In this document: one piece after another, positions 1 to 57,349 of the stretch | Numbering within the stretch: position 1 is the stretch's first letter | Layout of the letters: the number at the start of each line of letters is the position of its first letter | Assembly (NCBI RefSeq): GCF_003732545.1 | Contig: NZ_AYKF01000067.1 | Span: forward strand, 1 to 57,349 | Length of the DNA stretch: 57,349 bases | DNA from: Salinisphaera orenii subsp. halophila YIM 95161 | GTDB lineage: Bacteria > Pseudomonadota > Gammaproteobacteria > Nevskiales > Salinisphaeraceae | Direction of reading: 5' to 3' | The notes under the pieces: model-generated | Seen by the model: the letters and a program-made list of their open reading frames with translations, nothing else | Told to the model about the DNA's origin: nothing | Databases searched by the model: none | Position numbers and translations under genes: made by a program

Positions 1-33
1 GAGCGGCGGCGGACGCCGTCGCGCCCGCGGCCG

Positions 34-1170
34 TCAGCCGCCGAGCAGGCGGGCCGCGATGCGTTCGTAGATGTCGCTGAGGCGGGCCACGTCGGCGGCG
101 GCGATGTGTTCGTTGACCTGGTGAATGGTGGCGTTGAGCGGACCGAGCTCGATCACCTCGGCGCCGGTCGGGGCGATGAAGCGCCCGTCGGACGTCCCGC
201 CGCCGGTCGACAGCGCGGGCGCCGTGCCGCAGACCTCCGCGACGGCGGCCCGGGTGGCATCGATCAGCGCGCCGGGGCGGGTGACGAACGGATGCCCGGA
301 CAGCCGCCATTCGAAGGCGTCGGTGTCGATGCCGTGCGCCTCGGCGAGACGTTCCACCCGCGCTCGCAGGCCGGCTTCGTCCTGGCAGGGATTGAAGCGC
401 CAGTTGAAACGGGCCTCCGCCGTGCCGGGGATGACGTTTTCCGCGCCGGTGCCGGCCTGGATGTTGGAGACCTGAAAAGAAGTCGGGGGAAAGAAATCGT
501 CGCCGTCGTCCCAATGCTGGGCGCCGAGTTCGGCGAGTAGCCCAACAAGCCGGTGCAGGGCGTTGTCGGCGCTGTCCGGATAGGCCACGTGGCCCTGCCG
601 GCCACGCACCCGCACATGGCCGTTGAGGCTGCCACGGCGGCCGTTGCGCAGCGTGTCGCCGAGCGCGGCGGTGCTGGAGGGTTCACCCACCACGCAGTAG
701 TCGATGGTGATATCGCGCTCGGCGAGCCAGTCGACCACGGCCCGGGTGCCGTCGACGGCGGGGCCTTCCTCGTCGCTGGTGATGAGAAACGCCAGCCGAC
801 CGGCGTGATCGGGATGGGCCGCGCGGAAACGCTCCGCGGCGCAGACCATCGCCGCGACGCTGGATTTCATGTCCGCCGCGCCGCGGCCGTAGAGCCAGCC
901 GTCGGCGAGTTTTGCGGAGAAGGGCTCGTGATGCCAATCCACGACGGGCCCCGGGGGCACAACATCGGTGTGCCCGGCAAAGCACAGCAGCGGCCCGCCG
1001 CCGCCGGCCACCGCCCAGAGGTTGTCGACTTCGCCGAAGCGCAGGTGATGGATCTCGAAACCGGCGGCGGCCAGGCGCTCGGCGATCAGCGCCTGGCAGC
1101 CGGCATCGTCCGGTGTGACCGAGGCGCGCGCGATCAGCGCCCGGGCCAGTTCGAGTGCCGCCTCCGCCAT
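34..1170 (-). CDS. dapE: Succinyl-diaminopimelate desuccinylase DapE
   Basis: A cytoplasmic M20-family zinc hydrolase that removes succinate from N-succinyl-LL-diaminopimelate in the succinylase branch of lysine and peptidoglycan-precursor synthesis. The 378-residue product has the family's usual length. Visible motifs are GHTDVVPPG with the metal ligand His67, GRGAADMKS with the bridging Asp100, the catalytic DEEG (Glu134/Glu135), GEPSS (Glu163), STGGGTSDGRFI near 320-330, and a C-terminal metal-binding His near 350. It is the last gene of a minus-strand run (map-glnD-dapC-dapD-yffB-dapE), one base after the yffB-like stop, so it is probably cotranscribed. Three dap genes sit in the same run, which supports the assignment. 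Nothing odd was seen. Only 33 bases follow it before the window edge. Confidence 0.97.
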   Translation of the reverse strand: MAEAALELARALIARASVTPDDAGCQALIAERLAAAGFEIHHLRFGEVDNLWAVAGGGGPLLCFAGHTDVVPPGPVVDWHHEPFSAKLADGWLYGRGAADMKSSVAAMVCAAERFRAAHPDHAGRLAFLITSDEEGPAVDGTRAVVDWLAERDITIDYCVVGEPSSTAALGDTLRNGRRGSLNGHVRVRGRQGHVAYPDSADNALHRLVGLLAELGAQHWDDGDDFFPPTSFQVSNIQAGTGAENVIPGTAEARFNWRFNPCQDEAGLRARVERLAEAHGIDTDAFEWRLSGHPFVTRPGALIDATRAAVAEVCGTAPALSTGGGTSDGRFIAPTGAEVIELGPLNATIHQVNEHIAAADVARLSDIYERIAARLLGG

Positions 1171-1171
1171 G

Positions 1172-1522
1172 TCAGTCGGCGCCGGCGAGCGCGGCCTCGT
1201 AGCGCGCCGCGGAAAAGCCCGCGAGGGTGTCCGTGGCGGTCTCCAGAATCGGCCGCTTGATCAGCGTCGGATGCTCGAGCAGGACCGGCACGGGATCGGC
1301 TTCGGCGCGTGCGCGCATGTCCGCGTCGAAGTCCCGCCACGTCTTGCTGCGACGGTTGATCAGCGCATTCTCGCCCAGGGCCGCGCGCCAACGCTCCAGG
1401 CGCGTGCGATCGACGCCGTCACGGCGCAGGTCGGTCCAGCTGTGGTCGATGCCGGCCGTGGCCAGCCACTGCCGGGCCTTGCGGCAGGTGTCGCAGCTAT
1501 CGATGCCGTAGAGGTGGATCAT
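1172..1522 (-). CDS. Spx/ArsC-family protein, YffB-like
   Basis: A small thioredoxin-fold protein of the ArsC/Spx superfamily (116 residues). The N-terminus carries a CDTC motif (Cys10-Cys13) in the context YGIDSCDTCRKA, typical of YffB-type proteins. Later family signatures are NRRSKTWRD and the KRPILE segment near residue 90. The start is the ATG opening MIHLYGIDSC. The upstream in-frame extension is only the shadow of dapD and has no family similarity. The gene lies between dapD (16-base gap) and dapE (1-base gap). The same yffB-dapE pairing is known in Escherichia coli, so it travels with lysine biosynthesis, but its substrate is unknown. It should not be read as a proven arsenate reductase. 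Confidence 0.88.
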   Translation of the reverse strand: MIHLYGIDSCDTCRKARQWLATAGIDHSWTDLRRDGVDRTRLERWRAALGENALINRRSKTWRDFDADMRARAEADPVPVLLEHPTLIKRPILETATDTLAGFSAARYEAALAGAD

Positions 1523-1538
1523 CGTGGACCCCGCCGCG

Positions 1539-2363
1539 TTATTCGGCGCTGCGCAGCAGCTCGTTGATGCCGACCTTGGCGCGCGTGCTCTCGTCGACCT
1601 TCTTGACGATGATCGCCGCGTTGATGCTGTAGCGGCCGTTGTCGCGCGGCAGGCTGCCGGCGACCACCACCGACCCGGCCGGCACTTCGCCGCGCACGAT
1701 CTCGTCGGCCTCACGATCGTAAATGGGCGTCGACGCGCCGATGAACACGCCCATGGAGATCACCGAGCCGCGGCCGATGCGCACGCCCTCGACGATCTCC
1801 GAACGGGCGCCGATGAAGCAGTCGTCCTCGATGATGGTCGGGGCGGCCTGCAGCGGCTCCAGCACGCCGCCGAGCCCGGCGCCGCCGGACAGATGCACGT
1901 TGTCGCCGACCTGGGCGCAGGAGCCCACCGTCGCCCAGGTGTCGACCATCGTGCCGCGGCCGACATAGGCGCCGATATTGACGTAGCTGGGCATGATCAC
2001 GGCGTTGGGGGCGATGTGAGCGCCGCGGCGCACCATCGCCGGCGGGACGATGCGCGCGCCCTGCTGCTGGAAGTCCGCGGCATCGAAGTCGGCGTACTTG
2101 GCCGGGACCTTGTCGAAATAGCGGGTGTGCGCGCCTTCGATCGGCTGGTTATCCCGGAGACGGAATGACAGCAGCACCGCCTTCTTCAGCCATTCGTTGA
2201 CGACCCAGCCGTCACCCCGGGGCTCGGCCACGCGTGCCTGCCCGGCGTCGAGCCGGTCGAGCGCGTCCTGTACGGCACTGCGCACGCTGTCGTCGGCGGA
2301 ATCCGGCGAGATCGCATCGCGGTTGTCGAATGCGTCCTCGATGATCTTCTGGGTGTCGGTCAT
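1539..2363 (-). CDS. dapD: Tetrahydrodipicolinate N-succinyltransferase DapD
   Basis: A cytoplasmic acyltransferase that transfers succinyl from succinyl-CoA to tetrahydrodipicolinate, committing carbon to the succinylase route of diaminopimelate synthesis. It has 274 residues, the length of E. coli DapD. An N-terminal helical part (about 1-100) is followed by a left-handed beta-helix of hexapeptide repeats (about 105-235). Conserved stretches include [27 protein letters not shown], the glycine-rich [11 protein letters not shown] and [19 protein letters not shown] ribosome-binding site lies a few bases before the ATG. It is separated from dapC by 77 bases, the largest gap in this operon, so an internal promoter is possible. 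Function is secure from motifs and from neighbouring dapC and dapE. Confidence 0.97.
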
Positions 2364-2440
2364 GATCTCTCCCTTCGGCGCATCGGTGGCCCCGATGCGG
2401 GTCGTGCATGGCTCGGCCTTGTCGGGCTGCGAAGTCTAAC

Positions 2441-3649
2441 CTAGAGCGTCCGCGCCTCGCAGACGCGCGCCAGCCGCTCCACTGCCTCGACGCAGCCTCC
2501 GGTATTGGCCACCAGCGACAGGCGCAGGCGGCCGCGCCCGGGATTCACGCCATTGACCTCGCGCGCAAGATAGCGACCCGGCACCACGCGCAGATTCTCG
2601 TCGCGTAGCGCGGCCACCGTGAGTGCCTCGTCGTCGACGTCGAAGGCCGGCCAGAGATAGAAGGCGCCGGCGGGCCGCGCGACGTCGCAGAACGGCGCGA
2701 GACGCGGCATCACGGCGTCGTATTTCTCGCGATAGCGGTCGCGGTTGGCGCGCACGTGGGCCTCGTCGCGCCAGGCGGCGATGCTCGCGGCCTGGACGTG
2801 GGCCCCGAGGGTCGCGCCGTGGTAGGTGCGATAGCGCACGAAATCGGCGAGCACGCGTGCGTCGCCGGCGACGAAGCCGGACCGCAGGCCCGGCAGATTG
2901 GAGCGCTTGGACAGGCTGTGAAAGACGACGCAGCGCGAAAGATCGTCGCGCCCGGTTTCCGCCGCGGCCTGCAGCAGGCCCGGTGGCGGCGCGCTCTCGT
3001 CCGGATAGATCTCGCTGTAGCACTCGTCGGAGGCGATCACGAAATCGTGTCGATCGGCCAGCGCCAGCGCCTGCTTGAAATAGTCGAGGTCGGCGACCGC
3101 CCCGGTGGGGTTGCCCGGCGAGCACAGATACAGCAGCTGGACACGATCCCAGTCGGCGGCGGACGGCGCGTCGAGATCGGCCAGAAAGCCGGTCTCGGGC
3201 AGGCAGGGCAGGTAGAGCGGCTGGGCGCCGGCCAGCAGGGCAGCGCCCTCGTAGATCTGATAGCCCGGGTTCGGCATCGCCACCCGCGGGGTCGGGCTGG
3301 CGCGGTCGTCGATGAGCGCCTGAGCGAACGAAAAAAGCGCCTCGCGGGTGCCCGCCGCTGGCAGTATATGTCGTTCGGGATCAATCCATTGCGCTGGAAC
3401 ATTGAAGCGATTTATCAGCCAATCGCTAATCGCTTCGCGCAGCGCCGGCCCGCCGCGGGTCGGGGGATAATGCGCGATGCCATCGAGATGCTCGACCAGC
3501 GCGGTGCGCGCGCAGGCCGCCGGCGGGTGCTGGGGCTCACCGATGGCCAGCGAAATGGGTGATCGGTCCGGGTTGGGGGTGACATCGGCGACCAGTCGCG
3601 CGAGTTTTTCGAAGGGATAGGGCTGGAGGGCGTCGAGTCGGGGATTCAT
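2441..3649 (-). CDS. dapC: Succinyldiaminopimelate transaminase DapC
   Basis: A class I/II PLP aminotransferase (402 residues) expected to convert N-succinyl-2-amino-6-ketopimelate to succinyl-diaminopimelate. The fold-type I landmarks are SPGNPTG (177-183), ASDECY (206-211) and the PLP-binding lysine in HSLSKRSNLPG (Lys248), followed by an arginine-rich GRLRLSL near the C-terminus. The position between glnD and dapD supports DapC over other family members. Its ATG overlaps the glnD stop by 4 bases, suggesting translational coupling. Codons for residues 72-98 (positions about 3356-3436) are unusually A+T-rich, with two ATA codons, although the protein sequence is normal for the family. Moderate ambiguity with related transaminases remains. 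Confidence 0.92.
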   Translation of the reverse strand: MNPRLDALQPYPFEKLARLVADVTPNPDRSPISLAIGEPQHPPAACARTALVEHLDGIAHYPPTRGGPALREAISDWLINRFNVPAQWIDPERHILPAAGTREALFSFAQALIDDRASPTPRVAMPNPGYQIYEGAALLAGAQPLYLPCLPETGFLADLDAPSAADWDRVQLLYLCSPGNPTGAVADLDYFKQALALADRHDFVIASDECYSEIYPDESAPPPGLLQAAAETGRDDLSRCVVFHSLSKRSNLPGLRSGFVAGDARVLADFVRYRTYHGATLGAHVQAASIAAWRDEAHVRANRDRYREKYDAVMPRLAPFCDVARPAGAFYLWPAFDVDDEALTVAALRDENLRVVPGRYLAREVNGVNPGRGRLRLSLVANTGGCVEAVERLARVCEARTL

Positions 3650-6315
3650 GGGCCGGTCTTGTCGAGTTCGGCGGTCAGCGTCTGGCGCAGTTGGAGCAGC
3701 CGGGCGCGATTGCGCAGCGGTTGATGGTCGTGATCGGTGACGAAGAAGATATCCTCGGCCCGTTCGCCGATGGTGGCGATCTTGGCGGTTTCGAGCAGGA
3801 TGCCGGACTCGCGGAATACATCGCCGATTTCGGAGAGCAGGCCGGGGCGGTCGGCGGTGATGATCTCCACGATCGTGCAGTCGCGTTCGGTCGCTTCGCT
3901 GAAGTAGATCTGGGTCGGCACATTGAAATAGCGGCTGCGACGCGAGGCGCGCCGGGTCACGTCGATGTGCTGCACCGCCGGGTCGGCGATGGCGTCGATC
4001 AGCGCCTGTTCGACCTCGTAGCGTTGATACTCCTCCGTGATCGACTCGCCGTTCTCGTCGCAGACGACATAAGTGTCCAGCGTGTAGTCGTCGCGCGTCG
4101 AATTGATGCGCGCGTCGAGAATCGACAGGCCGAGCTGGGCGAGCACCCCCGTGGTCACGCCGAACAGATAGTCGCGGTCGCGCGTGTAGACGAACAGGGT
4201 CGTGCCCTGATCCTCGATGTAGGTCAGCGACACCAGCGGTCCGTCGCGGCCCTCGTGGCTGACGATGGCGCGCGTCTGGCGCGCGATCTCCTCGGGGCTG
4301 TGGCGCAGGAAGTAATCCGGCTCGAAGCGTTCCCAGACGGCCTTGAAACGCGGCGTGTTGACCTTGGTACGGGTGAGCAGGGCGGCGGCGGCACTGCGCG
4401 TTTCGGCGATCAGCTCGTCCTCGTCCAGCGGATCGTCCAGACCGCGCTCGAGCGCGCGTCGCGTGCTGGTGTACAGATCGACGAGCAGGCTTTCCTTCCA
4501 GGAGTTCCAGAGGCTGGGATTCGTCGCCCGGATGTCGCAGACCGTCAGCAGGAACAGGCGGTCCAGCCGGGCCCGGCTGCCGACCTCGCGCGCGAACTCG
4601 TTGACGACGGTCACGTCGTTGATGTCGCGCCGCTGGGCGGTCATCGACATCAGCAGATGCTGGCGCACCAGCCAGCAGACGAGATCCGTGTCGTCCGAGG
4701 ACAGGCCGTGGTTCGTGCAGAATTCCCGGGCATCGCGTTCGCCGAGTACCGAATGATCGCCGCCGCGCCCCTTGGCGATGTCGTGCATGAGCCCCGCGAT
4801 CAGCAGGATCTGGGGCTTGTTGAGTGTCTGCATCAGTTCGCTGGCGAACGGCAGTTCGTGGTCGAAGCGCGGCAATGCCAGTCGGCGCAGATTGCGGATC
4901 ACGAACAGCGTGTGTTCGTCGACCGTGAGCGTGTGGAACAGGTCGTACTGCATGCGGCCGATGATGCGCCCGAAATTCGGCAGATAGCGCCCGAGCACGC
5001 CGTAGCGGTTCATGCGCCGCAGCGCGCGCGTCACGCCGCTGCGCTGGCGCAGAATCTCAGTGAAAAGACGCCGGCAATGGATTGAGCTGCGGAAGTTTTC
5101 ATCGATCAGATGGCGGTCGCGCCGCATCAGGCGAAGGGTATGCGCCCGGATGCCGGTCAGGCGCGGCCGGGTCTGCATGAGATAGAAGATCTCGAGCAGC
5201 GCGCTGGGGGTTTCGGTGAAGACGTCGTCCGCGGTCACCTCGATGAAGCCGTGACGCGCCTGGAAACGCTCGTTGATCGGGCGCGGGCGCTCGGTCTGGT
5301 GCGGATGCAGAATCGCTTCCGAGAACAGTTGAAGCAAAATATCATTGAGTGCCGACAGCGCCTTGATATTGCGGTAATAACGCTGCATGAACTGCTCGAC
5401 CGCCAGCGTGTTTTCGGCGTCGCTGTAGCCGAGCATCTGAGCGATCTGGATCTGATGATCGAACAGCAGCCGATCCTCGGCGCGACCGGTCAGGGTGTGC
5501 AGCGCAAAGCGGACCCGCCACAGGAACGCCTGGCCACGCTTGAGTTCGGTGAACTCCCGCGCGCTCAGAAAGCCGTAGTCCACGAGTCCGTCGAGGGTGT
5601 CGGTGGCGAACTGGCGCTTGGCGACCCAGGCGATCGTCTGGATGTCGCGCAGTCCGCCGGGCGATTCCTTGACGTTGGGTTCCAGCTTGTAGGCGGTCTC
5701 GTCGTAGCGGGCATGACGGGTCTGCTGCTCGTCCACCTTGGCCTTGAAGAACTCGGCCGAGGGCCAGATGTGCTCGGCCGAGGTCGCCGCCCGCATGGCG
5801 GCGAACAGCGACAGGTCGCCGGCGAGCGCGCGCGACTCCATCAGGTTGGTCATGATGGTGATGTCGTCGGTGGCGCGTTCGGCGCATTCGACCGGCGAGC
5901 GCACGCTGTGGCCGATCTCCAGCCCGATGTCCCATAGGTGCATCAGAAACGCTTCCAGCGCGGGGCCGATGTCGTCGAGCTGGCCGTCGCGATAGAGGAT
6001 CAGCAGATCGATGTCCGAATGCGGCAGCAGCTCGCCGCGGCCGTAGCCGCCCACCGCGACCAGGCAGGCGTCGGGGGTGTCGACGAGTGTCTCCCAGGCG
6101 CCGGCCAGCACGGTGTCGACCAGCTCGCTGCGCGCGGTGACGAGGCTGTCGATATGCGCGCCGGCCTCGAAGGCGGCCTCGATGCGGCGTGCGCCCTCGG
6201 CGAGGACGTCGCGGGCCGGCGCGATCTCGCGTCCCTGAATCGCGCCCGCTCGTTCGAGGAAATCGGCCCATGACGAGGCCGGGGCGTCGGGCGCGCTATC
6301 GATCGGGTCGGTCAC
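3646..6315 (-). CDS. glnD: PII uridylyltransferase / uridylyl-removing enzyme GlnD
   Basis: The bifunctional nitrogen sensor that adds UMP to PII proteins (GlnB/GlnK) when glutamine is low and removes it when glutamine is high. At 889 residues it has the family's full length. The nucleotidyltransferase core is seen as GGYGRGELLPHSDIDLL (about 89-105), an HD phosphohydrolase site as LMHDIAKGRGGDHS (about 506-519), and two C-terminal ACT domains, around 700-770 (SLTYIEDQGTTLFVYTRD) and 815-889 (VEIITADRPGLLSEIGDVF), which bind glutamine. It starts one base after map ends and overlaps dapC by 4 bases, so it belongs to the map-dap transcription unit. All catalytic regions look intact. Confidence 0.97.
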   Translation of the reverse strand: MTDPIDSAPDAPASSWADFLERAGAIQGREIAPARDVLAEGARRIEAAFEAGAHIDSLVTARSELVDTVLAGAWETLVDTPDACLVAVGGYGRGELLPHSDIDLLILYRDGQLDDIGPALEAFLMHLWDIGLEIGHSVRSPVECAERATDDITIMTNLMESRALAGDLSLFAAMRAATSAEHIWPSAEFFKAKVDEQQTRHARYDETAYKLEPNVKESPGGLRDIQTIAWVAKRQFATDTLDGLVDYGFLSAREFTELKRGQAFLWRVRFALHTLTGRAEDRLLFDHQIQIAQMLGYSDAENTLAVEQFMQRYYRNIKALSALNDILLQLFSEAILHPHQTERPRPINERFQARHGFIEVTADDVFTETPSALLEIFYLMQTRPRLTGIRAHTLRLMRRDRHLIDENFRSSIHCRRLFTEILRQRSGVTRALRRMNRYGVLGRYLPNFGRIIGRMQYDLFHTLTVDEHTLFVIRNLRRLALPRFDHELPFASELMQTLNKPQILLIAGLMHDIAKGRGGDHSVLGERDAREFCTNHGLSSDDTDLVCWLVRQHLLMSMTAQRRDINDVTVVNEFAREVGSRARLDRLFLLTVCDIRATNPSLWNSWKESLLVDLYTSTRRALERGLDDPLDEDELIAETRSAAAALLTRTKVNTPRFKAVWERFEPDYFLRHSPEEIARQTRAIVSHEGRDGPLVSLTYIEDQGTTLFVYTRDRDYLFGVTTGVLAQLGLSILDARINSTRDDYTLDTYVVCDENGESITEEYQRYEVEQALIDAIADPAVQHIDVTRRASRRSRYFNVPTQIYFSEATERDCTIVEIITADRPGLLSEIGDVFRESGILLETAKIATIGERAEDIFFVTDHDHQPLRNRARLLQLRQTLTAELDKTGP

Positions 6316-6316
6316 C

Positions 6317-7081
6317 TCAGGCGGCCGTCTGGCTCGGCGTGAGGATCTCCACGCCGTCGGCGGTCACCAGCACGGTGTGCTCCCACTGCGCGGACAGGCT
6401 GTGATCCTTGGTGACCACGGTCCAGCCATCCGGCAGCACCTTCACGTGGCGCTTGCCGGCATTGACCATCGGTTCGATGGTGAAGGTCATCCCCGCTTCC
6501 AGGCGCAGGCCGGTCCCGGGCTCGCCGTAGTGCAGCACCTGCGGTTCCTCGTGAAAGCCCAGCCCGATGCCGTGGCCGCAGTATTCGCGTACCACCGAGC
6601 AGCGCTGTGCCTCGACATAGGTCTGGATCACCGCCCCGATGTCGCCGAGCGTGGCCCCCGGCCGCACGGCGGCGATGCCCTCGTACATCGCGGCCTCGGC
6701 GACGTCGGACAGTCGCCGGGCCTTGATCGACGGCTCCCCGGCGAAGAACATCCGCGACGAGTCGCCGTGGTAGCCGTCCTTGATCAGGGTGATGTCGATG
6801 TTGAGTGCGTCCCCCTTCTTGAGCTTCTTGTCGCCGGGGATGCCGTGGCAGACCACGTGGTTGATCGACGTGCATATCGATTTCGGGAAACCGTGGTAGT
6901 TCAGCGGCGCCGGGGTCGTGCCGAGGGTGTCCACCATGAAGTCGTGGCAGCGGGTGTTGAGTTCGTCGGTGGTCACGCCGGGCCGGACGTGCTCGCCGAT
7001 CATGTCGAGCACCTGCGCGGCCAGGCGGCCGGCTTCGCGCATCTTGTCCTGTTCCTCGGGCGTCTTTAGGGTCACGCTCAT
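6317..7081 (-). CDS. map: Type I methionine aminopeptidase
   Basis: Removes the N-terminal methionine from nascent proteins. It has 254 residues when begun at the ATG opening MSVTLKTPEEQ. The longer in-frame extension upstream runs through the promoter region and lacks homology. All five metal ligands are present: Asp96, Asp107, His170, Glu203 and Glu234, along with the substrate-side His79. It is the first gene of the minus-strand operon and is divergent from rpsB, an arrangement common in gammaproteobacteria. Its promoter must lie in the 245-base region shared with rpsB. Confidence 0.97.
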   Translation of the reverse strand: MSVTLKTPEEQDKMREAGRLAAQVLDMIGEHVRPGVTTDELNTRCHDFMVDTLGTTPAPLNYHGFPKSICTSINHVVCHGIPGDKKLKKGDALNIDITLIKDGYHGDSSRMFFAGEPSIKARRLSDVAEAAMYEGIAAVRPGATLGDIGAVIQTYVEAQRCSVVREYCGHGIGLGFHEEPQVLHYGEPGTGLRLEAGMTFTIEPMVNAGKRHVKVLPDGWTVVTKDHSLSAQWEHTVLVTADGVEILTPSQTAA

Positions 7082-7164
7082 GGGTGTGGCTGTCCTTCTG
7101 GGGCGGCGTTGCGGGGTAGCGGGGCCGTGTCGAGGCGCCGCATCGGTGGCCTGAATGGGGCGGC

Positions 7165-7326
7165 TATGGTATAAACCGCTCGCGCTCGCGGCAATGCGAG
7201 GCGAAATCCGGCGGCTCGACCGCCGAAAATACACACGCGCTTCGGCACATGAGACGGGGTGCCGGTCGGCATGACGTCGACGGGTTGTCTCATGGGAGGC
7301 GCGGAGGATCAACCCGGAGAAACGAT
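7165..7326 (+). promoter_or_regulatory. Divergent map/rpsB promoter region and structured rpsB leader
   Basis: The 245 bases between map and rpsB are non-coding. A TATGGTATAAACC element at about 7165-7177 offers -10-like hexamers on both strands. Downstream lies a leader of about 150 bases with three clear hairpins: GGCGG/CCGCC (7210-7224), TGCCG-GT-CGGCA (7260-7271), and a long-range CATGAGAC/GTCTCATG pairing (7248-7255 with 7287-7294) that encloses the second hairpin. The rpsB ribosome-binding region (CGGAGAAACG) follows. Gammaproteobacterial rpsB leaders are known to bind S2 for autoregulation, and I infer the same here. No -35 box is convincing. Confidence 0.5.
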
Positions 7327-8241
7327 ATGAGTCAAGTCAGCATGCGCCAGTTGCTCGAGGCGGGTGTGCATTTCGGCCACCGCACGCGCTATTGGAACCC
7401 GAAGATGGCCCCCTACATCTTCGGCCACCGCAACAAGATCCACATCATCAACCTTGAAGAGACGCTGCCGCTCATCAAGGATGCCTACAACTACATCAGC
7501 CGGCTGTCTGCGAACGGCGGCAACGTCATGTTCGTGGGCACCAAGCGCGCCGCGCGCGAGGCCGTCGGCAAGCAGGCCCAGCGCTGCGGCATGCCGTTCG
7601 TCAATCATCGTTGGCTGGGCGGCATGCTCACCAACTTCAAGACCGTCAAGAACTCGATCCAGCGCCTGCACGATCTCGAGCAGATGATCGAGGACGGCTC
7701 GATCCGCAAGCTGTCCAAGCGCGAGGGCCTCGACCTGCACCGCGAGCGCGACAAGCTCGAGCGCGGGATCGGCGGCATCAAGGAGATGACGAGCCTGCCG
7801 GATGCGCTGTTCGTCATCGACGTCGGCTTCGAGAAGATCGCCGTCGACGAGGCCCGCAAGCTCGGCATCCCGGTGATCGCCGTGGTCGACACCAACTGCT
7901 CGCCGGACAACATCGACGTGGTGATCCCCGGCAATGACGACGCCATTCGCGCCATTCGGATCTACACCGAGATGGTGGCCGATGCCGTTCTGACCGGTCG
8001 CGGCAGCAAGGGCGAGTTCACCGGTCCAAGCGAGGACATCGTCGAGGTCCAGGAAGAGGGCGCGGCGCACGAGCCCGGCAAGCCGGCCGAGGCGCAGGCC
8101 GCCAGCGAGGCGACCCAGAATTCGGTCATCCAGGAATCCCAGGGCGAGTCCGAGCCGCGGGCGACCGCCTCTCTCGGCGACGTGGCTTCGGTTCCGGCCG
8201 AGGAGCCGCGCGAGTCCGACGCGCACGACGCCGACAAGTAA
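7327..8241 (+). CDS. rpsB: 30S ribosomal protein S2 with extended C-terminus
   Basis: A small-subunit ribosomal protein needed for late 30S assembly and S1 binding. The start at ATG 7327 ([18 protein letters not shown]) matches the conserved S2 N-terminus, and upstream in-frame codons are leader. Conserved blocks include [42 protein letters not shown] and [12 protein letters not shown]. The protein has 304 residues against 241 in E. coli. The core ends near residue 226 and is followed by a tail of roughly 75 residues that is low-complexity and rich in Glu, Asp, Ala, Ser and Gln. The tail looks disordered. It precedes tsf with a 27-base gap, the usual rpsB-tsf operon. Confidence 0.98.
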
Positions 8242-8268
8242 CACTGCAGTTTTCGAGAGGTATTAGTG

Positions 8269-9150
8269 ATGGCGATTAGCGCTGCTCTGGTGAAAGAGCT
8301 CCGGGAGCGCACCGGCGCCGGCATGATGGAGTGCAAGAAGGCGCTCCAGGCCGCCGACGGTGATATCGAGGCCGCGGCGGAGGCCATGCGCCGCGAAGGT
8401 CTTGCCAAGGCTGACAAGAAGGCTGACCGCATCGCGGCCGAGGGCCGCGTGGCGGCCGTCGTGTCCGAGGACGCGAAGTCGGCGGTCCTCGTCGAGGTCA
8501 ACTGCGAGACCGACTTCGTGGGCAAGAACGACGACTTCATCGCCTTCGCCGAGGCGGTGGCCCGCGTGGTGCTGGACGAGAATCCGGCCGACGTCGACGC
8601 GCTGGGCGCGCTGACGATCGACGGCGAGGACATCGAGGCGCGCCGACGTGCCCTCGTGGCCAAACTCGGCGAGAAGATCACGGTGCGTCGCTTCCGGCGC
8701 ATCGAGTCCGCCGAGGGCCGGCTCGACGTCTACAAACACGGTGCCCGTATCGGCAGTGCGGTGGCGGTGTCCGGTGGCGAGCCGGAGCTGGCCCGGGATC
8801 TGGCGATGCACGTCGCGGCGACCGCGCCGGCGCATCTGTCGGCCGACGACGTGCCCGCCGAGCGCCGCCAGGCGGAGCGCGAGATTCTCGTCGCCCAGGC
8901 GCAGGACTCCGGCAAGCCGGACGACATCATCGAGAAGATGGTCGACGGTCGTCTGCGCAAGTTCCTGGCCGAGATCACGCTCATGGGTCAGCCGTTCGTG
9001 AAGGATCCGGACGTCACGGTCGAGCAGCTCTGCAAGCAGCAGGGCGCGACGATCACCGACTACGCCCGGATCGAAGTCGGCGAGGGGATCGAGAAGAAGC
9101 AGGAAGACTTCGCGGCCGAAGTCAAGGCGCAAGCCGAGAAGACCGCCTGA
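8269..9150 (+). CDS. tsf: Elongation factor Ts
   Basis: The guanine-nucleotide exchange factor that regenerates EF-Tu-GTP. It has 293 residues from ATG 8269. A GTG directly before it (8266) is an alternative, but the GAGAGG ribosome-binding site and the usual [26 protein letters not shown]-type N-terminus favour the ATG. The EF-Tu-contacting TDFVGKN motif is at 81-87. The dimerisation and C-terminal modules are present ([14 protein letters not shown]). It is cotranscribed with rpsB and ends at a strong intrinsic terminator, which separates it from pyrH. Confidence 0.98.
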
Positions 9151-9159
9151 AGAAAGATG

Positions 9160-9187
9160 CCGGCTGCCGAGGCAGCCGGTTTTTTTT
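9160..9187 (+). terminator. Rho-independent terminator after tsf
   Basis: A perfect 9-bp stem, CCGGCTGCC (9160-9168) and GGCAGCCGG (9171-9179), is closed by a GA-centred loop and followed directly by eight T residues (9180-9187). It starts 9 bases after the tsf stop. This is the clearest intrinsic terminator in the window. It implies that pyrH has its own promoter downstream. Confidence 0.93.
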
Positions 9188-9272
9188 GCCCGCCGCCGTC
9201 GGCGGGCCGTGCGTACTGTTATCTTGACCCGGCCGGAGTTTTGCCCATGTCCTCCCACGTGCACGCTTGTCG

Positions 9273-10019
9273 ATGAGCCAGAAGAAGCCGACCTATCGAC
9301 GCATATTGCTGAAACTCAGTGGCGAGGCCCTGATGGGCCAGTCGGACTACGGTATTTCCGCCGATGTGGCCGAGCGGCTCGCTCGCGAACTGGCTGAGTT
9401 GATCGAGGCCGGCGTGCAGGTGGCGCTGGTCGTCGGCGGCGGCAACATCTTCCGCGGCGTGGGTCTGGCCGGGCGCGGCATGGATCGGGTGACCGGCGAC
9501 CAGATGGGCATGCTCGCCACCGTGATCAACGCGCTGGCCCTGCAGGATGCGATCGAGAACCAGGGCATGACCGCCCGGGTGATGTCGGCGATCCGGATCA
9601 ATCAGGTGTGCGAGGACTACATCCGCCGTCGTGCGATCCGGCATCTCGAGAAGGGCCGGGTGGCGATCTTCGCGGCGGGCACGGGCAATCCGTTCTTCAC
9701 GACCGATTCGGCGGCGAGCCTGCGGGCGATCGAGATCAACGCCGATCTCATGCTCAAGGCGACCAAGGTCGACGGCATCTACAGCGCCGATCCGGTCAGC
9801 GACAGCAGCGCCCGCCGCTACACGCATCTCACCTACGACGAGGTCATCGACCAGCGTCTGGCGGTCATGGACACGACGGCGATCGTGCTCTGCCGCGACA
9901 ACGGCATGCCGCTACGGGTGTTCGACATCAATCGCGCGGGGGATCTGTTGCGGATCGTCGACGGCGCCACCGATGTCGGCACGCTGGTCGACAACAATAC
10001 GACGAGAGCCACAGCATGA
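9273..10019 (+). CDS. pyrH: UMP kinase PyrH
   Basis: Phosphorylates UMP to UDP in pyrimidine synthesis and belongs to the amino-acid-kinase family. It has 248 residues from ATG 9273. A TTG two codons upstream is possible but less likely. Motifs: KLSGEAL (14-20), the nucleotide-binding [10 protein letters not shown] (53-62), [13 protein letters not shown] and [13 protein letters not shown]. Because a terminator follows tsf, pyrH needs its own promoter. An extended -10-like TGTTATCTT at 9217-9225 is a candidate, with no clear -35. Its stop overlaps the frr ATG (ATGA), so it starts the pyrH-frr-uppS-cdsA unit. Confidence 0.97.
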
Positions 10020-10573
10020 TCGAGGACATCTACAAGGATACCCAGCAGCGCATGGACAAGACCATCAGCGTCATGCGCGACAATTTCAGCAAGATCCGCA
10101 CCGGTCGGGCGAGCACGAGCCTGCTCGATCACGTGACCGTCGACTACTACGGCACCGAAGTGCCGATCAATCAGGCCGCCAACGTGTCCGTCGAGGATGC
10201 GCGCACGATCACGATCCAGCCGTGGGAGAAGTCCATGGTGAGCAAGATCGAGAAGGCGATCATGGGCGCGGATCTCGGTCTCAATCCGTCGACGGCAGGC
10301 GAAGTCATCCGCATCGTGCTGCCGCCGTTGACCGAGGAGCGCCGCAAGGACCTGGTCAAGGTGATCCGGGCCGAGGCCGAGGATGCGCGGGTCGCGGTCC
10401 GCAACGTGCGTCGCGATGCCAACGCCACGGTCAAGGAGCTGCTCAACGACAAGGACATCAGCGCCGACGACCAGCATGCCGCTGAGGCGCATATCCAGAA
10501 GCTGACCGATCAGCACGTCGCCCGCATCGATAGCCTGCTCCAGGACAAGGAGCAGGAAATCATGACGGTTTGA
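10016..10573 (+). CDS. frr: Ribosome recycling factor
   Basis: Works with EF-G to split post-termination ribosomes. Its 185 residues are the family's exact length. Typical segments: KIRTGRAS (about 27-34), the [20 protein letters not shown] domain, the IQPWEKS motif, [11 protein letters not shown] and [14 protein letters not shown]. The ATG overlaps the pyrH stop codon by 4 bases, giving translational coupling. The gene order pyrH-frr is universal in gammaproteobacteria. Confidence 0.98.
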
Positions 10574-10596
10574 GCCATCACGCGGACGTCGCTGCC

Positions 10597-11319
10597 ATGA
10601 CTGTTCCCGAACATGTGGCCGTCATCATGGACGGCAACGGCCGCTGGGCGAACGCGCGTGGTCTGCCGCGCGCCGCCGGTCATCGGGCGGGCGCGCGCGC
10701 GGCCCGGGCGATCGTCGAGAGCGCCCGCGAGACCGGTATCCGGGTGCTGACGGTCTTCGCCTTCTCCAGTGAGAACTGGCAGCGTCCGCGTGCGGAAGTC
10801 CGGCTGCTGCTGGACCTGTTTCGCCGGACGATCCAGCGCGAGCTCGGTTCGCTCCACGACAACAACGTGCGCCTGAGTTTCATCGGCGAGCGCGACCATT
10901 TCTCCGCCGGCTTGCAGCGCGCCATGGAGACCGCGGAGACGCGCACGCGCGACAACGACGGTCTCGATCTGGTCGTTGCGGTCGACTTCGGCGGACGCTG
11001 GGACGTGGTGCGCGCCGCCCGCGAGATGGCGCGCGACTGCGCGGCCGGACGGCTGGATCCCGATGGCATCACGGAAGCGGTGTTCGGCCGCTATCGCAGC
11101 CTGGCGCACGTGCGCGAGCCCGATCTGTTCATCCGCACGGGCGGCGAGCGCCGGATCAGCAATTTCCTGCTCTGGGATCTTGCTTACAGCGAGCTCTACT
11201 TCACCGATCGTCTCTGGCCGGACTTCGATCGCGAGGCGCTGGAGGAAGCGATCGACTGGTATGCCCGCCGCGAGCGGCGCTTCGGTCGGTTGCCGGAGGC
11301 GGCCGCACCGGGCCGCTGA
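10597..11319 (+). CDS. uppS: Undecaprenyl diphosphate synthase (cis-prenyltransferase)
   Basis: Adds isopentenyl units to farnesyl-PP to make the C55 lipid carrier for peptidoglycan and O-antigen. It has 240 residues from ATG 10597. A TTG at 10570 that overlaps the frr stop would add nine residues. Family motifs: IMDGNGRWA with catalytic Asp12, FAFSSENW, NYGGRWD-like FGGRWD, PDLFIRTGGERRISNFLLW and ELYFTDRLWPDFD. It needs IPP and FPP, so an isoprenoid precursor pathway must exist in the cell even though dxr and ispD/ispF are missing from their usual neighbourhoods here. It is followed two bases later by cdsA. Confidence 0.97.
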   Translation: MTVPEHVAVIMDGNGRWANARGLPRAAGHRAGARAARAIVESARETGIRVLTVFAFSSENWQRPRAEVRLLLDLFRRTIQRELGSLHDNNVRLSFIGERDHFSAGLQRAMETAETRTRDNDGLDLVVAVDFGGRWDVVRAAREMARDCAAGRLDPDGITEAVFGRYRSLAHVREPDLFIRTGGERRISNFLLWDLAYSELYFTDRLWPDFDREALEEAIDWYARRERRFGRLPEAAAPGR

Positions 11320-11321
11320 GC

Positions 11322-12152
11322 ATGCTGGCCACGCGAATCGCGACCGCGGCCGTGGTGGTGCCCATCGCGGTCCTGGGCATGCTGTTTCTGCCGACCGGCG
11401 CGATCGCGCTCGTATTCTCGGCGCTGATGCTGCTCGGCGCCTGGGAATGGGGCGGCCTTGTGCGCCTCGAGACCACCGGTCGCGGTGTGTTCGTCGCGGT
11501 CGTTGCTGCGGTGATGGGCTTGGTCTTGCTTCTGCGCAACGCGCCGCTGCCGGTGAGCGCGGAACTGTTCGTGATCGGTCTGGCATGCCTTTGGTGGCTG
11601 GCCGCGATCGCCTGGATCGTGCGCTACCCGCAGGGCTGGTCCGACGTGCTTGGCCGCCTCGGCCCGGGTGCGGCCGTCGGCGTCGTCGCGCTGGTTGCGC
11701 CGGTCGCTGCGGTGACCTATCTGCACCAGAGCGACGACGGCGTGCTGTTGCTGCTGACGTTGTTCGTGCTCGTCTGGACGGCGGACACCGGCGCCTATTT
11801 CGCCGGCAAGGCCTTTGGCCGCCACAAGCTGGCGCCGCGCGTCAGTCCGGGCAAGACGATCGAGGGCGCTGTGGGCGGTCTGGTCGCCGCCATGATCATG
11901 GGCGCTGCGGCCGCATGGCTGCTCGGTTACGGCGGTGGGCGTACAATCGCCTTCATGGTGCTGGCCGGCTGGGTCGCGGCCGTTTCGATAGTCGGCGATC
12001 TCACGATCAGCATGTTCAAGCGACACGCACAGCGCAAGGACAGCGGTATGCTGTTTCCGGGCCACGGCGGCGTGCTGGACCGTCTCGACAGCGTGCTCGC
12101 GGCCGCGCCGTGGTTTGTTGCCGGGCTGCACTGGCTGCCGGCGCAGGTCTAG
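11322..12152 (+). CDS. cdsA: Phosphatidate cytidylyltransferase CdsA
   Basis: An inner-membrane enzyme that makes CDP-diacylglycerol from phosphatidate and CTP, the branch point of phospholipid synthesis. It has 276 residues with about eight hydrophobic segments. The full family signature is present at 230-256: SMFKRHAQRKDSG followed by GHGGVLDRLD. Other conserved stretches are WTADTGAYFAGKAFGRHK and SPGKTIEGAVGG. It starts two bases after uppS. In most gammaproteobacteria with this order dxr would follow. Here a 105-base gap leads straight to rseP. Confidence 0.97.
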   Translation: MLATRIATAAVVVPIAVLGMLFLPTGAIALVFSALMLLGAWEWGGLVRLETTGRGVFVAVVAAVMGLVLLLRNAPLPVSAELFVIGLACLWWLAAIAWIVRYPQGWSDVLGRLGPGAAVGVVALVAPVAAVTYLHQSDDGVLLLLTLFVLVWTADTGAYFAGKAFGRHKLAPRVSPGKTIEGAVGGLVAAMIMGAAAAWLLGYGGGRTIAFMVLAGWVAAVSIVGDLTISMFKRHAQRKDSGMLFPGHGGVLDRLDSVLAAAPWFVAGLHWLPAQV

Positions 12153-12257
12153 CTGCAATCGGGAATTTTCGTCACCGAGGGATCATGTCGGCAGCGCCGC
12201 GGTCGAAGGCCGTGACGCCGTGCCGCGCATCGCCGTTCACAGGGAGCATCAAAACGC

Positions 12258-13619
12258 ATGTCTGACTGGCTGATGTCGGTACCGGCATTCATCGTGGCGA
12301 TCGGCATCCTCGTCGCGGTCCACGAATACGGCCACTTCTGGGTCGCGCGTCGGATGGGCGTGAAGGTGCTGCGGTATTCGATCGGCTTCGGCACGCGTAT
12401 CTGGGGCTTCACCGGTCGCCGTTCCGGAGTCGAGTACTGGCTGTCGGCGATTCCGCTGGGCGGTTACGTCAAGATGCTCGACGAGCGGGAAGGGGCGGTC
12501 GCCGAATCGGAGAAGCCCTACGCCTTCAACCGACAGCATCCGGCCAAGCGGATCGCCATCGTCGCCGCGGGCCCGGGCGTCAACTTCCTGTTCGCCATTC
12601 TGGCCTATTGGTTCGTGTTCATGATCGGCGTCGCCGGCATCAAGCCGGTGATCGGTCCGGTCGCCGACGGCACGCTGGCGGCGGCCTCCGGCCTGCAGGC
12701 CCGGGACGAGATCGTGGCGATCGACGACCGTGCGGTGGGTGACTGGCAGGAGCTGCGCCTGACGCTGCTCGACCGTGGCCTCGACGGCGATCCGATCACC
12801 CTCGATGTGGCGCGTCCGGACGCGGGTCGACGCTCGATCACCATCGATCTGAGCAGCGCGCCGTCCGATCCGGAAGCGCTGTTCGAACGCCTGGGGCTCG
12901 CCCCCTACCAGCCGCCGGCGACGCCGCGGATCGCGGGCGTGGTCGACGATTCCCCCGCGGCACGGGCGGGTCTCGAGAGCGGGGATGATGTCACGGCCAT
13001 CGACGGGCGGGCACTGGATTCGCCGCAGGCCCTGGTCGACTATGTCCAGGCGCGGCCGGGTGAACGCGTCGAACTGGACGTCACCCGCGACGGCGAACGG
13101 CTCACACTGCCGGTGACGCTGGCGCGGGTCGATAGCGACGACGGTGAGCCCCGCGGCCAGCTCGGGGCGCGCATCGGCGTCGATGCCGCGGCCTGGGATG
13201 CCATGCGCACCACGCGCCAGCTCGGCCCGCTGGCGGCGATTCCCGCCGCGGTCGACAAGACCTGGGAGGTCTCGGCGCTGACGGTGCGGCTGATGGCGCG
13301 CATGGTCACCGGCGATGTGTCCTGGCGCAACGTCAGCGGCCCCATTCAGATCGCCAACATCGCCGGTCAGACCGCGAGCGTCGGTCTGGAGGCGTTCGTC
13401 GGCTTCCTCGCACTGGTCAGCGTCAGTCTGGCGGTGCTCAACCTGTTGCCCGTCCCGGTGTTGGATGGGGGGCATCTTCTGTATTATTCGATCGAATGGA
13501 TACGGGGGCGGCCTCTGTCCGAGGCTGTACAGGTGGCGGGTCAGCAGGCGGGCATGGTTGCCCTGCTCATGCTCATGACTCTGGCTTTCTACAACGATAT
13601 CCTGCGCTTGCTCGGGTAG
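12258..13619 (+). CDS. rseP: Site-2 zinc metalloprotease RseP
   Basis: An intramembrane protease that cleaves anti-sigma factor RseA and remnant signal peptides. It has 453 residues. The zinc site HEYGHF (His22, Glu23, His26) lies in the first membrane segment and the third ligand region LDGGH near residue 402 in a C-terminal membrane segment. Two PDZ-like modules lie between (about 120-200 and 225-300), each with a GLQARDEIVAID- or GLESGDDVTAID-type core. GGGAG lies 8 bases before the ATG. It is followed 13 bases later by bamA, the normal envelope-stress pairing. Confidence 0.97.
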   Translation: MSDWLMSVPAFIVAIGILVAVHEYGHFWVARRMGVKVLRYSIGFGTRIWGFTGRRSGVEYWLSAIPLGGYVKMLDEREGAVAESEKPYAFNRQHPAKRIAIVAAGPGVNFLFAILAYWFVFMIGVAGIKPVIGPVADGTLAAASGLQARDEIVAIDDRAVGDWQELRLTLLDRGLDGDPITLDVARPDAGRRSITIDLSSAPSDPEALFERLGLAPYQPPATPRIAGVVDDSPAARAGLESGDDVTAIDGRALDSPQALVDYVQARPGERVELDVTRDGERLTLPVTLARVDSDDGEPRGQLGARIGVDAAAWDAMRTTRQLGPLAAIPAAVDKTWEVSALTVRLMARMVTGDVSWRNVSGPIQIANIAGQTASVGLEAFVGFLALVSVSLAVLNLLPVPVLDGGHLLYYSIEWIRGRPLSEAVQVAGQQAGMVALLMLMTLAFYNDILRLLG

Positions 13620-13632
13620 CGGAGCTGTTTAT

Positions 13633-15975
13633 ATGCCTCGAATTCTGATGCGCGCGCTCGTCGTGCTGTTGTGTTTCTATGCCGCCGGCGCGTGGGCTCA
13701 GTATGACTTTCGCGTGCAGGACGTGCGGGTGACCGGCGTCCAACGGCTCGAACCCGGCACGGTACTGACCTATCTGCCCCTTTCGACCGGCGACCGGCTG
13801 AGCCAGGCGCGTGCGCAACAGGCGATCCGCGCCCTCTACGATACCGGCCTGTTCGAGAACGTCACGCTGCAGCGCGAAGGCAACACCCTCGTGGTGGACG
13901 TCGTCGAGCGTCCGGAGATCGCGCGCTTCACGATCGAGGGCAACGAGCAGATCGGTGGCGATCAGCTCAAGAAGAGCCTCGAACAGCAGGGGCTGGCCCA
14001 GGGCGAGCTCTACAAGCGCTCTCTCGTGGATCAGCTCGATCAGGAACTGCGGCGCCAGTACTATGCCAACGGCTACTACAGCGTCCAGCTCGACAGCGAG
14101 GTCACCGAGCTCGACAACAACCGCGTCGCGATCGATATCGATGTCCAGGAGGGGCCGGTGGCCTCGATCAAGGACATCAACATCATCGGCAACGAGCGCT
14201 TCTCCGACGATCAGCTGCGTGACGTGTTCCAGCTTGAATCGAGCGCGCCGTTCTACACGCATCCGCTGACCTTCTGGCGCGACCGCGACCGTTATTCGCG
14301 AGAGCGGCTGCTCGGTGACCTGGAATCGCTGAACTCGTTCTATCAGGACCGCGGCTACATCCGCTTCAACGTGTCCTCGATCCAGGTGTCGCTGTCGCCG
14401 GACAAGCGCGACATTTTCTTGACGATCAACGTCGACGAGGGCGCGCAGTACACGATCAGCGACTACGAATTCGCCGGCGACATGATCGTGCCCGAGACGA
14501 CGCTGCAGCGTCTGGTCGACGTGGAGGCCGGCGAGATCTTCCGTCGCAGCGAGGTCGACGGTTCGGCCAGCCGCATCAGCTCCGGGCTGGCCGACTTCGG
14601 CTATGCCTTCGCCGAAGTCGATCCGCTGACCCAGGTCGACGAGGAGGACAAGACGGTCGATCTGACGTTCTTCATCGATCCCGGCAAGCGGGCCTACGTA
14701 CGTCAGATCACGTTCTCCGGCAACGAAAAGACCAACGACGAAACGCTGCGTCGCGAGATGCGCCAGTTCGAGGGCGCGCCGTTCTCGCGCAGTGGCGTCG
14801 AGCGCTCGCGCACCCGGCTGGCGCGTCTGCCCTTCATGCAGGACGTGCAGGTGGACACGCAGAAGGTCGCCGGCTCCGAGGATCTGGTGGACGTCAATTA
14901 CGACGTGTCCGAGCGTGCGGCCGGCACGCTGCAGTTCGGTGTCGGCTTCTCCGACGCCCAGGGCTTTCTGATCAATGGCAGCGTGTCGCACAGCAATTTC
15001 CGCGGCACCGGCAACAAGGTCAGCCTGCAGGCCGAGACCAACGACTACGCGCGTAGCGTGGGCGCGAGCTGGACCGATCCCTACTTCACCGACGAGGGCG
15101 TTTCGCGCACGATCTCCGCGTTCTATCGTGACACCGATCAGCTCATTCGCATCGGTTCCGGCTTCGATCTGAACTCGGTCGGCGGCGCGATGACGTTCGG
15201 CCTGCCAATCACCGAGTATTCGCAGATCCGTGCGGGGCTTGGCGTCGAGCGCAACGAAATCAACTCCGCGGTCAATCGTGACGGCGAGCAGCGTCTGTCC
15301 GACGAGCTTGCCGAGTTCATTAACGAGAACGGCCGCGAGGCCACGACCTACGAGTTGCAGACGGGTTGGCAGCGCGACACGCGCAACCGCACGTTCTTCG
15401 CCACCCGCGGCTCGAATTCCCAGGTCGAGTTCAACATCAAGGGCCCGGGCTCGGATCTCGAGTACTACGACGTCAGCTTCGAGCACCAGCGCTATTTCCG
15501 TATCGGCGCCTGGATTCCGGGGCTGTCGGACAAGGTCGTGCTGCAGACCGACGGCCGCATCGCCCAGACCGATATCTGGGGGCAGGGCGAAGACGTACCA
15601 CCCTACGACAACTTCTTCGGCGGCGGCGCGCGCTCGGTGCGCGGCTTCTCGAACGGCGGCATCGGCCCGCAGGACTCCTTCGATAATCCCTACGGCGGCC
15701 AGTTCCTCACGACTCTGCAGAATGAGCTCGTGATTCCGACCTTCCTCGAGTCGGACAACAAGTCGACGCGTCTGGCCGCGTTCTACGACATCGGCAGCGT
15801 GTACGAGGAAGCCAGCGATTTCGACGCCAGTGAGCTGCGCAAGTCGGCGGGTGTTGCCTTCTACTGGTTCACCCCGTTCTTCGGTCTGCTGCGCGTGAGT
15901 TACGCCGCCTACGTCGACGGTCAGCCGGGAGACGATACCGATCGCTTCCAGTTCTCCTTCGGTGTGGGGCTGTAG
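13633..15975 (+). CDS. bamA: Outer-membrane assembly factor BamA
   Basis: The central Omp85 subunit of the BAM complex, which inserts beta-barrel proteins into the outer membrane. It has 780 residues. A signal peptide (about 1-22) ends at AGAWA-QYDF. Five POTRA domains (about 23-420) and a 16-strand barrel follow. The loop-6 VRGF motif is near residue 669 (ARSVRGFSNGG). The C-terminal strand ends QFSFGVGL, so the last residue is Leu rather than the commoner Phe or Trp of a beta-signal. The gene lies between rseP and skp, as in other gammaproteobacteria. Confidence 0.97.
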   Translation: MPRILMRALVVLLCFYAAGAWAQYDFRVQDVRVTGVQRLEPGTVLTYLPLSTGDRLSQARAQQAIRALYDTGLFENVTLQREGNTLVVDVVERPEIARFTIEGNEQIGGDQLKKSLEQQGLAQGELYKRSLVDQLDQELRRQYYANGYYSVQLDSEVTELDNNRVAIDIDVQEGPVASIKDINIIGNERFSDDQLRDVFQLESSAPFYTHPLTFWRDRDRYSRERLLGDLESLNSFYQDRGYIRFNVSSIQVSLSPDKRDIFLTINVDEGAQYTISDYEFAGDMIVPETTLQRLVDVEAGEIFRRSEVDGSASRISSGLADFGYAFAEVDPLTQVDEEDKTVDLTFFIDPGKRAYVRQITFSGNEKTNDETLRREMRQFEGAPFSRSGVERSRTRLARLPFMQDVQVDTQKVAGSEDLVDVNYDVSERAAGTLQFGVGFSDAQGFLINGSVSHSNFRGTGNKVSLQAETNDYARSVGASWTDPYFTDEGVSRTISAFYRDTDQLIRIGSGFDLNSVGGAMTFGLPITEYSQIRAGLGVERNEINSAVNRDGEQRLSDELAEFINENGREATTYELQTGWQRDTRNRTFFATRGSNSQVEFNIKGPGSDLEYYDVSFEHQRYFRIGAWIPGLSDKVVLQTDGRIAQTDIWGQGEDVPPYDNFFGGGARSVRGFSNGGIGPQDSFDNPYGGQFLTTLQNELVIPTFLESDNKSTRLAAFYDIGSVYEEASDFDASELRKSAGVAFYWFTPFFGLLRVSYAAYVDGQPGDDTDRFQFSFGVGL

Positions 15976-16009
15976 CGCCGCGCCTGCGCTGCCTTGTCCA
16001 GGAGCGACC

Positions 16010-16522
16010 ATGACCCATCTGCGGTACGCCTTCGTGCTGATGTTCGGCCTGCTGCTGGCGTCGGTGGCAGTGTCTGCACCCGCGCAGACACCGCGGATCG
16101 GCGTCGTCGACGTTGATCGGCTGGTCAGCGAATCCCCGCAGGCCAGCCGTGCGCGAACCAGCATGGCCAAGCAGTTCGCCAAGCGAAAGAACGAGCTGGA
16201 GGCCGCCTCCGAGAGTCTGCGCCAGGATATGGAGCGGCTGAATCGGGACGGTTCGGTGATGAGCGAAGACGATCGGGCCCGGCTCCAGACCCGTATCCGT
16301 GAGCGCCAGCGGGAGCTGCAGATGCGCCAGGGCCAGTACAACGACGACGTGGCCGAGGCCGAGCAAAAGGAGTTCAAGCGGATGCGCGCTGATATCCGCG
16401 GCGTGATCGACGCCTACGCCCGGGAGCAAGGTTTCGATCTCATGCTCGGCGACGGCGTGCTCTATGCGACCGAGGCGATCGACGTCACCGACGAGATTCT
16501 CGACCGCCTGAAGCAGCGCTGA
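16010..16522 (+). CDS. skp: Periplasmic chaperone Skp (OmpH)
   Basis: A trimeric holdase for unfolded outer-membrane proteins on their way to BAM. It has 170 residues. The start is ATG 16010, with AGGAG eight bases upstream. The ORF extends further 5' but only into the bamA end. A signal peptide (about 1-24, cleavage after SAPA) is followed by the RIGVVDVDRLVSESPQA strand and a charged coiled-coil tentacle (about 50-135) rich in Arg, Glu and Gln, then a C-terminal VIDAYAREQGFDLMLGDG segment typical of the OmpH family. It sits between bamA and lpxD. Confidence 0.94.
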   Translation: MTHLRYAFVLMFGLLLASVAVSAPAQTPRIGVVDVDRLVSESPQASRARTSMAKQFAKRKNELEAASESLRQDMERLNRDGSVMSEDDRARLQTRIRERQRELQMRQGQYNDDVAEAEQKEFKRMRADIRGVIDAYAREQGFDLMLGDGVLYATEAIDVTDEILDRLKQR

Positions 16523-16523
16523 C

Positions 16524-17576
16524 GTGTCGCATCATTCCGGTTACGAGACCACGCTCGGCGCGATAGCCGAGCAGTTCGACCTCGAGCTCGCCTTGGGGGA
16601 TCCGGGCGCGCGGCTGGACGGCGTCTGTGCGCTGACCCCCGGCCGCGACGCCGGTCTGGCCTTCGCCGAGAGTGAGGCGCAGGCCGACGCCCTGGCCGCG
16701 ACCGGCGCGACGGCGGTCATTCTGACCGCGGCGCTGGCGCCGCGCTGCCCCGTGGCGGCGCTGGTCTGCGAGCGCCCGCGGCTGGCGTTCGCCCGGGCGG
16801 CGAGCGTGTTCGAGCCGGCGCCGCCGGCGGCCGGCGTGCACCCGAGTGCGGTCGTCGAGCCCGGCGCGCGTGTCGACCCTGGAGCCAGTATCGGGCCGCA
16901 GGCGGTGGTTGGGGCGGATGCGGTGCTCGAAGCGGGCGTCGTGGTCGGGCCGTCGAGCGTGATCGGGGCGCGAGCGCGCATCGGGACCGATACGCGTATC
17001 GAGGCCAACGTCAGCGTCGGCGACGGCGTCGTCATCGGTGCCCGGGTGCGCATCGAGGCCAATGCCGCGATCGGCGGTCGCGGCTTCGGTCTCGTTCACA
17101 ACGGCCAGGGGTGGGACCCGATCCCGCAGCTCGGAGGCGTGCGCATCGATGACGACGTCGAGGTCGGGGCCGGCACCACGATCGATCGCGGCGCCATCGA
17201 CGATACGGTCATCGGCCCCGGCGTGAAGCTGGACGATCAGGTCCATATCGGCCACAACTGCGTCATCGGCGCGCATACGGTGGTCGCGGGCTGTACGGGC
17301 ATCGCCGGTTCCTGCACCATCGGGGCGCACTGCATGATCGGCGGCGGCGTGGGCATCGGCGATCACGTCACGGTCGTCGACGGCGTGATCATCACCGCCG
17401 CCAGCCAGGTGCCCAAGGACATCACTGCGGCCGGCGTATACTCGTCGACCCTGCGCGCGATGCCGGCGGGCAAGTGGCGCAAGCGTCTGGCGCTGTTTCG
17501 CCAGCTCGACCGGATCGAGCGCCGTCTGCGCCGGGTGGAGCGGCCCGGCGCTTTCACAGGAGACAAGGACGAATGA
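16524..17576 (+). CDS. lpxD: UDP-3-O-acylglucosamine N-acyltransferase LpxD
   Basis: The third lipid A enzyme, which adds a 3-hydroxyacyl chain from ACP to UDP-3-O-acyl-glucosamine. It has 350 residues from GTG 16524, one base after skp. An N-terminal uridine-binding domain (about 1-100) is followed by a left-handed beta-helix of hexapeptide repeats (about 105-320). The catalytic-His region [12 protein letters not shown] is near residue 243. Segments [22 protein letters not shown] and [17 protein letters not shown] are family hallmarks. Its stop overlaps the fabZ ATG. Confidence 0.96.
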
Positions 17577-18022
17577 GCGAGCAAGACGACATCCGGGCGA
17601 TCATGCGGCAGCTGCCGCACCGGTTTCCCTTTCTGCTGGTGGACCGCGTGCTCTCGTGCGAGCCGGGCCAGTCCATCACCGCGATCAAGAACGTGACCAT
17701 CAACGAGCCGTTCTTCCCCGGCCATTTCCCGGAGCATCCGGTGATGCCGGGCGTGCTCATCCTCGAGGCGCTGGCGCAGGCGGGCCTGATTCTGGGCATG
17801 CGTACGGTCGAGTCCGAGGAGGGCACCATCGTCTACTTCGCCGGGATCGACAAGGCGCGCTTCAAGCGTCAGGTTGTACCGGGCGATCAGCTGCTGCTCA
17901 AGCTCGTGGTCGGCTCGGCCAAGAAGCGTCTCTGGCGTTTCGATGCCGAAGCCTGGGTGGGCGACGAGCTGGCCTGCCGCGCGCAGATGATGGCGATTCC
18001 GGGGAAGGCCGATGCCAGTTGA
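17573..18022 (+). CDS. fabZ: (3R)-hydroxyacyl-ACP dehydratase FabZ
   Basis: A hot-dog-fold dehydratase of type II fatty acid synthesis. It competes with LpxA for 3-hydroxyacyl-ACP, so it balances phospholipid and lipid A supply. It has 149 residues from ATG 17573, which overlaps the lpxD stop as ATGA. Motifs: [10 protein letters not shown] (16-25), the catalytic His51 in [14 protein letters not shown] and Glu65 in LILEALAQ. The gene's 3' end overlaps lpxA by 11 bases. Location inside the lpx cluster distinguishes it from FabA. Confidence 0.97.
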
Positions 18023-18785
18023 TCCCAGCGCACAGGTCCATCCGGAGGCCCAGCTCGCAGACGACGTGGATGTCGGCCCGTTCTCGGTGATCGGCCCCAA
18101 CGTGCGCATCGGCGCGGGCACCCGCATCGGCCCGCACGCCGTGATAACGGGCCACACCCACATCGGTCGCGAGAACCACATATTCCAGTTCGTGTCGCTC
18201 GGCGCGGAGCCGCAGCATCGCGTCTACAAGGGCGAGCCGACGCGGCTGGTCATCGGCGATCGCAACACGTTCCGCGAATACTGCAGCGTGCACCGCGGCA
18301 CGACGATCGATCAGAGCGAGACCATCATCGGCGACGACAATCTGCTGATGGCCTATACCCACGTGGCTCACGACTGCGTGCTCGGCAACGGCATCACGAT
18401 GGCCAACGGGGCGAGTCTGGCCGGCCACGTCCGTATCGGCGATTTCTGTATTCTCGCCGGCTTCGCGCTGGTCTATCAGTTCCGGCGCGTGGGCACGATG
18501 GCGTTTCTGGCCTATTGCAGCGGCGTGCAGCAGGACGTGCCGGCATTCGTGCGCTCCTCGGGGGCGCCCGCCGAGCCCCACGGCATCAATTCCGTGGGCA
18601 TGCGCCGGCGCGGTTACTCCGAGGACGAAGTGGCCGCGGCGAAGCAGGCCTATCGCACCATCTATCGTTCCAAGCTGCGGCTGGATCAGGCCCGCGAGGC
18701 GCTGCGCGAGCCGGCCGAACACAGCGAGGCGGTGCGCGTCATGCTGGCGTCGCTGGACGCCGCCCAGCGCGGCATCATCCGCTAG
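18012..18785 (+). CDS. lpxA: UDP-N-acetylglucosamine O-acyltransferase LpxA
   Basis: The first lipid A enzyme, a trimeric left-handed beta-helix acyltransferase. It has 257 residues. The catalytic base is His120 in [11 protein letters not shown] (equivalent to E. coli His125). The C-terminal helical domain starts with [13 protein letters not shown]. The position equivalent to E. coli Gly173, the hydrocarbon ruler that sets acyl length, is Tyr168 (FLAYCSGV). A bulky residue there is expected to shorten the acceptor chain. The ATG lies inside the fabZ 3' end (11-base overlap). Confidence 0.96.
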
Positions 18786-18802
18786 CGTCGCGGCGAGCGC
18801 GC

Positions 18803-19960
18803 GTGTCCCATGCGGCACCGCTGTTCACGCTGGTCGCCGGCGAGACCTCCGGCGACAGCCTCGGCGCGGGGTTGATCCGGGCGCTGCGCGTGCACTATCC
18901 ACAGGCCCGCTTCGAGGGCGTGACCGGGCCGCTCATGCGGGCCGAGGGCTGTGAGAGCCTGGCCGATATTGAGGCGTTGTCGCTGTTCGGTGTCAGCGAG
19001 GTGGTCGGCCAGATTCCGCGGCTGCTGCGACTGCGCCGCCGGCTCGCGGCACACGTATTGTCGGCTCGGCCCGCGGCCTTCATCGGTATCGACGCGCCGG
19101 CCTTCAACACCGGGCTCGAGCTTCGACTCAAGTCGCGCGGCGTGCCCACGGTCCACTACGTCTGCCCCACGGCCTGGGCCTGGCGCGAGGGGCGCACGCG
19201 CCACATCCGGCGTGCGGTCGATCGCCTGCTGGCGATCTTTCCCTTCGAGGAGGCGTTCTTCGCGCGTCACGGCATCCCGGTGACCTATGTCGGCCACCCC
19301 CTGGCCGGTGAGCTGCCGCGGCATCCGAACGCGGACACTGCCCGGCGCGCACTCGGTCTGGAGCCGGGCGCCCGCTGGGTGGGCCTGCTGCCCGGCAGCC
19401 GGGGTGCGGAGGTCAGCCGGCTGGGGCGCCCGTTTCTCGAGACCGCGCGCTGGCTCACGCGCCGTTCGCCGGGCCTGCGCTTCGTCGCGCCGATGGCCAA
19501 CGCCCGCGTCCGCGCCCTGTTCGAGGCCGATCTCGCCGACTATCCTGATGTCGACGTGACGCTGATTGACGGTCGATCGCGCGAGGTGATGCGCGCGGTC
19601 GAGGTGCTGCTGCTGGCCTCCGGAACCGCGTCGCTGGAGGCGCTGCTGGCCAAGACACCGATGGTGGTGGCCTATGCACTGTCGGACAGCAACTACTGGA
19701 TCGCCCGAAGCCTCAACCTGATCAAGACCGAGCACGTGAGCATGCCCAATCTGCTGGCCGGCCGTGCGCTGGTGCCCGAATTCCTGCAGCAGGAGGCGAG
19801 CCCGGACTTCATGGGCCCCTGGCTCTATCGTCTGCTGCACGCCGAGACCGCGCGCCGGCGCCAGATCGACGCGTTCGACGGGATACACGCCCGCCTCGCG
19901 CTGGACGCCGACGCGCGGGCCGCGCGCGCAGTGGTGGATCTCGTCGAGGCCCGCCCGTGA
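18803..19960 (+). CDS. lpxB: Lipid-A-disaccharide synthase LpxB
   Basis: A glycosyltransferase (GT19) that condenses UDP-2,3-diacylglucosamine with lipid X to form the beta-1,6 disaccharide of lipid A at the inner membrane. It has 385 residues when started at GTG 18803 ([19 protein letters not shown]), the usual N-terminus. No ATG is suitably placed. Typical motifs: [47 protein letters not shown] and [11 protein letters not shown]. It follows lpxA by 17 bases and overlaps rnhB by 4 bases (GTGA). Confidence 0.96.
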
Positions 19961-20580
19961 CGCGCCGCCGCCGACGTTTCGCCTGCCCCTGTGTCGCCGG
20001 CGTCGACGAGGTCGGCCGTGGCCCGCTGGCCGGGCCGGTGGTGGCCGCCGCCGTGATTCTGCCGCCGAAGGGGCTGCCGCGGGGTCTGACCGACTCCAAG
20101 GCGCTGACCGAAGCCGAGCGCGAGCGGCTCGATGTCAAGATCCGGGCGCGGGCGCTGGCCTGGGCGCTGGGCGAGGCGTCGGTTGCGGAAATCGACGCCA
20201 TGAATATCCTGCAGGCGAGCCTGCTCGCAATGCGGCGAGCCGTGGCCGCACTCACGCTCACGCCCTTCGCGGCCTGGGTGGACGGCAACCACGCGCCCGG
20301 GCTGGCGATGCCGGTGCGTGCGGTGGTTGGTGGCGACGGCGCGGTACCGGCGATCAGTGCCGCCTCCATCGTGGCCAAGGTCGCGCGCGATCGGCAGATG
20401 GTCGCGCTCGACGCGGCCTACCCCGGCTACGGCTTCGCTCGGCACAAGGGCTATGGCACTGCCGGCCATCGCCGCGCCCTGGAACGGCTCGGCGTCACCG
20501 AGATCCACCGGCGCAGCTTCGCTCCGGTCGCCCGCTTGGCCGAAGCGCGCCAGACCGTCTTCGATTACACGTTACGATAA
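19957..20580 (+). CDS. rnhB: Ribonuclease HII
   Basis: Removes ribonucleotides embedded in DNA. It has 207 residues from GTG 19957, which overlaps the lpxB stop. The catalytic acidic pair is Asp17-Glu18 in [13 protein letters not shown]. Other hallmarks are [27 protein letters not shown] and the [11 protein letters not shown] motif. The lpxB-rnhB-dnaE order is standard. Four bases separate it from dnaE. Confidence 0.96.
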
Positions 20581-20584
20581 GCCC

Positions 20585-23500
20585 ATGACCACGCCCTTCG
20601 TTCATCTGCGCGTCCACACCGAATATTCGCTGTCGGACGGGATCGTGCGGATCAAGCCGCTGATCGCCCAGACGCGAGAGGCCGGCATGCCGGCCGTGGC
20701 CGTGACCGACAACGTCAATCTGTTCGGCATGGTCAAGTTCTACAAGGCCGCGCTGGGCGCCGGTGTGAAGCCGATCGTGGGGGTCGATCTCAAGATCGAC
20801 GAGGGCCCGGAAACACCGCCGTCGCGCCTGACCTTGCTCGCCCAGAGCCGGGAGGGCTACCGGCATTTGTGCGAGTTGCTGACCCGCGCCTATCTCAAGG
20901 GCCAGGACCGCGGGCAGGTGCTGTGCCGCCGCGAGTGGGTCGAGGAGAAGGCCGAGGGTCTGATCGCGCTGTCCGGCGGCATGGCCGGCGACACGGGGGC
21001 GGCCCTGCTCGCGGGCAAGCCCGAGCTCGCGGACGCCGCGGCGCGCCACTGGCAGGCGGTGTTCGGCGACCGCTACTATCTCGAGCTCACCCGCTGCGGG
21101 CGTGCCGGCGAGTCGGCCTGGCTGTCGGAGACCGTTGCGCTGGCGCTGCGCCACGACATTCCGGTGGTGGCCACCAACGACGTCCGCTTTCCCACGGCCG
21201 ACGATTTCGACGCCCATGAAGCGCGGGTGGCCATTCACGGCGGCTACACGCTGGCCGACCCGCGCCGGCCGCGCCACTACACGGCCGAGCAGTATCTCAA
21301 GACGCCCGCCGAGATGGTCGAGCTGTTCTCCGACCTGCCGGAGGCGATCGAGAACAGCGTGGAGATCGCCCGCCGCTGCAATCTGGAGCTGACGCTCGGC
21401 GAGAACGTGCTCCCCGACTTCCCGGTGCCCGCCGAGCACGATGCGGCCAGTTTTCTCAAGGCCGAGTCCGAGCGCGGTCTGGAGACCCGGCTGGCCGATC
21501 TCTATCCCGACCGGGATGCGCGCGAGGCCCGCCGCGCGGAATACGAACAGCGGCTGGCGCACGAACTCGGCGTGATCGAGGGCATGGGTTTTCCGGGCTA
21601 CTTCCTGATCGTGGCCGACTTCATCCGCTGGGCCCGCGAGAACGGCGTGCCGGTGGGGCCGGGGCGCGGCTCTGGCGCCGGCTCGCTGGTGGCCTACGCG
21701 CTCGGGATCACCGATCTCGATCCGTTGGCGTTCGATCTGCTGTTCGAGCGGTTCCTCAACCCCGAACGCGTGTCCATGCCGGACTTCGACGTCGACTTCT
21801 GCATGGACGGCCGCGATCGCGTGATCGAGTACGTCGCCGACACCTACGGCGCGAACAAGGTCAGCCAGATCATCACCTACGGCACCATGGCCGCACGCGC
21901 GGTGGTGCGCGACGTCGGCCGCGTGCTGGGCCATCCCTACGGCATGGTCGATCGGATCGCCAAACAGGTGCCGTTCGCGCCCGACATGACGCTCGAGCGC
22001 GCGCTGGAGGAGTCCGAGGAACTGCGCGCCTCGAAGGCCGACGAGGAGATCGGCTATCTGCTCGACCTCGCCATGTCGCTGGAGGGGCTGTCGCGCAACC
22101 CGGGCAAGCACGCCGGCGGCGTGGTCATCGCGCCCTCGGATCTCATCGACTTCACGCCGCTGTACTGCGAGCCGGGTGGCAACAATCGCGTCACCCAGTT
22201 CGACAAGGACGACGTCGAGGCCGTCGGCCTGGTCAAGTTCGACTTCCTGGGACTGCGTACGCTCACCATCATCGATCGCGCGGTGAGCGTGGCGAACCGG
22301 CGCCTGGAGCACGCCGGCCGCGAGCCGATCGACATCCGCTCGATCCCGATGGACGACAAGCGCGCCTTCGACATGCTAAAGGCCGGCGACACGACCGCGG
22401 TCTTCCAGGTTGAATCCTCGGGCATGCGGCGTCTGATCAAGCGCCTGCGCCCCGATGCCTTCGAGGACATCATCGCGCTGGTCGCGCTCTATCGGCCGGG
22501 CCCGCTCGAGTCCGGCATGGTCGAGGACTTCATCGACCGCAAGCACGGCCGCGCCCAGGTCGTGTATCCGCACGCCTCCCTGGCCGAGGTGCTGGAGCCG
22601 ACCTACGGCGTGATCCTGTATCAGGAGCAGGTGATGCAGATCGCCCAGGTGCTGGCCGGCTATTCGCTGGGCAGCGCCGATCTGCTGCGGCGGGCGATGG
22701 GCAAGAAGAAGGCCGAGGAGATGGCCAAGCAGCGCGACGGCTTCATCAAGGGCGCCGTCGCCAACGACATCGACGAGAACACCGCGGCCTACATATTCGA
22801 TCTGGTCGAGAAGTTCGCCGGTTACGGCTTCAACAAGTCGCACTCGGCGGCCTACGCGCTGCTCACCTACCAGACCGCCTGGCTCAAGGCGCACTATCCG
22901 GCCGACTTCATGTCGGCCGTGCTTTCCGCGGACATGGATCACACCGACAAGGTCGTGATCATGATCGACGAGTGCCACCGCGTCGACATCGCCGTGGCGC
23001 CGCCGGACGTCAACGCCTCCGAATACGATTTCTCGGTGGTCGACGAGGCGACCATCCGCTACGGCCTGGGCGCGGTCAAGGGCGTCGGCAAGGGCGCGAT
23101 CGACGCCATCATCGCGGAGCGGCGCGAGGGCGGGGCGTTTGCCAACCTCTACGACTTCTGCCGCCGGATCGACACCGGCAAGGCCAATCGCCGGGCGCTG
23201 GAGGCGCTCGTCAATGCCGGTGCACTGGACGCGCTGGGGCCGAACCGGGCCAGCCTGATGCACGGCCTGACGCGGGCGCTGGCCGCGGCCGATCAGGACC
23301 GCGCGGCCTCGACCGCGGGCCAGAACGACATGTTCGGCCTCGCCGAGGACGCCGACAACAGCGGGCCCCCGCTGGAGGTGCTGGCCGAGTGGCCGGAGGA
23401 TGAGCGCCTGCGCGCCGAGCGCGACACGCTGGGCCTCTACCTCACCGGCCATCCCATCCGCGCCTGGGAGGCCGAGCTCGCGTTGATGACCCACGGCAAG

Positions 23501-24082
23501 ATCGCCGATCAGGTCGCGGCCATGCCGCGTCCGGAGGAGGGCGCGCGCGCGCGGCGGGCCGACAAGCGCGCGGCGATCGTGGCGGGCCTGGTGGTGGAGG
23601 TGCGGCGGATGAAGAAAGGCCGCCGCATCATCGTCGTGCTCGACGACGGCAGCGGGCGCATCGAGTGTCCGCTGTTCGAGGACAAGGCCGCCGAGTACGG
23701 CCATCTGCTCACCGCCGATCGGCTGGTCATTGTCGACGGCACGCTCCAGTACGACGATTTCACCGACGGTTTCCGGCTCAACGCGAACAGCGTCATGGAC
23801 ATCGACGGCGCGCGCGAGCGCTACGCCAGCCGCATCATGCTCCAGCTGCAGGCGGAATCGGGCGTGGACGTCGACGCGCTCGCGGGCTGTGTCGACCGCT
23901 ATCGTGCGGAGGCCGGCTGTGACGTGGTGCTGCGCTATGCCAACGCCGACGCGCGTGCGGTGCTCACACTCGGCGAGACCCGGGTGCGCGTCTGTAACGG
24001 TCTGCTCGACGACCTGCGCGGTCTGGTGGGTGCGGAAGCCGTGCAAGTGCGTTATCGTCGCGCTCAGACGACACTCCAGTAA
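20585..24082 (+). CDS. dnaE: DNA polymerase III alpha subunit
   Basis: The replicative C-family polymerase. It has 1165 residues from ATG 20585 (MTTPFVHLRVHTEYSLSDG). The in-frame region upstream is rnhB shadow. The PHP domain is at the N-terminus (about 1-280). The palm carries the metal-binding PDFDVDF with Asp400, Asp402 and Asp404, preceded by PVGPGRGSGAGSLVAYALG. Further C-terminal are the helix-hairpin-helix region (YGLGAVKGVGKGAIDAI) and an OB-fold domain (about 1000-1080). Length and motifs match E. coli DnaE (1160), and the absence of DnaE2 features makes it the main polymerase. Confidence 0.98.
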   Translation: MTTPFVHLRVHTEYSLSDGIVRIKPLIAQTREAGMPAVAVTDNVNLFGMVKFYKAALGAGVKPIVGVDLKIDEGPETPPSRLTLLAQSREGYRHLCELLTRAYLKGQDRGQVLCRREWVEEKAEGLIALSGGMAGDTGAALLAGKPELADAAARHWQAVFGDRYYLELTRCGRAGESAWLSETVALALRHDIPVVATNDVRFPTADDFDAHEARVAIHGGYTLADPRRPRHYTAEQYLKTPAEMVELFSDLPEAIENSVEIARRCNLELTLGENVLPDFPVPAEHDAASFLKAESERGLETRLADLYPDRDAREARRAEYEQRLAHELGVIEGMGFPGYFLIVADFIRWARENGVPVGPGRGSGAGSLVAYALGITDLDPLAFDLLFERFLNPERVSMPDFDVDFCMDGRDRVIEYVADTYGANKVSQIITYGTMAARAVVRDVGRVLGHPYGMVDRIAKQVPFAPDMTLERALEESEELRASKADEEIGYLLDLAMSLEGLSRNPGKHAGGVVIAPSDLIDFTPLYCEPGGNNRVTQFDKDDVEAVGLVKFDFLGLRTLTIIDRAVSVANRRLEHAGREPIDIRSIPMDDKRAFDMLKAGDTTAVFQVESSGMRRLIKRLRPDAFEDIIALVALYRPGPLESGMVEDFIDRKHGRAQVVYPHASLAEVLEPTYGVILYQEQVMQIAQVLAGYSLGSADLLRRAMGKKKAEEMAKQRDGFIKGAVANDIDENTAAYIFDLVEKFAGYGFNKSHSAAYALLTYQTAWLKAHYPADFMSAVLSADMDHTDKVVIMIDECHRVDIAVAPPDVNASEYDFSVVDEATIRYGLGAVKGVGKGAIDAIIAERREGGAFANLYDFCRRIDTGKANRRALEALVNAGALDALGPNRASLMHGLTRALAAADQDRAASTAGQNDMFGLAEDADNSGPPLEVLAEWPEDERLRAERDTLGLYLTGHPIRAWEAELALMTHGKIADQVAAMPRPEEGARARRADKRAAIVAGLVVEVRRMKKGRRIIVVLDDGSGRIECPLFEDKAAEYGHLLTADRLVIVDGTLQYDDFTDGFRLNANSVMDIDGARERYASRIMLQLQAESGVDVDALAGCVDRYRAEAGCDVVLRYANADARAVLTLGETRVRVCNGLLDDLRGLVGAEAVQVRYRRAQTTLQ

Positions 24083-24106
24083 CACAACGCAGCAAAAAAC
24101 GAACTG

Positions 24107-25078
24107 ATGGCGCAGAAAAACCTCGATTACCTGGACTTCGAACAACCGATCGCCGAGCTGCAGGAGAAGATCGAGGAACTGCGCTTCGTGGCCGACGGCA
24201 GCGAGGTCAACCTCAACGAGGAGATCACGCGGCTCGAATCCAAGCGCCGCAGTCTCACCGAGCAGATCTTCTCCAAGCTGTCGACCTGGCAGGTCGCGCA
24301 GATGGCGCGGCATCCGCTGCGGCCGTACATGCAGGACTACATCGACGGCCTGTTCACGGACTTCGTCGAACTGCACGGCGACCGCGCCTATGCCGACGAT
24401 CCGGCGATCATCGGCGGCACGGCGAGGCTCGGCGGCCAGTCGGTGATGGTCATCGGCCACCAGAAGGGCCGCGACACGAAGGAGAAGATCCACCGCAACT
24501 TCGGCATGCCGCGGCCGGAAGGCTATCGCAAGGCGCTGCGGCTGATGAAGCTGGCCGAGCGGTTCAACATGCCGGTGCTCACGTTCATCGACACCCCCGG
24601 CGCCTATCCCGGCATCGGCGCCGAGGAGCGCAACCAGTCCGAGGCCATCGCCCGCAATCTGTTCGAGATGGCGCGTCTGCGCGTGCCGATCCTGTGCACG
24701 GTGGTGGGCGAGGGCGGCTCCGGCGGCGCCCTCGCCATCGGCGTGGGCGACCACCTGCTCATGCTGCAGTACAGCATCTATTCCGTGATTTCGCCCGAGG
24801 GCTGCGCCTCGATCCTGTGGAAGAGCGCGGACAAGGCCGAGGAAGCCGCGGAGGCGATGAAGGTCGGCTCCGAGGATCTGCACCGGCTCAAACTGGTCGA
24901 CGAGATCATCGAGGAGCCGCTCGGCGGCGCGCATCGCGATCCGGCACAGCTGATGTCCAGCCTGCGGGATCGCCTGCTGTCGAACATGGCGCGGCTCAGG
25001 CATCAGGACGTCGACGCGCTGCTGGAGGCGCGCTACAAGCGCTGGATGGCCTTCGGCGACTTCAAGACCGCGGGGTGA
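24107..25078 (+). CDS. accA: Acetyl-CoA carboxylase carboxyltransferase subunit alpha
   Basis: The alpha half of the carboxyltransferase that forms malonyl-CoA with AccD. It has 323 residues. An N-terminal coiled region ([20 protein letters not shown]) is followed by the crotonase-like core with [42 protein letters not shown] and the [15 protein letters not shown] oxyanion region. It lies between dnaE and tilS, as in Pseudomonas. The 24-base gap before it has no strong ribosome-binding site. Its stop overlaps the tilS GTG. Confidence 0.98.
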
Positions 25079-26403
25079 ACACCCTCCGGCGCGCGCTGGC
25101 CACGCTGCCGGCGCCGGCCGGTCGGCTTGCGGTGGGCTACAGCGGCGGGCGCGACTCCACGGCGTTGCTGCACGCGGCCCGCGACGCGCACCCGGAGCGC
25201 GTACTGCGCGCCATCCACGTCTGTCACCACATGCAGGCTGAGGCCGAACACTGGGCGGCGCACTGCCGGGCGCAGTGCGCCGCACTCGGCGTCGGCTTCA
25301 CGCGGCTGGACGTGGACGTGGCCACGGCCGGGGTGGAGGGCCGTGAAGCCGCTGCACGACGCGCCCGCTACGATGCCGTCGCCGCGGCTCTGGCTGGCGA
25401 CGAGCTGTTTCTGACCGCCCATCACGCCGAGGACCAGGCCGAGACCTTTCTGCTCCAGGCGCTGCGCGGCGCCGGTCTGGCCGGACTCGCGGCGATGCCC
25501 GTGCTGCGCCCGCTCGGTGCGGCACAGCACTGGCGGCCGTGGCTCGCCGTCGAGCGCGCGACGATCACCGACTACGCGCGCCGGCACCGACTGGAGTGGA
25601 TCGAGGATCCGAGCAACCGCGATCTGTCGCTCGACCGCGCCTGGCTGCGCGAGCGCCTCTGGCCGATCCTGAGCGAACGGTATCCGGCCGCGGCGCGCAC
25701 GCTCGCGCGCAGCAGCGGGCATGCCGCGGCCGGTCGGCGCACGGTGGTCGATCTCGCATCGCGCGACCACACGGATGCCGTGGATGCGGCCGGCCGACTC
25801 GATACGACCGTGCTGTCCGCGCTCACCGCCGACCGCCAACGGGCACTGCTGCGCCACTGGCTCGACGCGCAGGCGCGGGACGCGCCGGACCACCGCCACC
25901 TCGAACAGATCCGGGCACTGCCGGACAGTCGCCGCAGGGCCAGCCCCTGCGTGCGTTTCGGTTCGACCGAAGTGCGCGCGTTCGGAGATCATCTGTACGC
26001 GATGGCGGTGCTGGCGTCGGCGCCATTCGACTGGTCGAGCGGCTGGGACGGGCGCCAACCGCTGGAATTGCCGGCCGGATGCGGTCGGCTCGTGTCGGTG
26101 GTCGAGACCGGCGTCGAGGACGCGCGGCTGCAGGTGGTCTTCCGGCGCGGCGGCGAGCGCGTGGCCGGCCCCGACGGCCATCGTCGAGCCCTCAAGGACG
26201 TGCTCAGGGAGCAGCGTGTCGCGCCCTGGTTGCGTGGCCGGATTCCGCTCGTCTATGCTCATTCCGTGCTGGTTGCGGCGGGCGACGTCTGGCGGCACCC
26301 AGAAATCGAGCGGCTGCTCGGCGGTCGTGGTATTCACTTTCACTGGCGTGATGCGCCGGCCGGTGCGGCCGCGCGCGTTGTCGATGTCCCGCCTTTCGGC
26401 TAG
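25075..26403 (+). CDS. tilS: tRNA(Ile)-lysidine synthetase TilS
   Basis: Converts the wobble cytidine of tRNA-Ile(CAU) to lysidine, so that it reads AUA codons. It has 442 residues from GTG 25075, overlapping accA by 4 bases. The PP-loop ATP pyrophosphatase signature SGGRDST is at 23-29, followed by [20 protein letters not shown] and IEDPSNRD. The C-terminal substrate-binding domains are less conserved but include [15 protein letters not shown]. Annotation is supported by the accA-tilS-pyrG order. Confidence 0.95.
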
Positions 26404-26426
26404 CATGCGCGCCATTGTCCCGCTGA

Positions 26427-28091
<1,665 letters not shown>

Positions 28092-28153
28092 TCGGCCCCG
28101 GCAGCATCGCGCCGGCGCTTCGCGCCGCCCGCGGCACAGACAAGGAGAACAGT

Positions 28154-28278
28154 TTGCGCATCGCGAGCCCGCCATCGACCATGTCACAGGCGCGCGCACC
28201 GTGGACGTGCCGCAGCGCCGCCGCGACGACCGCGTCGTGGCCCGTCGTTGACGCCGGTGCGCGCGCCGCGGTGCGATC

Positions 28279-28282
<4 letters not shown>
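28154..28282 (+). CDS. Possible kdsA leader ORF (42 codons)
   Basis: The 187 bases between pyrG and kdsA contain an ideal AAGGAG (28142-28147) six bases before a TTG. That TTG opens a 42-codon ORF whose TGA overlaps the kdsA GTG start by four bases (GTGA). kdsA itself has no visible ribosome-binding site, so this ORF could be a leader that couples translation into kdsA. The predicted peptide (rich in Ala, Arg and Ser) is not recognised and has no membrane segment. It could equally be chance in G+C-rich sequence. The support is position and initiation signal only. Confidence 0.35.
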
Positions 28283-30430
<2,148 letters not shown>

Positions 30431-30494
30431 GATGACGCTGCGGGCCGATCTGCTGCGCGCTGGACAGCGCGCGCGGTCGCGCTACAATCCGAGC

Positions 30495-30818
30495 ATGTAT
30501 CGGATTGCCGTCATTGCGCTCGTGGTCGTGTTCGTCGGCCTGCAGTATCGGCTGTGGGTCGCGGACGGCGGCTGGTCGGAAGTGCATCGGCTGAGCCAGG
30601 AGCGCGCCGAGCTGGAGGAGCACAACGCCCAGGCCTCGAATCGCAACGCGGCGCTCCAGGCGGAGATCGACGACCTCAAGTCCGGCGAGCAGGCCACCGA
30701 GGGCCGTGCGCGCTCGGACATCGGCATGATCCGAAAGGACGAATCCTTCTTTCTCACCGTGGCGCCGCCCGGTCGCGACCAGACGTCGGCCGAAAAAGAC
30801 CGGCAGGCGGCCCGTTAG
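30495..30818 (+). CDS. ftsB: Cell division protein FtsB
   Basis: A bitopic inner-membrane protein that joins FtsL and FtsQ at the divisome. It has 107 residues from ATG 30495. The start at 30432 would add 21 residues before the membrane segment and is less like the family. One transmembrane helix (about 3-19, IAVIALVVVFVGLQYRLWV) is followed by a periplasmic coiled coil (about 30-72) with LQAEIDDLKSGEQATEGRAR and the conserved IGMIRKDESFFL. It follows eno as usual. The gene that normally follows, ispD, is absent: truD begins 31 bases after the stop. Confidence 0.93.
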   Translation: MYRIAVIALVVVFVGLQYRLWVADGGWSEVHRLSQERAELEEHNAQASNRNAALQAEIDDLKSGEQATEGRARSDIGMIRKDESFFLTVAPPGRDQTSAEKDRQAAR

Positions 30819-30849
30819 CATCGCACTCCTGACGGGCGATGCGGTTGAC

Positions 30850-31881
30850 GTGGCGGCGCTGGCGCATGCCCGCGGCACGCCGCCGCCGTGCCGCGGGCGG
30901 ATCCGCGTGGAGCCCGCGGACTTCCGGGTCGACGAGGACTGCGCCATCGAGCACACGGGCTCCGGCGAGCATTTGTGGTGCCGGATCGAGAAGACGGGCC
31001 TGACGACCCACGACGCCGTGCAGGCGATCTCGCGCCGTGCCGGCGTGCACCCGCGCCACATCGGAGTCGCCGGACTGAAGGACCGGCATGCGGTGACGCG
31101 GCAGTGGCTGTCGATCGCCTGGCCGGTGCACGATCCCCTGCCCGATCTCGACGACCTGCCGGGCGTGCGGATCGAATCCATGGTTCGTCACGAGCGCAAG
31201 CTCAAGCGCGGAGCGCATCGCGGCAACCGCTTCGTCATCCGGATCCGTGACCTGACCGGCGACACGGCCGCGCTGGACGAGGATATCCGGCGCGTGGCCG
31301 CGTGCGGCGTGCCGAATTATTTCGGGGCCCAGCGGTTCGGCCACGGCGGCCGCAACATCGGCCTGGCGCGTCGGCTGTTCGCCGGCCGGCGGCTGTCGCG
31401 CAACCGCCGCGGATTCGCCCTGTCGGCCGCCCGCTCGCTGCTGTTCAACGCGGTGCTGGACGCACGCGTGCGCGACGGCTCCTGGCAGCGGCTGCTCGAC
31501 GGCGAGGCGGTGATGCTCGATGGCAGCCACAGCGTCTTTTCGTTGGCCGAAACCGACCAGAGCGCCGATGAACTGGAAAAGCGGCTGGCGCGTTTCGATA
31601 TTCATCCCAGCGGCCCGATGGCCGGACGCGGCGGCGATGATGTGATCAGCGGCCGTGCACGTACGCTCGAACAGACCGTGCTGGGTGAGTACGGCGACCT
31701 GATGGCCGGACTCGAGCGTTGCGATGTGGACGCCGGGCGTCGCGCGCTGCGGCTTGCGGTACCATCGCTGGATTGGCAGTTTGAGGACGATGCAACGCTC
31801 GTCCTCTTGTTCTGGCTGCCGCCCGGTGCGTTTGCGACCAGCGTACTGCGCGAACTCGTCAACATCGGCGAACACGACTGA
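30850..31881 (+). CDS. truD: tRNA pseudouridine(13) synthase TruD
   Basis: Isomerises U13 of tRNA-Glu to pseudouridine. It has 343 residues from GTG 30850. The catalytic Asp78 is in VAGLKDRHAVTRQW. Other family segments are the ADFRVDE N-terminus, GVPNYFGAQRFGHGGRNI and RSLLFNAVLDARV. In most relatives ispF or ispD-ispF lies just upstream, and here only 31 bases separate it from ftsB. Downstream the gene meets an antisense pair instead of surE. Confidence 0.95.
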   Translation: MAALAHARGTPPPCRGRIRVEPADFRVDEDCAIEHTGSGEHLWCRIEKTGLTTHDAVQAISRRAGVHPRHIGVAGLKDRHAVTRQWLSIAWPVHDPLPDLDDLPGVRIESMVRHERKLKRGAHRGNRFVIRIRDLTGDTAALDEDIRRVAACGVPNYFGAQRFGHGGRNIGLARRLFAGRRLSRNRRGFALSAARSLLFNAVLDARVRDGSWQRLLDGEAVMLDGSHSVFSLAETDQSADELEKRLARFDIHPSGPMAGRGGDDVISGRARTLEQTVLGEYGDLMAGLERCDVDAGRRALRLAVPSLDWQFEDDATLVLLFWLPPGAFATSVLRELVNIGEHD

Positions 31882-31892
31882 GATCGATGTAC

Positions 31893-31927
31893 GAGGGGGC
31901 GCCGAGCCTGGTGAAGCGCCTCCCCTC
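31893..31927 (+). terminator. Hairpin between convergent truD and DJ-1/PfpI gene
   Basis: GAGGGG (31893-31898) pairs with CCCCTC (31922-31927), and GCGC (31899-31902) with GCGC (31916-31919), with a two-base bulge. It starts 11 bases after the truD stop. There is no T-run, so a classic intrinsic terminator is doubtful. It may protect the 3' end or act on both strands of this convergent junction. The rest of the 124-base gap shows nothing further. Confidence 0.35.
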
Positions 31928-32005
31928 AAGACGAACAGACGCCTGGCTCTTCCGGCCCATGATGAATACCGCGCGTGGCGTCGGGTGTGGCGCACCTGCC
32001 GATCG

Positions 32006-32599
32006 CTAATCCGATGCCTCGAGCCAGCGGTATTCCATCTGCAGCGCGGTACGCCGGGCCAGAGCGCGATCGGCCAGTTCGGACACCAGATACAGGCTCA
32101 TGTCGATCCCGGCCGAGATCCCCCCGGAGCTCACGTAGCGGCCGTCGCGCACCCAGCGCCGGTCGCGTTCGACCGTGAGTTCAGGAAACCGGGCGGCGAG
32201 GGCGCTCTGATCCTCCCAGTGCGTAGTCACCCGCCGACCATCCAGCAAGCCGGCGCCGGCCAGCAGAAAGGCACCGGTGCACACGCTCGCGACGATGCGG
32301 GCCGGTTCGGCAGCCGCGCGCAGCGCCGAGAGTGCGTCTGGCGAGGACAACTGGGGCTCGTGTTCGCCGCCGGCCACGATGAGCACATCGAGTGGGGCGT
32401 GGGCGCCCAGTACCTCGTCGGGGAGTACGCGAAAACCGCCGCGTGCGGTTATCACGTCCGGTCTGGCCGCCAGCAGGCGCGGGTCCAGGTTCACGCCACC
32501 GACGCGGCAGGCCGTGGTAAACACTTCATAGGGGCCGCTGAAGTCGAGCACTTCGGCCCCGTCATAGATATAAATGCCGACTTGCACTGGGTCAGCCAC
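32006..32599 (-). CDS. DJ-1/PfpI family protein, isonitrile hydratase-like
   Basis: A glutamine-amidotransferase-like DJ-1/PfpI protein (197 residues). The nucleophile elbow is SVCTGAFLLAGAGLLDGRRVTTHW, and the SSGGISAGIDMSL segment near residue 165 is typical of the subgroup that includes Pseudomonas isonitrile hydratase InhA and of the N-terminal domain of some AraC regulators. No DNA-binding domain follows. The start is GTG 32599, overlapping the smrA-like stop by 8 bases. The much longer in-frame ORF upstream is a shadow of that gene. The substrate cannot be inferred. It is antisense to truD and surE and interrupts their usual adjacency. Confidence 0.85.
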   Translation of the reverse strand: MADPVQVGIYIYDGAEVLDFSGPYEVFTTACRVGGVNLDPRLLAARPDVITARGGFRVLPDEVLGAHAPLDVLIVAGGEHEPQLSSPDALSALRAAAEPARIVASVCTGAFLLAGAGLLDGRRVTTHWEDQSALAARFPELTVERDRRWVRDGRYVSSGGISAGIDMSLYLVSELADRALARRTALQMEYRWLEASD

Positions 32600-33167
32600 G
32601 CCTGAGTAGCACGTAGACTGCGCCGGTACCGCCATCGTTCGGCCGGGCGGAGCAGAACGCCAGCACTTCGTTTCGCTGACGCAGCCAGCCGGCGACCTTG
32701 GTCTTGAGCACGGGCCCGCGATGGCCGGACCGCAGGCCCTTGCCGTGAACGATGCGCACGCAGCGGTGGTCGCGGTCGAGGGCATCACGCAGGAATACCG
32801 CCAGACAGTGCCGCGCGACGTCCACCACCATGCCGTGCAGATCGAGCTCGGCCTGGCAGCGATAATGGCCGCGCCGCAGCCGCCGCATGACCGACAGCTG
32901 CACGCCCTCGCTGCGATAGACCAGGTCGTCGCCGGTCTCGACATCGGGTGGCGGCTCGTCGAGCAGCTCGCCGATGACCGCGCGTTCGTCGGCCTCGCGA
33001 ATGGCCGGCCGCGCCGAGGGCAGAGTGCGCTCGCGCTTGCGCCGCGGCGCCCGGTTGACGTCGGCCACGGGGCCGACGGCATCGCGGAACAGCGAGCGAT
33101 CGGCCTCGGTCACCGAGGCGTCGTCCTCGGCGGCCGGCTCGTGGGCGGGGTCGGTGCGGTCGGTCAC
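32592..33167 (-). CDS. Smr-domain protein, SmrA-like
   Basis: A small MutS-related (Smr) domain protein of 191 residues. The N-terminal part (about 25-95) has SLFRDAVGPVADVNRA and LVYRSEGVQLSVMRRLRRG, which resemble E. coli SmrA. The C-terminal Smr domain (about 100-190) carries AELDLHGMVV and the RIVHGKGLRSG loop. Smr domains are endonuclease-like, and some members cleave mRNA at collided ribosomes. Unlike E. coli SmrA, the DLHG motif is intact. It is cotranscribed with the downstream DJ-1/PfpI gene through an 8-base overlap and is divergent from surE, with a 99-base shared promoter region. Confidence 0.87.
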   Translation of the reverse strand: MTDRTDPAHEPAAEDDASVTEADRSLFRDAVGPVADVNRAPRRKRERTLPSARPAIREADERAVIGELLDEPPPDVETGDDLVYRSEGVQLSVMRRLRRGHYRCQAELDLHGMVVDVARHCLAVFLRDALDRDHRCVRIVHGKGLRSGHRGPVLKTKVAGWLRQRNEVLAFCSARPNDGGTGAVYVLLRRG

Positions 33168-33266
33168 GAGCGCATGCCTCCGAACAAGACGCGGACTCGA
33201 TGCGCTATGCTAGCGGGCCTGCGGCCGCGTTGCACGCACGATTTCTGCCACTCGATAGCCCGTTAA

Positions 33267-34016
33267 ATGCGTTTATTGCTGAGTAACGACGACGGCGCGT
33301 ACGCCGCCGGCCTGACGTCGCTGCGCGCGGCCATGGCCGAAATCTCCGACGACATCGTCACCGTCGCGCCGGATCGCAACCGCAGCGGCGCAAGCAACTC
33401 CCTGACCCTCGAGCGCCCGCTGCGCGTCCGGCGCCTCGAGGCGGGACTGTACTGCGTCGACGGCACGCCGACCGATTGCGTGCATCTGGCCACCACCGGC
33501 CTGTTCGAGCGCGACGCCGATATGGTCATATCCGGCATCAACGCCGGCGCGAATCTCGGCGACGACGTCCTGTATTCCGGCACCGTCGCCGCCGCCACGG
33601 AAGGTCGGACGCTGGGCCTGCCGGCCGTGGCCGTCTCGCTGATCGGCGAGAATCCGACGCACTATGACACGGCGGCCCGCGTCGCGGTCGACATGGTGCG
33701 TCTGATGATCCGGCATCCGCTGCCGGCCGACACCATCCTCAACGTCAACGTGCCGGATCTGGCCTACGAAGCACTGGACGGTTTCGCGGCGACGCGGCTG
33801 GGCAACCGACACCGGGCGGAACGTCTGATCGAGGACAGCGATCCGCGCGGCCGCCCGATCTACTGGATCGGGCGCGCCGGCGGCGAGGCCGACGCCGGGC
33901 CGGGCACGGATTTCCACGCCGTCGGCCAGGGCCGCGTATCGATCACCCCGATTCAGATCGATCTGACGCGCCACGGTGCCATCGACTCACTCGACGAGTG
34001 GGTACAGTGGCTGTGA
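33267..34016 (+). CDS. surE: 5'/3'-nucleotidase SurE
   Basis: A metal-dependent phosphatase acting on nucleoside monophosphates and short polyphosphates, linked to stationary-phase survival. It has 249 residues. The N-terminus [16 protein letters not shown] carries the acidic metal ligands Asp8 and Asp9. [43 protein letters not shown] and the C-terminal dimerisation segment follow. Its stop overlaps the pcm start (GTGA). It begins the surE-pcm-yqaA-nlpD unit. Confidence 0.97.
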
Positions 34017-34699
34017 GCGCGGATCCGCGCCATCCGCACGTGCGCGGCATGGGCATGGCCTCGGCGCGCAGTCGCGCACGGCTGGTCGAGCGGCTGCGCG
34101 CCCTCGGCATCGACGACGAGCGCGTGCTGGATGCGATCAACCGGGTGCCGCGGCACGAGTTCGTCGACGAGGCGATGACCAGCCGCGCCTATGACGATAC
34201 CGCGCTGCCGATCGGCTACGGCCAGACCATTTCGCAGCCCTACATCGTGGGCGAGATGACCCGGCTGCTCATCGGCGAGGGCGTGCCCGAGCAGGTGCTG
34301 GAGATCGGCACCGGCAGCGGCTATCAGGCCGCCGTGCTCGCCGAGATCGTGCCCACGGTCTACAGCGTCGAGCGCGTGGAACCCCTCTACGAGCAGGCGC
34401 GGCGCCGGTTCGCCCGTCTGGGCTATCGCAACATCCGCGTGCGCCTGGCGCGCGAGGACGTCCTCGGCCTGCCGGACTACGGCCCCTTCGAGGCGATCCT
34501 GGTCACCGCCGGGGCGGAATCGCTGCCGACCGGCCTGCTCGAACAGCTCGCTGAGGGCGGGCGCATGATCGTGCCGGTCGGCGCGAGCGGCGATCAGCGC
34601 TTGATCGTGGTCCGGCGCGAAAACGACACGTTCGTGCGCGAGACGCTGGATGCGGTCAGTTTCGTGCCCTTGATCCATGAATCCCAGGACCTGCGCTGA
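34013..34699 (+). CDS. pcm: Protein-L-isoaspartate O-methyltransferase
   Basis: Repairs isoaspartyl residues in aged proteins using SAM. It has 228 residues from GTG 34013, chosen because it overlaps the surE stop as GTGA. ATG 34049 is a shorter alternative. Motifs: [22 protein letters not shown], the SAM-binding [16 protein letters not shown], and [13 protein letters not shown]. The surE-pcm pair is a classic stationary-phase survival unit. Its stop overlaps the next gene's ATG. Confidence 0.96.
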
Positions 34700-35274
34700 T
34701 GTTCCGCCGCCTCTACGACCTGGTCGTGCGCGGCGCGGGCCACCCTCGGGCGCCGACCTGGCTGGGTGTGCTGTCGTTCGCGGAGTCGTCTTTCTTCCCG
34801 ATTCCGCCCGACGTGATGCTCGCCCCCATGGTGCTGGCCGATCGCCGTCGGGCCTGGTGGTTCGCGCTGATCGCCACCGTGGGCTCGGTTCTGGGCGGCA
34901 TGCTCGGCTATCTGATCGGCGCGCTGTTTCTGGAGACGCTGCTGCCCTGGCTTCGGGAACTCGGCTATTACGAGGGCTATGCGACCGCGCGCGACTGGTT
35001 CGGCGACTACGGCTTCTGGGCCGTGCTTCTTGCGGGTTTCTCGCCGATCCCCTACAAGGTCTTCACCATTGCGGCCGGCGCGGTCGCGATGCCGTTCGTC
35101 CCGTTCGTGCTGGGATCGCTGATCGGGCGCGGGGCCCGCTTTTTCATCGTCGCCGGACTGGTACGCTGGTTCGGCCCGGTTTTCGAGCAGCGTCTGCTCA
35201 AATACATTGACTGGATCGGATGGGCCATCGTCGCCGCCGTCTTTATTGCCGTCGCCGTCTATCAGCTGCGCTGA
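34699..35274 (+). CDS. YqaA/DedA-type membrane protein
   Basis: A 191-residue inner-membrane protein of the SNARE-associated/VTT (DedA-related) family, closest in pattern to YqaA. It has about four to five hydrophobic segments and the family motif FAESSFFPIPPDVMLAP, the glycine-rich GSVLGGMLGYLIG, and LAGFSPIPYKVFTIAAGA. DedA-type proteins are implicated in lipid flipping and membrane homeostasis. No substrate can be claimed. It starts within the pcm stop codon and overlaps nlpD by 55 bases. Confidence 0.9.
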   Translation: MFRRLYDLVVRGAGHPRAPTWLGVLSFAESSFFPIPPDVMLAPMVLADRRRAWWFALIATVGSVLGGMLGYLIGALFLETLLPWLRELGYYEGYATARDWFGDYGFWAVLLAGFSPIPYKVFTIAAGAVAMPFVPFVLGSLIGRGARFFIVAGLVRWFGPVFEQRLLKYIDWIGWAIVAAVFIAVAVYQLR

Positions 35275-36206
35275 TTGCGGCGCTCGCCGTTCTCGTGCTC
35301 GCGGGCTGTTCGCTGCGCGAGGCCACGCGGCCTGAGATCTATACGGTCGAGCGCGGCGATACGCTGTACTCGATCGCCTCGGAGCACGCGCTGTCGTGGC
35401 GCGATCTCGCGCGCTGGAATCGGATCCGGCCGCCGTACCGCATCGAGGTCGGGCAGCGGCTTTCGCTCGATCCCTACCCGCCGATCGACTACTCGCGCAT
35501 GTCGGAGGACGGCAGCGCTTCGAAACCGGCAACGACCCGGGAGCGGCGGCGCCCCCGGGCGGTGCGTGCGCCCCAGGATTCGCGCGCCGAGCAGGAACGC
35601 GCGATCCAGGCCTCGACGCCGCAGCTCGACCGTACGATCGAGCGCGATGGCCGCTCCGCCGGCGCGACGCGGCGCGACGCTGGCGACTCGCAGGGCGAGG
35701 ACGGCGAGGACGAGGCGCCGGAGGCGAGCCCGCCGCAGCCGATCGAGCGCCCGGCGCCGACCATCGCCGACGAATCCGAGATCAACCAAGCGAGCCGCGA
35801 GCGCCCGGTCGAGCCGACCCGGACGGGCGGTCCCAGCGAAGACGGCTGGCAGTGGCCGGCCAGCGGTTCAATCCTGCGCGAGTACGGCGCTGACCGTACC
35901 CGGCAGGGCATCGATATCGGCGGCCGCGAGGGCTCGCCGGTCTATGCCGCCTCTAGCGGTCGCGTGGTCTACAACGGCACCGGACTGAAGGGCTACGGCC
36001 AGCTGATCATCATCCAGCACGACGAGGCGTATCTGTCGGCCTACGGTTTCAACCGCCGCACGCGCGTCGAACAGGGCCAGGATGTGGCCGCCGGCGCGCA
36101 TATCGCGGACATGGGCCGCGGTCCGCAGAACAAGCCGATGCTGCATTTCGAGATCCGCAAGAACGGTGAGCCGATCGACCCGGAGAGCGTCCTGCCGGCG
36201 GACTGA
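35220..36206 (+). CDS. nlpD: Lipoprotein NlpD (LysM and degenerate M23 domains)
   Basis: An activator of the cell-splitting amidase AmiC, anchored as a lipoprotein. It has 328 residues. An Arg-rich n-region and lipobox LAGC (Cys30) start the protein. A LysM domain (about 38-82, IYTVERGDTLYSIAS) is followed by a long charged Pro/Glu/Arg linker (about 85-205) and a C-terminal LytM/M23 domain. That domain lacks zinc ligands (QGIDIGG and SAYGFNR instead of His-containing motifs), as in NlpD and EnvC activators. ATG 35220 gives a 55-base overlap with the yqaA-like gene, unusually long for this cluster. rpoS, the usual next gene, is absent. Confidence 0.94.
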   Translation: MGHRRRRLYCRRRLSAALIAALAVLVLAGCSLREATRPEIYTVERGDTLYSIASEHALSWRDLARWNRIRPPYRIEVGQRLSLDPYPPIDYSRMSEDGSASKPATTRERRRPRAVRAPQDSRAEQERAIQASTPQLDRTIERDGRSAGATRRDAGDSQGEDGEDEAPEASPPQPIERPAPTIADESEINQASRERPVEPTRTGGPSEDGWQWPASGSILREYGADRTRQGIDIGGREGSPVYAASSGRVVYNGTGLKGYGQLIIIQHDEAYLSAYGFNRRTRVEQGQDVAAGAHIADMGRGPQNKPMLHFEIRKNGEPIDPESVLPAD

Positions 36207-36208
36207 TC

Positions 36209-36222
36209 GACGCCGCGGCGTC
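36209..36222 (+). terminator. Palindromic hairpin just after nlpD
   Basis: GACGCCGCGGCGTC is a perfect 14-base palindrome beginning three bases after the nlpD stop and followed by TTGCT. It can form a short G+C-rich stem but has only a weak T tract. It may end nlpD transcription at the point where rpoS would normally be read into. The remaining bases up to alaC show no gene. Confidence 0.35.
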
Positions 36223-36320
36223 TTGCTAGTCGGTCCGTGGGTAATCTGGCACACTGCAGCGTTTCATGGTCCACGGGCCGTCATTCACCCGCCCCAGTGG
36301 CGCTGCAAGCCGACCGAATC

Positions 36321-37529
36321 ATGTCCAAGCCGTCACCCAACTCTGATTTCGCGCGCATCAAACGACTGCCGCCGTACGTGTTCAGCATCGTCGGTGAACT
36401 CAAGCAGGCGGCGCGAGCGCGGGGCGAGGACATCATCGATTTCGGTATGGGCAATCCGGATCAGGATACCCCGCAGCACATCGTCGACAAGCTCGTCGAG
36501 GTGTCCCAGCGCGGCGGGACCCACCGCTACTCGAGCTCGCGCGGCGTGCCGCGTCTGCGCAAGGCGATCTGTGACTGGTACCGGCGCCGATACGCGGTGG
36601 AACTCGACCCCGAGACCGAAGCGATCGTAACGATGGGCTCCAAGGAGGGTCTGGCGCACCTGATGCTCGCCATCCTCGAGCACGGCGACCAGGTATTGGT
36701 GCCGAACCCGGCCTATCCGATCCATCCCTACGGCGCGGTGATCGCCGGGGCGGACGTGCGCCACGTGCGGATGATGCCCGACACCGACTTCTTCGCCGAG
36801 CTCGAGAAGGCGATCAAGGAGTCCTGGCCGCGGCCGAAGATGGTGCTGCTGAACTTCCCGGCCAACCCCACCACGCAATGCGTGGAGCTGGAGTTCTTCG
36901 AGCGCATCGTGGAGATGGCGCGCGAGTACGACCTCTGGATCGTCCAGGATCTGGCCTATGCCGATCTGGTGTTTGACGGCTACCGGGCCCCGTCCATCCT
37001 CGAAGTGCCGGGCGCGCGCGACGTCGCCGTCGAGTGCTTTTCCATGTCCAAGAGCTACAACATGCCGGGGTGGCGGATCGGCTTCATGTGCGGCAACGCG
37101 ACGCTGATCGCCGCGCTCGCGCGGATGAAGTCCTATCTCGACTACGGCATGTTCACGCCGGTGCAGGTCGCGGCGATCGCCGCGCTCAACGGGCCCCAGG
37201 ACTGCGTGGAGGAGATCCGCGAGACCTACCGCGTGCGCCGGGACATCCTCTGCGACGGACTCAACGACATCGGCTGGGCCGTCGACAAGCCCAAGGCGAC
37301 GATGTTTGTCTGGGCGCCCATACCCGAGCCCTATCAGCACATGGGCTCGCTCGAGTTCACCAAGAAGCTGCTGGCCGACGCCCACGTGGCGGTGTCGCCC
37401 GGCGTCGGTTTCGGTGAATACGGCGATACGCACGTGCGTTTCGGCCTCATCGAGAACGACCAGCGCACGCGCCAGGCGCTGCGCAACATCAAGCGCATGC
37501 TCAAGCGCGACGAAGTGATTCCCGCGTAG
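36321..37529 (+). CDS. alaC: AlaC-type alanine (glutamate-pyruvate) aminotransferase
   Basis: A PLP class I aminotransferase that makes alanine from pyruvate and glutamate. It has 402 residues from ATG 36321 ([21 protein letters not shown]). Characteristic stretches are [56 protein letters not shown] and the PLP lysine in [15 protein letters not shown], which match the AlaC subgroup better than AspC or AlaA. It is 33 bases upstream of hom, so it is probably cotranscribed with the threonine genes. Confidence 0.9.
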
Positions 37530-37562
37530 GCGAGGCGCCACGCGAACCAAGGAGAGGCGAGA

Positions 37563-38876
37563 GTGCAACCGGTCAATATCGGTCTGCTGGGGCTGGGCAC
37601 CGTGGGTGCCGGCGTGGTCGACCTGCTGTCGCGCAACCGAAGTGAGATCACGCGGCGCGCCGGGCGCGACATCCGCGTGACGCGCGCGGCGGTGCGCAAT
37701 CCCGACAGTCCCCGCGACTGCGACACCACGGGCATCGACATCGGCACCGACTGCCATGCGATCGTCAACGACCCCGACATCGACGTGGTGCTCGAGCTGA
37801 TCGGCGGCGAGCACGAGGCCCGTGACCTGGTGATGGCCGCCATCGACTCGGGCAAGCACGTCGTCACCGCGAACAAGCACCTGATTGCGCTGCACGGCAA
37901 CGAGATCTTCGCCGCCGCCGACGCGGCCGGCGTAGTGGTCTCGTTCGAGGCCGCGGTGGCCGGCGGCATCCCGATCATCAAGGCGATCCGCGAGAGCCTG
38001 GCGGCCAACCACATCGAATGGGTGGCCGGCATCATCAACGGGACCGGCAACTTCATCCTCAGCCAGATGATGTTCGAGGGCGTGAGCTTCGAGGAGGCGC
38101 TGGCCGACGCCCAGCGGCGCGGCTTCGCCGAGGCCGACCCAACCTTCGACGTGGAAGGGATAGATGCCGCCCACAAGCTGGCGATCATCGGCAGCATCGC
38201 CTTCGGGATCCCGCTGTCCTTCGACCGCATCTACACCCAGGGCATCCGCGGCATCGCCAGCGATGACATCGAATACGCCGCCGAGCTCGGCTACCGGATC
38301 AAGCATCTGGGCATCGCCCGGCGCCAGGAGACCGGCGTCGAACTGCGCGTGCACCCGACGCTGGTTTCCGAGAAGGCCCTGCTGGCCAGCGTCGAGGGCG
38401 AGAAGAACGCGATCATGGTCTACGGCGACGCCGTCGGACCGACGGTCTACTACGGCTCGGGTGCCGGCGCGGGCCCCACGGCTTCGTCCGTGGTCGCCGA
38501 TCTGATCGACACCGTGCGCATGATGAGCGTCGATCCGAAGGGCCGGGTGCCGCACTTGGCCTTCCAGCCGGATCAGATCACCCACGAGCCGATTCTGACC
38601 GAGCCGGACTTCGAGTGCGGTCATTATTTCCGGGTTCAGGTCGCCGATCAGATCGGCGTGATGGCCGAGATCACCCGGGCGCTGGCGGAGCAGCAGATCG
38701 GCATCGAGGCGATCCTGCAGAAGGACCCGCCGACCGCCGAGGACGATGCGCGCGTGATGATCGTTACCAAGCCAGCGCGCGAACGTCGCCTTATGAAGGT
38801 GCTCGACCACATCCGGTCGCTGCCCTACACCCGTGAGGGGCTCGTGCACATGCGCGTGGCCCAGTTCGAGGACTGA
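37563..38876 (+). CDS. hom: Homoserine dehydrogenase
   Basis: Reduces aspartate semialdehyde to homoserine, the branch to threonine and methionine. It has 437 residues from GTG 37563, with AAGGAG about 12 bases upstream. The NAD(P) site GLLGLGTVGAGV is at the N-terminus. Catalytic-domain signatures include VTANKHLIALHG, GIPIIKAIRESLAAN, GIINGTGNFIL, ADPTFDVEGIDAAHKLAI and a C-terminal ACT domain (about 350-437) for threonine feedback. It is a monofunctional enzyme with no aspartokinase fusion. thrC follows after 53 bases. Confidence 0.97.
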   Translation: MQPVNIGLLGLGTVGAGVVDLLSRNRSEITRRAGRDIRVTRAAVRNPDSPRDCDTTGIDIGTDCHAIVNDPDIDVVLELIGGEHEARDLVMAAIDSGKHVVTANKHLIALHGNEIFAAADAAGVVVSFEAAVAGGIPIIKAIRESLAANHIEWVAGIINGTGNFILSQMMFEGVSFEEALADAQRRGFAEADPTFDVEGIDAAHKLAIIGSIAFGIPLSFDRIYTQGIRGIASDDIEYAAELGYRIKHLGIARRQETGVELRVHPTLVSEKALLASVEGEKNAIMVYGDAVGPTVYYGSGAGAGPTASSVVADLIDTVRMMSVDPKGRVPHLAFQPDQITHEPILTEPDFECGHYFRVQVADQIGVMAEITRALAEQQIGIEAILQKDPPTAEDDARVMIVTKPARERRLMKVLDHIRSLPYTREGLVHMRVAQFED

Positions 38877-38929
38877 CTCCGCCGTCGATTCATCCCGGCG
38901 GCGGGGCGAACCCCACCGGTCGATACCGC

Positions 38930-40318
38930 ATGCGCTACATCAGTACCCGTGGCCGCGCCCCGGCGCTGGACTTCGAGGAGGTCGTGCTCACCGGCATGGC
39001 CGCCGACGGCGGTCTCTATGTGCCGGAGCAGATACCCGAATTCTCGCCGGAGGCGCTGGCGGCGATGGCCGGCCAGCCCTACGCCGAAGTCGCCTTCCGG
39101 GTGATGCGGCCGTTCGTTGGCGATGCCATCGACGACGCCACCTTCCGCAGGCTGATCGACGAGACCTACGCGAGCTTCAAGCACGACGCGGTGACGCCGC
39201 TGAAGCAGCTGGACAGCAGTCATTTCCTGCTGGAACTGTTCCACGGCCCGACGCTGGCGTTCAAGGATGTGGCGCTGCAGCTGCTCGGTCGTCTGCTGGA
39301 CCATTTTCTCGCCCGGCGGGGCGAGCGCGGCGTGATCATGGGCGCGACATCAGGCGACACCGGCTCGGCGGCGATCGAGGGTTGTCGCCACTGCGACAAC
39401 CTCGACATCTTCATTCTGCATCCGCACGAGCGGGTGTCGGCGGTGCAACGGCGCCAGATGACCACTGTGCCCGCAGCGAACGTCCACAACATCGCCATCG
39501 AGGGCGATTTCGACGATGCCCAGGCGATGGTCAAGGCCAGCTTCGCCGATCAGGGGTTTCTGCAGGGGCGACGGCTGATCGCGGTGAACTCGATCAACTG
39601 GGCGCGGATCATGGCCCAGATCGTCTATTACGTGTATGCGGCGCTGGCACTCGGCGCGCCGCACCGGGCCGTCTCGTTCACCGTGCCGTCGGCGAACTTC
39701 GGCAATCTGTTCGCCGGCTACATGGCCCGTCGCATGGGGCTGCCGGTCCGGCAGTTCGTGATCGCGACCAATGCCAACGACATTTTGCACCGGACCCTGT
39801 CCGCGAACGACTTCTCGCGTCGGGAACTCAAGGCCACGCTCGCGCCGTCGATGGATATCGTGGTCTCGTCGAACTTCGAGCGGCTGTTGTTCGAGGCCTA
39901 CGATCGCGACGCCGCGGCGGTCGACGCGCTGATGAGCCGTTTCCAGCACGAGCCGGCGGCACTCGCCGAGGCGCCGCTGGCCGAGCTGCGGGCGCTGTTC
40001 GCAAGCCACAGCGTCGACGACGACACCATAATCGCCGTCATCCGCGAAGCGTTCGGGCGAACCGGGGAACTGCTCGACCCGCACACCGCGACCGGTTATC
40101 GCGCCGCCGAGCGGGCGCGTACCGATGCCGTCACGCCCATGATCACGCTGGCCACGGCCCATCCCGCGAAGTTCGAGGACGCCGTCGTCCGCGCCGGCTT
40201 CAAGGGCGCGCCGCTGCCGGATGCGCTGCAGGACCTGCTGTCCCGCCCCGAGCGCTACGATGTGCTGCCGGCGGAGCTGGCCGCGGTGCAGCAGTACGTC
40301 GCCGATCATCGCCGCTGA
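38930..40318 (+). CDS. thrC: Threonine synthase
   Basis: Converts O-phosphohomoserine to threonine with PLP. It has 462 residues from ATG 38930 (MRYISTRGRAPALDFEEVVLTG). The PLP lysine is in GPTLAFKDVALQ (about 109), and the phosphate-binding loops GATSGDTGSAAIEG and TVPSANFGNLFAGY are intact. The hom-thrC gap contains a GGGG-CGAA-CCCC hairpin (38903-38914) just before the start, which could modulate initiation. The last 59 bases may overlap the recJ start. Confidence 0.97.
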   Translation: MRYISTRGRAPALDFEEVVLTGMAADGGLYVPEQIPEFSPEALAAMAGQPYAEVAFRVMRPFVGDAIDDATFRRLIDETYASFKHDAVTPLKQLDSSHFLLELFHGPTLAFKDVALQLLGRLLDHFLARRGERGVIMGATSGDTGSAAIEGCRHCDNLDIFILHPHERVSAVQRRQMTTVPAANVHNIAIEGDFDDAQAMVKASFADQGFLQGRRLIAVNSINWARIMAQIVYYVYAALALGAPHRAVSFTVPSANFGNLFAGYMARRMGLPVRQFVIATNANDILHRTLSANDFSRRELKATLAPSMDIVVSSNFERLLFEAYDRDAAAVDALMSRFQHEPAALAEAPLAELRALFASHSVDDDTIIAVIREAFGRTGELLDPHTATGYRAAERARTDAVTPMITLATAHPAKFEDAVVRAGFKGAPLPDALQDLLSRPERYDVLPAELAAVQQYVADHRR

Positions 40319-42083
40319 GCGTTCGGCGCAGGGCGGGCCCGGGTCGGTCGACGCCCGCGGCGCGCGTTCCGTCGACACGCCGCGCATAGCCGAGCGGGCC
40401 TGCGATGCGGCGGAGACGCTGGCCGGGGTGGAATCCGCGCTTCTGCGGCGCGTCTATGCCGGTCGCGGCGTCCGCCATCGCGACGAACTCGACTACCGCC
40501 TGGCCGCGCTGCCCCATTTCGGCAACCTCGCCGGCGTGGATGCCGCCTGCGAGTTGCTCGGGACGGCGATACGAGAAGGCGGGCCGATTCGCGTGGTGGG
40601 CGATTTCGATGCCGACGGCGCCACGAGCACCGCGCTCGTCTGCGAGGTGCTCGCGCAATGCGGGGCGCACGTCGACTACTTCATTCCCGACCGTGCACGA
40701 CACGGCTATGGCCTGTCGCCGGCGGTGGTGGCGGCCATCGGGCCGCCCGCGAACAGCCACGGCGTACTGCTGACCGTGGACAACGGCATCGCCGGCCACG
40801 CCGGTGTCGACAGCGCGCGGGCCGCGGGCTGGCGGGTGGTCGTCTGCGATCACCATCTGCCCGGCGATACGCTGCCGGCCGCCGACGCCATCGTCGATCC
40901 GAATCAGCCCGGCTGCGGTTTCGAGGGCAAGGCGCTGGCCGGCGTGGGCGTGGCGTTCTATCTCATGGCCGCACTGCGCGCCCGGCGCGCCGCCGAAGGC
41001 GCCGCCGATCTGCCCAGGCTGGCCGATTATCTCGATCTCGTGGCGATCGGCACGGTGGCGGATGTGGTTCCCTTGGACCGGCTCAACCGCACGCTGGTGA
41101 GTCAGGGGCTGGCGCGCATCCGGTGCGGTCGAACGCGGCCCGGCGTGGTGGCGCTGATGGCGGTCGCCGGGCGCGAGGCTGCACGCCTCGACGCCGCGGA
41201 TATCGGCTTCGCCCTCGGCCCGCGGCTCAACGCGGCCGGCCGCCTCGAGGACATGGGCATCGGCGTGGAATGTCTGCGTGCGCGCGATGCCGGGCGGGCG
41301 CAGGCGCTGGCCGCCGAGCTCGCGGCCATCAACCGCCAGCGCCAGGCCCTGCAGGCCGACATGCAGTCCGAAGCCGAAGCGGCCCTCGAGGCCGCGGATC
41401 GCCTCGACACGAGCGCGTGTCACGGCCTCACCGTATACGATCCGGGCTGGCACGAAGGCGTGGTCGGGCTCGTCGCGGCGCGGCTGCGCGAGCGCCGGCA
41501 TCGGCCGGTCGTCGCGTTCGCGCCCGGTGCCGGCGGGCAACTCAAGGGATCGGCCCGCTCCATCCCGGGCCTGCACATCCGCGATGTGCTCGCACGGGTC
41601 GATGCGCAAGCGCCGGGTGTGATCGCCCAGTTCGGCGGCCACGCCCAGGCGGCGGGGCTGGTGCTTGCACCCGAGCGGCTGGAGGCCTTCGCGCAGGCCT
41701 TCGACGCGGCCGTGGCCGAGCGCTTGACGCCGGCGATGGCGACACGGACGTTGTTAACCGACGGCGAACTGACGGATGCCGAACTGTCACTCGCCACCGC
41801 GCAAATCCTGCGGGATGGCGGCCCCTGGGGAAAGGATTTCGAGGAGCCGCTGTTCCACGGCCTGTTCGTGGTGGTCGATCAGCGGATCGTTGGCGAAAAG
41901 CATCTCAAGCTGACCGTGCAGCCGAGCGCCGGCCGCAGGCGACTCGAGGCGATGTGCTTCAACCGCACGGAACGGCTGGAGACCGGGGCGGCCTATCGAC
42001 TGGTCTACAGGCTGGCGGTCAACACCTTTCGCGAGCAGAGCCGCGCCAATCTCATCGTGACCCACCTGCGGCCGGCGGACTGA
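40260..42083 (+). CDS. recJ: Single-stranded-DNA-specific 5'-3' exonuclease RecJ
   Basis: A DHH-family nuclease for recombination and mismatch repair. Motifs: VVGDFDADGATSTA, LLTVDNGIAGHAG, CDHHLPGD, LVAIGTVADVVPL, LGPRLNAAGRLEDM and the DHHA1 motif FGGHAQAAGL. The start is uncertain. The only in-frame start codons near the expected N-terminus are ATG 40260, inside thrC (607 residues), and GTG 40428 (551 residues, beginning just before the conserved LLRRVYAGRGVR). E. coli RecJ has 577. I report the longer one and note that conserved sequence begins near residue 60. Order hom-thrC-recJ matches Pseudomonas. Confidence 0.92.
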   Translation: MCCRRSWPRCSSTSPIIAAERSAQGGPGSVDARGARSVDTPRIAERACDAAETLAGVESALLRRVYAGRGVRHRDELDYRLAALPHFGNLAGVDAACELLGTAIREGGPIRVVGDFDADGATSTALVCEVLAQCGAHVDYFIPDRARHGYGLSPAVVAAIGPPANSHGVLLTVDNGIAGHAGVDSARAAGWRVVVCDHHLPGDTLPAADAIVDPNQPGCGFEGKALAGVGVAFYLMAALRARRAAEGAADLPRLADYLDLVAIGTVADVVPLDRLNRTLVSQGLARIRCGRTRPGVVALMAVAGREAARLDAADIGFALGPRLNAAGRLEDMGIGVECLRARDAGRAQALAAELAAINRQRQALQADMQSEAEAALEAADRLDTSACHGLTVYDPGWHEGVVGLVAARLRERRHRPVVAFAPGAGGQLKGSARSIPGLHIRDVLARVDAQAPGVIAQFGGHAQAAGLVLAPERLEAFAQAFDAAVAERLTPAMATRTLLTDGELTDAELSLATAQILRDGGPWGKDFEEPLFHGLFVVVDQRIVGEKHLKLTVQPSAGRRRLEAMCFNRTERLETGAAYRLVYRLAVNTFREQSRANLIVTHLRPAD

Positions 42084-42099
42084 CGGCGTGTTGCGCCGT
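42083..42099. terminator. Hairpin at the recJ/Rieske convergent junction
   Basis: ACGGCG (42083-42088) and CGCCGT (42094-42099) form a 6-bp stem around TGTTG in the 18 bases between the convergent stops of recJ and the Rieske gene. There is no T-run on either strand. A weak bidirectional terminator is possible. Confidence 0.3.
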
Positions 42100-42101
42100 G
42101 T

Positions 42102-42422
42102 TCAGTCGAAGCGGTCGTCGCGTACCTGGATCATGCCGTCCTGCACCCGGGTCGGAAAGCTGTCGACATCCTCGTAGGCCGGTGGCGTCAGCGCCTTGCC
42201 GTTCTTGATGCAAAAGCGTGCGCCGTGGCGGGGGCAGATGACTTCGTCGCCCTCGACGTCACCGCTGGCGAGCTCGCCGCCGTCGTGGGTGCACATGTCC
42301 TCGATCGCATAGTAGGTGCCGTCGCGATAGAACACGGCGATCATGGTGTCGTCCACGTCGACGACCCGGCACTGACCGTCCTTGAGTTCCCCGTCCCTGG
42401 CGACATCGACCCAGTCGCTCAT
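42102..42422 (-). CDS. Rieske-type [2Fe-2S] ferredoxin
   Basis: A small soluble Rieske ferredoxin of 106 residues. The cluster ligands are in CTHDGGEL and CPRHGARFCIK, the usual Cys-X-His and Cys-X2-His pair separated by about 16 residues. No signal peptide or membrane anchor is present, so it is cytoplasmic. It is the last gene of the suf operon, 35 bases after sufS. NirD- or BphF-like ferredoxins share the fold. In suf operons such proteins are inferred to be electron carriers or cluster clients, but the partner is unknown. Confidence 0.9.
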   Translation of the reverse strand: MSDWVDVARDGELKDGQCRVVDVDDTMIAVFYRDGTYYAIEDMCTHDGGELASGDVEGDEVICPRHGARFCIKNGKALTPPAYEDVDSFPTRVQDGMIQVRDDRFD

Positions 42423-42457
42423 GCTTTGCCTCTCGTGTGGTTTCGATTCCGTCGGCC

Positions 42458-43705
42458 TCAGCCGAAGATCCGCTGAATGCTGTGCAGGCCCTTGATCAAG
42501 GCGTCCACGTCGGCTTGGTCGTTGTAGGCGGCGAAGGAGGCGCGCGCCGTCGCCGAGACGCCGAAACGCTCCATCAGCGGCATGGCGCAGTGATGGCCGG
42601 TCCGGATGGCCACGCCGGTCTCGTCGAGCAGGGTGCCGATATCGTGCGCGTGCACGCCGTCCATCACGAAGGAGATGATCGCCGCCTTGCCGGGCGCGGT
42701 GCCGATGATGCGCAGGCCGTCGATCTCGTTCATGGCTGCCGTCGCCGATTCCAGCAGCGCGTGCTCGTGGGCGGCGACGGCGTCGAGATCCAGTCCGCCG
42801 ACGTATTCGAGCGCCGCGCCGAAAGCGGCGGCGCCGGCGATATTCGGCGTACCGGCCTCGAACTTGTAGGGCAGCTCGTTGTAGGTCGTGCCGGCAAACG
42901 AGACCGTCTCGATCATGTCGCCGCCACCCTGGTAGGGCGGCATCGCCTCCAGCAGCTCACGCCGGCCGTAGAGTACGCCGAAGCCGGTCGGCGCGAATAT
43001 CTTGTGCCCCGACATGGCGTAGAAGTCGGCCCCCAGCGCGCGCACGTCCACCGGCGTGTGGGCCATGGCCTGGGCGCCGTCGACCAGCACCGGGACATAC
43101 CGACGGTGGGCCGCGGCGATCATGTCCGCCACCGGCAGCACCGTGCCCAACGCGTTCGAGATGTGGGCGATGGCGGCGATCACCGTGCGGTCGGACAACC
43201 GCTGTTCGAAAGCCGCCAGCGAGACGCTGCCGTCGTCCTCGACCGGTACCACGACCAGATGGGCGCCGGTGGCTTCGGCGACCATCTGCCAGGGCACGAT
43301 GTTCGAGTGATGCTCGAGCTCGGTGATCAGGATCTCGTCGCCGGCGGCGAGCCGCGGCCGGGCGTAGCACTGGGCCACGAGATTGATGCCGTCGGTGGTG
43401 CCGCGGGTGTGGACGATCTCATCGCGCGACGCCGCGTTGATGAAATCGACCATGCGGTCGCGGGCGCTCTCGTAGGCGCGGGTCGCGCGCTGTGACAGCG
43501 CGTGGATCGCCCGATGCACGTTGGCGTTGGCGTGCCGATAGTAGTCGTCGCTGGCACGGATCACGGACAGCGGCTTCTGGGTCGTGGCCGCGTTGTCGAG
43601 ATAGGCCAGACGTCGCCCCTCGGCGAGTGACTCGGACAGAATCGGGAAGTCCGCGCGCACGCGCTCCACGTCGAATGTCGCGATTGGTGCTGCGGTACTG
43701 GCCAT
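42458..43705 (-). CDS. sufS: Cysteine desulfurase SufS
   Basis: A PLP enzyme that takes sulfur from cysteine for Fe-S cluster assembly. It has 415 residues. The PLP lysine is Lys235 in YAMSGHKIFAPTG, the active-site cysteine is Cys373 in RTGHHCAMP, and the N-terminal YLDNAATTQKP and ELEHHSNIVPWQ are typical of group II (SufS/CsdA). It follows sufD by 9 bases. SufS normally needs a sulfur-acceptor partner, SufE or SufU, and none is encoded in this operon. Confidence 0.97.
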   Translation of the reverse strand: MASTAAPIATFDVERVRADFPILSESLAEGRRLAYLDNAATTQKPLSVIRASDDYYRHANANVHRAIHALSQRATRAYESARDRMVDFINAASRDEIVHTRGTTDGINLVAQCYARPRLAAGDEILITELEHHSNIVPWQMVAEATGAHLVVVPVEDDGSVSLAAFEQRLSDRTVIAAIAHISNALGTVLPVADMIAAAHRRYVPVLVDGAQAMAHTPVDVRALGADFYAMSGHKIFAPTGFGVLYGRRELLEAMPPYQGGGDMIETVSFAGTTYNELPYKFEAGTPNIAGAAAFGAALEYVGGLDLDAVAAHEHALLESATAAMNEIDGLRIIGTAPGKAAIISFVMDGVHAHDIGTLLDETGVAIRTGHHCAMPLMERFGVSATARASFAAYNDQADVDALIKGLHSIQRIFG

Positions 43706-43714
43706 GATTACCTC

Positions 43715-45039
43715 TCAGGCGAGATCGGCGTAGCCCCGGCCGCCCGGCAGTTTGTGGAGGAGGGCGGCTTCGACGTAGCGTTCCAGCGGTGCGATGCCGA
43801 CCTTCTGTACCAGCGCGTTGGCGAAACTGTAGGTTAGGATCGCGCGCGCGCCGGCTTCGTCGACACCTCGGCTGCGCAGGTAGAAGACCGCGTCCTCGTC
43901 GAGCTGGCCCACGGTGGAGCCGTGCGCGGCGGTGACGTCATCGGCGTAGATCTCGAGTTCCGGCTTGGCGTCCACTTCCGCCTTGTCCGACAGCAGCAGG
44001 GCGTCACAGGCCTGCTCGGAGTCGGTCTTCTGGGCGTGCTTATGGATGATGATCTTGCCGTTGAACACGCCGCGGCCGTGGTCTGCCAGCACACCCTTGT
44101 AGATCTCGCGCGAGATGCTGTGCTCGGTGTCGTGATCCACGCGGGTGTGGTTGTCGATGTGCTGGCGGCCGGTCGGGGCGTAGACACCGTAGAGATGGAT
44201 CTCCGCGTTCTCCGCGACAAGCCGCGTGTTGGTGTCGGTGCGCGCCAGCCGGCCGCCCAGATCGAAGCCGTGATTGTAGACGCGGCTGTCTCGGGTCTGG
44301 CTCGCGAAGAAGCTGGCGATGTGGTAGCCGCGCTCGGATTCCTGCTGCACGCGACAGCGGGTCAGTTCGGCGTTGGCGCCCATCACCGCTTCGGTGACCG
44401 CGTTGGTGAAATAGGGCTTGTCGCCGAGCCCGACATAGTGCTCGATCACGGTCGCCCGGCTGGACTCGCCCATGACGAAGCGATGCCGGATCTGGGACAT
44501 GCGGTCGTCGTGCGCGCCGCTGGCCACGGTGATGACATGCAGCGGCTTGTCGAGCGACACGCCCCGGCCAAGCGCGACAAAGGCGCCATCCGTGGCGAAC
44601 GCTGCGTTCATGGCCGTCAGGCTGCCGGGTTCGTCGCCGATCTCCTCGGCGCGCACCTGGGCCGTCGGCTCGGCATCGAGAAACGCGGCGAAGGACTCGA
44701 CGCGGGCGCCGTCCGGCAGTCCCTCCAGCGCCGAAAGCCGCTTGCTGAAGTGGCCGTCGACGAGAACCAGCCGATAGGCGTCGAGCTCGTCCGGAAGGAA
44801 GGGGGCGATCGCGTCGGCGTCGATATCCTCGGCGCTGTCCGCGATCTCGAAACGGCGCTTTTCGAGCGGGCGAAGGCTGGTGTATTTCCAGTCCTCCATG
44901 CGCGTGTGCGGGAAACCCGTCTCGGCGAACGCGCGCAAGTCGACATGGCGCGCCTTCTTGCCGGCCTCGCCGCCGGGCAGATCGCGTTCGACGCGGGCGT
45001 ATTCGGCGAGATAATGATCGATGAGCGGCGCGATATCGT

Positions 45040-45043
<4 letters not shown>
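43715..45043 (-). CDS. sufD: Fe-S assembly scaffold subunit SufD
   Basis: The partner of SufB in the SufBC2D scaffold that builds Fe-S clusters under stress. It has 442 residues. The N-terminal part has the RMEDWKYTSLRPL motif. The C-terminal right-handed beta-helix carries NHGFDLGGRLARTDTN, HTRVDHDTEHSISREIYKG, GVFNGKIIIHKHAQKTDSEQ and the HGSTVGQLDEDAVFYLRSRG segment with the conserved His. The start ATG overlaps the sufC stop by 4 bases. Confidence 0.96.
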
Positions 45044-45801
<758 letters not shown>

Positions 45802-45832
45802 AAAAGGTGTTTGCGGATTTAAGAATAGGACA

Positions 45833-45855
45833 GGCCCGCGTCGTGGACGCGGGCC
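45833..45855 (-). promoter_or_regulatory. Intra-operon hairpin between sufB and sufC
   Basis: GGCCCGCG and CGCGGGCC (arms 45833-45840 and 45848-45855) form a perfect 8-bp stem with a 7-base loop, located 28 bases after the sufB stop in the direction of transcription. The downstream tract has T-rich stretches but no T-run. It may act as a partial terminator or a 3' stabilising structure that sets the sufB:sufCDS ratio. Confidence 0.5.
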
Positions 45856-45883
45856 CGACAACATCGCGGCGCCGGAAGCGGCG

Positions 45884-47368
<1,485 letters not shown>

Positions 47369-47390
47369 AGCGACTCGGGTGGTCGTGGAA

Positions 47391-47404
47391 GTATTCGGCA
47401 ATAC
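47391..47404. promoter_or_regulatory. Inverted repeat at the sufB promoter
   Basis: GTATTCGGCAATAC has perfect 5-base arms around CGGC. It lies immediately downstream of a TATACT -10-like box for sufB (minus strand, 47415-47410), at the expected transcription start. A similar repeat lies at 47518-47531. It does not match the IscR consensus as I know it. It could be an operator or a 5'-UTR hairpin. Confidence 0.4.
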
Positions 47405-47458
47405 CCGCAAGTATAACGCGAAACCGCGGTTAGCCGGTGACTTGAATTCGCGCCTCGG

Positions 47459-47479
47459 ATGATAGTGGGGCGCTATCAT
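47459..47479. promoter_or_regulatory. 21-bp inverted repeat between sufB and the lipoprotein gene
   Basis: ATGATAG (47459-47465) and CTATCAT (47473-47479) are perfect 7-base arms with a 7-base spacer, TGGGGCG. It lies about 90 bases from the sufB start and 94 from the lipoprotein start in the 204-base divergent region, a typical operator geometry. The regulator is unknown. Confidence 0.45.
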
Positions 47480-47511
47480 GCGTGTTCAAGCTGCCGGATG
47501 CCCGTGCGAGC

Positions 47512-47540
47512 TTGCGCCGTATGGCAATACGCGCTTTAAT
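47512..47540 (+). promoter_or_regulatory. Sigma70-like promoter for the lipoprotein gene
   Basis: TTGCGC (47512-47517) and TTTAAT (47535-47540) are separated by exactly 17 bases. The spacer holds CGTAT-GGCA-ATACG (47518-47531), a perfect 5-base inverted repeat that resembles the one at the sufB promoter. A GGGAG ribosome-binding site (47562-47566) precedes the ATG at 47573. Confidence 0.55.
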
Positions 47541-47572
47541 GACAATGCATTACACCAATCAGGGAGTACCCC

Positions 47573-48025
47573 ATGCGGTCCAACGTTCTTCGTCTGGGCG
47601 TTCTCGCTCTGGCCGGCGGCGCACTTGCCGGCTGCTCTCAGATCACGATTACCTCGGACACCATCGTCGACGGTTCGGCGCGTATCGCCGACGCCACGAC
47701 GAACGCGGTCGAAGGCACCAGCGCGGTGACCACCGACACCGCCAACGATGTCGATGCGCGCACGCATGCGGCTCGTCGTGAATTCGTGGGATCCCAGATG
47801 GCGATGCTGCAGCGCGAGGCCGCCCGCGGTCAGGGTGAACATCTGGAGACACTCGCCTATTTGATGCATGCCGACGATGCGAACGCCTTCCAGGCCGAGA
47901 TGCAGGCCAACTATCAGGACCTGTTTTCCGGTGAAGCGGATGCCGAGCAGTGGCTCACCCGCCTCTACGATACGGTCGGCACGCCGCCGGACATGAAGGT
48001 CGCTGCGAGCGGCACGGCGAGCTGA
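47573..48025 (+). CDS. Small lipoprotein, DUF3015-like
   Basis: A predicted lipoprotein of 150 residues. A signal peptide ends in the lipobox LAGC (Cys21), and the next residue is Ser, which favours outer-membrane sorting. A Thr/Asp/Ala-rich linker (about 25-65) is followed by a helical domain with REAARGQGEHLETLAYLM and FQAEMQANYQDLF, a pattern seen in DUF3015 proteins. The function is unknown. It has its own promoter and a good ribosome-binding site, and is divergent from the suf operon. No terminator was seen before the next gene, so read-through to the thioesterase is possible. Confidence 0.8.
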   Translation: MRSNVLRLGVLALAGGALAGCSQITITSDTIVDGSARIADATTNAVEGTSAVTTDTANDVDARTHAARREFVGSQMAMLQREAARGQGEHLETLAYLMHADDANAFQAEMQANYQDLFSGEADAEQWLTRLYDTVGTPPDMKVAASGTAS

Positions 48026-48122
48026 TCGCCATTGTCTCCGGCCGGCCGATGCATGGCGCATCGGCCGCGTCCGCTGCGCCCACTGGATGTGGGCGCGTGA
48101 TCCTGCCGCAGACGAGCGCACG

Positions 48123-48572
48123 ATGCCGCGAAGCGATCGCTGGGACATCGAGGTCCCGTTTCATATCGACATCGACGTCCTGGAAGCCGACATCGACCGG
48201 CTGCAGCACGTCAACAACGCGGTCTATCTGCGTTTTCTGGAACAGGCCGCCTGGGCGCACACCGAAGCGCTCGGCCTGGACTGGACGACTTATCAGGCCC
48301 TCGATGCCGCCTGCGTGGTCCGCCGGCACGAGCTCGACTACCTGCTGCCCGCCGAACTTGGCGACAGGCTGCAGGTGGCGACCTGGATCGTGGACAACGA
48401 CGGCCGACTGACCATGTGGCGCGCGTTCCAGATTCGTCGCGTGGGCGATGGCCGCACACTGCTGCGAGCGCGGACCCAGTACGTGACGGTCGGTCTGTCG
48501 AACGGTCGGCCGAAGCGTATGCCGCAGCGTTTTGTCGACGCCTATCGACCGGTCGCAGAAGCCGGTGGCTGA
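48123..48572 (+). CDS. Acyl-CoA thioesterase, 4HBT family
   Basis: A hot-dog-fold thioesterase of 149 residues. The catalytic motif DRLQHVNNAVYLRFLE starts at Asp25, the pattern of 4-hydroxybenzoyl-CoA/YbgC-type enzymes. The start ATG 48123 (MPRSDRWDIEVPF) is preferred over an upstream GTG-type extension that lacks homology. The acyl substrate is unknown. Its stop overlaps the following small gene by 8 bases, so the two are probably cotranscribed. Confidence 0.88.
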   Translation: MPRSDRWDIEVPFHIDIDVLEADIDRLQHVNNAVYLRFLEQAAWAHTEALGLDWTTYQALDAACVVRRHELDYLLPAELGDRLQVATWIVDNDGRLTMWRAFQIRRVGDGRTLLRARTQYVTVGLSNGRPKRMPQRFVDAYRPVAEAGG

Positions 48573-48861
48573 GGCGCCGGCAGCCATCCACGCGCCGCGG
48601 GTGGAGATCCGCTACTGCCCGGGCTGTCGCTGGCTGGCGCGTGCCGCCTGGATGGCGCAGGAACTGCTCACGACCTTCGGCGACACCCTTGGCGAAGTCG
48701 CGCTCGTGCCGTCGTCACCCGGCACCTTCGAGATCCGGCTCGACGGCGAATGTCTGCACTCGCGCGAGCGCGACGGCGGTTTCCCGGAGCCCAAGCCGAT
48801 CAAGCAGCAGATCCGCGATCGCCTGACACCGTCGCGTGATCTCGGACACTCGGAACGCTAG
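48565..48861 (+). CDS. SelT/SelW/SelH-family protein with CxxC
   Basis: A small Rdx-type protein of 98 residues with the redox motif YCPGC (Cys18-Cys21) in the context VEIRYCPGCRWLARAAWMAQELL, followed by the TFEIRLDGE and KPIKQQIRDR segments typical of bacterial SelW-like proteins. Cys replaces the selenocysteine found in some relatives. GTG 48565 is chosen because it overlaps the thioesterase stop region. ATG 48532 would add eleven residues. The function is thioredoxin-like but the partner is unknown. It ends in a 4-base overlap with the convergent DUF3293-like gene. Confidence 0.88.
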   Translation: MAEAPAAIHAPRVEIRYCPGCRWLARAAWMAQELLTTFGDTLGEVALVPSSPGTFEIRLDGECLHSRERDGGFPEPKPIKQQIRDRLTPSRDLGHSER

Positions 48862-49289
48862 GCCGGCGCTTTATGCAGCCAGAGTAATGACACCGGTGCC
48901 GCAGCCGGCACCTGCACGATGGCCAGTTGCCCCAGTCGCCGCGCCAGGGCACGCATCCGACCTTCCTCAAGCCCCGCAGCGAGCACGCCGGGCTCGTCCG
49001 GCCAGCGGCCGTCCGCAGCCTCGTTGACGCTCGAAAGCCACGCTGTGGCGCGCGTGGCAACCCAGTGGCGCAGAAACTCAGTTCGTCCGCGGTTGCGATC
49101 CGTATCGAGAATCGCGGCACCGGGATTGCAGGCGGTGATCAGCCATGCCCGGCCGCTGCCGTCATATCGGCGCACCCAGCCTGCCAGTCGCGCGGGCGTG
49201 GGTTCGCCGATTCGGATCACGCAGCGATCGCCCTCGTGTGCAATGCAGTAGCGGGTCGTGGTAAAGGCGGTTTCGAGCGATGAGTCCAT
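48858..49289 (-). CDS. DUF3293-like protein
   Basis: A predicted cytoplasmic protein of 143 residues from the ATG opening MDSSLETAFTTTRY. The ORF extends upstream only through the fadE terminator and is not used. The segment RAWLITACNPGA, a Glu/Asn-bearing middle and RRLGQLAIVQVP near the C-terminus match the DUF3293 pattern as I know it. The function is unknown. It lies just downstream of the fadE terminator on the same strand, so it needs its own promoter, which I do not see clearly. Confidence 0.7.
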   Translation of the reverse strand: MDSSLETAFTTTRYCIAHEGDRCVIRIGEPTPARLAGWVRRYDGSGRAWLITACNPGAAILDTDRNRGRTEFLRHWVATRATAWLSSVNEAADGRWPDEPGVLAAGLEEGRMRALARRLGQLAIVQVPAAAPVSLLWLHKAPA

Positions 49290-49294
49290 GCGTG

Positions 49295-49322
49295 AAAAGC
49301 CCCGGGCCGTGGCCCGGGGTCT
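49295..49322 (-). terminator. Intrinsic terminator after fadE
   Basis: CCCCGGGCC (49300-49308) and GGCCCGGGG (49311-49319) form a near-perfect stem with a minimal loop. Read on the minus strand it is followed by CTTTTC. It lies about 25 bases after the fadE stop and before the DUF3293-like start. Confidence 0.75.
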
Positions 49323-49344
49323 TGTGGGAAAAGCGGGACGCGTC

Positions 49345-51807
49345 TCAGGCGACCCGCGATTCCATGCGATGGTCCTCGTGGCGGTGATTGACGGGATCGG
49401 CAAGATATTCCTTGCTGAACGCGTCGGTGAGGATCGCGTCGTAGCGCAGGTCGTCGTATTCCTTGACCTGGCGCGCCTCGGCGTCCGTGAGCACGCCGGC
49501 CGCCACCGCACTGGCCAGCTGCTCGTCCACGGTGAAGCCTTCGGCCTCGCCCTTGCCGACCGCCTTGGCGAACTTCTCGAAGGCCGGCTCGACCTCGATC
49601 AGCTTGTCGAAGGCCTTTTCCATGCGGCCCGTTGCGCTGTGCTCGTCGGTCCCGAGATAGATGTTCGCGGTCAGACGATCACGGAAGCTCGACGGCTCGA
49701 GGATGGCGTCGCCGATGGTGTTGATCAGGCGATCGCTCGGTCCCTTGTGATGACGACCGGTCGGGAAGACGAGCACGCGCATCGCGCCGCCGACGAACCG
49801 GTTGGGGAAATTGCGGAAGAAGCCGTCGAATGCCTGTTCGATCTTGTGCAGGCAGTCCTGCATGACGTAGTGCAGGTGTTCGATGTCTTCGTCCTTTTCG
49901 CCCTCGTCATAGAAGAACTTCAGCGTCGCCGAGCCGAAGTAGAGCTCGGACAGGACGTCGCCCAGGCGGGCGGAGAGCAGTTCCTTGCGCTTCAGTTCGC
50001 CGCCGAGCATGCCCATCGTGATGTCCGAACAGATCGCCAGCGCCGAGGAGAAGCGCTCCAGCTGACGATAGTAGGGCGCGGCCACGCCCGACACGGGCGC
50101 CTTGGCGGTCATCGCCCCGGACAGGCCGAAGGTGAGCGTGCGCGCGGCCCGGTTGACCGAGTGGCCCACATGCGACCAGAGCAGGGTGTCGAACTCCTCG
50201 AGATCGTCGTTGCGTGCCGCCTCCATCTCGGGGAAGACGTAGGGATGGCAGCGGATCGCGCCCTGACCGAAGATCATCAGGCTGCGGGTCAGGATGTTCG
50301 CGCCCTCCACCGTGATCGCGATCGGGATGGACTGATAGGAGGAGAACAGATAGTTGCGTGGCCCCTGCTGGATGCCGCGCCCGCCGTGTACGTCCATGGC
50401 GTCGTTGACGATCTGGCGCATCCATTCGGTCATGTGGTACTTGGCCATGGCCGTGACCACCGCCGGCGTGCACTGATCGACGCCGCTCGCGGTGAAGATG
50501 CGCGCAGCCTCCATCTTGTAGTTGAGGCCGCCGATGCGCGCGGTGGCCTCCTGCACGCCCTCGAACTTGCCCACCGGCACCTTGAACTGGCGCCGGATGC
50601 GACCGAAGGCGCCGGTCATGCGATAGGCCGTCTTCGAGGCGGCCGAGGACAGCGCCGGCAGCGAGATGCCGCGGCCGGCCGACAGGCACTCGACCAGCAT
50701 GCGCCAGCCGCCGCCGGCCTTCTCCTGCCCGCCGATGATCGCATCCAGCGGCACGAATACGTCCTTGCCGTAGATCGGCCCGTTCATGAAGGCGCCCGGT
50801 GAGTGGCGGCGGCCGATCTCCACCCCCGGCTCGTCGGCGGAGATGAGCGCACAGGTGATGCCGTAGTCGGTCGTGTCCGGGTCGCCCAGCAGGCCGTCGG
50901 GGTCATAGAGCTTGAAGGCCAGGCCGATGACCGTCGCCACCGGCGCCAGCGTGATCCAGCGCTTGGAGAAGGCGAGCTTCATGCCGAGCACCTCCTCGCC
51001 GTTGTACTCGCCGCGGCAGACGATGCCGGTATCCGGCAGCGCGCCGGCGTCGGAGCCGACCTCGGGGCCGGTCAGCCCGAAGCAGGGGATCTGGCTGCCG
51101 TCGGCCAGGCCCGGCAGCCATTTGTCCTGTTGTTCCTTGGTGCCGTAATGCACGAGCAGTTCGCCCGGGCCCAGCGAGTTCGGCACCATCACCGTGACCG
51201 CGGTGGTCAGCGAGCGCGAGGCGATCTTGGCCACCACGGTGGACTGCGCAACCGCGGAGAATCCCAGACCGCCATGGGCCTTGGGAATGAGCATGGCGAA
51301 GAACTTGTGCGCGCGGATGTATTCCCAGGCTTCCTGCGGGATGTCCTTGAGTTCGGCGCTGATCTCCCACTCGTCGAGCATGCCGCAGAGCGTTTCCGTC
51401 TCGTTGTCGAGAAACGACTGCTCGGCCTCGGTGAGCTGGGTGCGCTTGAAATCCAGCAGGTACTGCCAGTCCGGTTTGCCGCGGAACATCTCCGTTTCCC
51501 ACCAGGTGCTGCCGGCTTCGAGCGCTTCGCGCTCGGTGTCCGACATCGGCGGCAGTACGGCCTTGAAACCCTTGAATATGGGTTTGGACGCAAAGCGACG
51601 CCGCAGCGGGGTACTGTTGAACAGGATCAGCAGCGGTGCGAAGACCACGGCCGCGATCAGAAGCCCGACCCAGCCGATCGCGCCCACCGCCGCCAGCGCG
51701 GCGAAGTAGATGACGACCGCTGCGCTCCAGACCACCAGCGAGACGCCGAGGTAGGCCAGCGTCCAGGCAGCCGCGATCGCGACCAGTATCGATAACAGAG
51801 CTGTCAT
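49345..51807 (-). CDS. fadE: Acyl-CoA dehydrogenase FadE
   Basis: The first step of beta-oxidation: FAD-dependent oxidation of acyl-CoA to trans-2-enoyl-CoA. It has 820 residues from the ATG opening MTALLSILVAIAAAW, with GGAGG five bases upstream. Two to three N-terminal membrane segments (about 1-65), absent from ordinary acyl-CoA dehydrogenases, and the C-terminal DUF1974 region (about 520-820) mark the FadE type. Core motifs: ELKDIPQEAWEYIRAHKFFAMLIPK, VPNSLGPGELL, FGLTGPEVGSDAGALPDTG, AITVEGANILTRSLMIFGQGAIRCHPY and NFPNRFVGG. It follows a tetR-type gene by 22 bases and ends at an intrinsic terminator. Confidence 0.96.
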   Translation of the reverse strand: MTALLSILVAIAAAWTLAYLGVSLVVWSAAVVIYFAALAAVGAIGWVGLLIAAVVFAPLLILFNSTPLRRRFASKPIFKGFKAVLPPMSDTEREALEAGSTWWETEMFRGKPDWQYLLDFKRTQLTEAEQSFLDNETETLCGMLDEWEISAELKDIPQEAWEYIRAHKFFAMLIPKAHGGLGFSAVAQSTVVAKIASRSLTTAVTVMVPNSLGPGELLVHYGTKEQQDKWLPGLADGSQIPCFGLTGPEVGSDAGALPDTGIVCRGEYNGEEVLGMKLAFSKRWITLAPVATVIGLAFKLYDPDGLLGDPDTTDYGITCALISADEPGVEIGRRHSPGAFMNGPIYGKDVFVPLDAIIGGQEKAGGGWRMLVECLSAGRGISLPALSSAASKTAYRMTGAFGRIRRQFKVPVGKFEGVQEATARIGGLNYKMEAARIFTASGVDQCTPAVVTAMAKYHMTEWMRQIVNDAMDVHGGRGIQQGPRNYLFSSYQSIPIAITVEGANILTRSLMIFGQGAIRCHPYVFPEMEAARNDDLEEFDTLLWSHVGHSVNRAARTLTFGLSGAMTAKAPVSGVAAPYYRQLERFSSALAICSDITMGMLGGELKRKELLSARLGDVLSELYFGSATLKFFYDEGEKDEDIEHLHYVMQDCLHKIEQAFDGFFRNFPNRFVGGAMRVLVFPTGRHHKGPSDRLINTIGDAILEPSSFRDRLTANIYLGTDEHSATGRMEKAFDKLIEVEPAFEKFAKAVGKGEAEGFTVDEQLASAVAAGVLTDAEARQVKEYDDLRYDAILTDAFSKEYLADPVNHRHEDHRMESRVA

Positions 51808-51829
51808 GGGAACCTCCGTAGTAAAAGAC

Positions 51830-52471
51830 TCAACCGTTGCGAGCCGCTGTGCCAGCGGGCGCCGCGTCGGTCGTGGCCGCGTCGTCACCGTCCAGATCGG
51901 GCGGGACGAGCGTGACCATCAGAAACTTCACGTAATCGCCGAAGGCGGGCTCGTCGGCGGTCGGCCATTCACCCGGCAGGTCGCGCCGGATCTGCAGCGC
52001 GCCGAGAAACACCGAGAACGTCATCAGCGCCCAGCGGCGCGCCGTTTCGGCCCCGAGGCCGAGGCCGGCATAGCAATCCTGGATGAAATCGAGGCGGCGC
52101 TTGGACACGCGTTCGACGTAATCGCGCACGAAACCGGGCTTGGTAGCGCTCGACAGGGCGGTGTGTATACGACTGGCACGGCGGGAGGCGTTGACCTCGG
52201 TGATCAGGCGCTGGATGCGCGCGCGGGGGTCGGTCTCCTGGCGGACCCGCTCCAGCACATCGTCGGTCTCGCGCGCCTCCCAGAGTTGAAGCGCGGCCAC
52301 GAGCAGGGCTTCGCGGTTGGCGAAATGCCAGTAGAAGCTCCCCTTCGTCACGCCCAGATCGCGCGCGATCGGCTCCACGGCCACGCCCTCGACGCCGCGC
52401 TGGCCGATCGCATCGAGGGCGGCTTCGGCCCAGTCCCGGCTGGTGAGCATCGTTTTCTGAGGCTTCGGCAT
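51830..52471 (-). CDS. TetR-family transcriptional regulator
   Basis: A repressor-type protein of 213 residues from the ATG opening MPKPQKTMLTSRDW. The N-terminal helix-turn-helix (about 27-55) has VEPIARDLGVTKGSFYWHFANREAL. The C-terminal ligand domain is not assigned to a known subgroup. It is upstream of fadE on the same strand (22-base gap) and divergent from a thioesterase, so a fatty-acyl ligand is a reasonable inference. A 14-bp palindrome overlaps its putative -35 box, suggesting autoregulation and shared control of the thioesterase. Confidence 0.9.
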   Translation of the reverse strand: MPKPQKTMLTSRDWAEAALDAIGQRGVEGVAVEPIARDLGVTKGSFYWHFANREALLVAALQLWEARETDDVLERVRQETDPRARIQRLITEVNASRRASRIHTALSSATKPGFVRDYVERVSKRRLDFIQDCYAGLGLGAETARRWALMTFSVFLGALQIRRDLPGEWPTADEPAFGDYVKFLMVTLVPPDLDGDDAATTDAAPAGTAARNG

Positions 52472-52527
52472 TGCGCACTGCACAATTGGACTCCCGTATA
52501 ATGTCGTCGAGTTGCCGGGCCGTGTCA

Positions 52528-52541
52528 ATACGGCGCCGTAT
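52528..52541. promoter_or_regulatory. 14-bp palindrome, candidate TetR operator
   Basis: ATACGGCGCCGTAT is a perfect palindrome in the 100-base divergent region. Its left end touches a consensus TTGACA (minus strand, 52528-52523) that would serve tetR. A TATAAT on the plus strand at 52497-52502 is a candidate -10 for the thioesterase, although no good -35 fits it. Binding here would block the tetR promoter and sit in the thioesterase leader. Confidence 0.5.
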
Positions 52542-52571
52542 GGAACCGCACAGCTGGAAGGAAGAAACCGC

Positions 52572-53012
52572 ATGCGCCAACCGACGCGTTCCGATTACGC
52601 GCACTACGTCGCCATCAAGGTGAAGTGGGGCGAGATGGACAGCCTGGGCCACGTCAACAACACCGTCTTCTATCGTTACTCGGAGGACGGGCGCATCGAC
52701 TACATGCATACGATCGCCGACGACGGCGATACCCAGACCAGCGATGGCCCGATTCTGGCCGATCTGCGCTGCAGCTTTCGCCAGCAACTGCGTTTTCCCG
52801 CGGAGATCGAGATCGGCACCCGCGTCAAACGCATCGGCCGATCCAGCTTCGAGCTGGAGCAGTGCCTGTTCTACGCCGAGACCGACGACGTCATCGCGGT
52901 CTACGACACCGTGGTGGTGTGGTTCGATTTCGGCGCGCAGACGAGCATGCGGGTGCCCGAGACGGTGCGTGAACGCATCCGGACGCTCGAGCACGTGCCC
53001 CCGGAGGAGTAA
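52572..53012 (+). CDS. Acyl-CoA thioesterase, 4HBT/YbgC-like
   Basis: A hot-dog thioesterase of 146 residues from ATG 52572, with GGAAGG about 9 bases upstream. The ORF could open earlier but would cross the candidate operator. The catalytic motif is WGEMDSLGHVNNTVFYRY with Asp23. It is divergent from the TetR regulator, which is followed by fadE, so it is probably part of a lipid-turnover regulon. The substrate is unknown. It is distinct from the thioesterase at 48123-48572. The 143-base convergent gap after it shows no further feature. Confidence 0.88.
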   Translation: MRQPTRSDYAHYVAIKVKWGEMDSLGHVNNTVFYRYSEDGRIDYMHTIADDGDTQTSDGPILADLRCSFRQQLRFPAEIEIGTRVKRIGRSSFELEQCLFYAETDDVIAVYDTVVVWFDFGAQTSMRVPETVRERIRTLEHVPPEE

Positions 53013-53155
53013 CGGGGTCCAGCGCGGTCGTACAGACGCCGCACCGCGGCCGCGCAGGGCTTGCCATGCTGCGACGGCTGCCCGTTAGTGCGAACAGGGC
53101 GGTCGAGATGATGTATACAGCCGGGCGCATGCCATCGGCGCCGCGTGCGCGGGGT

Positions 53156-53773
53156 TCAGCGCTCGCTTTCGGTGAAGCGGTCGCGCACGAACACCTCGGA
53201 CAGGTCGAGCTGGCCACTACGCGGATGCGCGGCCGCCTGCGCCTTGCCGAAAGTGATCATCATGCAGATCCGGTGATCCGGCGGCAGGTTGATCAGATGG
53301 CCGACCCGCTTGAAGTCGAAGCCGTCCATCGGACAGGAGTCGTATCCCATGCCCCGTGCGGCCAGCATGGCGGTCTGGGCGGCCATGCCGCAGGAGCGCA
53401 TGCCCTCGTCGCGCTGCAGCATCTCGTCGTCGCGATAGAAATGCCGGATCTCGCGCACCATCGACTCGCTGACCTGCGCCGGCGCGTGCCGCCAGTAGCG
53501 CTCGGGCGATTTCGCCCAGCTCTTGAGGTCCAGACACATCACCAGCAGCAGCGACGCCTCGGTGACCTGGGCCTGATCCCAGGCCGCCTTGCGGATTTCG
53601 GCGCGCAGCGCCGGATCCTGCACCGCCACGAACCGCCAGTTCTGGATGTTGAAGGCGGTCGGCGACAGCAGGATGTGGGTCATGAGCGTGTCGATCTCGT
53701 CGTCGCTCATGCGGTGCGCGGGGTCGAAATGGCGCACCGAGCGCCGGGTGGCGATGGCCTCGAAGACGTCCAC
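53156..53773 (-). CDS. Nitroreductase-family FMN protein
   Basis: An NAD(P)H-dependent flavoprotein of the nitroreductase superfamily (205 residues). The N-terminal RRSVRHFDPAH binds FMN phosphate, followed by SPTAFNIQNWRFVAVQD. The C-terminal ARGMGYDSCPMDGFD and LINLPPDHRICMMITFGKA are typical. It starts four bases after the purB stop, so it is cotranscribed with purine synthesis. The physiological substrate is unknown and cannot be read from the context. Confidence 0.9.
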   Translation of the reverse strand: MDVFEAIATRRSVRHFDPAHRMSDDEIDTLMTHILLSPTAFNIQNWRFVAVQDPALRAEIRKAAWDQAQVTEASLLLVMCLDLKSWAKSPERYWRHAPAQVSESMVREIRHFYRDDEMLQRDEGMRSCGMAAQTAMLAARGMGYDSCPMDGFDFKRVGHLINLPPDHRICMMITFGKAQAAAHPRSGQLDLSEVFVRDRFTESER

Positions 53774-53777
53774 CGGC

Positions 53778-56704
<2,927 letters not shown>

Positions 56705-56732
56705 GCCGTTTCGATACCGCGTATCTGCGTAC

Positions 56733-56754
56733 GGGGCCCGTTTCGGCGGGCCCC
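56733..56754 (+). terminator. Hairpin after fumC
   Basis: GGGGCCCG (56733-56740) and CGGGCCCC (56747-56754) form a perfect 8-bp stem around TTTCGG, 29 bases after the fumC stop. No T-run follows, so it may be a weak or Rho-assisted terminator. Confidence 0.5.
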
Positions 56755-57349
56755 GGGCGCTGACTTGCGCCGACGCCGACTCGGCTCGACGAGCGGTCAC
56801 GGTCGCGCCATCGGCCCGCGAACCCGAAGGATGCCGTTACGACGGTGCGAGGCGAGCGCGGCCGGCGTCGACGCCGTGGATGTGCGATTCGGCGCCTCTA
56901 TCGCCGGCAGCCCGGTCGGTGCGCGCTCGGCTCGTGCAGGATCGTCCGAGACGTTACGCGGGATTGAGATCGGTGCGGTTGACGTGTGACCGGGGCGGCT
57001 CCGGCGTTGCGTTTCGATGCGTACGGCGCGCTACGCCACGGCCGGATCGCGGGCGGGGTGGCCCCGTGCGCACGAACCGCTGGTCCTTGGAGGAGGCCGA
57101 CAGATCGCGGTACGTGACGGTTCGGACCCTTGCAATCACACAGGTTCGAGGGACGCGCGTGACCTGGTGGCGGTCGCCATCGATCGTTCGGCCGTCCGGC
57201 ACAGGGCGAGGGCGGGGCACTTGGCCGAGCGATCCGCGTCAGGGTGCCATCGCCGCTGGGCTCGAGGCCGCATGCCCTTTCCGGTGGCCGCTGCCATGAG
57301 CCGGCCGTTTCGGTCGGCGGAGCGGCGGCCCGCCGTCCTTGCGGACGGC
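56755..57349. other. Apparently non-coding tail
   Basis: About 595 bases with no convincing gene. The short ORFs present are Arg/Gly-rich and lack ribosome-binding sites, recognisable motifs or credible neighbours. A GCCGTCC-TTGC-GGACGGC hairpin (57332-57349) ends exactly at the window edge and could be the stem of a terminator whose T-run lies outside. Nothing else was recognised. Confidence 0.6.

Follow-up and report, generated by a model that had tools for sequence, protein, structure and literature searches.

Does the absence of dxr from its place between cdsA and rseP in Salinisphaera orenii subsp. halophila YIM 95161 mean that the gene has moved, or that the whole MEP pathway to isoprenoid precursors has been replaced? 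The window, the entire stretch of 57,349 nucleotides analysed here, contains no N characters and carries frr, uppS, cdsA, rseP and bamA consecutively. Gene identities were assigned with NCBIfam models. On the + strand, uppS (10597..11319, TIGR00055), rseP (12258..13619, TIGR00054) and truD (30850..31881, TIGR00094) scored over the cut-offs of their models. Two further + strand genes, cdsA (11322..12152; best family NF008635, 171.4 bits against 385) and ftsB (30432..30818; NF002058, 97.1 bits, slightly under the cut-off of 101), fell under the curated cut-offs, yet these were their best matches and both genes are positioned as expected. The gene ends confirm the claim of an earlier, sequence-only reading that dxr is missing from both of its possible slots. 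Only 105 bp (12153..12257, assigned to neither strand) separate the end of cdsA at 12152 from the start of rseP at 12258, and 23 bp (10574..10596, likewise unstranded) separate the end of frr at 10573 from the uppS ATG at 10597, a junction that we take to be the E. coli-type dxr slot. The ispD-ispF slot, reported as empty by the same reading, is reduced to 31 bp (30819..30849, unstranded) between the end of ftsB at 30818 and the start of the truD frame at 30850. As also claimed, uppS, a consumer of isoprenoid precursors, is retained despite the loss of the MEP genes.

These slots are ancestral: the dxr-bearing relatives examined have MEP genes where the window is empty. In G057, a dxr-bearing genome of the same order, the genes run rpsB-tsf-pyrH-frr-uppS-cdsA-dxr-rseP-bamA-skp-lpxD and, farther along, kdsA is followed by ftsB-ispD-ispF and then surE. 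The truD of the window had no match in the G057 stretch; the E. coli order is ftsB-ispD-ispF-truD. In G034, a genome of genus g10 without dxr, the cdsA and rseP frames lie about 75 bp apart, ispD still follows ftsB (L157:15162-15947) and no IspF match was found within the stretch. Strong ispD matches (E <= 1.4e-34) occur in 12 of the 18 g10 genomes and in both g13 genomes, all of them mevalonate genomes, and none of these ispD-bearing genomes has a strong match to the IspF half; dxs is also kept in 17 of the 18 g10 genomes. Immediately after ispA, dxs is found in the dxr-bearing G018 and is absent from G006, which belongs to the genus of the window; tblastn detected no dxs remnant after ispA in G006 (best E 7.2, in L170).

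The genome assembly (G000; 3,791,007 bases in 153 contigs, completeness 98.66, contamination 0.35) was searched for the seven MEP genes with seven models, and positive controls were included in every search. No match was obtained for dxr with two models, for ispG or ispH with their models, or for dxs with PF13292. The ispD/ispF model gave two weak matches (E 1.7e-6 and 4.3e-6), both confined to the IspD half and leaving the IspF half unmatched. One is GlmU (over the TIGR01173 cut-off); the other is MocA-like, its best model being molybdenum cofactor cytidylyltransferase, under the cut-off of that model. PF00288, positive in 14 of 14 control genomes, retrieved three GHMP proteins from G000, and all three lie within the mevalonate cluster described below; therefore G000, the one genome searched for this gene, has no ispE. 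All seven genes, dxs, dxr, ispD, ispE, ispF, ispG and ispH, are thus absent from the genome as a whole.

A mevalonate gene set was found instead, on two small contigs. Contig C139 (7456 bp) carries, in this order, mvaD, a phosphomevalonate kinase (PMK) candidate, a fusion of HMG-CoA reductase (HMGR) with mevalonate kinase (MVK), and a type 1 idi; the 5' end of mvaD, with its first residues, is lost at the contig edge. An HMG-CoA synthase (HMGS) gene lies at the end of C127 (11296 bp; L150:9715-11187; PF01154 over cut-off). On the related genome G006 the ends of C127 and C139 map 72 bp apart, and the HMGS gene therefore diverges from the operon; across its whole extent, C139 shows 96.7% identity with a segment of a 133 kb G006 contig. 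MvaD scored 281.3 bits with TIGR01240 (cut-off 171.35) and aligns to 5v2l with its catalytic stretches kept, and Idi exceeded the cut-offs of both NF002995 and TIGR02150. The PMK candidate aligns to 3k17 and reached 133.5 bits with its best model, TIGR01220, under the cut-off of 165.7. HMGS, a divergent form, remained under the cut-offs of all five NCBIfam models that it matched, and its catalytic stretches align to 5hwp, including what we take to be the catalytic Glu, Cys and His; the catalytic roles of the aligned HMGR and MvaD stretches are presumed in the same way. Each of the six steps, HMGS, HMGR, MVK, PMK, MvaD and Idi, has a candidate gene, as judged by homology. The replacement route that the sequence-only reading had proposed to look for is accordingly present as a full set from HMGS to Idi, with the PMK and HMGS candidates under their NCBIfam cut-offs.

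The surroundings of the operon vary among relatives. Neighbours of the Salinisphaera operon include hopanoid-associated genes and a phosphonopyruvate decarboxylase-like TPP enzyme (L004:5319-7455; L151:812-4290; L171:1868-6684). In G006, the interval separating the mevalonate operon from ispA contains HpnM, the phosphonopyruvate decarboxylase-like gene and HpnG (both Hpn matches under their cut-offs). HpnH lies on that side of the operon in G012 and G016, as does HpnB in G016; the stretches fetched from these two genomes yielded no ispA. In G001, ispA immediately follows idi. This genome (L153) has the fusion operon, and neither the PF01154 search nor the fetched 19 kb revealed an HMGS gene in it. 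From the arrangements in G006 and G001, the operon therefore lies beside ispA in two family genomes examined, and in G018 it is dxs that adjoins ispA. Our guess is that the mevalonate operon landed at the former dxs site.

The predicted fusion protein has 766 residues, with a putative class II HMGR as its N-terminal half and a putative kinase as its C-terminal half. The HMGR half scored 405.9 bits with TIGR00532 (cut-off 259.95), and its catalytic stretches are kept in comparison with 6dio and 1qax. The MVK half (residues 464-739) scored 245.5 bits with TIGR00549 (cut-off 163.05), its identity resting on model scores and two patterns, SGxD and GxGGGG. In a set of 75 fused proteins, three of them from duplicate records, the HMGR patterns were conserved for Glu in 75, Lys in 74, Asp in 73 and His in 69, and the MVK patterns SGxD and GxGGGG in 73 and 75, respectively. 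Four sequences are outside the set: L045, which aligned as two separate pieces, L050 and L058, both truncated at contig ends, and L109. A third MVK pattern, GLGxSS, occurred in 29 of the 75; it is probably too narrow and was counted neither way. Among the 80 named loci listed, whose counts are not frequencies, 48 have the fusion in a single frame (two of these cut by a contig end), 23 have HMGR alone, eight, in Bacillaceae, have neighbouring separate HMGR and MVK genes, and one, in Myxococcaceae, has the two as separate genes. Among the open-access papers listed by a literature search, none had this HMGR-MVK fusion or mevalonate in Salinisphaera as its subject, judged by title.

The exchange extends well beyond one genome. 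None of the 17 genomes of the family has dxr, and all 17 have a fusion spanning both domains. Across the order, dxr was found in 47 of 85 genomes and ispH in the same 47; ispG was found in 46 of these (not in G018) and in G028. The fusion query gave matches at E <= 1e-10 in 38 genomes of the order, 36 of them strong; the other two, G048 (E 7e-11) and G079 (E 7e-12), are dxr genomes with weak GHMP matches only and were not counted. The 36 comprise the whole family (17/17), 17 of the 18 g10 genomes and both g13 genomes. Both domains are covered in an unbroken frame in 34 of them, including G039, whose sequence ends at residue 702 on a contig edge; the G030 fusion has one internal stop, and the G044 match, at a contig edge, covers residues 11-297 only. 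No genome of the 85 has both dxr and the fusion, and two have neither: G028 (76% complete), probably a MEP user because ispG and dxs are present, and G031 (88% complete). This mutual exclusion gave a Fisher p of 5.6e-22, with genomes counted as independent despite their shared descent. HMGS was found in 35 of the 85 genomes, all within the 36 with the fusion, G001 being the exception. In an even sample of 369 genomes of the class, 28 matched at E <= 1e-40, and nine of these covered both domains, three of the nine being from the genus of the window.

Several database records overlap with these genomes. L046 (NZ_JAGHQU010000003.1), named Endozoicomonas sp. G2_2, is identical to G014 (100% over 5292 bases), and since G014 is placed in the genus of the window, the Endozoicomonas name is probably wrong. 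A record of Salinisphaera sp. GH4 matches the locus of G015, likewise placed in that genus, at 100% over 5304 bases, and a Nevskia sp. MAG shares 5229 identical bases with G032.

Taken alone, the empty slots are compatible with MEP genes that have simply moved elsewhere in the genome. With the seven models finding no MEP gene in G000, the two weak IspD matches belonging to other enzymes, and dxr lacking in 17 of 17 family genomes, including G012, which is listed as one contig, relocation has become extremely improbable. A draft of 153 contigs with the mevalonate cluster on the small C139 (7456 bp) and C127 (11296 bp) could also be read as an assembly in which the MEP genes were left unassembled and the mevalonate contigs are foreign. 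We give this reading hardly any credence: the assembly is 98.66% complete with 0.35% contamination, both the dxr absence and the fusion recur throughout the family, and C139 corresponds at 96.7% identity to part of the much longer, 133 kb contig of G006. DXR-II is reported as an alternative in some bacteria (PMC3847144), and a partial MEP pathway running on it would account for a missing dxr; here such an enzyme would have nothing to work with, since dxs, ispE, ispG and ispH are absent as well, and the chance that it operates is negligible.

We consider it very probable that the family as a whole has exchanged its isoprenoid precursor pathway, gaining a mevalonate operon and losing the MEP genes. 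Concerted MEP loss with replacement by mevalonate genes, as the sequence-only reading had suspected, is thereby upheld and widened: dxr is absent from 17 of 17 family genomes, two further genera are alike, HMGR and MVK are fused, and dxs is gone with PdxJ kept. We infer the direction of acquisition, the enzyme activities and the metabolic coupling through the fusion. An ancestor in Salinisphaera's family would have acquired the operon, and the MEP genes would have been lost, leaving no remnants at the slots that can be read cleanly. HMG-CoA would be made by HMGS and converted to mevalonate by the class II reductase that forms the N-terminal half of the fusion; the C-terminal kinase half would phosphorylate the mevalonate at once, drawing the reaction of a reversible class II reductase in the direction of synthesis. 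PMK, MvaD and Idi would then yield IPP and DMAPP for ispA and uppS.

The origin of the fusion was examined in a tree of 110 HMGR domains (107 different) built with a quick method; the fusion genomes G002, G030, G039, G041, G044 and G054 are outside it. The 78 fused rows all fall on the same side of a single branch (SH-aLRT 99), which is consistent with a single fusion event. Calditrichota, Acidobacteriota, Planctomycetota and Actinomycetota are represented among these rows, a spread that fits transfer of the fusion between phyla. Cryobacterium is the closest neighbour of the window's family (support 89), followed by rows of Planctomycetota and Acidobacteriota (SH-aLRT 82-89, not starred), and the rows from g10 and g13 fall with other gammaproteobacteria; a long branch sets the G003 fusion off from the other members of its family. 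HMGS, MvaD, PMK and fusion genes are present in Cryobacterium (Actinomycetota; L013, L030, L044, L045). The position of Cryobacterium next to Salinisphaera in the HMGR tree suggests transfer between phyla.

The placement of the fused rows on one side of one branch, together with the identical gene order and fusion in the family stretches, G053 and G035, would also fit one acquisition of the fused operon by the ancestor of the order, with later loss in the MEP lineages. Against it stand the separate groupings of the family with Cryobacterium, at the same unstarred supports of 82-89, and of g10 and g13 with other gammaproteobacteria, and an AU test that gave p 0.0116 against one clade of the 17 family rows, 15 f4 rows and two similar named rows, a clade taken without G003, with G002 outside the tree, and with its rows picked after inspection of the tree. 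A single acquisition thus appears unlikely, and the tree topology suggests two acquisitions within the order.

The loss of dxs raises a separate question about vitamin B6. PdxJ uses DXP (PMC7954711). Of the 85 genomes in the order, 84 have PdxJ, among them 17 of 17 of the family. In G000 it lies beside recO and rnc (G000:C24:38755-39456, L163; E 2.4e-95, over several NCBIfam cut-offs). Strong dxs matches occur in 45 of the 47 dxr genomes (not in G025 and G078), in 17 of the 18 g10 genomes and in G028; none occurs in the 17 family genomes, the two g13 genomes or G033. Nine weak family matches are transketolase or PDH E1 alpha, and the six weak matches in g13 (five) and G033 (one) are all PDH E1 alpha and not dxs. 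We had expected pdxJ to be lost alongside dxs, and the opposite was seen, with PdxJ kept throughout the family; G033, G053 and G054, mevalonate genomes of the order, also have PdxJ and no recognisable dxs. It is conceivable, and we propose it only tentatively, that vitamin B6 synthesis in the family draws on DXP formed without DXP synthase, via another enzyme or a side activity. The phosphonopyruvate decarboxylase-like TPP enzyme was considered as a DXS substitute and given little weight: the enzyme beside the G016 operon is over the phosphonopyruvate decarboxylase cut-off, and the enzyme is unmatched in the G001 stretch. Known DXS bypasses include the MTA-isoprenoid shunt, AceE or RibB mutations and YajO overexpression, and for 172 of 181 candidate species without Dxs the mechanism is described as open (PMC10663253).

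Salinisphaera is a free-living, salt-loving genus. The order offers a natural experiment, in which relatives differ in an entire precursor pathway and the old genes are gone from known slots; the g10 genus, which mostly retains dxs and often ispD, is part of it. For isoprenoid engineering, the reductase-kinase fusion offers two steps ready-made in one enzyme, and PdxJ without dxs points to a DXS-independent supply of DXP, an open question in print (PMC10663253). With PMK and HMGS under their cut-offs, annotation surveys that require every gene to exceed its cut-off may score the pathway as incomplete. Bacterial mevalonate pathways are already known; this case stands out by its fused enzyme, by an exchange that probably took place more than once in the order, and by the retention of PdxJ in the absence of DXS.

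In its clustered genes and its candidate for each step from HMGS to Idi, with HMGR, MVK, MvaD and Idi over curated cut-offs, the Salinisphaera system resembles the classical bacterial mevalonate pathway; it differs in joining HMGR and MVK in one polypeptide and in its divergent HMGS and PMK, which score under the cut-offs. The Bacillaceae clusters (Oceanobacillus, Virgibacillus and relatives; eight among the 80 loci listed) likewise have adjacent HMGR and MVK with MvaD and PMK, but there the two are separate genes. Over residues 12-432 the fusion aligns to residues 4-422 of the 428-residue chain of 1qax (412 bits), which we take to be the class II HMG-CoA reductase of Pseudomonas mevalonii. 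That enzyme is catabolic, whereas the Salinisphaera enzyme is fused to MVK and lies in a biosynthetic operon. In a survey of 4,249 species, 82.94% were assigned to MEP and 12.03% to MEV; the words 'gammaproteobacteria', 'pseudomonadota' and 'fused' were not found in the main text of this review, whose supplement may score Salinisphaera (PMC13001223). Legionella provides another case of mevalonate genes in a gammaproteobacterium, and according to that review, the Legionella species analysed lack PmvK and most lack HmgS (PMC13001223), whereas Salinisphaera has a candidate for each, within the operon or next to it.
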